DNA of 64,000 bases from Cliona cf. orientalis. Taxonomy: Eukaryota > Porifera > Demospongiae > Clionaida > Clionaidae. Made by a program: the position numbers and the translations under genes. The notes below the pieces were generated by a model, which had not been told where the DNA came from, did no database searches, and saw only the letters and a program-made list of their open reading frames with translations. Shown here in pieces: positions 1 through 64,000 of this stretch. The stretch covers positions 5,442,135-5,506,134 of the forward strand of contig OZ005692.1 of NCBI GenBank assembly GCA_963930775.1. The letters are read 5' to 3'. How positions within the stretch are numbered: the first letter of the stretch is position 1; each line of letters begins with the position of its first letter.

Positions 1-764
1 CCTCAGTGATGTTATGGACAAGAAGCTATCAAACTTCAGGATGTGCAGACATAGCTAGGGGATATTTATATTTTCAGTCAAGCCACCTCAAAGAAATTCT
101 AGCTGTAAGGTTAGATAGATACACACAGCACAAGGGGGCTGCTTCTGGGTGGTATTAATGACTTTTTGAGGTCTAATTTTTCTGAAAGACATCTTCCTTA
201 CTAAGCCAACTATATTAGATGCCATGGTGATTGATCACAGAGCCATCAGACTATGGTAGGATAATTGGTACTTAGTGGCTGGCTCACACTATAGATGATT
301 CTTAAGGTCTATAGTGAGATGAGTATTAAGGAAAAGATGCTTTGGACAACATTTGAGATGGCTCAAACTCATAATTAGACTCTAAACCTTAGATAATGGA
401 AATACTGTTAACAAACTACACTACATCAAGAGTAAGTATGTATTCTAGGACTATAATAAAAGGTCATCAGACATATTAACATCGATATCTATTTGTCATG
501 CTGGAACACTGACATGATAATAATATTACTATAGATATAATGCTTACCTAGCTAGCTACTACAATCATGGATCGAGGTACATGCATGCATACTCTTGCCA
601 TTATTGATCATACTCTGCTGAGGAAAAGATCATGAGACACTTGGTCCTGTAACAATTACTGAAATTATTAGAAATTCACCCTATAAATTTCACCCTGATA
701 AGAATATTAAGATCATGATCTGTACACATTGTCGAAATAATTACACATGGAATACATAATAATA
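1..764. other. No gene seen; window left edge
   Basis: AT-rich sequence without a convincing exon, splice-bounded reading frame or RNA gene on either strand. It lies downstream of the 3' end of the minus-strand Rab-GAP gene and may hold part of its 3' flank. Confidence 0.4.
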
Positions 765-965
765 TACCGTAGGACGGGTTTTAATTGCGTGGTTTAATAA
801 TTGCATTCTAGTCAAGTCAGGCCAAATTACGAATCCAATAATTGCGATGGACGACCCTGTACCGTACTATAGTGTTTATGTTTGCAAATCTATTAATTGC
901 GAAATGTAGAAAAACTCGCAATTCGCAATTAATAGATACTCGCAATTAAAACCCGACCTACGGTA
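765..965. mobile_element. MITE, TACCGTAGG family, copy 1
   Basis: About 201 bp bounded by inverted ends that begin TACCGTAGGACGGGTTTTAA and close with its near reverse complement. The interior is rich in AATTGCG motifs facing both ways. A second copy lies at 34613-34823. The TA at each end may be the target duplication of a Tc1/mariner-type nonautonomous element (inference). Confidence 0.75.
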
Positions 966-1036
966 ATATACATAATTATAATACTAACCACTCTGAGCAA
1001 GAAATTATGTATTCAATCTCAGATCATGTTACAAGG

Positions 1037-4000
1037 TCAGGTAATGGTCAGTTGAGGTTCAGATCTCAGTGCATCAAATTGTCTGTCAAACTTGTGGAAT
1101 TCGTGTTCATCTATAATGTAGTGTTGATGTAAATGTGTGGGTACATTATGCAGATTCACTGGGGGGGATGGTGCATCAGGGCTCAATCTGCCCGCGTGAA
1201 AGCCCAAACTGTCATAATTTGGAATTCCATGGCAGTAAATATCATTAGCTGCACGAGATTGTGAAAAATGTGAAGTAGAATCTCTCTGAATGGACATGTC
1301 TTCGTGCACGCATGACATGAGAGAGGGAGAGCATTTCTGTGTGGAGATATGTCGGGTACATTGGGAGTTTGTGACAGGGAGAGAAGGTGCACATCGAATG
1401 GCCTCACGATGACTGATTCCTTGATCCTGTGCTCGAGGGATAAATCCAGACTTTGGTGGTTCATTTAGAGGAGATAGCAGGAACTTGGTTTGACCTCCAG
1501 ATTGAATGCTGCAGTTTTCTATATCTGTAAAAAAGAAAGAATGATACTCGGGTGTATTGCTGCACTTCCCTGCATGACTTAGTATTATAGCTACATACTA
1601 ATATAATCACAATCATTACAGAATTGGATATTAACCTAATTATTTCATACAATGTCATTACCCCGCGCACATGCGCTAGGGGTAAAGTAATCGGTTTTGT
1701 CTGTCGTCGTCAGCACAAAAATAGCCAGATCTGGAGATCTAGGCGTCTGAGTGACTCGTAAGTACATGTACAGCATGTCCATCGATACCGTTGAAAAACT
1801 GGCTTCATTATGCTTCGAATCGTTAGGTAAGGTACATGAGTGTCGCAAATACTGCGTTTCGTTGGCCATGCCTATCAACACTACCCACCATGTGCTCTCT
1901 GCTCATGCACACAACCTGGCACACTATGTAGGTAAAGGTCGTCAATAGGCTTATGGCTTATGTGTACTGCTGTAGGTGGCATGGCATGGCTCTCACATCG
2001 ACGCTGCAGTGCACGGGGTATGTGCTCTGTAGAGCTCTAGTTTTGGATTATCATATATGTAGATATGGAAAGAGGGCCTAATGTGTATATGTACATACAT
2101 GTACATTAAAATCAACTGTAATCCAAACTAGAGCTCTATAGAGCATATACCCTGCGCGCTCTGTAGCGATGATAGTATTGCAACACTCTACTGCAGAGCT
2201 GTTTATGATTTGATGACCCTTTAATTTCCAACAGCAAGCTTGAGCATGCATAGTCGCATCAGCATATGCCAATAGAGTGGGTGTGGTCGATAAACCACTG
2301 GCATGCTGAACAGAAAATGCATGATTTGTAATGCTAGTAAGCCTTTTTGAGCAATTCGAAGGGCATACAAACCAGTTTTTCATCGCTATCTACCGATTGG
2401 TTGTGCTTACAGCATGCACAGATGCCTAGAATGCGAGATCTGGCTATTTTCGTGCCAACCACGACGACAACAACAACAACAGACAGACAAACCAATTACT
2501 TTACCCCTTGCACATGCATGAAAGGTAATTAGCTTAAGAGTAAAGGCTCATAATATTAAGGATATTACAATAGAGAATAACCGTATAAAGGCACTGCATC
2601 AGCATGTATTGGCGAAATAACGATATTATTTTAGTGATTTTTATGTATTTCTCTGGGCCAGGAAAATGGTAATGTTCAGTTTGCATCTCTTTTCTGGATT
2701 TATTGCTACATAAAGTATATAATTATGTTGGGCTTGACTTATCAATAGCAGTGGCTACAACAACCACAGCCTGTGCTTGCATGAGCACAATGTTCAAAAT
2801 TTTCAGATTTGCAATTGGTTAACATGTACATGTATAGCCCTTGTATTATTGCAAGAGAGAACTGTAATGATCTACAAAATTCATACCAGTGTTGCTTGAA
2901 TCAAGTGTTTTTTGAGGAGACAGCATAAATGGTGAAGTTATTGCAGTCAGTGGAGCCTCTCCGAACATCCTACGCCACAGTTCATCTCTCTGACCCTGCA
3001 TGAATGATGCAAGTACATGTAGCTACACTAAAGTTGCATGTACTCAATGAATTCCATATCCAAATAATATTATGAACTCGTAAATGCGAGTGAAAGGTAG
3101 GTCTTAAGATGGCTATCACTATTAATACAATAATACATGTACATTAATTTTTATGCAGGCTCTCAGACTGAAGACTGAAGCTTTAATCCTCACACACGCA
3201 CACACTTGTATGTGTGTCAGGCTCCCTCGATAAGAGTTAGTCATCACTGAGCCATAACTATACACGTAATTGCATAGTTTATATATACACTTGATAATGG
3301 TACAAACCTTAATCTTGTTGGAGTGCAGAGTTGATAGCCTTTGTCTGGTCCTGACAAACCCAACCAATGGAGGAGGGGCACAGCCCTCACTCGATACCAG
3401 GTGCTGAATAATACAGCGTACATGTATATGTATCATGAAAGTCCAATTTTGCATCAGTAGTCTATACATGCATTTGTAGGTAGACACCACACTTCATAAT
3501 ATATTATTCATCTTGAAGATTAGTCTTATATAGCCTATTACCTCCATCCATAAACATACACACAACTTGCAAGTAAATAGCCCATGCATGCATACAACAT
3601 ACATGTACATACACTATATGTAATGATCATCATACTTCCACAACCTCTAAATATCAACTCACCCTTAATTCATAGGGGCAGTACTCATCAGCCCTCAGCT
3701 GCTCCAGTAATGATCTGGCTATCTCCTGTACAGGCTTCAGGGGGACACACCCACAGATACCCATCGAAAACTGCTCCACAAAATGCATGATATCGTATAT
3801 GTAGAAAGATTAAAATATGACAGCAGAACATTGTTGAAAACCCAAATCCTCAATTATATACACATACTACATGTATTAACACTAGGGAACCTCGACAAGA
3901 TCAATAATTAAACTTTAAACTTGATAATTAAATTTTAAACTCAACACATGCATACCCACAATGATGACACTAAATTTAAAGTCCATCAATAGCAACTCAG

Positions 4001-7000
4001 AGCCAATTCACTAAATCTAATGTTTGCTGAAGTTATCAGCTATACAGTACCATAGTGTCCCAGGCAAGCACTCACTCCCGGGTAAGCACCCATGTCGCAT
4101 TTCAAGGGGTCAATGAAGCAGCTTCCATACAAACGTATGGAAGTATATCCCGGGTACATGTGTAAGTATCTATGTGGGCAGGGTTTCATCCAGTGGGGGA
4201 GGTGGGGGGGAAGCTTCCCCCTCAAAACACCCAGCTTCCCCCCCAAAAAGAAAGAGAGAAAGAAGAAAAGAGGAAAAGGAGAGAGAAAGAGGTGCATGGT
4301 GGGGGAAGGGGAGCGTGTATATTTTTGCGTCGCATTGCAAGTGATCAGTATAGTCTCCTACTTCATGACTCAATTATTTAAGAGCACTAGATAAAACTAT
4401 GTAATACCTCATGATATCAGAAAACATAATCATTAATCCATATCAATGCTTAATTGGGGGAGGGGTCACGGTGCGTGAAACTACCACGCCCACTTCTCCC
4501 CCAAAAATTTCTTTCTGGATGAAACCCTGGTGGGTCAAAATCACGGGTGCCATGGGTGCTTACCCAGGACACTACGGCACCACCAAAATTAATGTGTATT
4601 AGCACTCGTGACTCTAACCATATTACTATGTTTATACCTCCATGAGTGACTCCACAGTGGAACACTGCATTAGCTGAGATTTGTAGTGTACCAGAATGGC
4701 CACACAAACAAAGAGCTCATAGCGAGAGGTGGAGTGGTTACACCAGATGGTCTGCAAAGATATGCACAAAATTGTCAAAATTAATATTGTACAGGGATTC
4801 AATTTTCATTTTACTGTTGATCATCTACCAGCTAATGGCAAGACCACTAAAGGCACAAAAAGGGATATCAGATCGCTGATCCATGAAAACTGAAGCCCTC
4901 AAGAATTTCCCACTAACCATACATGTACATGTACATGTAGTAACAAACACAGTTTACCTCCCACAGGGAAAGTACATCTTCAAATGAAAATTCTCTTTTA
5001 AAGTTCAATAGCAGACCTCTACATGGATAAGGTGTGTGCGTGTGTGTGTTTGTAAGTACATGTGTACACATACCGTGATGCAGTGTGTATCATATATACA
5101 TGTACAGTGCCATATTACGTGATAGGAAGAGGGAGCCATAAATTAAGGCTAAGGAATTCCAGGCACTCTAAAATCCCATACAAACAACAAACACTGTCCC
5201 TTAAAGACAGTCCTGTTGTAGGGTACATGTAAGTGCAGAGGGGCTTTTCATTTACAGTAAAATTTAATATCTGAAATCAGACAAGCTAGATGCCACAGTG
5301 ACGAAATACGAACCCCTCAAAATTCTTTGCAGCTGACACTAGATGTGGAATAGGTCTATATGAAATGCAATAAACTGGATTTCTTAGAGGACAAATAATA
5401 TACAACATTTTACGTGTGCATGCAAAACATGTGTGAACACCTTTGCCAAATCTTCTATAATGCTGAATTTCAGAACTACATGTACACAGAGTAGATAACA
5501 TGGAACTTAAAGCAATGGCATTAACTGCAACACTGATGATGATGGAGTTGTGGCTCATACTTTTATCATGCATGCATGCACTATAGCTATGAGCAATTGT
5601 ACCTATAGCAGAAGAGCCAGTCTTCACCTTCATAAAGTGAATCTGCACAAATTAAAGCAATGGATTCATGCATAATATCAAAGAGCTAACGTCTTCTAGA
5701 TATCAGGAGCACATGAGCCACCAAAAGTGGCAAAGGAACATGAAACTTCCATGTATGCCCATGTGTCTTCGAAGTACAAATTTGTGCATCTACTGGAAAT
5801 ATCCTAGTCCCACACATATAACCACGCCCAGTTTCGCACGTGGATTTATACTTCGATGGCACGAACGTTTTACACTCCTTCACCACCTTCAACAGCTCAT
5901 AATATAATGCTCCTGATAATAGTATATGTACATGTGTACATAATTATTTTGCACAATGTCATGTACATGTGTGTACACATGTACATATGTACTGTAGGAT
6001 AAGCATATTGTACTGTATGATCAACAGCATACAGTGTTTCAATTTGACAACCACAGTAAAACTGTAGCCACAGAGGTTACAGAAAATTTAAAGGAACTGT
6101 ATCAGCATAATAATAAAAACGTTAAATGTTATTTTTTGATTTTCCTGGGCCAGATAAATGGGAACATGTTCTGCACATTATTGTAGTTTTGTGACATCGG
6201 GATCACGCCACTTACCCATGCCTGACCGGCTGGTGTAGCACTGCGCTCACGATCAGGTGAGAGAGCTAGCAAAATCAACATCGCCAGGATTCTGAGTGGT
6301 GCAGAAGAATCGGTTTGTTTCTCCTTACAATATTTAGTCTTCATTTCTGTGCTTACCTGCCATCATAAGGTGTGTAAGGCTCGATAAAACTACAGCTATG
6401 GGTGCAGTAGGTGCTATGCAGCCAGTGATACTGCCTGTGCTTGCACGCGCTTGATGTCACGTTGTGTGGTTGATTTCAAATGTTTCTGAAAATAATAACA
6501 CATGGCCCTTATATCCCGATACAGTGCCTTTAAGCTCAACCATACATGAACACAGAAACACAAGTAACAGAAATCACACCCAACTTAAGAGTGTATACAA
6601 ACGGCAAACAGAAATGGAATGATATCGTTTAGATGGAATGGAACAGAAATGGAATGTCAAAACTTTTCTACATGTACTTCCTACTGTACATTATCACATA
6701 CATGTACAATGTAGCCTACCAATATGAGTGTGCAGCTGTGAGTCAGCATAGAGGCAGAGGCGAGACAGCTCACATAGGGGCTGACTCAGGCTAAGGTCAC
6801 TGAAATTAGACCTCTGTAGGGGGGAACAATACGTAGCAATTATCAAAAGTGTGGGAATGATCGGGCTTACTAACCTACATGTACCGTGTTTATTTAAACA
6901 CTAGTTGCGGCTACTATTAATTTCAGCCTTGCTGGAGTGTGGCTGCTAATCAAGGGTTTTATTAATCTTGAAGCGATACTTCTTGATGACATTGACACAA

Positions 7001-10000
7001 TAGAGTCTGACTCGTTTTTCAGGACTGATTTTCAAATATTCGTGATGGATGATCAATAATTAAGCAGCAGAACCACGCCAAGGACATTTTCTGCACCTCG
7101 AACTAACGATCGTTCATGGCTTGCAATTGTGACCATGCCCACTTAAATTGTGTTCGCACATGAATGCGGCTGCTAATCGGGGTGCGGCTTCTATTCGAAT
7201 AAATACAGTATAAGGGAAATAGTATTTGCATGCTTGTTTGGATAGCTATATACATGTATTATCCTACCTACATCTGATTCAGTATCATGTATACGTATGC
7301 ACGCACTATTCAGTGCATGCAAAAGCTATTTAGTGCTTACTGACACCTACCCTAATCATGGATACATGTATCCCCTACACCAATATTTTCATTTCGATGC
7401 ATAGAAAAGTGCAATGCACATGTACATGTAGATAATAAGTTATATCATGCATGTACATGTAGTTACTGTAGTGACTGAGAATAATAAAAGGTCACATACC
7501 ATTCTCTGTAGGACATTCACCAGACACCAGAAAGACTGGTGCTCACTCTGAAACACAATCATCAGTGGAGAGAGAAGTTCATTCATTCCCTGAACATATC
7601 CTACAAAAATATAAACATTTTCTTGAATACTTCCCACTGGTGCTATTAATTACCCCATGTGCATGTATAAGGGTAGAGCAATCAGTTCTGCCAGCCTGCT
7701 TCTCAACTTTGATTATCACCACAAAAATCAGCAGATTTAAGGATACAGGCATCATGCACAGTACATGTAGCTGGTATATTAAACAGTCAAAGATATGATA
7801 AAAGATGAGTTTTCTATATTTGATATGAGTGCTACAGTTCTATTTGGCCATGCCTATCAAACATACCTAGTACTGCCATGTGCCACTACATGTACTTCTC
7901 AGTATACAGTGTAGGTAAGGGTCATCAAATCACCTTATACCACCGCATACTACTGCCAGTGCTATTCAACAGGCATGCAAAGCTCAGTCAGTGCATGCTG
8001 TGCCAGTACACTCAAGGGCGGGAAGAAATAAGGGCAGGTTCAATGATAGTATTAACACTGTACATGCAATACTTTAGCACTCATAATGCATAATGCACTC
8101 CTAGCAATTTTAGCCAAAACGAATGTGAAATCCTAACTTGATCGTGATAAATCAACTTTACTGTACGATCAAGCGATCGTAATATAAAGCATTTTAAGTA
8201 GGTATGATCACAACATGCTGAGGCGCGAACCACTGAATATTGAGCTACATGTACATGTATTGAACCAGGAACCCAAGAGTACACACACTCTTACATGTAT
8301 TTGTTGCCACAAAGTAAGTATGCAAAATCTGTAAGGCATGGATCATACATATACATGTACAGTGGACTCTCCGAATAACGGACACCTTGGTACATAGGCT
8401 TCTGTCCTTTATTCGGGGTATGTCCTTTATTGGGGTGTTTTACTTTAGTCACCCCCACTTCACCTAATATTAATTTTATAGCCTATAATTCATTGTTATA
8501 AATAAATTCATGACGTATTCAAGTGTTTTCATGACATTGTATGGCTAGCTACTTGCCATTTGAGCATGCATGCAAGTAAAGCAGTGGCTGTTGTCATTAC
8601 TATAGCTGGACAAAGTACTACCGTTTTTTAGAGTGTCTAGATGTATTGCTGTCTTACTTTTTTGTACAGATTATTAATAATGCCATGAACTGCATGCAAG
8701 AAGGTCGTGGGCGGGGTTAGCCACACCCACCGCCGTCCGCTAGTCGGAACATTTTTTTGTATAGTACTGTATTACTTCGTGCAAGCTGCTGTGTCCGTTA
8801 TCCGGAATTTGGAGGTTGTCCGCTATTCAGGTGCTGCTACTGTATTAAACATACGGAGATATCGGTTGGTACATATAGCAGTGTCCGTTATTTGGTAGAG
8901 GTCCGTTATTGGGAGTGTCCGTTAATAGAGAGTCCACTGTACATGTATTGTTGGTGGAAACAAAAGATCAGCATATAAGGTTTTCCACATAATATTATGC
9001 TGTACACATTGTGCCGGGAGTCTTGCTTCATTGTAGCCATAAATAAAACCAACTAGAGCTCTATGGAGCACATACCCCGTGCACTGCAGCGGAGAGCTCC
9101 ATGTGAACCTGTTGACGACCTTTACCTATAATTACGTCCAGAGTCCCAATTAGAAAAAAACTATTCGGCCGACCGATGAGGTAATTGTGATGTAAAATAT
9201 GATGTAAAATATGACGAAAATGCGGTTAAGACTGTTTCAAAATGTTTAGCACGCATGAAAGCTTGTTGGGGCCCAGAATTCGAGCCTAGCGTAGAAGACA
9301 TCGTGGACTATCCGATGATATCCTTATGGCGTTTCTCTCAGTTCGCTTTCTCTAGCGAGCTCGCTTTCAGGGCAGGGGGATTTCCCTATTCAGTCGAGCA
9401 CGTGGCAGATGAAGGTCAACCGGCTCAAGCCGCGCGCCCCAATATTGTACTCGCATACGGAGCATGCGCGGTTTGTCAATGTGTCCTAGTTCGAATTTAT
9501 GGCGGCTTATTCATGAGGGACTCTGGACGTAGTCTCCAAGTTGTTCATATTATCTCCCCAGTAGCAATTTATTTTTCTGTGGTTATGAGGTAATTATAGT
9601 GTAATTATGATGAAACCTATAGTGTAATCTATGAGGTAATTATGAGAAAATTCAGGGCCTCGCTGGAGCCTTTCTGAGACTTGAAAATCAGTAAATATGT
9701 AGAGTATCTTACGTGTGTATCCAGCGAATAGATTACAAGCTGAGCGCTACTTTCTCTGAGAAGTACTGTTGGTTGAACTTCACGTGTTTTCTTGGCTTAC
9801 GTAATGCCATGGATAAATAAAGCTAGCCTTGCGCTATATATAGCACGCATCACTGCCACAAGGGGCTGGCCCGCGCGCGACTGCAGCAGCGTGACCAACC
9901 TGAACTTCGGAAGGAATACTGTACATGTGTTGTCGAGTTCGTCTCTGTGATTGAAGCATCGAAACTCGTCGCTATCAAGGTTGAGAGTCGATCTTAGACG

Positions 10001-11008
10001 CCATCTCCATGATTTCTGGGGCCAGGCCAGGATCGATCGATGTGTACGCATTCTATTGACGACCTTTTACCACATGCACCATTACACTGTGCAGCTACTG
10101 GGGAGATGGTCAAGGGTTCATAATACTTTTGCCTGGTTGTGCACATGAGCAGAAAGCATATGGTCTGTAGTGGGTAGTGTCCATAGGCGTGGCCAATAAA
10201 ATGAAGTATTTATGACACATACATGTATGTGTCTTGCCAAACTATTCAAAGCCTAATGAAGCTAGTTTTTCAACAAATATGTTGTAATAATTATGAGTCG
10301 CTCAGACGCCTAAATCTCCAGATCTGGTGATTTTTGTGTAGGTAATGAACAATGAAAGACCAAAACGATTGCTTTATCCCTTCGCATGCACACGGGGTAA
10401 TGAGTGCATGCACATGTAGCACACAAACGACAAACAAACATCTGCGTATATATGATACATGTACCTAGCTGAGGGTCATATAGGGCGAATGTTCCCAGGA
10501 TCCTTTTCAGTGCATTGATATTCTCATGTCCTCCTTCTCCTCCAAAGTAGTCCAAGTGACAGTCAGTGCGAACACTATCCTTCTCTAAAACATGTACATG
10601 TATGTATTATGCCAGAAATGTGACAAACACCAGCTCTTAATCATGTACATGTACATGTAGGTGACATATGACAACAGTACATCATACCAAGAGAGTACAT
10701 TGGCTAATGTACTCTACTCTTGATTTTACTTCCAAAACAGTGCACCACAAATAACTTACCTATAATCCTGATATACTGTGACAATTCAGTACTACATCTG
10801 CCACCATCAACCATTTCTTCCAACTGCTGGCTAAGTCTCTCATACTCCAACCTGATGGTGGTGTGCACAAGTTACCTAGCCAACTTGAATACACCAAAAT
10901 GTACCTCATTTCTTGATCTCGTCTTTCTCTTTCTGCTTTTGTTGACGAGAAAGAAAAGTAACCAAGAAGAAACTTCCATGACTCAGCTCGAACATCTGGC
11001 GAGTTACC
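1037..11008 (-). CDS. TBC-domain Rab GTPase-activating protein (12 exons resolved, 5' end missing)
   Basis: Minus-strand exons: 11008-10905, 10851-10760, 10584-10465, 7600-7500, 6813-6720, 5642-5603, 5018-4958, 4751-4638, 3770-3663, 3403-3308, 2995-2887, 1524-1037. Each is bounded by AG/GT and all phases join, giving 508 residues to the stop. The TBC domain starts near residue 2 with SPDVRAESWKFLLGYF. It carries both catalytic fingers: IEKDSVR (65-71, fits IxxDxxR) and YVQ (107-109) in GYVQGMNELLSP. It continues through FWCLVNVLQRM, FKREFSFEDVLSLWE and a helical end. A Ser/Pro-rich tail of about 160 residues, unlike anything I recognise, fills the last exon. Known: TBC proteins stimulate GTP hydrolysis by Rab GTPases on membranes, using the Arg and Gln fingers. 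The subfamily is unclear (TBC1D15/16/25-like). The first exon before 11008 must end in phase 0 and was not resolved. Confidence 0.85.
1659..2045. repeat. CCCCGCGCGC-ended dispersed repeat, copy A
   Basis: One end is TTACCCCGCGCACATGCGC with a following GGGGTAAAG. The other is GGGGTATGTGCTCTGTAGAG then CTCTAG. The interior has CCAGATCTGGAGATCTAGGC and a GCATGGC/GTCGTCAA block shared with the other copies. It lies in the last intron of the Rab-GAP gene. Confidence 0.7.
2122..2532. repeat. CCCCGCGCGC-ended dispersed repeat, copy B, inverted to copy A
   Basis: The order is reversed relative to copy A: it opens with ACTAGAGCTCTATAGAGCAT and ends with CTTTACCCCTTGCACATGCA. Copies A and B face each other across about 80 bp. 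Confidence 0.65.
6882..7210. mobile_element. MITE-like inverted-repeat element (GCGGCTRCTATTAAT family)
   Basis: Ends are TACCGTGTTTATTTAAACAC and, inverted, AATAAATACAGTA. The inner arms carry TTGCGGCTACTATTAAT on one side and GGTGCGGCTTCTATTCGAAT on the other. Related fragments lie near 14047-14260 and 14905-15110. Confidence 0.55.
7647..7935. repeat. Degenerate CCCCGCGC-type dispersed repeat, copy C
   Basis: Begins ATTACCCCATGTGCATG and carries the TTGGCCATGCCTATCAA block also seen in copy A, followed by GGGTCATCAA. It is strongly decayed and the right boundary is approximate. It sits in a Rab-GAP intron. Confidence 0.4.
8360..8939. mobile_element. Tc1/mariner-like MITE with CAGTGGACTCTC ends
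   Basis: 580 bp with perfect 12-bp terminal inverted repeats, CAGTGGACTCTC and GAGAGTCCACTG, each flanked by TA (8358-8359 and 8940-8941). Subterminal motifs such as GTCCGTTATT repeat in several directions. No transposase is visible. TA duplication plus CAGT ends fit a nonautonomous Tc1/mariner element. It lies in the 2.9-kb Rab-GAP intron 10464-7601. Confidence 0.8.
9051..10403. repeat. CCCCGCGCGC-ended repeat, copy D, split by a 1-kb repeat
   Basis: The left piece (9051-9128) has CTAGAGCTCTATGGAGCACA and TACCCCGTGC. The right piece (about 10056-10403) runs through CCAGATCTGGTGATTTTTGT to CTTTATCCC and ACACGGGGTAA. TTGACGACCTTTACC is present on both sides of the inserted 1-kb block, at 9113 and 10056. 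Confidence 0.55.
9131..10118 (+). repeat. 1-kb dispersed repeat, copy 1 (inverted copy near 37 kb)
   Basis: Begins with ACGTCCAGAGTCCCAATTAG. It is almost the same as the reverse complement of 36718-37688. The reading frame from 9255 encodes PEFEPSVEDIVDYPMISLWR and then RFSQFAFSSELAFRAGGFPY. That peptide is conserved in the other copy, with synonymous and conservative changes before it diverges. Its function is not recognised. It may be a transposon-encoded remnant. Confidence 0.65.
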
Positions 11009-11524
11009 CTGTTATTAAATTCAAATACCTGTCATCGTAGAAGAATCATGAGAAATAGGGAAGTCTTTCCCCAGCTACGGCTCAGCGGTGCCTGCCCTCT
11101 TGAAGACTACTGTTAGATAGTATCCACTCCCTACTCAGATGCACCTCCTCCAGCTGAAATAAACCCTCTCATATCCTCCAAATGAAATACTCATTCCTAT
11201 ATACATGTAGCCCCTCCAAACAACATAATTTTCTAGGATACCTTGTAAAATGTCCATTTTTTGATCGAATATTCATCCAAGGCTTTACCATAAATATCTA
11301 AAAATGACGGCCACACACTGGATGAGATCTGCTGCATGGTCAGCTTGGTTGTACCGCATACTATTAACAGTAGCCACCCATTATCAATTGTGTGCCGGAC
11401 AAAGGCGCGATTGGCGGGAATTTCAAAGGACACTATAGCCACGCCCACCACACGAAACGTGCGCACCTTGATTATACCAACACCTAAGGGGGCGGAGATC
11501 ACAAAGGGAGCAGCAGAGTCAGAG
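11009..11524. promoter_or_regulatory. Probable shared upstream region of Rab-GAP (-) and kinase (+)
   Basis: The divergent genes are about 0.5 kb apart here. The region holds TTGGCGGGAA (11411-11420), a match to the E2F consensus, next to AAAGGCGCGA, and a GCCACGCCCACCAC GC-box-like stretch. The missing first exon of the Rab-GAP gene probably also lies here. Promoter function is inferred from position and motifs only. Confidence 0.4.
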
Positions 11525-12559
11525 ATGGGTCCTCGAGTGAGCAGACCAGCTTTAGAAAATTGCCTCCAAGATCTACCGGGAGTGAAAATCGACAGTAAGC
11601 AAGTGGAAGAGACCGAAGAAATCCTCGGCAGCGGAGCATACGGCGAAGTCATAGTGGCATTATACAATGGGGTGAGATATGCAAGTAAGAAACTACACGA
11701 AGCACTGGTCGAAAACGACGAGCGGATATCTCCTAATGATCCGAATTCCCCTGTGCGTAAATTCAGGGAGGAATGCCAACGAATGAGTCAACTGAGACAT
11801 CCAAATATAGTGCAATTTATCGGTGTGTACTTTTAGCCAAATGCGCCACCTTGTCTCCTGATGGAGCTGCTTCCAATATGCCTTGCTAACTTTTTAGAGG
11901 ATAAATCCAACATAGGATTCGACAGGAAGTGCTTCATTCTCCTTGACGTTGCAAAGGGTTTGCTGTGTCTGCATAGCCACAGTCCCCCAATCATCCATCG
12001 TGATCTGACGGCCAACAATGTCTTACTGACTTCTGGCTTGACAGCAAAGATTGCTGATTTTGGAGTTGCTCGGTATCTGCCTCTACCAACTGAAACAGGA
12101 GGTCAGTATATGACCATTTGCCCTGGTAACCTCAACTACATGCCACCAGAAGCCAAGAAAGAGAATGCATTATACGATACAAAATTGGATATTTTTTCCT
12201 TTGGCCACCTAACCATGTACGTTGCAACTATGAAGTGGCCAATACTGACAGATAAGAGTTTTGAAAATCCAGTAACTGGTGATACGGAGTATCGCACAGA
12301 GATTGAGCGTAGGAACGAAAGTCTTCAAATGATGACAAAAGAGAATCTGAAGCTACGTCAATTAGCCGTATTATGCCTACAAGACGATGCCAATCAAAGG
12401 CCAATGGCCAAGAGTATTATTGAACTATTAACAGAGATGATTCCAGACACAAAATCTAAATCGCAGACATTACTGGATGAAATGGACCAACTTAAGCAGA
12501 AGTTACAAGCCAAAATGGACGAAGTTGAGGAATTAAAAAAACAATTGGCTATACTTAGG
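11525..12559 (+). pseudogene. TKL-type protein kinase with an in-frame stop
   Basis: The start at 11525 (MGPRVSRPALE) is preferred over the in-frame ATG at 11336, because the upstream part looks like promoter sequence. Seen: glycine loop LGSGAYGEV (34-42), catalytic Lys at 55 or 56 in YASKKLHEAL, LRHPNIVQFIGVYF, then TAG at 11834-11836 (codon 104). The same frame resumes PNAPPCLLMELLP, HRDLTANN (158-165), DFG (178-180), a PPEA motif, IFSFG and a C-terminal coiled coil of about 50 residues. A clean donor (AGG/gtgagt) follows at 12559. Known: TKL kinases phosphorylate Ser/Thr, and HRDLTANN loops are typical of sponge and cnidarian expansions. All catalytic motifs are intact, so a single nonsense mutation, recoding or a base error could each explain the stop. 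The next exon may be at 18666 (same phase), which would need a 6.1-kb intron. Confidence 0.7.
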
Positions 12560-14046
12560 GTGAGTTTTTATTATGTTGCATGAAGCCCTGTAACATTAAA
12601 GGTGCCGCTATGCCAGTATAATATGCCATATACTATAATTCGCAAAAATTTCATCTTGTGCGAAGTGACGAAAATTTTTTTACATTAAAGTAGTTTACCT
12701 GTACTAATTTATACAGCAAATGTATGGCGAGCGCTTGAAGTTGACGAAAATATTGTCACATGAATAATTCCAACACAAAAATTTGTGAAACGAAATTACG
12801 GTAGTATATATACATTATCTAGATATTGTAGTACTACATGTAGTTGTAGATATTGGCGTGAAGTTGTAAGTAATTATTGATAAGTAACTAGCAAGGCTTA
12901 TCCAAACTATACCTTATATGTACACTGTACTTTATGGAGTGGCAATTGGAGACTATCTACTGGTAGCTCTGCCTTCAGTCCTTTCATTTTAGAGCACTCA
13001 CTACATGATAGATTTTTCCGAGAAGTCTAGTGTCTCCCTGGGGCACACAGCATAGAAAGAGGTCCTACACTAGTTGTAGATGCAACAATCAGTGCAGCCC
13101 TGATGCTTTAAGTCACTACTGTGCGAATATCTGCCGTGTGGCACTCAAGCCCAGAGGAGATTCGATAGGGTCAAAAGGTCAGCAATAACTCCGAGCATTC
13201 TTATACTTTGACCCCAGATTTGGACAGTCTGTGTGATAAAAGTAATTGGCAGCTTTTCTATGCCATCAGACTTACTATAGTAGCTTGCCTTGCTGTCCAA
13301 GGTAGCAAATTTAGCCAAATAGTAGCCTAGAAAATCGTTCACAAAGGGTACAGGGCTTGAACTAGTATTAGATACGACGAAAAACACCACTGAGACACTT
13401 TCATAGTAAGATACGGCGGTGAAAACAGTCATTCAGGGGTTTTGGGGGATATGGGGAGCATTTTGGCCTCCCCCCAACTAAAAGTGGCTCTGCCCCCCTG
13501 AGTTGCTCCCATTATTAATCAAGAAATACATGTACACGTAACACATAATATTCTTCTCAACTTTCTGCTCCAAATGTCCACTATTTGTTCCAGTTCTTCA
13601 TCATAGAATCTCCACAGATTCCGCCTGGAAAAAATAGTGGAAGAAGGAATTTGTGACTGCCAACTAACATTATTTTTCTGGATCAACATTCCAGTGCAGA
13701 AGAAATAGTCAGTATACCTCCTAAGAAATGAATAACACTTTACAGATAATCATAGCTCATACAGTGGAGAGTGATAAGCAACACAGCTACCCACCGCAAA
13801 TTGGTTGAATAGTTGACAGGCATTGCAGTATAGCAAATGTTACCCTATATCCTACAAATTTCCTACTTCCAATAACAATTACTATAATATACCGTAGTTA
13901 CCAGCCTCCTAGAGCCAATCATTTGAGCTCAAGCACATGTGCAGTGTGTGAGAGTGCACAATAAGCATAATATTTTATAGCTCTTTTCAAATTTGCTGTG
14001 AGCTACACACGTACGTGGCTAACTTAGAATTCTGGTATAACCAAAT
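12560..14046. other. No exon confirmed; weak MITE at about 12630-12803
   Basis: Inverted CGCAAAAATTT and AAATTTGTGAAACG blocks mark a decayed MITE ending TTACGGTA. A minus-strand open frame at 13145-13432 has no recognisable motif or splice support. The rest shows no gene. Confidence 0.35.
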
Positions 14047-14260
14047 TACCATATTTATATGTACTTGAGTAGCAGCCGCATGTATTAATTTCAGCCTTGC
14101 GGATGTACGGCCACTGATCAAGGGCGGCTTTTATTAACTTGGGAGTGGTACCTCTTGATATCATTAGCACAATAGAGTGGACTGCTTTCGAATAATTATA
14201 ATTATGATCGAAAAAATAAGCAGCTGAACCAGGATAAGAGTGTTCATGCAACTACAGTAC
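14047..14260. mobile_element. Half of the GCGGCTRCTATTAAT MITE family
   Basis: It matches the left arm and middle of the element at 6882-7210: AATTTCAGCCTTGC, CTTTTATTAACTTG, CCTCTTGATATCATTAGCAC. The matching right arm appears near 14905-15110, so the pieces may be one element split by later sequence. Confidence 0.45.
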
Positions 14261-14592
14261 AAACGTGGTATCAGCGTTCCGGTAGGATGACATAGTCAAG
14301 GCTGCCATGCACTATCAACACCTTATACTGTTATGTAAACACAGACTGCATGACTATGAGGAGATATTCTCGCCCTGAGCTGCATTTAAGAGCGGGGGAG
14401 GGCAATCACCAACCCCCCAAAATTCATAGTGTGGCTTTTGATACGTGAGTTTGCCTCCCCCGTGGTATGCCCAAAAAGCCACCCTCCCCCCCCCCCCCCC
14501 AAACTTCGGAAATTCTAGATGCAGCCCTGTGACGCCTAATAGTACATTTTCAAAGTCTGTTGGACCATGCTGTATTTACTGCCTTTTCTAAC

Positions 14593-14860
14593 TAATGGAG
14601 AGCCTGAGGAGGAAATCTGCATGCAACATCCTAACACATATCAAGAAGAGAAAACCTTATTTTCAGATTAAAGATATCTCTTTACAGGCTAGGTGCAACC
14701 CAAACCCAAATCCAGCACTAGGGGATTCTATGGTGCAGGCTGGAATTGTACAGAGTAATGCTGACCCTTGTGTATTCACCCAGTCAACATTGATGATCTA
14801 ATTCTTATCAGATGTTATGTTGGAAATAAAAGGGCCTCTGTCCGAGCAGTTTAAAAAATG
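14593..14860 (+). pseudogene. Copia-type reverse transcriptase remnant
   Basis: Shifting frames give the ordered Copia motifs: NGEPEEEICMQHP (family form NGxLEEEVYMxQP), FRLKISLYRL (family LxKSLYGL), SNADPCVF and then NIDDLILI (family YVDDLIL). These lie in correct order within 270 bp but need at least two frame changes, so this is a decayed long-terminal-repeat retrotransposon fragment. No LTRs were found. Confidence 0.6.
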
Positions 14861-14904
14861 GATCAACTCCATTACTGTGGCTTTTGTCTATGGACAGAAC
14901 TGCA

Positions 14905-15110
14905 TATATACCGTCATATAGAAGCTGCACCCCGATTAGTAACCACCTTCAAATAGTAACCACATGTGGAGCTCTACGAAAGAAATAGTAGCTGCACGCA
15001 TGTGCAAACACAAGTAAATGGGTGTAGCTACGATCGCAAGCCATGAGCGATCGTTAATTCACAACAAAAATATGGCAGAAGACATCCTTGGCTTTATTCA
15101 GCCATGAGTA
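14905..15110. mobile_element. Other half of the GCGGCTRCTATTAAT MITE family
   Basis: Begins TACCGTCATATAGAAGCTGC and carries CCCCGATTAGTAACCACC, plus GATCGCAAGCCATGAGCGAT. The latter is shared, reverse-complemented, with the right part of the element at 6882-7210. Confidence 0.4.
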
Positions 15111-16755
15111 GATTTGATAGGGATGTTGAACTACATGCAAACATGTTCTGGGAGGATGGAGTAGATAATATGGAGTAACTGAATCAACACCATGTTGAGA
15201 TCATGTAGGTAGTATAGCAGGTGTGTCCCACAATAATAATATGGCCCACAATGGCCCACCGTGGCACCAGCTGCAGTACAGTTGTACAGCTATTCGACTC
15301 TTGAATCGTTCAACGTTGCCTTGTCCATTGTGCTTGTCCTTGAATACCTACTTGCACCTGACTGCTGTTCTTCTGGGAGCTTTACTATAATATACATGTA
15401 GCTCCCAAATGTCATTGACAATAAGATTGATACTTTGAATCAGTTGCAAGTTTCCACTCGGTCATATGTAGACTGCTAAAGGCTTCATCCAATCATACTC
15501 TACCCCATTGTCTATTTTAGATTTCATTATCAGCTCACCATAACAATATTACTCTCACTAAAGGTGAGCATGCATCATGCGACATTGATACATTTCTCAA
15601 TTGAGATAAATTGGGGAACTGTGGGGCAATGAACAGCGAGAGAGAAACGTAAAACACACAGAGTCCGTCACACAACATACAGGACACACAAACAGCTTTG
15701 ACAGAAACTGACAGAACTCAATAGCTCAACAAGTGTACATAGCATGGGTATATATAGTATACACATGTAACAGAACTACACTGGGATGGGCCAACTTAAG
15801 ACATAATTTATTTAGGACATGTGGCCAACATGTCCACGGAAAAAAACCCTCTTAAAAAACCTCTGTGGGGAAAAATTGTGAGGGGAAAAAACCAACTTAA
15901 AATAGCATCCCAGGGCTAGCTATGTTGATCTTCATCCGAAGCCTCCATGGTTGAGGGCTTGCCTAGGTGGGATGTCGTTTGCACAGGTCCTGAACTGCAT
16001 GGGGTGGGACTTGCAGGGGTAGAAAAGGGAGCATGTGAGGGATGCACTATAGTCTACGTATACCACATTAATTATTATAAACTTGACACTTGCGTTTTCC
16101 ATTTTGAATTTGAAATTTCCAGGTAGCAGACGTTGCTGTTCTTGCTTGAGAGAGGACTACCATCCCGCTTCCGCTTTAATTAAATAGCCACTATCCCTGT
16201 ACCTGGCAACTCAGGAATGCACAACATGTACATGCACCCTCATGAGCCCCACCCCCATTTCTGCATGCAGAGCCCTAGCGCTAGAGAGCTTATTTTCCGT
16301 CTAATTCACTGCGTTCAAACGACAGAAAATACACTTATTAATTCCAAAGGAATGAAATGAACAGGCAGTTCCAACTCCCACTGCCTCAACAACCCTACCA
16401 TTACCAAGGCTAACTTACTCGGGAAAAAATCTCTCCCTCATATATCTTCCGTAATCTTTGCTCGGTAGGGTTAACTTAAAGCTCACCTCTTCACCACTCA
16501 CATGATTCGACTCCAGATAGCGTCGCTAATAATTTTCACATGTGATATTTATTGATCATTTTCCTAGTGCATTTGAGCAGACTGTCCTTAATTACTTTTG
16601 GTGCTCCATGACCGAGCTGTACTACTACTTAATTAGAGTTGTTACAACTTCTTCAATAGAGGTTACTTGAAAAATTACAGAGTGGAAAACAATACTTATC
16701 ATCAATATGTAGTAGAATCTTGATTATCCGAACTAATTGAAGATATATGTGTACA
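15111..16755. other. No gene seen
   Basis: About 1.6 kb without splice-supported coding sequence on either strand. It is mixed, moderately AT-rich sequence with no clear tandem repeat. Confidence 0.35.
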
Positions 16756-16931
16756 TACCGTAGATCTGGAAATTTTCGAGTAAAGAAACTTTTGTATGAT
16801 TAATTTTCGTGTAAAAAAATTTTCGTAGGAACGACCCCTTACCGCATTAGCGTTAATAGTGCATGCTAATTTTCGTAGCCGCCATCGACTATGAAAATAT
16901 TTTTACAACAAAAATTTCCAGATTTACGGTA
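16756..16931. mobile_element. MITE, TACCGTAGATCTGG family
   Basis: 176 bp bounded by TACCGTAGATCTGGAAATTT and its near reverse complement AAATTTCCAGATTTACGGTA, with inverted TTTTCGTAG blocks inside. The shared TACCGTA ends link it to the MITEs at 765, 29800, 34613 and 40594. Confidence 0.7.
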
Positions 16932-18665
16932 AATCCAATTTGTACACATGAACAAGTCGCCAATATGTCCCCAACTTCTGCTCATGACAATAGACAGCAC
17001 CTTTGCTTTCTTTTACCGCAGTAGCCATAGTCAATGACCACTTCACTCAGCTGTTATGTTGCTATGGCACCCGACAACTCCTCTCTCACATCAGCAATCC
17101 AGATTTCTCAATAAAGATCCTGCACAATGTGCACACGCATTCAAACACGAGTGCAATCATGGACGAGTATTGCCCACTAAATGTTTCTAACAAGAATATT
17201 TCTTTCAAAGAGAACCACTGGGTGGTATTGGTACCCTTTCCATGCAACTGGTGACATGCAGCCCAAAGACAATGCTGTGGACCAAAACCACTTCCAATGC
17301 CTCAGGGCCATAGTCTAGGCGGCACTTGGACAGCATCATTCGTAGGCAATCCTACATGTAGGCATCTTGACTAGAGCCTGAGCATGGGTTAAGGTAGATC
17401 CAGTTGGATGCCAAGCCCTTACTATTCAATGATTACAACTCTCAAGGCGATGATGGTGTTTTTAGTCTTGAACTTGATGCCTGACAATACTACATGTATA
17501 TTGGGCATAACATTATAAGAAAGCTCCTTGAGGAGTTTGACATAAGCTGATCGTTGAAATCATCAATTCCTTTTTTTTTTATATAGCTTCTAGTGTAAGT
17601 ACCCCACTGTTTGTGGAGTGGATGTTCATAGTCCAAAGACCAGATTACTGTAGAAATCAAGGATGGGCCGCATTACGTCTAGTTACAGGAGCAAGTGGGA
17701 GGTTATATATCAAGCACAAAATACTGTCCTTTGGATATAATAATAATATTATTATTGAGCCAGCCAATTTACTGAGAAATGAAGATGTCGGTCCAGGACC
17801 CACTCTTCAGCCAAAACTTCTAGCCTTCTTTAGCCATCCTCAAACAAAATCTTGAGAAAAGACTGATCCACAAGATGATAAAGTTATTCAAAATTGGAGT
17901 ATCAAAATGGGTTCCAACATGGTCGATTGTGTGCAAGAAACATCCAATATCGACAATAGTGGGGTATGCTATCTCAATATCTATATTGAAACATTAATTT
18001 TGTGGATCCTCGAGGCTCTGTCTCACATAGCGGCAAGCAAGTTACTACAATGTCATGTATAGCTAGAGTGAAATCAGAATGCCATGAGTAACAGAGAGAA
18101 CACTGATTAGCTCTCTTACAATCTCCTCTCCAGTCTTGTTGTCAATGAGTATATACTTTTTGGATTGGCTGCCAGTTTCAGGTTCCAAGCTTAAGTCAGG
18201 TTGCTCCTTTCTAAGTTACTTCTTGGTTGTTCCTCTGCTTCTCAGTCCCATCACATCGATCATAGCCGAATTTTGACATGCATGTATGCATCTCTCACCA
18301 AACATCAGCCAAATCTTCTTCAATCCCGATTGTTATCACCTGATCACCAGGCCCCTGAATGTAATCCTTATATTCACTGCGCGTGCTATGACTATCCTAG
18401 CTTGCTGTTGTGATGGTGGTGTGCTTAACTGATGAGATCCGTGCATATACACATACCCACACCTTCATAATAATATTATTGTGCTTGCCCAGTCATCATG
18501 CCCCCTCTCTCGCTAGCTCCACCCTCAGTATAATTATTTTGATGCACACCCCAACTATTCTCCCAGCCCTAAATTTAAGCCATTAATAATATTATTCTCA
18601 TAGAGTCTGATGGTGACCAGCTGGATATCCCAATCTATTATTTATATTATTCTTTTACTGTTTAG
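16932..18665. other. No confirmed gene; possible decayed coding pieces
   Basis: Plus-strand open frames at 17003-17254 and 17613-17855 have mixed composition but no recognised domain and no clear splice sites. They may be transposon remnants. The end of this stretch is a good acceptor (tttactgtttag) just before 18666. Confidence 0.3.
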
Positions 18666-19452
18666 GGTGGTCCACTTCTCAAGATTACTGGCAACCTACC
18701 ACTTGAGTGCACACAAGAAGCAGATGGAAGCCTCTTGATCAGATTGAACCTCCAGGCTACAGTTTCAACAGACCCTTGTACAATCAGTCATGTTGAAACG
18801 GTGACTAAAGCTAGCTCAAATACAGCCAATACCAGTGCGGAGCTTTTAGGTACAATCATCAATGGTGAACAGCCCAAGTCACCAGCTCTGATGCAGGATG
18901 TTAACATTACGAACAATTCAATAACACCAGCAGCAGTACCACTATCAGGCTTAATGTACACTGACACATCACATCAGAGTGAAGTCACTGATGGAAGTGT
19001 GGAGCCTCAAAGTGTAATTGTTAGTGGTAAACCACCTGAGCCTTCAAAAATACAAACTCCAATTCAACAAATTGGAAATAAATCCACGCCACCTATACCA
19101 GTGCCGCGTGTAAGGACATTACCAAGGGGTCGTACTTCTAAAGCGGAAATAGTAACATCCACAAAAGCAAGCACCAATTCTATTGAGGTATTGCCACTCT
19201 CAGTTAAGGACCAACGCTCCGTTTTACCTGCTACACTTCCTCATTTAAATACTGTTGGTCATCAGCTCCATAGGCCAAGACACTTTACACATACATACTG
19301 TTGAAAATGGTGCAGTATCAGTAACTTCTAACTCAGGCATGGAGCGACAGAGATCACAAACACTTCCAAGGAGGCCACCTACAGCTAGAAAAAACTTACC
19401 AGAGAGTGGTGGTGCAACAACTGAGACGTCAATGGGAGCAAAATTAGCATAA
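18666..19452 (+). pseudogene. Proline/threonine-rich 3' exon with a frameshift
   Basis: It opens after a pyrimidine-rich AG acceptor in phase 0 with GGPLLKITGNLPLECTQEAD. A low-complexity Ser/Thr/Pro region follows, with PPIPVPRVRTLPRGRTSK. This frame stops at 19304. From about 19295 the +1 frame continues TVENGAVSVTSNSGMERQRS, then QTLPRRPPTARKNLP, to a stop at 19450-19452 overlapped by AATAAA (19452-19457). Because RTLPRG and QTLPRRPP are alike in the two frames, a one-base insertion near 19290 is likely. The PxxPxR stretches resemble SH3-binding motifs. It may be the last exon of the kinase at 11525, since the phase fits, or a separate gene. The product is not recognised. Confidence 0.45.
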
Positions 19453-19697
19453 ATAAAATATAACCTCCGTAGAATCATGCAGATCTTGTATACAATATTG
19501 GTGCTGTAACATAATAATTATTATTCTAATCCCCCCCCCCCTTTGATACTGGCTTATAGTATGACAGTAATAATATTATTAATATTAAATTTTTGACCTT
19601 ACATAAAATCTTCTCAAATAAAGTAGCAAAATTTAATATGAACACTATTACAATGCATGTGATGTACAATCTTCGCATGATTAGATCATTGTAGAAG

Positions 19698-21017
19698 TCA
19701 CAGTTTGTCCTTGAAGTCATCAAACAATAGCTGTGGCATAGGTGGCAGAACGGCCTGCATTGACATGGCAATATCCAGCACACTACTGTCCAATCCACGG
19801 GGACCAACCACTTCAAGTCCAACTGGAAGACCATCGGAAGTCATGCCACTCGGGAGAGAAATGGATGGAACACCAGCAATGGCTTGTGGGAATGTGTTGT
19901 GTGAGTATGCAATGAAGGTTGGGAGAGTCTGGTTAGCCACTTGCATATTCATAGGACTTGGCCTCTTGACAGCTGGAAGGATCGTGGTGGGTGCTACAAA
20001 CACATCCAGTGCATTAGCCTCGAAGTAGTTGTCATAAATTTTCTGAACCTTTTCGACCACCTGCTGGCACTGACTGTACCTTTCCTCCGATACTTCACAT
20101 GCTTTAGTGATGATCTCCTTTACTGCTGGATCACCTACTTGTTTGCATAGCTCCTCAAAGCTCACAGGAACTTCTTGATCCTGCAAAAACTTTGGAATGA
20201 GGCGATTCGTTTCATATTTGACAAGATCAAAATATGCTCCTAATAGATCATCAGATAATTCAGCCGGAAAATCTACTTCTATTAATTCAACTCCACCATT
20301 TTTCAGCGACTGAAGTGCACCTTCTGTGACTCGAGATACCTCATGATCAAGTTGGCTGTAGAAATATTGACGAGGTACTCCCATCTTCACACCCGACAAC
20401 TGCCTCACCGCAGGTGAGTATGATGGTACGATGACCTTATGAACCTGTTGAATGATCTCCATTTGACAAGCGAGGATGCCAATGGTATCCGTGGTAGATG
20501 ATAGGGGGCAAACGACTGATGCATCATACAGCTTGATGGTTGGACGATATCCAATCACACCACACAGTGCAGCAGGGATACGTACAGACCCACCAGTATC
20601 AGTACCTAATGCAAAGGGTACTGCATTTATAGCCACAGCAACAGCACTGCCCCCGCTAGAGCCCCCAGGAATGTACCCAGCCTTGCGGGGGTTGTCCACG
20701 TCTTCGTAACTAGGATTTTCGGAGGTTATTCCGAATGCAAGTTCGTGCATATTTACCATACCAACTAGCCGGTAACCACTGTCTAGGAGACGCTGAACGA
20801 CAGGAGAACGGTTCTTTGATACCCAGTTACGTAGGCTTGGCGTAGAGGCAGAGGTCGGCCATGGATGGCCGCAACCGATGTTTGCTTTCACAGCAAATGT
20901 CACATCATAGCCAGGTGAACCCTTCCCGAGTTTATCCAGGTCAATCCTATCTGTGAAAACGTTCATCTTTAACCGTTCAGAACTGTCAGAAAAGGTCGTC
21001 ATGTGCATAGGCTCCAA
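19698..21017 (-). CDS. Amidase-signature hydrolase, intronless
   Basis: One uninterrupted 439-residue frame. Amidase-signature landmarks are all present: catalytic Lys44 in TFAVKANIG, cis-Ser120 in PGGSSGGSAV, and nucleophile Ser144 in GTDTGGSVRIPAALCG. These give the Ser-cisSer-Lys triad of the family, which hydrolyses amide bonds. The rest includes FVAPTTILPAV and a C-terminal GVPSISLPSGMTSDGLPVGL as in bacterial amidases and indoleacetamide hydrolases. There is no signal peptide or membrane helix, so it is probably cytosolic. The substrate cannot be told. The lack of introns beside intron-rich neighbours suggests bacterial origin or a retrocopy (inference). It is convergent with the proline-rich exon and lies beside a 2-kb palindrome. 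The length is slightly below the usual 450-480, with a short N-terminus. Confidence 0.88.
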   Translation of the reverse strand: MEPMHMTTFSDSSERLKMNVFTDRIDLDKLGKGSPGYDVTFAVKANIGCGHPWPTSASTPSLRNWVSKNRSPVVQRLLDSGYRLVGMVNMHELAFGITSENPSYEDVDNPRKAGYIPGGSSGGSAVAVAINAVPFALGTDTGGSVRIPAALCGVIGYRPTIKLYDASVVCPLSSTTDTIGILACQMEIIQQVHKVIVPSYSPAVRQLSGVKMGVPRQYFYSQLDHEVSRVTEGALQSLKNGGVELIEVDFPAELSDDLLGAYFDLVKYETNRLIPKFLQDQEVPVSFEELCKQVGDPAVKEIITKACEVSEERYSQCQQVVEKVQKIYDNYFEANALDVFVAPTTILPAVKRPSPMNMQVANQTLPTFIAYSHNTFPQAIAGVPSISLPSGMTSDGLPVGLEVVGPRGLDSSVLDIAMSMQAVLPPMPQLLFDDFKDKL

Positions 21018-21155
21018 CTTTTCCTGACCGCGTGATACGACGTATCATACGTGATAGGGACTCATAGACCACGACCCGCCTACATGCCTATGTGTGGTGG
21101 GCAAGGGGTGGTCTCTCCTATACCTTACTGTGGTTAGATCGGATCTGTACAATAC
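21018..21155. other. Short 5' flank of the amidase gene
   Basis: 138 bp between the amidase start and the fold-back element. It contains an imperfect palindrome, TGATACGACGTATCA, about 20 bases upstream of the start codon. This could be regulatory, but nothing proves it. Confidence 0.3.
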
Positions 21156-23135
21156 TACACTATTCAAAGATTTACTCCAGCGTTAACTGGCAGGAAAGAG
21201 TGTAGGGGTACACTCTTTCCTGCCAGTATTACTTGGGAAATTGGGGGTTAAAATAGTGTGGGGGTACACAAAGGTCAATGCCCGCGTATTACTGGGAGGA
21301 AACAGTGTAGGGGTACACTCTTTCCTGCCAGTATAACGGGAAAGAAAGAGTGTAGGGGGTACACTCTTTCTGGCCAGTTAATATCGGGAAGAGGAGAATG
21401 CAGGGGTACACTCTTTCTTGCCAGTTAATAGTGGGCAGAGAAGAGTGCAGGGGTACACTCTTTCTTTCCAGTATTAGTAATAGTCGGGAGAGCAATAGTG
21501 TGGGGGTACACACTTTCTTGCCAGTTAGTAAGCAGGCAGAGAAGAGTGCAGGGGTACACTCTTTCTTTCCAGTATTAGTTAGATTCGGGAGAGAAATAGT
21601 GTGGGGGTACACTCTTTCTTGCCAGTTAGTAAGCAGGCAGAGAAGAGTGCAGGGGTACACTCTTTCTTTCCAGTATTAGTTAGATTCGGGAGAGAAATAG
21701 TGTGGGCACTGGGGGTACACTCTTTCTTGCCAGTTAGTAAGCAGGCAGAGAAGAGTGCAGGGGTACACTCTTTCTTTCCAGTATTAGTTAGATTCGAGAG
21801 AGAAATAGTGTGGGGGTACACTCTTTCTTGCCAGTTAGTAAGCAGGCAGAGAAGAGTGCAGGGGTACACTCTTTCTTTCCAGTATTAGTTAGATTCGAGA
21901 GAGAAATAGTGTGGGGGTACACTCTTTCTTGCCAGTTAGTAAGCAGGCAGAGAAGAGTGCAGGGGTACACTCTTTCTTTCCAGTATTAGTTAGATTCGAG
22001 AGAGAAATAGTGTGGGGGTACACTCTTTCTTGCCAGTTAGTAAGCAGGCAGAGAAGAGTGCAGGGGTACACTCTTTCTTTCCAGTATTAGTAAAAATCGG
22101 GAGAGCAATAGTGTGGGGGTACACTCTTTCTTGCATTGCCAGTTAATAAGCAGGCTGAGAGTGCAGGGGTACACTCTTTCCTTATCGCAGTGTGGATGCA
22201 CTGTTTTATCTTGGGTAGCTGGCTAGCTATACTCCTTCAGTGCATAATATGCGCATAATGGCAAAGAAAGAGTGTACCCCTGCACTCTTCTCTGCCTGCT
22301 TATTAACTGGCAAGAAAGAGTGTACCCCCCCCCACACTATTGCTCTCCCAAGTTTTACTAATACTGGAAAGAAAGAGTGTACCCCTGCACTCTTCTCTGC
22401 CTGCTTACTAACTGGCAAGAAAGAGTGTACCCCCACACTATTGCTCTCCCGACTATTACTAATACTGGAAAGAAAGAGTGTACCCCTGCACTCTTCTCTG
22501 CCCACTATTAACGGGTAAGAAAGAGTGTACCCCTGCACTCTCCTCTTCCCGATATTAACTGGCCAGAAAGAGTGTACCCCTACACTCTTTCTTTCCCGTT
22601 ATACTGGCAGGAAAGAGTGTACCCCTACACTATTGCTCTCCTGACTTTTACTAATACTGGAAAGAAAGAGTGTACCCCTGCACTCTTCTCTGCCTGCTTA
22701 CTAACTGGCAAAAAAGAGTGTACCCCCACACTATTTCTCTCCCGAATCTAACTAATACTGGAAAGAAAGAGTGTACCCCTGCACTCTTCTCTGTCTGCTT
22801 ACTAACTGGCAAGAAAGAGTGTACCCCCACACTATTTCTCTCCCGAATCTAACTAGCTAATACTGGAAAGAAAGAGTGTACCCCTGCACTCTTCTCTGCC
22901 TGCTTACTAACTGGCAAGAAAGAGTGTACCCCCACACTATTGCTCTCCCGACTATTACTAATACTGGAAAGAAAGAGTGTACCCCTACACTATTTCCTCC
23001 CAGTAATACGCGGACATTGACCTTTGTGTACCCCCACACTATTTTAACCCCCAATTTCCCGAGTAACACTGGCAGGAAAGAGTGTACCCACTCTTTCCTG
23101 CCAGTTAACGCTGGAGTAAATCTTTGAATAGTGTA
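21156..23135. mobile_element. Giant fold-back element 1 (101-bp repeats in inverted arms)
   Basis: A 1.98-kb palindrome. The ends are TACACTATTCAAAGATTTAC at the left and its reverse complement at the right. The matching arms run inward through distinct subterminal motifs (TTAACTGGCAGGAAAGAGTG, AATTGGGGGTTAAAATAGTG). Then come 101-bp tandem units holding GAGTGCAGGGGTACACTC and CTTTCTTGCCAGTTAGTAAG. The arms meet around 22180-22250. If TA is the target duplication (21156-21157, 23134-23135), the ends read CACTATTC, fitting a Tc1/mariner-like element. No transposase is present. Many open frames on both strands are simple consequences of the repeat. Confidence 0.85.
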
Positions 23136-24108
23136 ATTTAATCCACACCGGTTAGATCTGCGACCGGGGTCACGGGGTAGTCACTGGGTCACCGAGGTTT
23201 TTCATATGTGGTCACCAGGTCACGGCGTTAAAATTGCTATTCCGCGGTCAGAGCTCAAACATGGACGAGGTTGTCAGACATGTCAAATACTAGCTAAATA
23301 ATACGTAGGTACATACCGGTATGTACCTACGTATCATGATTTAGCTAGTATTTGAGCCAGTAAAAGGTTTAGCTATAGATAACCTAGTATCATTCTGCCA
23401 TCATGATGATCTAGATCTGAGTATAGCAGGGCCGGGGGAAGGTAGAAAATTATGGTGAGGCTAAAGCGGTAGCATCATACTGATGTGCAAGGGGTATGGG
23501 GGGGGGGGGGGCTAGCATCTCCTTCCCCCAGAATTATATTTCTGAGATGGACACTTTCAGCTGTATTAACTCTCAGTTCATGGATGATGCCTGGTCGCTA
23601 AAATCTCTAAGACTAGGACTACAGATGCTATTATAATGGTAGTTGCACGTGCATATGGTTGCTAGAGCGTGCGCTTATAAGCGCTTGCGCAGAACACGCG
23701 GTAGGCGTGGTTCATAGTTTCAGCACGCCCAACTAGCACATAGCTACGAAAATCAGACCAAATATTGCTCAGGCCATGGCCTGAGCAGCCGGAGCGGCTC
23801 CCCCGGCCCTGTATTATAGCTATGTATGACAAGCGCAGCTCATCAATCATGCACATGTATCAGCCTTTTGCATGGATGGCATTATTTGACACAATCATGT
23901 GGCATATATGTAAATCATCTTATTCCATATATATCACAAAGACTACGTGAATCTCCTATTAGCGACATTCATGTATGAGTGAAGCTATGAATTTAATCTA
24001 CAAAAATGGGTGTGCCACTTTTATCAGTACCGTCTTTAATAAGTTTAGCTGCTATAGCTACACCTTCTGAGAGTCTAAAACAACATCAGCTAGCTACTGA
24101 AATTAATC
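23136..24108. other. No gene; short palindrome inside
   Basis: Contains GGTCACCxGGTCACGG-type short repeats at about 23160-23225, a G-run, and a near-perfect hairpin at 23283-23355. No exon was recognised. Confidence 0.4.
23283..23355. repeat. 73-bp near-perfect palindrome
   Basis: CAAATACTAGCTAAAT at the left pairs with ATTTAGCTAGTATTTG at the right, with TACGTAGGTACATACCGG at the centre continuing the pairing. It would form an almost loopless hairpin. Confidence 0.75.
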
Positions 24109-25541
24109 ATGAATCCAAATCTACCAGCGTTTCTACAGATCAAGGACACAAACAATCCTCAAGGTAAGGGAATGTTCACTAAGGAATTGATTCGTTGTGG
24201 TGAAAAATTCTTCACTGACATTCCTTATGCTTTTGAAATCATTGGAGCCTCTCTAGAGGATCTGAGAATGCTCTGCCACCATTGTCTTGAAATGGTTCCA
24301 TCAGGGTCTGGTGTTGTGTGCAGCTACTGTAAGGTGATTGGTTACTGCAGCAGTGAATGCCGTGGATCAGCTGCTTTGCTTCATGCAAAGGAATTGCAGA
24401 ACTAGAAAAGTTCAGGGAAGCTGGTATCAAACGCACAAAGTTTTGGCCGCCTAAACGTGTACTAACAGTTGCACGTGCCATAAATAAAAGAATTATCCGA
24501 AAAGATAGCCGAGATGATGCTTGGATATAAGTCATCTTGCTCGCCATAGTGTATCGCCTCTCAAGGAATCATTATTTCCTTTAGTTCAATCATGTGTGCG
24601 TCTATTGGTGCCAAAATCTGTCAGTGATAATGAGATCTATCAAATGTTCTGTGTTGAAGTTCATAATGGAGCTAATATGCATATCTCCAGCACTAGAGAA
24701 GCAGCTGGCTTTTACTTCGAGTATTCTATAGTAAATCATATGTGCCGACCAAACTGTGAATTCAAAAATGAGAAATGTATTGCTGCTCTGTATGCCCTGC
24801 AAGATATTGAGCCTGGAAGCCAGCTGGGCATCTCGTATCTGCAGTCTTATACCAGTATCAGTTTGAGAGAAATATGACGAGAAGGCCTTGAAATCACTCT
24901 TTGGCTTTGATTGTAATTGTGTTGTTTGCATGGAGGAGAAAGTAGTTGGATCACACTACTGGCTTTTGGATCAGCAGAAGAGATCACTTATTGCACCATG
25001 GTCACGTGACAAAGCCAATGTTGTGATGAAGAATGGATGGGAAGTAGTCCAAGAGTGTATGGATACGTACTCATACACGGAACCACAAAAAGCTATTGAC
25101 ATGCTAGAATTAATGCTGAAAATCCAAAAACCTGTTCTCGATCCGTCTAATGTAATACTCATCATAACAAAGTTTGGACTCCTAAAAAACTATTCTCTGC
25201 TCTCTAAGCACAAGAAAGCACTTAGTTATCTTAATTCAATTGGGACTATTGGAATGAAAACCCTATGTCAGTACGGCACTACTAGGGAGATAGTAGAAAT
25301 TGGCAATATTGTGCTTGGAAGCTGTGTTGAGCTAGGATTATGGGATAAAGCGACTAAACTATTCGAATTAATGTTGCACATCTCTCCAAAAGCACTATCT
25401 TCACTTGTGTCTCCAATTAGAATAACGAAAGGGAACAGGAAAGAAAACATGTCAAGGCATGAAACAGGAGAAATCAGCTTACAAAATTTGTTGGTGTACA
25501 TTATGGAAATATGTGACTACATAATATGCCTAGGCCTGTAA
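24109..25541 (+). pseudogene. SMYD-like SET/MYND protein, intronless, three frameshifts
   Basis: The start MNPNLPAFLQIKD is followed by the split SET N-part (GKGMFTKELIRCGEKFF) and a MYND finger: CHHC, CSYC, CSSEC and H. The last MYND Cys is lost at about 24395, where one base is missing after HAKE. The next frame gives AELEKFREAGIKRTKFW, then RVLTVARAINK. A second shift at about 24523 (one base short) leads to DISHLARHSVSPLK. The SET core then shows NHMCRPNC, IEPGSQLGISYL and, after a third shift at about 24867, GFDCNCVVCM (the post-SET cysteines) and a TPR-like helical end. AATAAA follows at 25547. Known: SMYD proteins are lysine methyltransferases. Without introns and with three frame breaks this is probably a decayed retrocopy, though sequencing indels are possible. 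Confidence 0.8.
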
Positions 25542-25546
25542 GGAAT

Positions 25547-25552
25547 AATAAA
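25547..25552 (+). terminator. Polyadenylation signal of the SMYD-like gene
   Basis: AATAAA begins six bases after the stop codon. Confidence 0.45.
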
Positions 25553-26105
25553 CTAACTAAATATAGTAACTTATTGTATGTCCACTATAGTAGTAAGTGG
25601 TCTCCACTACTAAGAATTGATTACTCTTATTCACACTTAGCCAACTATATTATTCCTAATGCATGTGGCTGATACATACAATAGTCAATGAGTCATCAAA
25701 TCTCATGGTCTATACGCTATGCACTGTGTGCACACTTCCTAATAATTGCATGCATGCCTAGTTATACTGGTTACATTAATTTTGAAGGTGGTTAATGTAT
25801 ACAGCAGACATTTCAAAATCTTTGGATACAATATAATTATTATGCAAGCTTCATCTACACGCCTGAAGTTTGCACACTATTTTGAATCAGCTGTCCATAC
25901 AAAGAACACCACAAAGCATGTTATCCATGAACTGCTGAGGTGGAAAAGGCTAATGAAATTAGTTCATTCCTGGAATATCCATATAATTATTTTATTCATT
26001 GCTCTTAATATTGATCAAAAGCACTGTGTAACAATTGTTCTGGAAGTGAGATATATATTATATTATATTGTTCTATGTTAAAACTCAATTTTACAAGTTA
26101 TTGCA
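25553..26105. other. No gene seen
   Basis: AT-rich sequence between the SMYD-like copy and the receptor pseudogene. An open frame at 25746-26081 lacks any recognisable feature. Confidence 0.35.
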
Positions 26106-26178
26106 GCTTGAGCTATGAGTGTCAAGTCTATGGATGTACTTGATTGCTGTGCCTGGGAAACAAATCCTTCCATGTTTT

Positions 26179-28125
26179 GGCTATATCTTCATGTAAGAAT
26201 CATAAAGTATGAATATCATTAAGTATATTATTGCAGTTGCATATGGTTGCCTAAAGTTGCCAGAGTCTCCACCCAGTTGTTGCTGAGTTGCCAGCAGTTG
26301 CCCGTTGTAGCCCAGGGTTGCCAGAGTCTCCACTGACACTCCTATTTGTTGCTGAGTTGCCAGCAGTTGCCCGTTGTAGCCCAGGGTTGCCAGAGTCTCC
26401 ACCATCCCCTCCCAGTTGTTGCTGAGTTGCCAGCAGTTGCCCGTTGTAGCCCAGGGTTGCCAGAGTCTCCACTGTCACTCCTATTTGTTGCTGAGTTGCC
26501 AGCAGTTGCCCGTTGTAGCCCAGTGTTGCCAGAGTCTCAACCATCCCCTCCCAGTTGTTGCTGAGTTGCCAGCAGTTGCCCGTTGAAGCCCAGTGTTGCC
26601 AGAGTTTCCACCATCCCCTCACAAGAGTTGCTGAGTTGCCAGCAGTTGCCCGTTGTAGCCCTGGGTTGCCAGAGTCTCCACCACCCCCTCCCAGTTGTTG
26701 CTGAGTTTCCAGCAGTTGCCTGTTGTAGCCCAGTGTTGCCAGAGTCTGTGACCATCCCCTCCCAGTTGTTGCTGAGTTGCCAGCAGTTGCCCGTTGTAGC
26801 CCAGAGTTGCCAGAGTCTCCACCATCCCCTCAGAGAGTTGCTGAGTTGCTAGCAGTTGCCTGTTGTAGCCCAGGATTGCCACAGTCTCCACTGTTCCTCC
26901 CAGTTGTTGCTGAGTTGCCAGCAGTTGCCCGTTGTAGCCCAGAGTTGCCAGAGTCTCCACCATCCCCTCAGAGAGTTGCTGAGTTGCTAGCAGTTGCCTG
27001 TTGTAGCCCAGGATTGCCACAGTCTCCACTGTTCCTCCCAGTTGTTGCTGAGTTGCCAGCAGTTGCCCGTTGTAGCCCAGTGTTGCCAGAGTCTCCACTG
27101 TCCCTCCCATACAGTTTTTGCTTAGTTACCAGCAGTTGTCTGTTGTAGCCCAGTGTTGCCAGAGTCTCCACTATCCGCTCACAGGAGTTGCTGAGTTGCC
27201 AGTAGCTGCCTGTTGTAGCTCAGTGTTGCCAACCTGGAGACTGTGGCAACACTGGGCTACAATGGGCAACTGCTGGCAACTCAGCAACAACTGGGAGGGG
27301 ATGGTGGAGACTCTGGCAACACTGGGCTACAACAGGCAACTGCTGGCAACTCAGCAACTCCTGTGAGGGGATGGTGGAGACTCTGGCAACCCTGGGCTAC
27401 AACGGGCAACTGCTGGCAACTCAGCAACAACTGGGAGGGGATAGTGGAAACTCAGGCAGCCCTGGGCTACAACGGGCAACTGCTGGCAACTCAGCAACTC
27501 CTGTGAGGGGATGGTGGAGACTCTGGCAACACTGGGCTACAACGGGCAACTGCTGGCAACTCAGCAAAAAATAGGAGTGACAGTGGAGACTCTGGCAACC
27601 CTGAGCTACAACGGGCAACTGCTAGCAACTCAGCAACAACTGGGAGGGGATGGTGGAGACTCTGGCAACCCTGGGCTACAACGGGCAACTGCTGGCAACT
27701 CAGCAACTCCTGTGAGGGGATGGTGGAGACTCTGGCAACCCTGGGCTACAACGGGCAACTGCTGGCAACTCAGCAACTCCTGTGAGGGGATGGTGGAGAA
27801 TCTGGCAACCCTGGGCTACAACAGGCAACTGCTGGCAACTCAGCAACAAATAGGAGTGACAGTGGAGACTCTGGCAACCCTGGGCTACAACGGGCAACTG
27901 CTGGCAACTCAGCAACAACTGGGAGGGGATGGTGGAGACTCTGGCAACCCTGGGCTACAACGGGCAACTGCTAGCAACTCAGCAACAACTGGGAGGGGAT
28001 GGTGGAGACTCTGGCAACACTGGGCTACAACGGGCAACTACTGGCAACTTTAGGCAACCATATGCAACTACAATAATATACTTAATGATATTCATGCTTT
28101 ATGATTCTTACATGAAGGTATAGCC
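26179..28125. mobile_element. Giant fold-back element 2 (70-bp repeats in inverted arms)
   Basis: A 1,947-bp palindrome flanked by an exact 8-bp duplication, CATGTTTT (26171-26178 and 28126-28133). Ends are GGCTATATCTTCATGTAAGA and its near reverse complement. Unique subterminal arms (AATATCATTAAGTATATTAT) lead into 70-bp tandem units containing GTTGCTGAGTTGCCAGCAGT and GCCAGAGTCTCCAC: about 14 units in the left arm and 11-12 in the right. The arms meet at about 27232 with almost no spacer. No transposase gene. The build (long inverted ends made of tandem repeats) resembles Drosophila Foldback and Galileo elements (known), but the sequence is unrelated by eye. Confidence 0.88.
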
Positions 28126-28840
28126 CATGTTTTGTAAAGCTGGGGATTCAAATAAACAAGAATCAGTTGATAAAGTACTCCATCAATAATTTTGATGATG
28201 ATCAAGCAGTGAGATCATTGCTCCTGGCATCAGAGAGAAACAGCCAGTATTGAGCAAACCACACTTTATACGACTGTATGGTATGAGGACAAGATGTCTA
28301 AGAAGGAGAGTGAAAATAGTGGTTAAGATAAACCCAGTAGGAAGAATGACAGGTAAGGAGATGAGCCATCTATTCAGTTGATCATTCCCACCAGTGTAGC
28401 ATTTCTTAAAGACAACACAAGACCAGGTGGTGGATATTAAGAGGATGACAAGTGAAGGTAACCAAGCCAATACTACATAGGATATCATAGCAATGGTTAA
28501 TCTTGCTGAACAATTAAAAGCGGCTCGAACATTTTGGCCAGGGCAGAAGTCTGTGCATCCTATATAAGCGTTCATCATTTAAAACGGCACTTTCAGTTGC
28601 AAAAATTGTCCCAACACCAACAGCAAAAGCTACACATCCACATGTAGTCTTATGGTTTACATACTTCTTTTTATCAGTGATAATCACAAGCTGGCAAAGG
28701 ACAATACTTGCATATGCTATCAATCTGAAACTTAAAGTCAACGGTCAAGATGATTGATATCTTGCACTCAGGATAGGAGAGCAACTACGGTGCCGCAGAG
28801 CTGATGGATAATAAATGAAAAATACTATGCTAAGTAATGT

Positions 28841-29416
28841 AGTTTGTTATAGAGGCATAGGAAGATGGTTTGGTAAAGGGGAACTCTATAGATCTATAGG
28901 CAAGGGCAGTATGATCAGTGTATAGAAATTGAGCCTTCTGAAATTGATAATTAACCATCGCAATTTTTTTCAGATAACAGTGGTAGCCCAGGTAACTTGA
29001 ATCTAAAATATGGAGGCCTAACTCCTAACAGCTGATTTTATAAAAAATATTAAAGTAAAGTTATTCACATAGACTTTATATTGTGGGTGGCAAAATTTGA
29101 CACCCGCCATACATACTGAATCAGATGCTAAAAGACCAAACTTTGAGAAATTTAAAAAAATCAACTGTCAACTTTTAGCTTTTTACAATTGAGATCTGAG
29201 TTGTTTGAACTACCCTGAATGCTCCTAAAAATTTGACAAAACCTAAAAAGCATAATAATAAATTTAACCCTATTGATGACATCATTTGAATAACCTCTAT
29301 AGTTAAAAATCACAACTTTAATATACGTGAAAGGTAAACTGCAAAATTAATTCATCTGTTTGCTACCCTTAGCCGAGCTCGAGGCTAAGTGGATTGGCAG
29401 CTGATCTCAAACTGAT
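28841..29416. other. Inverted block between receptor gene fragments
   Basis: AT-rich sequence inside the inferred inversion. It should be the original 5' flank of the broken receptor gene, now in reversed orientation. No other gene was seen. Confidence 0.45.
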
Positions 29417-29799
29417 ATGGATCTGACAGCTATTGACTCTTGGCCCAGCAAAATTTAAAGTGAGAATTTAAGTGATGTACTCGAGCAGCCACCTTACACA
29501 GAAGCAACTATCATCATACTGTTAATCATTTCTATCTTTCTCCTTGCTGCTCCAACTCTCCTCATCAATGCAACTCTGTCGGTTGCATTTTTCAAGCCTG
29601 GACAGCTCAAGAAACCTCTGGGGATTCTCCATGCTTTACTCCTTGTTGAGATTCTTCTTAACACATAGGCGTAGGAACCATGGGGGCTCCGGGGGCTGGT
29701 GCCCCCCTATGTTTTCTGATAGTTACATAGCTGTGGTCAATCTTGACATTATGGTCACTGGACATGATAATCTAGCTACTTGTGTTTTGACGATAATAT

Positions 29800-30020
29800 A
29801 ACCGTATAGCCGGAAAATTTGGCGGGGAATTAAATTTGGCGGTTTGGCGGTCTATATTATAATCGCCAAATTAAAATCCGCCAAAATTTCCTACTCGCAT
29901 ATATACGTATGGCGATCCCATACCGAACCGCCAAATTTAAATCCACTAATATTCTTGCAATAGCGATTTTGGGCTCAACCGCCAAATTTAATGCCCGCCA
30001 ATATTTCCGGCTATACGGTA
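29800..30020. mobile_element. MITE, ACCGTATAGCCGGAAA family
   Basis: Ends are ACCGTATAGCCGGAAAATTT and its inverse ATATTTCCGGCTATACGGTA. Inner GGCGG and CCGCC blocks (TTTGGCGG/CCGCCAAATTT) pair along the length. The ends are related to the other TACCGTA-ended MITEs. Confidence 0.75.
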
Positions 30021-30699
30021 TTATTGAAACCTCACTCATAATATTATCAAGAATGCTGACTTGAACATAAGTATACCATTGCCTTTATCATTAACTATTG
30101 GAAAGGCGATGTAAAAAATCAATGAGATGGTTATATAAAATCAACATCTCAAATTTACTTCTAGTTGCAAGGCTAGCATGCAAGTTGACGTTAACTTTTA
30201 ACCCAAGTGGATATTAGAAAAGGCCTTAAGCAGACGTCGAAGAGCACAATGTCATAATAATTATTATAGCTACTCCTTAAAATCAATTATAGCATAAGCA
30301 TCACAAGTTTAAATGTCCCACAATAATAAGGCCCTGGCCTGTTAGGAGGAATTATGTTTCTGCTTCCCCGCCTGCATGACATAATACCAATATTGACATC
30401 TGCCCTACATTTTGTGCATGAAACAGGTATGTCATTAACAAGGGCCTAGTAGGCTGTATCAGGAAACTTCGAGGGAGAAAATTTTCGCGGATCGGTATAT
30501 AGGAAGGGAGCATTTCACGGAGAAACCTTTGGTGGAATGTTAATTTAACTGGGTGCGATATGCCAAAAAGTTCATGGAGTAAAAATTTCACGGGTGGCTA
30601 TAAAATCGTGAAATTAGCGAAGGATTCTCCTCAAAGTTTCCTTCTATAGTATGGTAATTCATGTAACGTAATTTCATAATTATTATTGCACACAACTAG
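30021..30699. other. No gene; small inverted repeat at about 30462-30642
   Basis: GGAAACTTCGAGG and CCTCAAAGTTTCC bound a roughly 180-bp block rich in TTTCACGG/CGTGAAAT, a probable MITE. This is the 3' flank of the channel gene. Confidence 0.45.
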
Positions 30700-33600
30700 C
30701 TAAGGCATGTGCACAGTCTCAGACTGGCGTTCAGAGTACAATTCGTGGATCATCCTTGACTGTTCATTTAGCTTCTCCATTATAGTAGTCCTATGCAATG
30801 ATAAAGACTGTTACACTGAGGCTAGCTAGTGGTTAGCTAAGTACACAATGCATGCTGCAGTACATACCTCACTTCATCAATAGTTTCATCTTGTCTCTTT
30901 ATTGCTCGCTCTATTCTCTCAAGTTTTCTATTGACTTCATTTATTGGTGGGATCTCCCACCTTTCCAGGACATCTGTAGATCATCAATATTACACATAGA
31001 ATCGATAGTAATTCGATTCCTCACCTTGAGGATTCTTTATTACTTCACAGCTTCTATAGAAAAACTTTCTGAAATCCTATTACATGTATCACAAAAGATA
31101 AGCACATTAGTAAACCATTAACCAGTTTATAATCCAAACTTGTTGGACACAAGCTTGTGGATGTAGTGCTTACCCTTGCCAGTAAGGAGTTGTGTTCCAC
31201 CCTTGCAACAATCAGAGCCCTATTGATAGCAAGAGACCTCTGTGCATCTTGCTGGACACTTCCATAGGTGTCTGACATTTGAGCAATCAGCAGATTGAGG
31301 AGAACAACTATCACCAAAAATAGGAATATAGCATAGATTATGACTCCAAACCACCTGCATTCAAAGAAATAGGACTCTGCATGGGCAACTGTGAGATACA
31401 CAGTGCAGCACGAGATATTTATGATTATGAAGGTATAAGCCAAGAAATACTAGAGTTATAAATCTGCAGTAATGCTTTATGCATGCGCACCTAGGTTGGT
31501 AGGCTAGCGTGATTAGTCTTGCATGCCCAGACCCCACCTCAAAAGAGGAAAAGGGTCTGGCAGACTTGGCCGAAACATGCTGAGGAATTTTCATGTGCCA
31601 ATCAGATCACAGCTCTAGATCAGTGCTAGTACTGTCATGAGTATTACTATGACTAGTTTACTACATACAGGAATGTAACATCTATGTGCATTGCAACACA
31701 ATGCCATGGGTGGTGCTTTGGGCAAGCATCAGCCGCCAATGCACTTTACTACGTACAGACAAAAAATGATATGCAAAGCAGGTCGATTAGTTGTCTCACA
31801 CTAAATTAAAGCCACTTGGCAATTATCGTCACTGAAGCTTTGTCATAATGTTATTGTTTGGTAAACATGAAGTCGTGTGAATATTATTGTATGCTTTAAG
31901 AGCATACAAAAGTCATGTAGCTGGCAAACTTACTGAAATCCATTTGGCCCAAAATACTGGTCAACAATGATAGCACCTTCAATCATCACTCTTATTCCAG
32001 TGAACCACACCAAATAAATTTCACTGCATGCATGTAAATTTAAAACATAGATACTATATTGTGATAATAACTTATATGGGAACATACGATGTCTCAAAGG
32101 GATAAATGTTGAGACTTGTATTCACTGCTGCTTCAGATGCAACCATAGATCCATTCTCACCAGTGGTAAAATTGCAGTCCACACAGCTGCTAGTTCCTTC
32201 TTGATCACGTACTTCACCTCGCAGAGCCAAATAAAATGCACCAGAAAAGGAAAATAGGAAAACAGAAAAAATAGTTCCAAATTGAATCATATCTCGAATT
32301 AAGATTTGAAACAGAATCTGTATATAAGCTCCAGTGGACCTATATATGTATATAGAGAATTATTTTATCATGCAACCATGAGTGGCCATAATTATGAGTA
32401 ATCGTTACTGAACAGTGCATGTAATGCAGCGCCAAAGGAAAGGGGGTGAATATACACACATACGCACCTGAAGACAGCAGCATATTTGAATGCCCTGAGT
32501 CCATTGAAGAGATAACACAGCGATGCAAATAGCCACTGAACATTGAATCCAACAGCACGAAATGGAATGATCAAGAAAGCGAAGACTATAGATGGCAAGT
32601 CCAAATAGTTGTAATAATCCACAAAATAGTATAGCCTGTGACTAACAAATCAATGCACATAATATCAAGTAATGCACAGAAGTGTAGGCCTTGCTCAAAT
32701 TTCATCACGACTATTATTATTATTGTAAGATTTCTTCTCAAGCATTACGGTAACCATGTCATACATATGGAGAACCTTGATCTTGTATACACCACAATAA
32801 CAATGTGTTATAGGGTACTTGTCTGTGTTGATATCTATACCTATCAAGCATTTCAGTATCCTCTTACCATACTTCAACTTACATTCTCATTTGATTAATC
32901 TCCCCCACGGTGTTGTAACAAATGGTCAGAAGTGTAAATGCCTCACACAATCCTCTGAATACATCCACTGGGGTATCATACTGCCTTGAATCAGGCTTAC
33001 GAGCCGCCAATACCAGCGCAACAGTCAAGGATGCCAGGAACGTCAAAAAGTAAGCGAACTGCACACTGCATGGATCATTAAACAAGATTACTCTTATACT
33101 TGCTTCTGTGACATCACTGACATCCATATCGATCTTACAACATAATTGTGCCCATGACATTGTGCCATCATGAGGTTTGTTATACCTCAGCGCATGCGCC
33201 AGGGTTATAGTAGTCATTCTGTGTGCATGTGTGTCTGCCTGTCTGTCTGTTACCGTGCTAGCTGCTGCATACCTCATTCATACATTGAAAGTCAGATTTC
33301 AACGTATGCGCATTATGTGGATTTCATTGAAAATGCTTAGTTCAGAAGTTCTGGTGACATTTGCTGACTACGACGGCCTTCTTCGCTTCTTGACCAGCTC
33401 ACTATGGACAAAAGAGACAGCGATGGCATCTTTTCAAGAAGACTAGTGTGTAGGACTAGCGATAGCAATTTCACTTGACTGACTCATCATTGATCACAGG
33501 CAACGCTACTTAGCTTGTGCACAATAATTATTGATTGATGTGGGTATGGTCTCGCTATACGGTATTTATGAGCAGATGAAGCTACAATCCAGGGTGGCTT

Positions 33601-36600
33601 CCGTTATTCGATAAAAAAATTTAATACAACAATAGTATCATAACATGATAAACTCACAAAAAGATATATCTTGCAAATTTTTTCCATTTTCTTCGAAGAA
33701 GTAACCGAACTACATCATGGTAGACCACATCCTGTATAGCAGCATAAGATCATACAGAAATGTATATCCCATGAGAAATAACACCAAGTCACATTAAATT
33801 TATTGATGCAGTCTAGTAGAGGGAGAGGAAGCCCTTTGTCTAGTATAGTATTAAGGCAATTGTGCGGGCCAGTTCTACTGTATATATGCCTCATACTGAG
33901 GCCCTTCCCAACTTTTCAATGTTACACACTGAAAAGCAGAAGAGCATGGTACCAAAAATCATATGCACAATGTATCAGATAGTGTAACAGTATAGATCGA
34001 GAATAACCATAAGCAAGGTGCAAACTATTGATAGTTCAAACACATGTAGAAACTTCCAACAGTCACTGATACTATTACATCATAACAGATTCAAGATCAA
34101 ATAGCCTTCATGTGCAGTTAACATTAGGTTGTGGCCTGTTCCAGCTCCTCAATGTTACACGCTAAAGGTATGAGGGCACGCTTGGTATCCAAACAGCTGT
34201 TTGGCAATCTGGCTAAACAATAGCAACAAATGAAGCTATCGCCTCTAGAAGCAATAATAAAATTGGTGCATATACACACTACCAAAATATTCACAAATTT
34301 CATCAATAATTCTTATGGAGCACTTTGGAACTAAACAAAAGGTTAATACCATAATTATTATGGAGGGAAATTTCTGTGGGATGCTAACTTTTATCACTTT
34401 CGTAGTTGACTTGGCAGTATAGCTAAAATTTCATTTCAGTTTCTTCTTCAGGACACTTTGTTTGTGGGCACTAAATTATTGCGAAATTATATAGCAATTT
34501 TCAATAAAAATTGCATACGCAAATAATAAAAGTTTCAAATAACAAGTATACATGATCATGCAGATACTGACACAGCTCACTGAGTCATCTATGATTTGAT
34601 GCATATTATCAATACCGTAGGACAGGTTTTAATTGCGTAGTTTAATAATTGCGTTCTAGTCAAGTCAGGCCAAATTGCGAATTCAATAATTGCAATGGAC
34701 GACCCTGTACCGTACTGTAGTATTCGTGCATGTTTATGTTTATAAATCTATTAATTGCAAAACGTAGAAAAACTCGCAATTAGCAATTAATAGATACTCG
34801 CAATTAAAACCCGACCTACGGTATATGACTCGGTATCTACATGGTTATAAATCATAATATAATGGTTATTGCTCGTGCACTCTGAAATTTGACTTAATAT
34901 GTTAACAGTAAATTTGATACAACTTTGTGTGTTGGCAAAAGAAATGGAGCTTAATAGACTGTAATGGACTTATGTTTATCCATAACAATTTGATGCATAA
35001 GCAATCAATCATAGATTATACGAATATAAATCTGTAACATAAGTCAATCACAGTCCATTAAATTTTATCCATCAAAACAAGTAGCTATGTTTAATGTCGC
35101 GATCATGGGATGCTTGAAGTAAGAAGTGTGCAATGGTGATGTTCTCACTCTGCTCGAATATCGCTACCGAACTATTGACAGGTATGACAAATGCTCTGGC
35201 CCGAGGCATTAGGGCCACTCTTCTTTGTGCACATGGCCCTACAGTTCTGACCAATTCTGAGCCTTGCAGTGCGGACTTTCTCAGGCTCTGCCCGCGCGGC
35301 GCTGTCTCGCGTTCATAGCAACTGGGCACATGCAAGATACGCATCCATGCCCTCATGTAATGACACAGACTATATAAGAAAAATGATTGTCTTAAATATT
35401 TATAGTATAAATGGAATGTTAATATTTTGAAAAATCACTAAAATGAGTACCCGCTAAATGCATGCACTATTTCCGATATCTGCTAAAATTTGTACCCACA
35501 AATAATCATAGCCCTAAGGTATTTACAGACGAGAAAAAACGAAGCAGCAAGTTGCACTGAACTCTAAGAATAAGCTGAACCAATGAATTTAATTATAGGC
35601 ACAGGCAGGCAGTTTTTGGATTACTATGTTTGTATACCATAAAAATCGTAATAATTAATGGGCGGAAATTCTATCAGGTAGTGATCTTGAAACTTGTACT
35701 ATTCCCATGAAATTTGTTCCCTTTCCTGCACTAGGTCACACAAACAGGATCTCTAGCACTACAATGTGTATCACAGGCTCCAATCAAGTAGCATAGATCA
35801 CATACATGTATATAGAAAGCCATCTGGTGTGTCACTATAAGGGATGATACACTGTCCTTAGTCAGCAAAATGGATACAAGCCAGGTAGGCGAAACTCTAC
35901 CGAGGTTATCTGATAGTCAGTATCCATAGTATGCCACACAATGTATCTGATAATCTCCTCAGTGAGTAGTTATTTATCTGTAACTTTACACAAACACTGT
36001 GCCAATTAATGAATAGCCATTCTTCAAATTATAATATCGTGTGTAGGAAATATTTCCTTACTACACTTTCAGTGATGGTAATCAACAAAATAGGATGATT
36101 CCTACAAATTTAATAATAAGATGTGTTGTAGTTATAAATCAAACATAATTATACACGTACTACAAATCAGGTAGCTAAGCAACAAAGATTCTACTGGCAC
36201 AGTAAGATACATTATTTTGTATCATGGTTTTAACAGCTCCATAGAAAGGTGCTGAATCACTATTCATGTAACACTATATCAGTTAGCCCAAATACAGTGG
36301 ACACGCCTCAATGGCAGACACCTCCCGTGGATAATATAACAATTTTGAACCTCACATAAACAGTTTGCCACACACCATTAAATCAGTAGCTCTCAGCAAT
36401 CAGCAGTTAATTGCTCATCGATAAAATTAATATCTTATCACTGAAATCGTTTTCATCGCCCATAATTCAATTTGAAAGGGATATTATAAACTACTAATCC
36501 CTGAGCTAAGAATAATATCTCACTATAAAGGATGAATCTAATCATCTACTAAGAGAAAGATTGCTACGGCACAACTATACATAACATCATAGGCCATGCT

Positions 36601-39600
36601 TTAAGTTTGTTATGCACATTCTCCACACTTCTCAGTACACCACCTCGGGACGTGCGACTGTGGCCCTTGGTGGTATGAACCACATGAGACCTGCACCTCA
36701 GTGTGTACCCTATACTTACAATGAACCCTTGACCATCTCCCCAGTAGCTGTATAGTGTAATGGTGCATGTGGTAAAAGGTCGTCAATAGAATGCGTACAC
36801 ATCGATCGATGCTCGCCCCAGAAATCATGGAGATGGCGTCTAAGATCGACTCTCAACCTTGATAGCGGCAAGTTTCGATGCTTCAATCACAGAGACGAAC
36901 TCGATAGCACAGTATTCCTTCCGAACTTCAGGTTGGTCACGCTGCTGCAGTCGCGCGCGGGCCAGCCCCTTGTGACAGTTGATGCGTGCTATATATAGCG
37001 CAAGGCTAGCTTTATTTATCCACGGCATTACGTAAGCCAAGAAAACACGTGAAGTTCAACCAACAGTACTTCTCAGAGAAAGTAGCGCTCAGCTTGTAAT
37101 GTATTCGCTGGATACACGCGTAAGATACTCTACATATTTACTGATTTTCAAGTCCCAGAAAGGCTCCAGCGAGGCCCTAGATTTTTTCATAATTACCTCA
37201 TAGGTTGCATCATAATTTCATCATAGATTACACTACATTACCTCATAACCACAGAAAAGTAAATTGCTACTGGGGAGATAATGAAAAACTTCGAGACTAC
37301 GTCCAGAGTCCCTCATGAATACGCCGCCATAAATTCGAACTAGGACACATTGACAAACTGCGCATGCTCCGTATACGCGTACAATATCGGGGCGCGCGGC
37401 TTGAGCCGGTTCGGACCTTCACCTGCCATGTGCTCGACTGAATAGGGAAATCCCCCTGCCCTGAAAGCGAGCTCGCTAGAGAAAGCGAACTGAGAGAAAC
37501 GCCATAAGGATATCATCGGATAGTCCACGATCTCTTCTACGCTAGGTTCGAATTCTGGGTCCCAACAACCTTTCATGCGCGCTAAACATTTTGAAACAGT
37601 TTCACAGCAATTACATCATAGGTTTCATCATCATTTCATCATAGCGAGAGCCGAATTCTTTTTTTCTAATTGGGACTCTGGACGTAATAAATATAGGTTA
37701 TACTACAAGCACAAGTGGGATAGCCACCACAAGTGCAAAGCTTGAGTGGTGTAATGGTGTAATGGCTTATCCCACAAGTGGGCGTAGTGTAACTGATCTG
37801 TACCACTGAAATGAGCTACTTTATATCACACTGTAAACTATTCCAAGAGAATAGGACACCAGGCTTGCAAACTCAGCAAGGGGTCAATACCAGTGCTTAG
37901 TAGTTTTGCCTAGTAGCTGTGTCCAGTCTCATGGATCAGTGTAGATGGGAAGATGAAGCTATTTCTCTAGCTTATTCTGTGGCGATATGGAGCTAGCTGG
38001 TTTACAAGTGAAGATGGCTGGTCACTCAAATACTAGAACCAAGTGTGCAGAAAAGTTGCTTTCACTGATCCTATGGGCTCTTGATCTGCAGCTATCTGGT
38101 CCAGATCGCTAGTTGGCTTATCTACTAGGATCCTCTACAAACAGTTTAATGGTCACACTAATCTTGAGGCCAACATGCAGGTTTACAGACCAGATGTAGC
38201 TGCATGGATATCATGTAGCAAACTAGGCCTACATGGTAGGCACAGAGCTGTGTGGATACCTACCATGCACACAGTGCCTGTGCTTATAGTCTGGTTTATT
38301 AAAAACTGTTTTGGTAGCCATTCGATTCTGTGGATAGGTAGCTGCTTTGGAGCCTTCTCTGATCTTTCGACAGCCCATGATCCACTACAAAAAGCCAGGC
38401 CTATACTTTCTACTCTGTGGCTGCAATTTCAATGTAGCTACTGCTTAAATTCAATTCTGTGAAGTTAATCAGCAGACTTGCTGTAGCTAGGCTAGCAAAA
38501 CCACCAAGAACTGAGGTATAAGTTGTACATGTACTTGCTAGGCAAAACCACCAAGCATGCACAGTATAAGTTGCAGTTGCTAAGCAAAACCACCAAGCGT
38601 GCACTGTATTTGTAGAGTTTACTTATTCTCACCTGGTCCTAGAGCTACCACATGCAGCCTACCAGCAATTTATTGCACTGGCGGTGCCTTTGATCTCTAT
38701 TTAACCATAGGCATGCTGAACAGAAAATGCACAATTTGTAGCACTAGTAAGCCATTTTCAGCAAGTCAAAGGGTGTAGTCACCAGTTTTTTGCCGATATC
38801 TACCGATTCGTTGTGTTTACAACATGCAAAAATACCTAAAACTCGAGATCTGGTATTTTTCGTGCCGACAACAACAATAGACTAAAGCCAACTTACCTTA
38901 TTATTGCTCTTTGCAATCTTATGTAGGCATGATTTATGTGACTTGTCAAAACTAGAGTCATTTGGAGGTCGGCCCTGCCTGTCCCCATCAAGGATGTTAT
39001 AATATACAACAAAAGTGTTGTATTCACTTTCAAGTGGTTCCATCATTGTATCAAGAACAGCCAGTACCAAGTCCTACAAAAGAAATGATAATAAAATTGT
39101 CAGCATAATGATAATATTTACAATGTACATGTAGCTTAATAATTGGCCTTTTTAGTAGTCATGATGGCACTAATTAATAGTGTTAGATCATAGATATCAT
39201 GAAGTAACCATGAAAGATTAATTCCTACAGAGAGCTGCCTATGATAAGGTTACGGGATAGTATTCAGCGCACAATTTATAAATGATTGCGTGACACAATT
39301 CACGTGTGTTGCAATGCGGTTTAGTTGGAAACTCTGAGTCGGAAACGCAAACGAACGTCGACCATTTCCAGATATAAACAAAGTCCAAGTTTCTGCGTCA
39401 ACTTTTGAAGACCAGAGACTCGAACGAACTGACTTCGCTCGTTCACAATAGTCCATCGATCGGAGCAGGGCCAAGTATAGCGCTTTTTCGAAAACTCTAA
39501 GATGGTAAGTCATCAGACAAGGTTTCGTCCTGGAGGGCCGCCATTAAGCGAGTCACATGGCAACTGAGCAGTAAGTTTTTATGTTCGCTTTCTGTTCGTA

Positions 39601-42600
39601 TAACTCGATAGAGTTCAAACGCTATACCTGGCCCTGTAGAGACTCGTCGTAAGCTATCGTTTCGTTTGTATGTCATTACATAGAAGCTTATAGAGGCCTG
39701 TGTGGCTAGGTATTGAAGCAATAGCAATAGATATTTAAAACTTTCTCTAGCCAAAATTTATTAACAAGTGATTCCAACGTTTCGACACCTATTCGGGCGT
39801 CCTCGTCAGGGAATGAAGAATACAATGATAAAACACTAGTTAAAAGGAGATAAAATGATGATTGCGCATGCGCTTACATCGGACATTTAATTAGCCACAC
39901 CCATCTCCCATACGCATGTGCAATCATCATTAATATCTCCTTTTAACTAGTGTTTTGTCATTGTATTCTTCATTCCCTGACAAGGACGTCCGAATAGGTG
40001 TCGAAACGTTGGAATCACTTATTAATAAAATTTCGGCTAGAGAAAGTTCTGAATGTCTATTGCTATTACATAGAAGCTGTTTACCTTGGCAAAAACTGAT
40101 GCAGAAAATTGCAAAACTTACCCACGCTTTAATACAGACAGACAGTGGCAGGTTTGCTTTTCGTTTTTGTGGACCATGGGGCAGGCATCAGGAGAGCTAC
40201 TTATGACTGTACAAAAAATGTGGACAAAAACTGGAATATAACTGTCTCATTTATTATTCATGTGAACTTTGACCATGCGTGGGCGGAACACTATCCCGTA
40301 ACCTAATCACAGCAATTAAGTCATGGACACCTACAGTAGTCTATACTTACATTCATTGTATCTTTCTTAATGAGGAGTGAGTGTAGACTCAGCTGGCATT
40401 CTCGTGTGCCCTGTGCTTGAAACATCTGACGCACCCTATCACAGGACATTGGAAATAGTAGGACATAATTATTATAATGATGGTCAGTTGTCATGATCAT
40501 AGCACACCATTATCCACTTTGTAGGTATTTGTACGCTTAGCCTCAGGCTAGCATCTTAAAGGCACGTGGAATGCATTAGAAATAACTGACTAATACCGTA
40601 TCCTCCCGAAAAAAAGCCCCCTTCGAAAATAAGCCCCCTCCCCTCTTTGACCTTCAAGTTCTTGCACAGGTATGTTGGCCATGATTATAAGCCCCCCTCC
40701 CACCAAGTAGAGTGCACACGTATATACATGTGCACGCAAGCGCGAACGTACGTACGTAACCCCGCCCTTCAATTGATTACGAGTATATACAAAGAGGAAT
40801 ATGGTGGTGGCGTTTAGAAAGCCTGTCTTGAAGTCATTCTGTTATGATGGCACTTCTAGCTTGGCGAAGACACTTATGAGCCGGTCAAGATGCTTTTGCT
40901 TTCCTCTGAAGACGTACACACATGGAACAACAAGTCCTTTCCCCACCGCCGATCGTCGTCTGTTGCCGTCTACTTGACAGGTCATCTCGCTGCCGCTCTT
41001 AGCTACAACAGCTAGTAAACCACTGGCTAAGGGGGGCTTATATTCGAGGGAAAGTGCAAATTCGAAAATAAGCCCCCTCCCCAGTCTAGGTCATGTCTAC
41101 TGCAAAAAAGGGGGGGGGGGATTATTTTCGGGAGGATACGGTAGCTACAGTAGTCATTTTATCTGTGTCTCTGTTACCATGAAATCTGCTACATATGTCG
41201 TTTATACATGTACATTGAAAATTAGTATCATATTACTTCATGCTGTTTTAAAGATTTTTGTTGTGTGGCTTTCGCTTAAAATGCTTCATCAGCATGAAGA
41301 GTGTGTATGTCTAGCAATAATTTCCAGAACACGACCAACTCATCACTGCCTAGAACTAACTCTGGCCATGCTTCTTACATTGTATTATGGATCCTTTCAA
41401 CAGCTGGGATCAATAGGTCGATTCCCTCAAGGTATGAATATCTCAGTTTTGAATAACGCTAATGATCCAATTAATCACCATACCAAAGTTTAAATTTTAC
41501 TACTAATCCTATAAAAATTGTAAAAAGTGGGTGACTTTTCCATGTGTTTGCATCATGGAGGGCTAAAAATATACATGCTGACTTCTTCAAAATCAGCAGT
41601 AGATAAAAAAAACTCTCAAACTTGATAGATTACTCATTACTGCCATAGAAACATCTTGGACATTATTCAGTGCATTTGCATCACACTATAGTGTTTCATT
41701 TATAATTATCGATAAGTATCCATAATTACATATATTTGTTGGAAGACTGCCGACTGGCCTGAATGAGTATTAAACATGCATACATGTACCTTGCAGGCTC
41801 CATATTATGGACCATTAGCACAGCAAAATCACAGTGATTGTTTTCAACAGCAAGGTAGAGTGGATTGTGACCAGCTTTGTTTTCTGCTGCTACGTATGCA
41901 CCATTATCAATCAACTTCTTTGCAACATTGGTAAATCCCTTCATAGCGGCAAGGTGAAGAGGAGTGTTTCTGTCTGCTCCAGCTGTGGCCACCTTTGCAT
42001 TGCGCTGAAGCAACCGAATCACAAACACTTCAGCCTGTAAAGACAACAAGGTGGTCATAGTAACCCAGATACAGCAATGCAGTGGTAATCATATCTTCAG
42101 GGCTTTCACAAGTTCATTTTTGTGAATGCAAGCATGTGGGCCGAAATCATGTAAGTGCTTATGGAGGACATGCATACAGTATTATATCCTTGCCAACCAT
42201 GAAAGGCACAATTCAGTTTGAGTCACTTGTATGCAATAGCCACTAGAAGTATGGGCACAATTGCTGAAAGTTTGCATACAGTGATTTAAACCAATTAACT
42301 GATACACTCTTACACAGAACTCTTTGATATCTTGACGAAGAATCCATAGAAGGGCTTGATCAACAAAGCCATCTGCACTCTCCACAAGGAGATCAGTGTA
42401 CACCTCAAATATCGCTTCCATTTTCCCAATATTCAGCTCTTGAGTCTTTTCAGAGACCTGAAATATGAATGTAACTATATTTATCTCTTATTAAACACCA
42501 TAATGTTCTAATGAGCTAACTTGCATTCCTCTACCAGTAATAATGTAGCTACTGATACACAACAGCAATAACGACAGATAGATTACTTTCTCCCCTGTGC

Positions 42601-43232
42601 ATGGTATTAATATTAAATTTTATCTTCAATTTCTCTCCTCTATGTCATGTGTTTCAGTTGTCAACTTACATTTTGCCAAAAAGCATCATCATTCTCCTCT
42701 TCAGCAGCTTCCTCAATCCTAGCCTGCCAGGAGACATAACTGCTGTGCTGATGATCACTTGATAAGAAACTAAGGATATCTTTTGAAGTCTCATCAATGC
42801 CAAGCTTGGAGAATTTCTTTCTGATGACTTTGGCCACATCTTCATCATGGCTGTCCTCCACTCTTGGGTAGTCGAGATGTCGCAGCTTGGATGGAATCAT
42901 CAGGCAAATATCAACGTCTTCCAAGAAGCAAATATCATCGTCACAAGGGACTTGCTTGACATAGGATGTAGTGCGACGCTGACTGCCTTCAGAGTATGAC
43001 CGAAACAGATCAGGTTTTGGTTGAAGTGTATCGAATTGATCATTTTGCTGTGGACCAAGACTAGCTGCAGTTGCAGTAGCAGACTTCGACTTATCATCGG
43101 TTTCATTGGGATCACTTCGTTCTTCTAATTCAATATTCACTTCAACACCTGCAATTGGATTCCAGTTTTAATAATGTTATAGTATGTCTTCAGTGTCCAT
43201 GAACAGCTAACTTTACCTTCAGTAGATGCCAT
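30700..43232 (-). CDS. TRP-like cation channel with ankyrin repeats, 15 exons
   Basis: Minus exons: 43232-43217, 43148-42670, 42457-42314, 42034-41790, 40435-40351, 39073-38897, 33731-33658, 33065-32883, 32635-32468, 32339-32088, 32023-31934, 31354-31174, 31076-31025, 30973-30868, 30790-30700. All phases join, giving 780 residues. Order: acidic/Ser-rich N-terminus (about 165), helical linker, two ankyrin repeats (NTPLHLAAMKGFTNVAKKLI and HNPLYLAVENNH), linker, pre-S1 RRKWKKFARY, S1 FVQFAYFLTFLASLTVALVL, S2, S3 YLDLPSIVFAFLIIPF, S4, S5 FGTIFSVFLFSFSGAFYLAL, pore loop WFTGIRVMIEGAIIVDQYFG, S6 WFGVIIYAIFLFLVIVVLLN and LLIAQMSDTYGSVQQ, then a coiled coil ending ETVHMP. Known: TRP channels are tetrameric cation channels of the plasma membrane. 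The subfamily is uncertain. The start MASTEG is the only in-phase start that joins exon 2. Confidence 0.87.
34613..34823. mobile_element. MITE, TACCGTAGG family, copy 2
   Basis: A near copy of 765-965, with the same TACCGTAGGACAGGTTTTAA start and inverted end. It lies in the 5.2-kb channel-gene intron 38896-33732. Confidence 0.75.
34824..36717. other. Intron sequence without further gene
   Basis: Within channel intron 6. A GC-richer patch at 35072-35356 has open frames on both strands, but no recognised domain and no splice support. The rest is AT-rich. Confidence 0.35.
36718..37688 (-). repeat. 1-kb dispersed repeat, copy 2 (inverted relative to 9.1 kb)
   Basis: On the minus strand it starts ACGTCCAGAGTCCCAATTAG and repeats the reading frame PEFEPSVEEIVDYPMISLWR of copy 1. 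It also shares ATAAAGCTAGCCTTGCGCTA and the GATCGATCGATGTGTACGC region. It is inserted in channel intron 6. Confidence 0.65.
38707..38880. repeat. CCCCGCGC-type dispersed repeat, copy E (partial)
   Basis: Shares CATGCTGAACAGAAAATGCA, the ATCTACCGATTCGTTGTG block and CGAGATCTGGTATTTTTCGT with copies B and H. The CCCCGCGC end itself is missing. Confidence 0.5.
39247..40304. mobile_element. Inverted-repeat transposon AGGTTACGGGATAGT in channel intron 5
   Basis: Perfect 15-bp inverted ends, AGGTTACGGGATAGT (39247) and ACTATCCCGTAACCT (ending 40304). The interior includes an unrecognised minus-strand frame, 39754-39497. It hosts a second, nested element at 39689-40064. Confidence 0.65.
39689..40064. 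mobile_element. Penelope-like inverted terminal-repeat pair, nested
   Basis: 376 bp flanked by an exact 14-bp duplication, ATTACATAGAAGCT (39675-39688 and 40065-40078). The two arms are inverted copies of each other. Each carries CCCTGACRAGGACG, CCGAATAGG, TGTCGAAACG, in the spacing of a hammerhead ribozyme core (CTGANGA, stem, GAAA). Known: Penelope-like retroelements carry hammerhead motifs and often inserted inverted terminal repeats. Here there is an extra G before stem II, and the right arm has CTGACAAG, which lacks the conserved G, so activity is doubtful. Confidence 0.5.
40594..41143. mobile_element. MITE, TACCGTATCCTCCCGAAAA family
   Basis: Ends TACCGTATCCTCCCGAAAA and TTTTCGGGAGGATACGGTA. 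Subterminal AAAATAAGCCCCCTCCCC is repeated in both arms. 550 bp, in channel intron 4. Confidence 0.8.
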
Positions 43233-43680
43233 GTTTCATTTAATACAAGGTCCAATAACAGCCACAGAGAAAGACTATCTGTAGTCAAATTACATGATCA
43301 TGATGATTCAGATACTACAGCTGTTTACAGTCAGTTGGCAGCACTCAGTTCGGATACTGATTAGCCAGTGTGGCATTCAAAAATCATGTCATACCAGTGG
43401 GTTTTAGCTATTAACCCCAGAACCATTCTTAAGGGTCTGGGGATATGGATAATTTTGCTTGGCTTGGCTGGCTCTGGAAGTGCGCTAACACAACTGAGCT
43501 AAAAAAAATCTAGGATCTGATAGGTCAGTATCACTGCATGCACGTGGGCTGTAAATAGCATGCAGCAGTAGAGTTGTTACGTGACATGACTGCACTGCAT
43601 GATGTATAACCAAGAAAACACTCGCTGGTCCCCAGGTCCTTTGAGGGCACTGTGGGGTCTGAGGATGAGACTAGTTACTA
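43233..43680. other. Channel gene 5' flank; possible tRNA-derived repeat
   Basis: On the minus strand near 43480-43510 lies TTAGCTCAGTTGTGTTAGCG, a good match to a tRNA A-box, followed by a CCAGACCCTTAAG/GGTTCTGGGG hairpin. No complete tRNA fold was found, so a tRNA-derived SINE fragment is more likely. Confidence 0.3.
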
Positions 43681-44162
43681 ACTAGAGCTCTGTAGAGCAC
43701 ATACCCCGCGCGCACATTGCGCAATCTATAGAGTTGCTTTTGTGTGCATGGCCATGTTACATTATGATTTGGTTCCATAGGGCTGCAGATTTCAACTCTA
43801 TCAGTGAATGTACTATAGATTTCACGAGCATTATTAATTTCGACGATCTTTACCAGTCATAATATTATTCTTGGCTACTTAGTTGTGCACATGAGCAGAA
43901 AACACAATTACATGCATTATGTATCGAGTAGGCACTGTCAATAGGTGTGGCTACGTTAGCCAACAAAAAGGCACTATTTGTGACGCCCGTGGACCGTGTC
44001 AATCGATTTGACGCACACTGAAGCCAGTTTTTTGCCGAATTCGATTGATTCGTTGTACTTACGAGTCGCTTAGACGTCTACATCTCGAGATATGGCGATT
44101 TTTGTGCTTACAACAACGACACGACCGATTACTTTACCCCTTGCGCATGCGCGCGGGGTAAC
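43681..44162. repeat. CCCCGCGCGC-ended dispersed repeat, copy F (full length)
   Basis: Runs from ACTAGAGCTCTGTAGAGCAC and TACCCCGCGCGCAC to ACTTTACCCCTTGCGCATGC and GCGCGGGGTAAC. At about 482 bp it is the best-preserved copy in the window. Confidence 0.75.
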
Positions 44163-44221
44163 TAGACCTATAGTTAACTGGTGGGGTCTGCATGGGAACA
44201 AGACTTAGCTATATTTACTAA

Positions 44222-44453
44222 TTTAGTGGCTAGCAGTGGATGTTTGATAGGCGTGGCCAATATAAACACAGTGTTTGTGATGCTTGTAGGCCTTGCCAAA
44301 GGATCAGTGTGCAGTTTTTTTGACGATTTCAATGGATTTGTTGTGCTTACAAGTCACTCAGATGCCTAAATCTCTAGATCTGGTGATTTTTGTGCTGATG
44401 ATAAACATAAACCAATTGCTTTATCCCTCACTGCACATGCATGCACAGGGTAA
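44222..44453. repeat. CCCCGCGC-type dispersed repeat, copy G (truncated)
   Basis: Tandem to copy F in the same orientation. It starts at the GATAGGCGTGGCCAATAT block and ends at GCTTTATCCCTCACTGCACA. The left half is missing. Confidence 0.6.
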
Positions 44454-46434
44454 AAATAGTAACATAACTCTACTACATCTAACCAAAGGGTCTATAAGCC
44501 CTTGATCTAACGTAACTCAAACTTCTTTCTTTTCACATGCTTTGTCTTGCATGAAAGAAAAACGCCTACAGGAGATCACCCTATACAATTGTGGGTGATA
44601 CTAGGCAGTTACATATGTATAAGATTGCCTGCACCCATACATGCAAGCCCTATGCATGCCGCTTCCACCTTGTACAGTATGTGATATGTTATTACACAAG
44701 CAAGCCTAGGGGATTCTGGTGCATTAACATAAGACACTCACAGTGTAATTGACTATTATACCTAGCTGCTACAAATCAAAAAGTGGACTGTTACAGATTG
44801 CATTATTGTAACCTTGTCTTGAGGCAGGTAGATTGGTTTGCCTCATATGTATATAGGTTCTTAGCCGTAAAGTGTAGCAACACAATAACTTGCAGTACAT
44901 GCATGGTCCTATCTATATTAACTACTATGGTGAAGCTCTGTGACGAGGCCAATAATGAGTTAACTAAAACCCCTGCACAAGTGGTCCCCCAGGATCATTT
45001 ATGTTATCATACATGTACATGGTCCCCACCCCCACCCATCCACCCCTTAATTGTCACAAAACTCTACATAGCTAGAGAGCCTCCCCAGTTGTAAAACTCT
45101 TCCTACGGCCCTGCTCATGGAGACGTTACGAAGCATTGCTCAATTAAATGTTGGAGACCCAATATGACACAAGTAGTCCTAGGCGGACAACATAATAGCC
45201 TGGGGGGAGGGGGGGGGGGGGGGCTGCCCGTAGGGGGAACCATTAGTTGCATGACAGGCCACTCAATTGATAGTGCACTCTGTCCCATTAAAGTTTCAAG
45301 TGGTTTGTGGCATAATGGCAGGAATTCCTTTCCAAATTATTCAGCAGCTGGTGCTAATTATTTGAATACTCTTGTTTGAATGTACCTGCATGCATGTAAT
45401 TCATTTCATTTTAGCCCTATAGAAACCTTGAATTTTTAAGTGGGTGTCAATTATGTAAACAATACAGAAGTTGACCTTGTACAGTTACATGATTGTGGTA
45501 GTATTTATTAACCTCAAGAGGAGTGCTGCACCCTTTAGGGCAGCTAGCTATTTGACTCAATGAGCATGCTCACTAAGATTTCTGTGACAGTTTAATCAGC
45601 TCCCCTGGACCGTGGAGGGAATAAATACCTAAAGTATGATTTTTGCTAGCTTAAGGGGCACTATTCCACCCAACCCCCCAAGTGACGGTTACGTAATTAA
45701 ATTATGCTTAATTTAGCCCCTTTCAACCATGCTTCCTACACTTCTGAGATATCATACAGGCTTCACAAAAATTATGATCATACATTCCATCATGCATCGT
45801 GCTGACTAGCTACGTACACCAAGTCAGGCAGCACAGCCATGATTAATCAGCATGACAGCTAATTCTCATTTTTATGTATTAAAGCAGCCACTAGCTTCTG
45901 CTATATTTAATAAACAGTCAACAACAACTCTCGCTTGCAAATATTTGCGGGGTGCAAAGGACGAGTGTCACTGTACGGGCATGGACACGGTAGATAGTCA
46001 ACAAAGCAGATCTAATGATCTGTGAAACCATAGAGACAGCGTGATTTACAGATAAACTTACTTTGTGTACATGTATCCTTGCGATACTTAACACCGCTTC
46101 TCTACGTCCGCTCAGCAAGTCTGTAGTCAGCCACGGTCCTGTGCATTTATTGCCAATATCAACACTGTGTCTAAGACTCCGCCTCTGAGGGAGACAATTA
46201 TGAGGTGCACCTTCGACACGCATGCGCAAGACTCACGATATTATTTGCCTGCAATCCTATACAGTACTTCAATAACTTATTCAGCAGCTAGCTATTATTC
46301 CTTCTATAATCAATCGGCTCAGCAATACTTACACAATATATTAAATAATAGCAACATCGTCAAAATTTAATGTTTTAGCTATATATCTACAAACATGCTT
46401 GAGGTGCAAGTGCTATTGTTTTTAGTTAGAATAA
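44454..46434. other. No gene recognised
   Basis: About 2 kb between repeats and the receptor 3' end. Open frames at 44783-45094 (+) and 45918-46229 (-) show no domain, signal or splice pattern. There is a G-run near 45200-45225. Confidence 0.35.
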
Positions 46435-47448
46435 CTACGAGGTTGAGGTTTGTGGATGCACTTGGTTGCTGTAATTCCTATAGAACAGACCTTTCCATGT
46501 TGTAAAAAGCTGAGGGTTCAAATAGGTCAGAATCACTTGATAAACTATTCCATCGAGAGTTTCATCAAGCAGTGTGATCATTGCTCCAGAGAGAAAAAGC
46601 CAGTAATGAACAAATTTCACTTCGTACAATTGAACGATAACAAGAACAAGGCGCCTAAGAAGAACAGTGAAAAGAGTAGTTAAGATAAAAACAGCAGGCA
46701 GAACAACAGGTAAGGAGATGAGCCGCCTGTTCAGTTGATCATTTCCACCAGTGTAGCGCTTCTTAAAGATAACACAAGACCAGGTGGTGGATATTAAGAG
46801 AATCACAAGTGAAGGTAACCAAGTTAATACTACATAGGATATCATGACAATGGTTCTTGCTGAAAAATTAAACAAAGCTCGAACATCTTGGCCTGGGCAA
46901 AACTCTGTGCACCCCAAGCGTTCACCATTCAAGTTTGTTATAATGGCACTTTCAGTTGCAAAGATTGCCCCAACACCAACAGCAAATGCTACACACCCAG
47001 ATGTAGTCTTGCGGTTTACATATCTTTTTTTACTAATGATAATTAAAAGCTGGCAAAGGGCAACACATGCATACATTATTGCTCTGAAAGTCACAATCAG
47101 TACTCGAGATGAGAAAAATATTGTGCTCAGAATGGGAGAGCAATCACAACGTCTCAGCGCCGGTGGATAATAAGCACACAAAATAATGCAAAGTGACAGC
47201 TTGTTTAGGAGAATCTCAATAAGAAGAGAAATGTGGAGAATCCCCTGTGGCTTGTAGAGCTGATTCGATTTGAAAAATGCAACTGAGAGAGATATATTGA
47301 AGAGAATACTTGGAACAGCAAAGAGGACAAAGGTGATTAGCAGTACAATGATAGTTGCTTCTGTATAAGGTGGCTGCTCAAATAATATTATATCACTTGC
47401 ATTTTCACTTCTGTTGTGTCCAGGGTCACTAGATATCAGGTCCATCAC
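46435..47448 (-). CDS. Seven-helix receptor (GPCR-like), intronless
   Basis: One frame of 337 residues. An extracellular N-terminus with glycosylation sites (NRS, NAS) is followed by seven hydrophobic segments: about 30-53, 66-90, 104-132, 146-165, 191-219, 233-258 and 268-292. The loop after helix 3 reads KKRYVNRK in place of DRY. Helix 7 ends TYLNPQLFTTW, close to the NPxxY motif of class A receptors. The cytoplasmic tail is short and polar. Family membership is inferred from this topology. The ligand is unknown, and it may belong to a sponge-specific expansion. A wrecked paralogue lies at 26.1-29.7 kb, which shows that the family duplicates and decays. MMDLISSD is the first Met; the pseudogene keeps the equivalent MDL. 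Confidence 0.78.
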   Translation of the reverse strand: MMDLISSDPGHNRSENASDIILFEQPPYTEATIIVLLITFVLFAVPSILFNISLSVAFFKSNQLYKPQGILHISLLIEILLNKLSLCIILCAYYPPALRRCDCSPILSTIFFSSRVLIVTFRAIMYACVALCQLLIIISKKRYVNRKTTSGCVAFAVGVGAIFATESAIITNLNGERLGCTEFCPGQDVRALFNFSARTIVMISYVVLTWLPSLVILLISTTWSCVIFKKRYTGGNDQLNRRLISLPVVLPAVFILTTLFTVLLRRLVLVIVQLYEVKFVHYWLFLSGAMITLLDETLDGIVYQVILTYLNPQLFTTWKGLFYRNYSNQVHPQTSTS

Positions 47449-49426
47449 TGCCAGAGATCTTGTTAATTTCAGTGTCTGAATATAGTATTGTGGCCTGTTT
47501 GTTGTAATACCTCAAGCTCACTTTGATATTGGAACTCACACTTAAGAAAGGCTAATTTTCACATTCAATATGTGATTGTCAAGAATTAGTATTCTAGCCA
47601 TAATAATAATATTGATCCCATATACATTTAGCTATAGTTGGTCATGGAACTAATAAAATTATTATGTCATGCATGCACATTGCTAATAATTGTACTGAAC
47701 TGATTAACTATAGACTAGTGTTTGAACCTGTTGCTAAAATCTCTATTGGCCTACATACATCAATCATTATATTATAGGAATCACCAAAATAGTTGTGTGA
47801 TGTGACATGCAATGTCAAAGGGGTCATCCCAAGTGTATACTAGATCCGGCACAAAATTAATAAATTATGCAAGCCCCCAACCCTTTCCTCCACAACATTA
47901 TTGCGGGTACTAAATTCAGCAAAATTAACGATTTGCCTAATTTTCGCTAAAAATCATAATTGTACCCACAAATATTCAATTTTTTAACATTAATTTTTCA
48001 AATATTAATCTTGAAAAAAAAACACTAAAATGAGTTTCCACTAAATGTGCTGTTTCTAATCGTAGCCCTAAGGTAACATTATCCAACTGGAGCCACAGCC
48101 TATCTTGATTCCTGAGCTGGCGTGCAATCTTCCCCTCCCTCGTTCTATGTTGGCAACATTGTATAACACGACATAATATTATTAAAAGTATTGTGCACTG
48201 AAAATATTACTGATGCTGTGACTGTTATAATTATTGCTTCGGACGTGCAATTATCAAGTATGAGAAGGATGAAATCAAAAGAATCAGCAACAGTTGCTGA
48301 TGAGTGATAAATAGCTATGTGCATATTGTTTGTGTTGTGACCATGTTTCCCTGTCTCTTAGTGACTGTCTTGCATGATCTTCCTCCTAAAGCAAAAATTT
48401 AGTAATACACACAGTCACATAAAATACACGAGAACAAAATATACATAAACTGTGCTACTCATTCACAAGGAAAGGCCTGGGGATATTAGCACTGATGTTT
48501 TCATCTGCATGCTTGGCAATCATTCAAATACCATATTTCACAGGATAAAAATAATACCAAGTGCAGCTACCTTTCAACTTTTTGCAGAATCTGATAAAAT
48601 TTTTACCACTACAGTAAAGGTCACCATATTTGCCATGCAATCTTTAGCACAGGACAAAAAAATTAAAATTTTCACCAATAAGAGCAGGTGGTGAAATTGG
48701 TGAAAATGTACTCTTGGCCAAAATTTCTACGTACATATTATTGGGGCGAGCCTGAGTGTACACATTATTGGGGCGAGCCTGAGCGAGCCCCACATAAACG
48801 GTACAGCTGTGCACGAATTGTATATATATATATTATTATTATTATTATTATGGTACGTCGGTCACGCGAAATATATGCCCAGCATGGCTCTATGGACATA
48901 AGCGCGAAATATTCTATTGCACATTCTCATGCCTGGGCTACACACCGTATATACGCTGTTCTAATTTAGTGAATTGCAAATTTACACTCGTGCCTGCATG
49001 TATTGATCCAGTAAGCTAGGAGCTACCGTTGGTATCAAGCTGTACCGCGCCGGACTCCAAAGGAGGAGAGAGCGAGACAGAGCTCGTCGTCAGCTCAATA
49101 GCGCAAGGACCAACTAAGAACGTGATAAAGATAGACGTGCTGCTAACTGACTCTGACAATAGAGGCAGGCTAAATTAAAATTATCTTTTCTCTTGACTGT
49201 TGGCAGACACTATGTCGAGGGAACTAGCTGTCGTGCAGATGTATAGGCCTACATAGCACTATGAGACTGTCTGTCATTGTATGCTTGGATATGTGTCGGT
49301 GGTCTGCATGATCTATTGTGCTATGGCTTTGTTAAAGTATTCGAGTCTCAGCTACTGACAGAAACTTTCAGAGGCTCAGCTCAGGCTCGCCCCAAACAGG
49401 CCCTGCATGACACTAGATATACCATA
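47449..49426. other. No gene recognised
   Basis: AT-rich sequence with a short (ATT)n run near 48830-48850. A GGGGCGAGCCTGAG motif occurs twice at about 48740-48785, with its inverse GCTCAGGCTCGCCCC at about 49380. That inverse arrangement suggests a roughly 650-bp decayed inverted-repeat element. Confidence 0.35.
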
Positions 49427-50499
49427 TGTGACCCTCCGCGAAGAAACCAAGCATAATGTGCGGAAAAATTTTTGAGTTAAGACTACCATTACCAACTACA
49501 ACTTTTGAACTATTGCTCCAGCAAATTTGAAGTTTCTAGTCCGTGTATAGTCATGGAGATATTATACCCGAATCGCCCATACTAAGGTTCTGCAAAAAAA
49601 AATTGCAATGAACATTGCTACGTACGTCGCACAAAGAAAGTTCGTTTATGGTAAATACGTACCAAGTCAATGAACTAGCTGGCTGCCCAAAACACACAAA
49701 CGAGAGTAGCAGCCGACGTTTCAATGGAAAAGAACGACAAGACAAACGTTTCCAAAGATCATTAGTACACAAAACCGAAGAAAGAAGTGGTTGGAGACAT
49801 TTTCGTGTGCAGCTGCCACGCTTATCTAACAGCAAGGGCTCTGTATCATGGGTAGGGGTAGGTAAATTATGCCAGCATAATTTTGAGTATTATAGGTGTG
49901 CAAGCATTAATTTGAGAATATTATGCTAGCATTATAGGCATCAACTGGCATAAATTTAGAACATTAGGGCACACAATCGCAAGTAGCTATTAATCAACCT
50001 TTGCTACAATGCCTGGACTACATAATAATATATTATAGACTGGTAAAGGGTTGATCAATCAGCTGGTACCCACTTTCGAATCCAAACACATGTAAAACTG
50101 AAATGGCTGCACTCGACGATAGTGTAACTGAGTCTCCTCATGTCTCATATCGGTTTTTGTTAACACTATAGACAGTTCAACTTGAGCATAATGAGCAATG
50201 TATTGGGAATTATGGGTACACTTCTTGAGCATTTGAGAATAGCATTATAGGCAAAAAAATTAGCAAATTTACCTACCCCTAATCATGGGCGTTCTATGTA
50301 CATGTAGCTACTCGCCTGACTTCTTCAAACCATAACTCGGTAAGTATAGCATTCTAGAAGCTACGAAGCAGACTTTTGTGTAGCGGAATGATTCCTCTAT
50401 CAATCCATATCAAAAAGTGGAACACCACAGGTGACTACATGTATCTTGGCCTGTATCTTAGATTGATCTCCAGCACATTATGCCTCATGGTGGATCACA
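49427..50499. mobile_element. TGTGACCCTCC-ended element, copy 1
   Basis: Begins TGTGACCCTCCGCGAAGAAA and closes with an inverted, decayed end (GCATAATGTGC inverse, then GGTGGATCACA). It is a diverged copy of 50527-51200, enlarged by a nested hAT-like element at 49853-50281. Confidence 0.7.
49853..50281. mobile_element. hAT-like MITE nested in the TGTGACCCTCC element
   Basis: 429 bp with inverted ends TAGGGGTAGGTAAATT and AATTTACCTACCCCTA. It is flanked by an exact 8-bp duplication, ATCATGGG (49845-49852 and 50282-50289). The 8-bp duplication and TAGGG-type ends are hallmarks of hAT transposons. The empty site can be read from copy 2 (GTATCATGGACG near 50970). Confidence 0.85.
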
Positions 50500-50526
50500 T
50501 ATTGAATAATTTTTATAACGGCAATT

Positions 50527-51200
50527 TGTGACCCTCCATGAGGAAATCAAGCATAATGCGCGGAAAAAAATTTGAGTTAAGACCACCATTACGAACTACA
50601 ACCTCTGAACTATTGCTCCAGCAAACTTGAAGTCTCTAGCCCGTGTAGTCATGGAGATATGAGCAAAAATATACCCGGATCACCCGTACAAGTCTTGCAA
50701 AAAATTGCAATAAACATTGCTACATACGTTGCACGCGGAAGTCCGTATATTCGCCGTTTATGGTAAATACGTGGCCCCACCCACTAAATCAAAGAGCTAG
50801 GTGGTTGCCAAAACGTTGGAAAGAGAGCAGCAGCCAGCGTTTCGGTGGAAAAGAACGAAAAGATAAGCATGTCTATGGATCGTTAGTATACAAAATCAAA
50901 GAAGTGACTGGAGAGTTTTTTCTGTGCGCTGCCGTGCTTCCCTACCTGCAACTATGGCAACGGCTCCGTATCATGGACGATCAATGATAGCTACACGGCC
51001 GACTTCTTCGAGCCATAACTCGGTAAGTATAGCGTTCTAGAAGCTACGAAGCAGATTTTTGTGTAGAGGAATGATTCCTCTATCGATCTATGCATGCCAC
51101 AAAGTGAAAAACGATAATTATCACCTTGGGCAACTATTTTGGCCTTATCTCAAGATTGATATCCAGCGCATTATGCTTGGTTTCCTCGTGGAGGGTCACA
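50527..51200. mobile_element. TGTGACCCTCC-ended element, copy 2
   Basis: 674 bp with inverted ends TGTGACCCTCCATGAGGAAA and TTTCCTCGTGGAGGGTCACA. Inside is a frame from about 50760 with a basic stretch, RWLPKRWKESSSQRF, shared with copy 1. No transposase motif was recognised. Confidence 0.75.
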
Positions 51201-51632
51201 TTTGGGCCCAACCACCAATCCTATCGCAAGTATTTCAAGTGAATCACTCACAAACCAGTAATTTACCACAAATAATGAATATTGCTAGCTACATTGTAGT
51301 GATGCTGAAACTAACAGTTACTATAATACTATACAGCCAAAAAATATTGCTGTACAAAACATCACCAAGCCCAGCTACAGGATTGTACCTTTGCATAGAG
51401 TCCAAGGGATCTACGTGATTTAGAGACCCGAAGGCCCGAGGCTATAGCGTCCCAAGCGCAGTGAGGACACTACTAAGCGTATGAGGGTCTCTATAGAGCG
51501 TAGATCCCATTGGACGAGGTATCTAACTTATTTATTTTATTTATTATTTTCTAAGTTGGTTAGAAGCATTGGTTTGACCAATCAGATTGCAGTATTTGTT
51601 ACAGCTATATTCTAAATACATGTATAATCAGA

Positions 51633-52531
51633 CACCTGTATCTCAAGAATGGAAAGGTCTTTGATAACCATTCTTGTGCTGACTGGTAGCTCTAGTCAAA
51701 TGCTGATCACACACCAAATCCAAAGCCTTTGTGATAAACCAGTGTGAGCTAGAGACAAAAATGTTCACCCGTCTGATTTACATGTATGCAACCACTAGAC
51801 GCTTATACCGAATTTCAGATACCGGTAATAATAATTAGTTCCTTCACTGCTAAAAATGATGTGTAGAGTGCCAGATTTGGAATATATCACCACATCACTG
51901 GCCACCAAATTTTAGCCCACAGTGTTACTTGAATCAAAAATAATTATGACAAGGCTTAAAGTAGATACTCCTCATGTCATCAATAATATTATTATTCAGA
52001 CACTTTTTGTGAAAATCAGGTGCAAGACTTGCTAAGAAATTCAAAATTGGGGTAAATGACCTTCAATTCATTAAATTAAGAAAATTTAATACAGCCTAGT
52101 TATGTGTTCTATCCATCATTTTGTGATAATCCAAGGGTTGCAAAGGTGATATCAAAAATTTTATGATAATTTGAATCATTAAATCCAGAAAATGGAACAA
52201 AGTGGACATGAGTAGAATCTATTCAAAGCCTTGTCACATTCAATTACAGAAACATTGTAAGCTAAAATTTAGGTGGCCAATGACAGCAACGGTAGGTAGT
52301 CATGTGTTCCAAATCTGGCACTCCGCATATCAATTTAACTAGTGAGGAAAGTGATCGTCTGAAATTTGGTACAAACGTCTGGCAGTTGCATATATCAGAC
52401 GGGCGAATATTTATGTCTCTAGTTCACACATGGTTCACCGTAGAGACTTTGGATTTGGTATGTGATCAGGATTTGACTACAGCTATATACCAGTCAGTGC
52501 AAGAATAGTAATCATAGCTGAGATACAGGTG
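51633..52531. mobile_element. 0.9-kb palindromic element, CACCTGTATCTCA ends
   Basis: Ends are CACCTGTATCTCA and TGAGATACAGGTG. The arms pair for several hundred bases (CATTCTTGTGCTGACTGG with CCAGTCAGTGCAAGAATAG; CCACCAAATTTTAGC with GCTAAAATTTAGGTGG). No coding capacity is recognised. Confidence 0.75.
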
Positions 52532-53093
52532 GCTGATATTTGATTGCTTACTCTACATGCACGATTTTTAGGCAATTATTACAAAAATTTTGCCAAGTAG
52601 CAAAAGTTTCTGGCTATAATATAGTACATGTAATTATTAATTTTGAAGTCCAAAGGGGACTACATACATGTAGAATCCATGGCAGCTAGGGATGCACTTT
52701 CTACATGTACCTATGTACAAGAGAGACCCCTAAAGGCTTCCAAGCTAGTACTACAACCATCACACAATGTTATTATGACCACACTCAGTATCAAATAGAT
52801 TGCAATGGCGAAATGTAGTAGTACAAGTACAGTGTAGATGTAGCTATGGTCTATAAGTATAGTGCTTTAATCCATGGAAAATAACGACTGCTTGTAGGGT
52901 GTAGCAACAATAGTAGCTACATGTACAGGGCAGGTATCACGGCAATCCTACAATAATATGTACCCCTTTACTCTAATAATGTACATGTAACTCTCCTATG
53001 TCTTGTTAAGCAATCACATAACCAGAAAAGTAAAGCATAATAATAATTATTATATGTTATGCTATACCAGGGTTTATAGTGATTGCAGGCATG
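52532..53093. other. 3' flank of the DnaJ gene, no other gene
   Basis: AT-rich sequence with several TACATGTA palindromes. I searched it for a third DnaJ exon and found none. Confidence 0.4.
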
Positions 53094-55869
53094 TTATCTA
53101 CAGTGCAAGCTTGTATTATATGTACCTCCACAGACACACACCAACTGACCTGAATGTGAAGACTGTTCAAAGCTGAAGGACTGGAACGCCTCACCAAACC
53201 CTCCAAATCCATCGAACATTCCCCCTGAGTGGTCGTCGTCTCTGATGTCAGCATTTCCACCAAAGTGGTCCTTGAAGCCTCCACCAAAACCAAAGTCACC
53301 AAAATCATCAAACATGTCCTTAAACATGTCATCAAAATTGAAATTGAATCGATGTTCGAATCCACTTGAGCCATGACCACCAAAGAAGTCATCGTATTTG
53401 AAGTGGTGTCCCTGAGTACCCCCCTGAGAACCAGAGCTACCAAACATGTCATACTGACGTCGCTTATCAGGATCTGACAGGATGTCATAAGCTGGATGGG
53501 ACGAGGGAGAGGAAGGAAGAAACAGTGAGGGGAGAAGAGAGAGAGATTAAATGAGGAGAGAAAAAAAACACGAGTAAACATTAAAAGAATATTCAATGTT
53601 CCAGCTACACTCGTATTCTATTCCTGTAGCTTAGAGGTACATGTATAATAATATTATTTTGTCTGACAACCTTCACCACAATATTTTGTCAAGAGTGTCA
53701 AATATTAGAGATGCTGGAGTACTCAAACCTCAACACCACAGCTACATGTACTGTACAATAGCACAATAGCAGCCCTTATTAACACACACCATAAGGTAAT
53801 TACCCCGCGCGCATGCGCAAGGGGTAAAGCAATCGGTTTGTATGTCTGTTGTTGTTGTCGTTGTCGTCATCGGCACGAAAATCGCCAGATCTCGAGTTCT
53901 AGGCGTCTGTGCGTGCTATAAGCACAATCAATCGGTAGATATCGGTGAAAAAATGGTTTATACGCGCTTCGAATTTCTCGAAAAAGCTTACTAGTTCTAC
54001 AAATCGTGCATTTTCTGTTCAGCATGCCTGTGGTTTATCGACCACACCCACTCTTTTAGTATGCGGATGCGACTGCGCATGCTCAAGCACTGTGTTGTAA
54101 AGGGTCGTCACGTCATGAAACCGCTACATGTGTGCCTCATAGTATTGCAATACTACGCTAGAGTGGCTACAGGGCGCGCGGGGTATGTGCTCTATAGAGC
54201 TCTAGTTACGGTAGTCGTTCTGTACGAGTGTCTGTTACTATGTTACATGTAGCTTGTACACAAGGTGCCATTGAGCTTAAGCCTTGGGCCAGGGGAAATT
54301 TGAGCATCCAATCAGATCGCAGCTCTGTCAAAATCACGTGAATGTTTACCATAGGAATTTATAAGGTCCACATGTACAATGTATGCTCTTGGCTATATGA
54401 ATCATCCACCAATCAGAATATAGGTTTGTTCTGCTATTGTGAATTATACTATATGCATATGACTCAAGGAAAGTGTCCAGATCTCTTTCCCTCTAAGAAG
54501 ATGGAGTCTGAGGAATAGGAGTGCACACGGCAGTACCAGCATGCTGCATACCACCCTAATTAAATTTTGTATGAATATTCTCGTGGTTACGCTATTATTA
54601 CAATACTTGTTAACTGTATTGCTCGTCATGTGCAGCTTAGTAGTGAAAGTTGTGCACAGAGGCTTTTGCACAATGGTGCTTCATTTTAACTGCATACAGT
54701 AAGGGATAGAGTTCAGATACATGATACTACGATTCACTACGAGAATAGACAAGACATGATAACTAAATGCCTTGGGACAAACTTGTGTGCAAATTCAGCC
54801 CCACTTTACCTCATACATGTACATATACATGTATAACTGATGCATTAACTCCTTATGTACATGTACCATGATACAAACATGTACATGTACTGCCATGCCA
54901 AGCCACAGATACTTCAGTAAAATGGCTTGGGCTCAGCGGATATCATATGGCTTTTGTGGCTACTGTTTGTGTTCCTTCTAAAACTTCATTCAAGCTTGCT
55001 ACAGTCATTAAGCTCCACCACTGGCTCTAAGGGAGTCAAACATGGTCAGTTACTTTCACAAACAATCATAATCGCTGCACATACAACTCCACGGCCTTAT
55101 TGGATTCCACTTATCCATGCGTCAGCTAGTTTTACACTTTTTGAGGAGTCTACATGGCTACAGCTCCACTCAGGCTGGGAATTCTTTTGTGATGTCCATA
55201 ATAATCATCTTTTCTTGGTTCGAGGGTACAATACTAGATCTTGTGGGCTATACCTGTTGACAAATTCTTAGCTTCGGCGCTATCACTTGAGTGTATTTCT
55301 ATCAAAATGTTTATATAATCAAGGCCTATCGAGATCACATGGTCAATTGCAAGGAGCGTCCCATTGTCACATGAATGTAATTGCACATGGGCATCCCAGG
55401 AACTGTAGGTTGGGGTACAGCAACGAAACCAATACATGTACATGTGTACTCCCATCGATCAAAAGAATGGGCACATGTGATTGGCATATAATTTGACTCT
55501 GTCAAACCCACAGTACCACTTAACCACAGGAGTACGTAATCGTGGTCAATATCATCACCACCACCACGAGACTGGCCTCCTGGTAAAATTTAATTACCAT
55601 CAACTTTGATGCGAGTGCTCACCATTGGCAATCTTCTCAAATCTCTTCCTAGCCTCAGGGTCAGGGTTTTTGTCCGGGTGATACTGGATAGCCAACTTTC
55701 GAAAGGCCTTCTTAATTTCCTTCTCCGAAGCATCTCTGGACACCCCTAGTAGTTTATAATAGTCCTCCTCGCCAGCCACCACTGCTGTCTCCAAGCACAA
55801 CGACAAAATCACAATCACCACGAGAAACGCCATCCCGCCTTGACGAGCGACGACAGATAAGCTCACCAT
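53094..55869 (-). CDS. ER-lumen DnaJ co-chaperone, DNAJB9/ERdj4-like, 2 exons
   Basis: Exon 1 is 55869-55623 and exon 2 is 53491-53094. The junction restores [19 protein letters not shown]. Total 214 residues, close to the roughly 223 of vertebrate DNAJB9. The N-terminus is a signal peptide ([20 protein letters not shown]). Next is a J domain from about residue 36 ([20 protein letters not shown]) with the HPD tripeptide in [11 protein letters not shown] Gly/Phe/Asp-rich region follows ([20 protein letters not shown]), as in ERdj4. Known: ERdj4 stimulates the ER Hsp70 BiP and helps dispose of misfolded proteins; it is induced in ER stress. The last 15 residues are uncertain because a GT donor (CAG/gtcagt) lies just after SSHSG, and a third exon could exist. 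It is divergent from the cadherin-like gene 312 bp away. Confidence 0.85.
53801..54211. repeat. CCCCGCGCGC-ended dispersed repeat, copy H
   Basis: Begins TTACCCCGCGCGCATGCGCA and ends GCGCGCGGGGTATGTGCTCT then ATAGAGCTCTAG. It lies in the DnaJ intron, in the opposite orientation to copy F. Confidence 0.75.
54927..55271 (+). CDS. Unrecognised open frame inside the DnaJ intron
   Basis: 115 codons, with a hydrophobic start ([20 protein letters not shown]) and a later stretch [20 protein letters not shown]. No family is recognised, and there is no splice or promoter evidence. It is antisense to the DnaJ gene and may be chance. Confidence 0.15.
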   Translation: MGSADIIWLLWLLFVFLLKLHSSLLQSLSSTTGSKGVKHGQLLSQTIIIAAHTTPRPYWIPLIHASASFTLFEESTWLQLHSGWEFFCDVHNNHLFLVRGYNTRSCGLYLLTNS

Positions 55870-56181
55870 GTTTCTAGATCAAATGGAGTCCCCGTTGTTT
55901 CTATAGTTTCAGTCTCTTCCGGACTGGTTTGTACAACTGTCCATGGTTTGTACAACATTCATGCTTTTTGAGACATTCAGCATGTGGTTAGATCCCATTG
56001 GTCCAAGTGGCTAGGTAAGGGGTCGTCACCAGCGCAGCCATGCTAGTGGGCGGTACGCGGTACGGTACGAGGAGGGGCTGGGCATGAGACTATAATATCA
56101 AGATATAAGCGTATTCACAGCAAAAGCTCAGGACTAGACTCGGAGTCTGAGGCGAGGTGCAGCACAGATCAGCAGCAAATC
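55870..56181. promoter_or_regulatory. Divergent promoter region with an ERSE-like element
   Basis: 312 bp between the start codons of the DnaJ (-) and cadherin-like (+) genes. On the minus strand at 56001-55983 lies CCAAT, nine bases, CCACA. The ER stress response element is CCAAT-N9-CCACG, so this differs by the last base only. It lies about 115-130 bp upstream of the DnaJ start codon, which fits a stress-induced ER chaperone. Confidence 0.5.
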
Positions 56182-61761
<5,580 letters not shown>

Positions 61762-61895
61762 CTGGCTGATCGTCGCATACACATAAAAAATTAGGGTAGA
61801 TTTTATCCATAACTATTTTAGTACTGTACGCATCCACTAGATATAGGTCACCACAAATTCTTAGCCGTACCATTAATGTTTATAATTATTAACTG

Positions 61896-61901
61896 AATAA
61901 A
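61896..61901 (+). terminator. Polyadenylation signal of the cadherin-like gene
   Basis: AATAAA, 135 bases after the stop codon. Confidence 0.55.
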
Positions 61902-62862
61902 GTTTCACATGCATTAATAATTATTATTATCATTCCAACAGACAAGTATGGAGCTTATTTTGTGTCAAAAATCAGAATTTTAATTTAAAATGTGAAATAC
62001 AATGTGGTCAGGCAATATCAACTGTGAAATGAAGTATTCGAGAGTTTCAAATGCATTAGGCCCGGATTGTCATTCATTGCCACGCCAATAACGTAACTGT
62101 GTTATTAGCCTCCTACATAAGAGCTAGCCTCTTGAGCAATACCGGACATGCCTACAAATTGGTAACACTCATACAGGCATAGTTCCCAAGCTTAGCTAAA
62201 TTCCTCCTATACCGTGGGATCAGTTATAACTATTATTATAAAGCAGCAGCTACACATGCACATAGCAACGGTAAATCATCTGAAAATCGGTTCCAGGAAT
62301 GAAGTTTAGCAGCAACTAATTCCTTATAAGATAAGTAGTAGTATTCCTGAATCTCACTTTCTGGCCCAGCTTGAGGCAGCATATGCTCCAGCCAATGCAC
62401 GCAGCTATAATATTGTTATAGTAAGTTATTATTATTATTGTGTATTGTGGCCAGCCTATACCTCCCAAGATAATGCACTATTAATTTTTTTACCTTGGGA
62501 CAGAAAAGAGAAAGTCAGCTGCACGTGTACTACAGGTTTTAACTAGGCACAGTGCAATATATGCTCTCTATCTGTAGTGTTTGCTTGTGATATTTGTCAG
62601 ACTCTTTGGGGGACAAGGCTAATATTCCATAGAAATCACAAATAATATTGTAAGCCACTAGATGCTGCAGATAAAGAGTAATGCCATGCTCGAGACGAGG
62701 CTAAAGATCAATGGGAATGGATAAAATTCAGCTGGTGCATGCCTACCAATATAATTTTAGTGCCTATCTCCTGACATATTAAGGACAACACAACTATTAA
62801 TATTGGATTGTTGAATAGGTGACAAGGATTGGATACTCTCTCTTCTTGCAGACTGAAAAATT
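61902..62862. other. Intergenic, no gene seen
   Basis: AT-rich sequence between the cadherin 3' end and the folate-receptor-like gene. No exon or clear repeat. Confidence 0.4.
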
Positions 62863-63168
62863 ATGTTTCGCCAGATCACTGTCTGTCTAACTTTGTTGTT
62901 TGTGGTGGCAGGAGAGGAGCTGGCACAGCCTGGCCCACCTGATTCTTGCTTCAAGACATCATTCCACATAAATGATGAATACCACAAGGATGTCCCATCA
63001 CCAGAAGGGAGTGAATTTCCCGAGTGTCAGTCTTGGAAAGAATCTTCATGTTGTACTCTTGCTCTAGCCGAAACTCTCAATGAAAGAAGCAAGGTTCAAG
63101 GGCTCTATAACTTTTCTCATGACCTGTGTGACCAGAATATATCAGAAAGCTGTGCAGAGTACCTAAGG
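62863..63168 (+). CDS. Folate-receptor-like secreted protein, first exon (partial)
   Basis: 102 codons from MFRQITVCLTLLFVVAGEEL (signal peptide) to the donor AGG/gtatgt at 63168. The Cys pattern PECQSWKESSCCTLALAE, then LYNFSHDLC and SCAEYLR, matches the start of the folate receptor-like domain of animals (C..W...SCC, then LY.F....C, C...). Known members bind folate or riboflavin at the cell surface. The rest of the domain must lie in further exons, beyond 63168 and probably beyond the window. The ligand cannot be inferred. Confidence 0.7.
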
Positions 63169-64000
63169 GTATGTACAATAGCCATAGTGATGGGGAAAAC
63201 ATCAGTAGCAATCAAATACCATTCATGATTATTATAATAAAAGGCATCAGTGGCGTCGCCAGAGGGGTGCACATGGGTTTATTTGCACCCAATCCATGCA
63301 TGTGCAGTTTTATTGTTTACCTAGCCTGTCACAGTATCACTACACTATTAAGCCAGTAATGTAATAAGCACAATGTCATGTTATAATAGTACTACATGTA
63401 TACTAGTATACCTCCACTAGTTAAATTTGTGAATTTATGCACCTATGCAGTTACTTTTGATAACTTGAACAACTGCCTAGAGATGCTACTGAAAGATATA
63501 ATCACAATAACTATGCATATTATAATATTATGTCCACTGGGTGGGATATTCTAAATCTCTTCTCTGTCCCATTGAAATAGCTACGGTAGCTATCCTTTAC
63601 ATGATAATTATGTGATTGAGGCTTCATAGGTTAATGGATTTTTACTGTCACCATCAATTTGACTAACATGTGTCAATTAGTCAATGAAATTCCCCAAATG
63701 TTTATCCCATATTTTTATACTCATTGACTATAGGCGTTTAAAGTGTTTATCCTGTCCTGGTGAAAGTATTATGATTATTACCGGTATAATATACAGCAGA
63801 GTAACATGTCACAATGTCATGGAAACCATAATACTAAGTCCATTGCATAGCAATCTACCACCAGAGGATATGCACACACATAATAATTCTAGAGGCCATG
63901 CAGAGTTTAGTTTGACACCATTCAATCTATCCTTTCCTTGTGTTTGGGTCATGTTCATTGCAGCATATTATTATTATAATACTTGTTCATGATTCCTTGT
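63169..64000 (+). other. Intron of the folate-receptor-like gene to the window edge
   Basis: No second exon with the expected cysteines was found in these 830 bp. Starts with gtatgt. Contains GGCGTCGCCAGAGGGG near 63252, a motif typical of dispersed repeats. Confidence 0.4.

Follow-up and report, generated by a model that had tools for sequence, protein, structure and literature searches.

What is the near-perfect palindrome that occupies positions 26179-28125 of the 64,000-nucleotide stretch of Cliona cf. orientalis DNA analysed here (hereafter the window), and what moves it? Read directly from the sequence, the 1,947-bp palindrome runs from a unique end through tandem units of 70 bp to an abrupt inversion, followed by inverted units and an inverted end, with almost no spacer; the coordinates, the palindrome and its two arrays proved to be as the original prediction had described them. 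The termini begin GGCTATA. The left unique terminus (GGCTATATCTTCATGTAAGAATCATAAAGTATGAATATCATTAAGTA..., 26179-26235, plus strand) pairs with 28069-28125, and its inner end (26236-26271, plus strand), as seen in the sequence and in the lined-up ends, contains three GTTGC motifs 10 bp apart and runs into the left array. This array (26272-27231, plus strand) comprises 13.7 copies of the 70-bp repeat with a period of 69 bp as determined by Tandem Repeats Finder, and motif and unit counts placed GTTGC on its plus strand only. At the centre (27225-27250, no strand assigned) GTTGC switches to GCAAC, and the right array (27235-28049, minus strand) follows with 11.7 inverted copies at a period of 70 bp. 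The right inverted terminus (28050-28125, minus strand) aligns over its outer 76 bp with the left end without gaps and with 3 mismatches, while the longest ungapped match between the arms extends over 409 nt with 95% complementarity. Also in agreement with the prediction, the unique inverted ends lie between exact 8-bp copies of CATGTTTT at 26171-26178 and 28126-28133 (no strand assigned), which on the plus strand of the window are the only two sites of this sequence (26171 and 28126); the minus strand holds three more. The window element thereby displays the long inverted ends containing tandem repeats that characterize the fold-back class.

The window also contains a second, unrelated palindrome (21156-23135) with units of approximately 101 bp in both arms, ends CACTATTCAAAG and TA flanks. 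Many inverted pairs of this 101-bp-unit palindrome are present elsewhere in the genome (at least 303 matching pieces; best 40 of 162 candidates), and tandem-armed fold-backs recur in this genome. Elsewhere in the window are cadherin, kinase and amidase domains and, at 61219-61468, a 250-bp TC microsatellite through which the reading frame stays open as Leu-Ser repeats.

The genome (216.8 Mb in 149 contigs; repeat counts are lower bounds) was searched for further copies, as the prediction had proposed. At least seven copies were found on seven contigs, six complete and one truncated, the window copy included. The five other complete copies are located at C9:4292501-4294346 (duplication AATATAAC), C1:14479431-14481274 (TACTGGTT), C11:2066368-2069100 (GATAGCTA), C17:3039929-3041088 (CAAAATTT) and C14:1721948-1723267 (GAAGTTCC). 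All six complete copies are thus flanked by a private exact 8-bp duplication, each different from the others, which is a further feature of the fold-back class. The truncated copy (C2:2292742-2294714) is without its left end, and its right flank has no exact duplication partner upstream; it adjoins an open frame with a COR-A domain (L048:458-2101, minus strand; the Death match is weak and below cut-off) that continues into the repeat array of the copy. Ten of the 13 ends of the seven copies are identical to the commonest form over 47 bp and three, among them the left end of the window copy, differ from it at 1-2 bases. Complete copies range from 1,160 to 2,733 bp, and the description of the 1,947-bp window element as 'giant' was overstated.

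To find empty sites, the six pairs of flanks were joined with one copy of the duplication kept and compared with the genome (best 40 of 350 candidates). The joined 300 bp of the window copy matched a paralogous site at C7:4538125-4538407 with 81% across the junction, where one CACGTTTT is present and the element is absent. This paralogous empty site, in which the target is present only once, identifies the window copy as an insertion, and the private duplications do so for the other five complete copies. For the copy at C1:14479431 many repeats matched across the junction, the best with 96%, and the paralogue that was read differs by 3 junction bases; for the other four complete copies only their own flanks, and no empty site, were present among the matches listed (best 40 of 350 candidates). 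That the palindrome is no transposon but an assembly artefact or a locally arisen inverted duplication is extremely improbable: no sign in support of it was seen in the assembly sequence, and it would have to account for a complete copy on each of six contigs, every one with an exact duplication of its own, for one centre common to the copies and for the empty site. Two outcomes had been named beforehand as fatal to the prediction. The first, a lack of other copies in the genome, is contradicted by the six other places (one of them truncated), by which the palindrome is also more than a chance structure; the second, an artefact of assembly, is excluded in practice by seven copies on seven contigs, six private duplications and the empty site.

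Next we compared the arms of the copies. In all seven, GTTGC runs inward from the ends and reverses once (the C2 copy being without its left end), and the motif is present throughout. Ends and arrays fill the copies and thus leave no room for a gene. A short central junction is homologous in all seven copies, in either orientation, and falls into two subtypes, that of the C17 and C14 copies and that of the rest; as this one junction is common to all copies, the palindrome was formed once. Recognised units number 3 to 21 per arm (degenerate units are missed), with 21 and 8 in the two arms of the C11 copy, again without degenerate units. Unit number therefore varies both between arms and between copies, as is typical of the fold-back class. 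For 133 units we determined the nearest relative, which was found only in another element for 46 units and only in the same element for 23, with 64 units tied; unit variants are thus common to different copies. In this family it is thus directly observed that the element inserts with an 8-bp duplication, disperses as a whole palindrome and changes in arm length.

We then asked where else the terminus occurs. A 24-base end pattern with up to 3 mismatches matched 20 places in the genome, 13 of them the ends of the seven-copy family, and the reversed-pattern control matched none. Related ends precede an array other than that of the family, termed type B, at C1:19683576 and C3:8351035, an array of 10-bp units (type C) at C13:429297, and an array with a 9-bp period at C5:4129052, while no array adjoins the related end at C11:5890435. 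The remaining two places (C3:10544433 and C12:4111437, 3 mismatches) are known from the pattern match alone. Each related end that was read is a single one: at C1:19683576, C3:8351035, C13:429297, C5:4129052 and C11:5890435 neither a second end nor an exact 8-mer partner was found in the stretches read, and the 8-mers with one mismatch that do occur there are not beside a matching end. The one-ended relatives are older than the palindrome copies and carry other arrays behind the same end. At L053:378-2217, approximately 184 copies of a 10-bp unit (AGCAACAGTA) lie beside one diverged copy of the fold-back terminus, and this array resembles a satellite that started from a transposon end. A piece at C3:8377270 corresponds to the inner portion of the end; AT-rich sequence interrupts its outer part, and it has no tandem array. 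A shorter, 19-base end pattern gave 95 matches with up to 3 mismatches versus 21 for its reversed-pattern control, and given these control matches its 3-mismatch matches mean little; approximately 20 of the 95 represent one other repeat, GGCTAATACTTCATGTAAG. Among its 2-mismatch matches, C11:409786, C2:1346341 and C6:10877126 were rejected as family ends as their likeness stops after the first 19-21 bases, and C1:31669718 is known from the pattern match alone. The match at C11:409786 lies 2.6 kb from an rva_4 domain, a proximity that was judged to be due to chance.

To characterize the arrays, GTTGC was counted in forward and reverse orientation, reading inwards from the end, and compared with 500 first-order Markov resamplings of each array; the motif was chosen after inspection of the data, and tandem growth inflates the counts of any motif. 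The left arm of the window copy contains 51 forward and no reverse motifs (Markov maximum 11), the two type B arrays 59/0 and 8/0 (maxima 9 and 3) and the type C array 158/0 (maximum 33). The C5 array (1/1; maximum 4) showed no enrichment, and the unrelated palindrome of the window contains no motif in either direction (maximum 4). Three array types thus have a common GTTGC core and direction, and the fourth does not; the 70-bp type of the window (type A) and type B may have the core by descent. Self-match at a lag of 10 was 0.41-0.43 for the window arms, 0.50 and 0.45 for type B and 0.75 for type C, versus 0.26 for the C5 array, with its peaks at lags of 9 and multiples of 9. Spacings between motifs were divisible by 10 in 50 of 58 cases for type B on C1, 5 of 7 for type B on C3 and all 157 for type C. 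A GTTGC core in one polarity and often at 10-bp distance is the pattern that would be expected of candidate transposase docking sites. Against a docking function of the arrays stand the C5:4129052 array without GTTGC enrichment and the C11:5890435 end without an array, and against a 10-bp register stands the 70-bp family itself, where only 23 of 50 spacings in the window arm are divisible by 10.

Since no gene would fit into the copies, the original prediction of a new family moved by a transposase encoded elsewhere holds as far as several copies, 8-bp duplications and the absence of coding space are concerned; the full-length relative encoding a transposase that it had also called for was not found among the listed matches of five transposase classes. 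Specifically, end matches were compared by eye, over approximately 10 kb, with the matches listed for rva_4, Merlin, MULE, KDZ and hAT domains; this comparison revealed no convincing cognate transposase in the vicinity of an end. The rva_4 list holds 150 entries (best 150 of 736 candidates), many of them weak and matching only the first query residues, which derive from an inserted short repeat. By position only, KDZ places at C1:35811362 and C2:7427195 lie approximately 3 kb outside a 3-mismatch end match, a hAT fragment at C3:8343751 lies 7 kb outside the C3:8351035 end, and an rva_4 domain at C2:2280059 lies 12 kb past the truncated side of the C2 copy. Ten open frames that neighbour a related end, a weak end match or the truncated copy were scanned against Pfam without revealing a transposase: carbonic anhydrase, ankyrin and COR-A were each found in one frame and nothing in the other seven.

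One candidate master copy was a large element on C11 and C19 that encodes an rva_4 integrase domain and in which L055, at approximately 2350-3200, matches the 70-bp unit with about 70% (E 2.4e-33). These degenerate units, which are not preceded by such an end, contain 19 forward and 1 reverse GTTGC as read (Markov maximum 7), with 4 of 18 spacings divisible by 10. The element has the ends TATGGCACG...CGTGCCATA and 6-bp duplications instead of GGCTATA and 8 bp. TA..TA ends with usually 6-bp duplications are the signature of IS3EU (PMC10045372), which the GG ends and 8-bp duplications of the fold-back family do not share. By its ends and duplication length the C11/C19 element was therefore rejected as master, a role that we consider very improbable, and its degenerate 70-bp units more likely derive from a fold-back that inserted into it long ago. 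The IS3EU-like element itself (L061, L055 and L063, C11:171072 to approximately 185701; L056, L062 and L064 on C19) carries inverted arms 1.7 kb or more in length, which on C11 agree to 100% over the part compared. An rva_4 domain lies close to both of its ends, which read TATGGCACG, and its duplications are CGAATG on C11 and CGGACC on C19. The C11 copy carries an insert of approximately 220 bp with 26-bp inverted ends (L055:1297-1520) that the C19 copy, elsewhere 99.8-100% identical, lacks.

The main candidates for the transposase class are Merlin, with which the terminal GG and the 8-bp duplications agree, and the Mutator-like class, with its subterminal short repeats and duplications of 8-9 bp, with whose animal fold-backs the repetitive arms agree; neither is proven. 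A Merlin (IS1016/IS1595-type) transposase, by which the family would be a Merlin-derived fold-back, is a distinct possibility short of probable. Merlin ends start with GG and their duplications are 8 or 9 bp (PMC8101967); here, GG is present at all 13 ends of the seven copies, and the 8-bp duplications of all six complete copies lie within this definition. The corresponding domain (DDE_Tnp_IS1595) was matched at 67 places in the genome. Of these, 12 loci were read, and four (L070, L071, L073 and L075) have inverted ends starting with GG and an exact 8-bp direct repeat; the case of L070 is ambiguous, since its 8-mer TATATATA is self-complementary. However, beyond GG the ends of these four are not convincingly like those of the fold-back family, neither a family end nor a GTTGC cluster was present at any of the 12 loci read, and, as judged by eye, all 67 places are more than 10 kb away from any end match. 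The Merlin elements of L071 and L075 are located inside a larger inverted pair, GACCGGATTTGGGAAAACCCTCCG. In L075 this pair lies between exact 8-bp copies of ACAAATGT, whereas in L071 the flanks do not match exactly.

Movement by a Mutator-like (MULE) transposase, as in the Muta families of Aedes or in nematode Tm1, appears unlikely, if still deserving of weight. MULE duplications are 8-11 bp long, mostly 9 bp; those found here are within this range and uniformly 8 bp in six of six complete copies. The ends of Tm1 are similar and its duplications mostly 9 bp long (PMC3169594), and Aedes MULEs combine 8-9-bp duplications with subterminal tandem repeats of 9-15 bp (PMC5225508). Exactly 8 bp in every complete copy differs from the mixed or mostly 9-bp lengths of both, as does a unique end of approximately 57 bp from their terminal motifs of 7-10 bp. 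At least 58 MULE domain matches are present in the genome, 56 of them over the cut-off (best 150 of 153 candidates), but those listed are all more than 10 kb away from any end match, judged by eye from positions only. Another or undescribed class (hAT, KDZ, P or new) is a real possibility as mover, though we would not expect it: no class is proven, hAT domains matched at least 148 places (best 150 of 230 candidates) and KDZ domains 68 (67 over the cut-off). Against it, only one listed place lies inside an end match, a weak hAT fragment at C1:27250503, 10 kb inside the 3-mismatch match C1:27260484, and the ends of hAT and P elements usually begin with CA or TA.

The closest systems in outline are Tetris, Tm1, Muta1 and Galileo, together with, from general background, Drosophila Foldback (FB) and sea urchin TU. 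FB elements have long inverted ends with a unique outer part and short tandem repeats built on approximately 10 bp, an organization that the family resembles; they differ by their 9-bp duplications, versus 8 bp here, and from the 70-bp unit found here. Sea urchin TU elements, with long inverted ends, tandem-repeat outer domains and 8-bp duplications, are alike in both the repetitive inverted ends and the duplication length. Galileo (P superfamily, Drosophila) has long, internally repetitive inverted ends and two-ended copies without transposase (PMC3688188, PMC3573991), in both of which it is similar, but its duplications are 7 bp versus 8 bp in six of six complete copies here, a difference in duplication length from Galileo and the P superfamily. 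Tetris of Drosophila virilis is a non-autonomous fold-back with tandem repeats of approximately 220 bp in its ends, 8-9-bp duplications in complete copies and no master found (PMC4079207); it has a middle domain of variable size, whereas the present family has almost no spacer and a 70-bp unit. Muta1 and Muta5 of Aedes and Tm1 of root-knot nematodes share subterminal short tandem repeats and duplications of 8-9 bp (Tm1 mostly 9 bp), yet have coding members, a short terminal motif and duplications that are not uniformly 8 bp (PMC5225508, PMC3169594), and Muta ends are approximately 150 bp long (PMC5225508). Merlin is similar in GG ends, 8- or 9-bp duplications and, in some families, internal tandem repeats (PMC8101967), but no cognate transposase was found for the fold-back family here. 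The word 'Foldback' does not occur in that paper (0 occurrences; PMC8101967); among open-licence papers one plant review was listed for fold-backs together with Merlin, and none for fold-backs of sponge genomes. Structurally, the family is a new one of the known fold-back kind and a fairly ordinary addition to it.

Taken together, we consider it very probable that the element is a non-autonomous fold-back transposon of the cut-and-paste type, moved in trans, whose palindrome was formed once and whose array units are putative binding sites. Excision and mobilisation in trans would proceed by cut and paste: a transposase made elsewhere would recognise the unique ends of approximately 57 bp and excise the element, and insertion via an 8-bp staggered cut would give rise to the 8-bp duplications. 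The palindrome arose a single time and then spread as a whole by transposition, its arm arrays gaining and losing units afterwards. By analogy with Galileo, the array units, whose GTTGC cores point one way and often recur at each helical turn, would most likely act as added transposase-binding sites. In Galileo, footprints and gel shifts are reported to have placed secondary transposase-binding sites in the tandem repeats (PMC3688188). A more far-reaching reading, that the terminus GGCTATACCTTSATRTAAGAATCA... was joined to at least three separately expanded arrays, which have in common only a putative transposase-binding GTTGC core, unidirectional and often in a 10-bp register, around which they were repeatedly built, and is served by a transposase class new to fold-backs (Merlin or a new one), is rather unlikely; if it were true, multiplied and helically phased docking sites would let fold-backs outcompete their master.

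Long palindromes that are nearly without spacer are prone to breakage as fragile sites and may give rise to hairpin RNA. In itself the finding is a modest addition to transposon annotation. Several transposase classes seem to have given rise to fold-backs, and the reason for their repetitive arms is an open question. The family described here offers a natural series, with one terminus, several arrays, an empty site and seven close copies that differ in unit number, in which the docking-site idea would become directly testable once the transposase is known.
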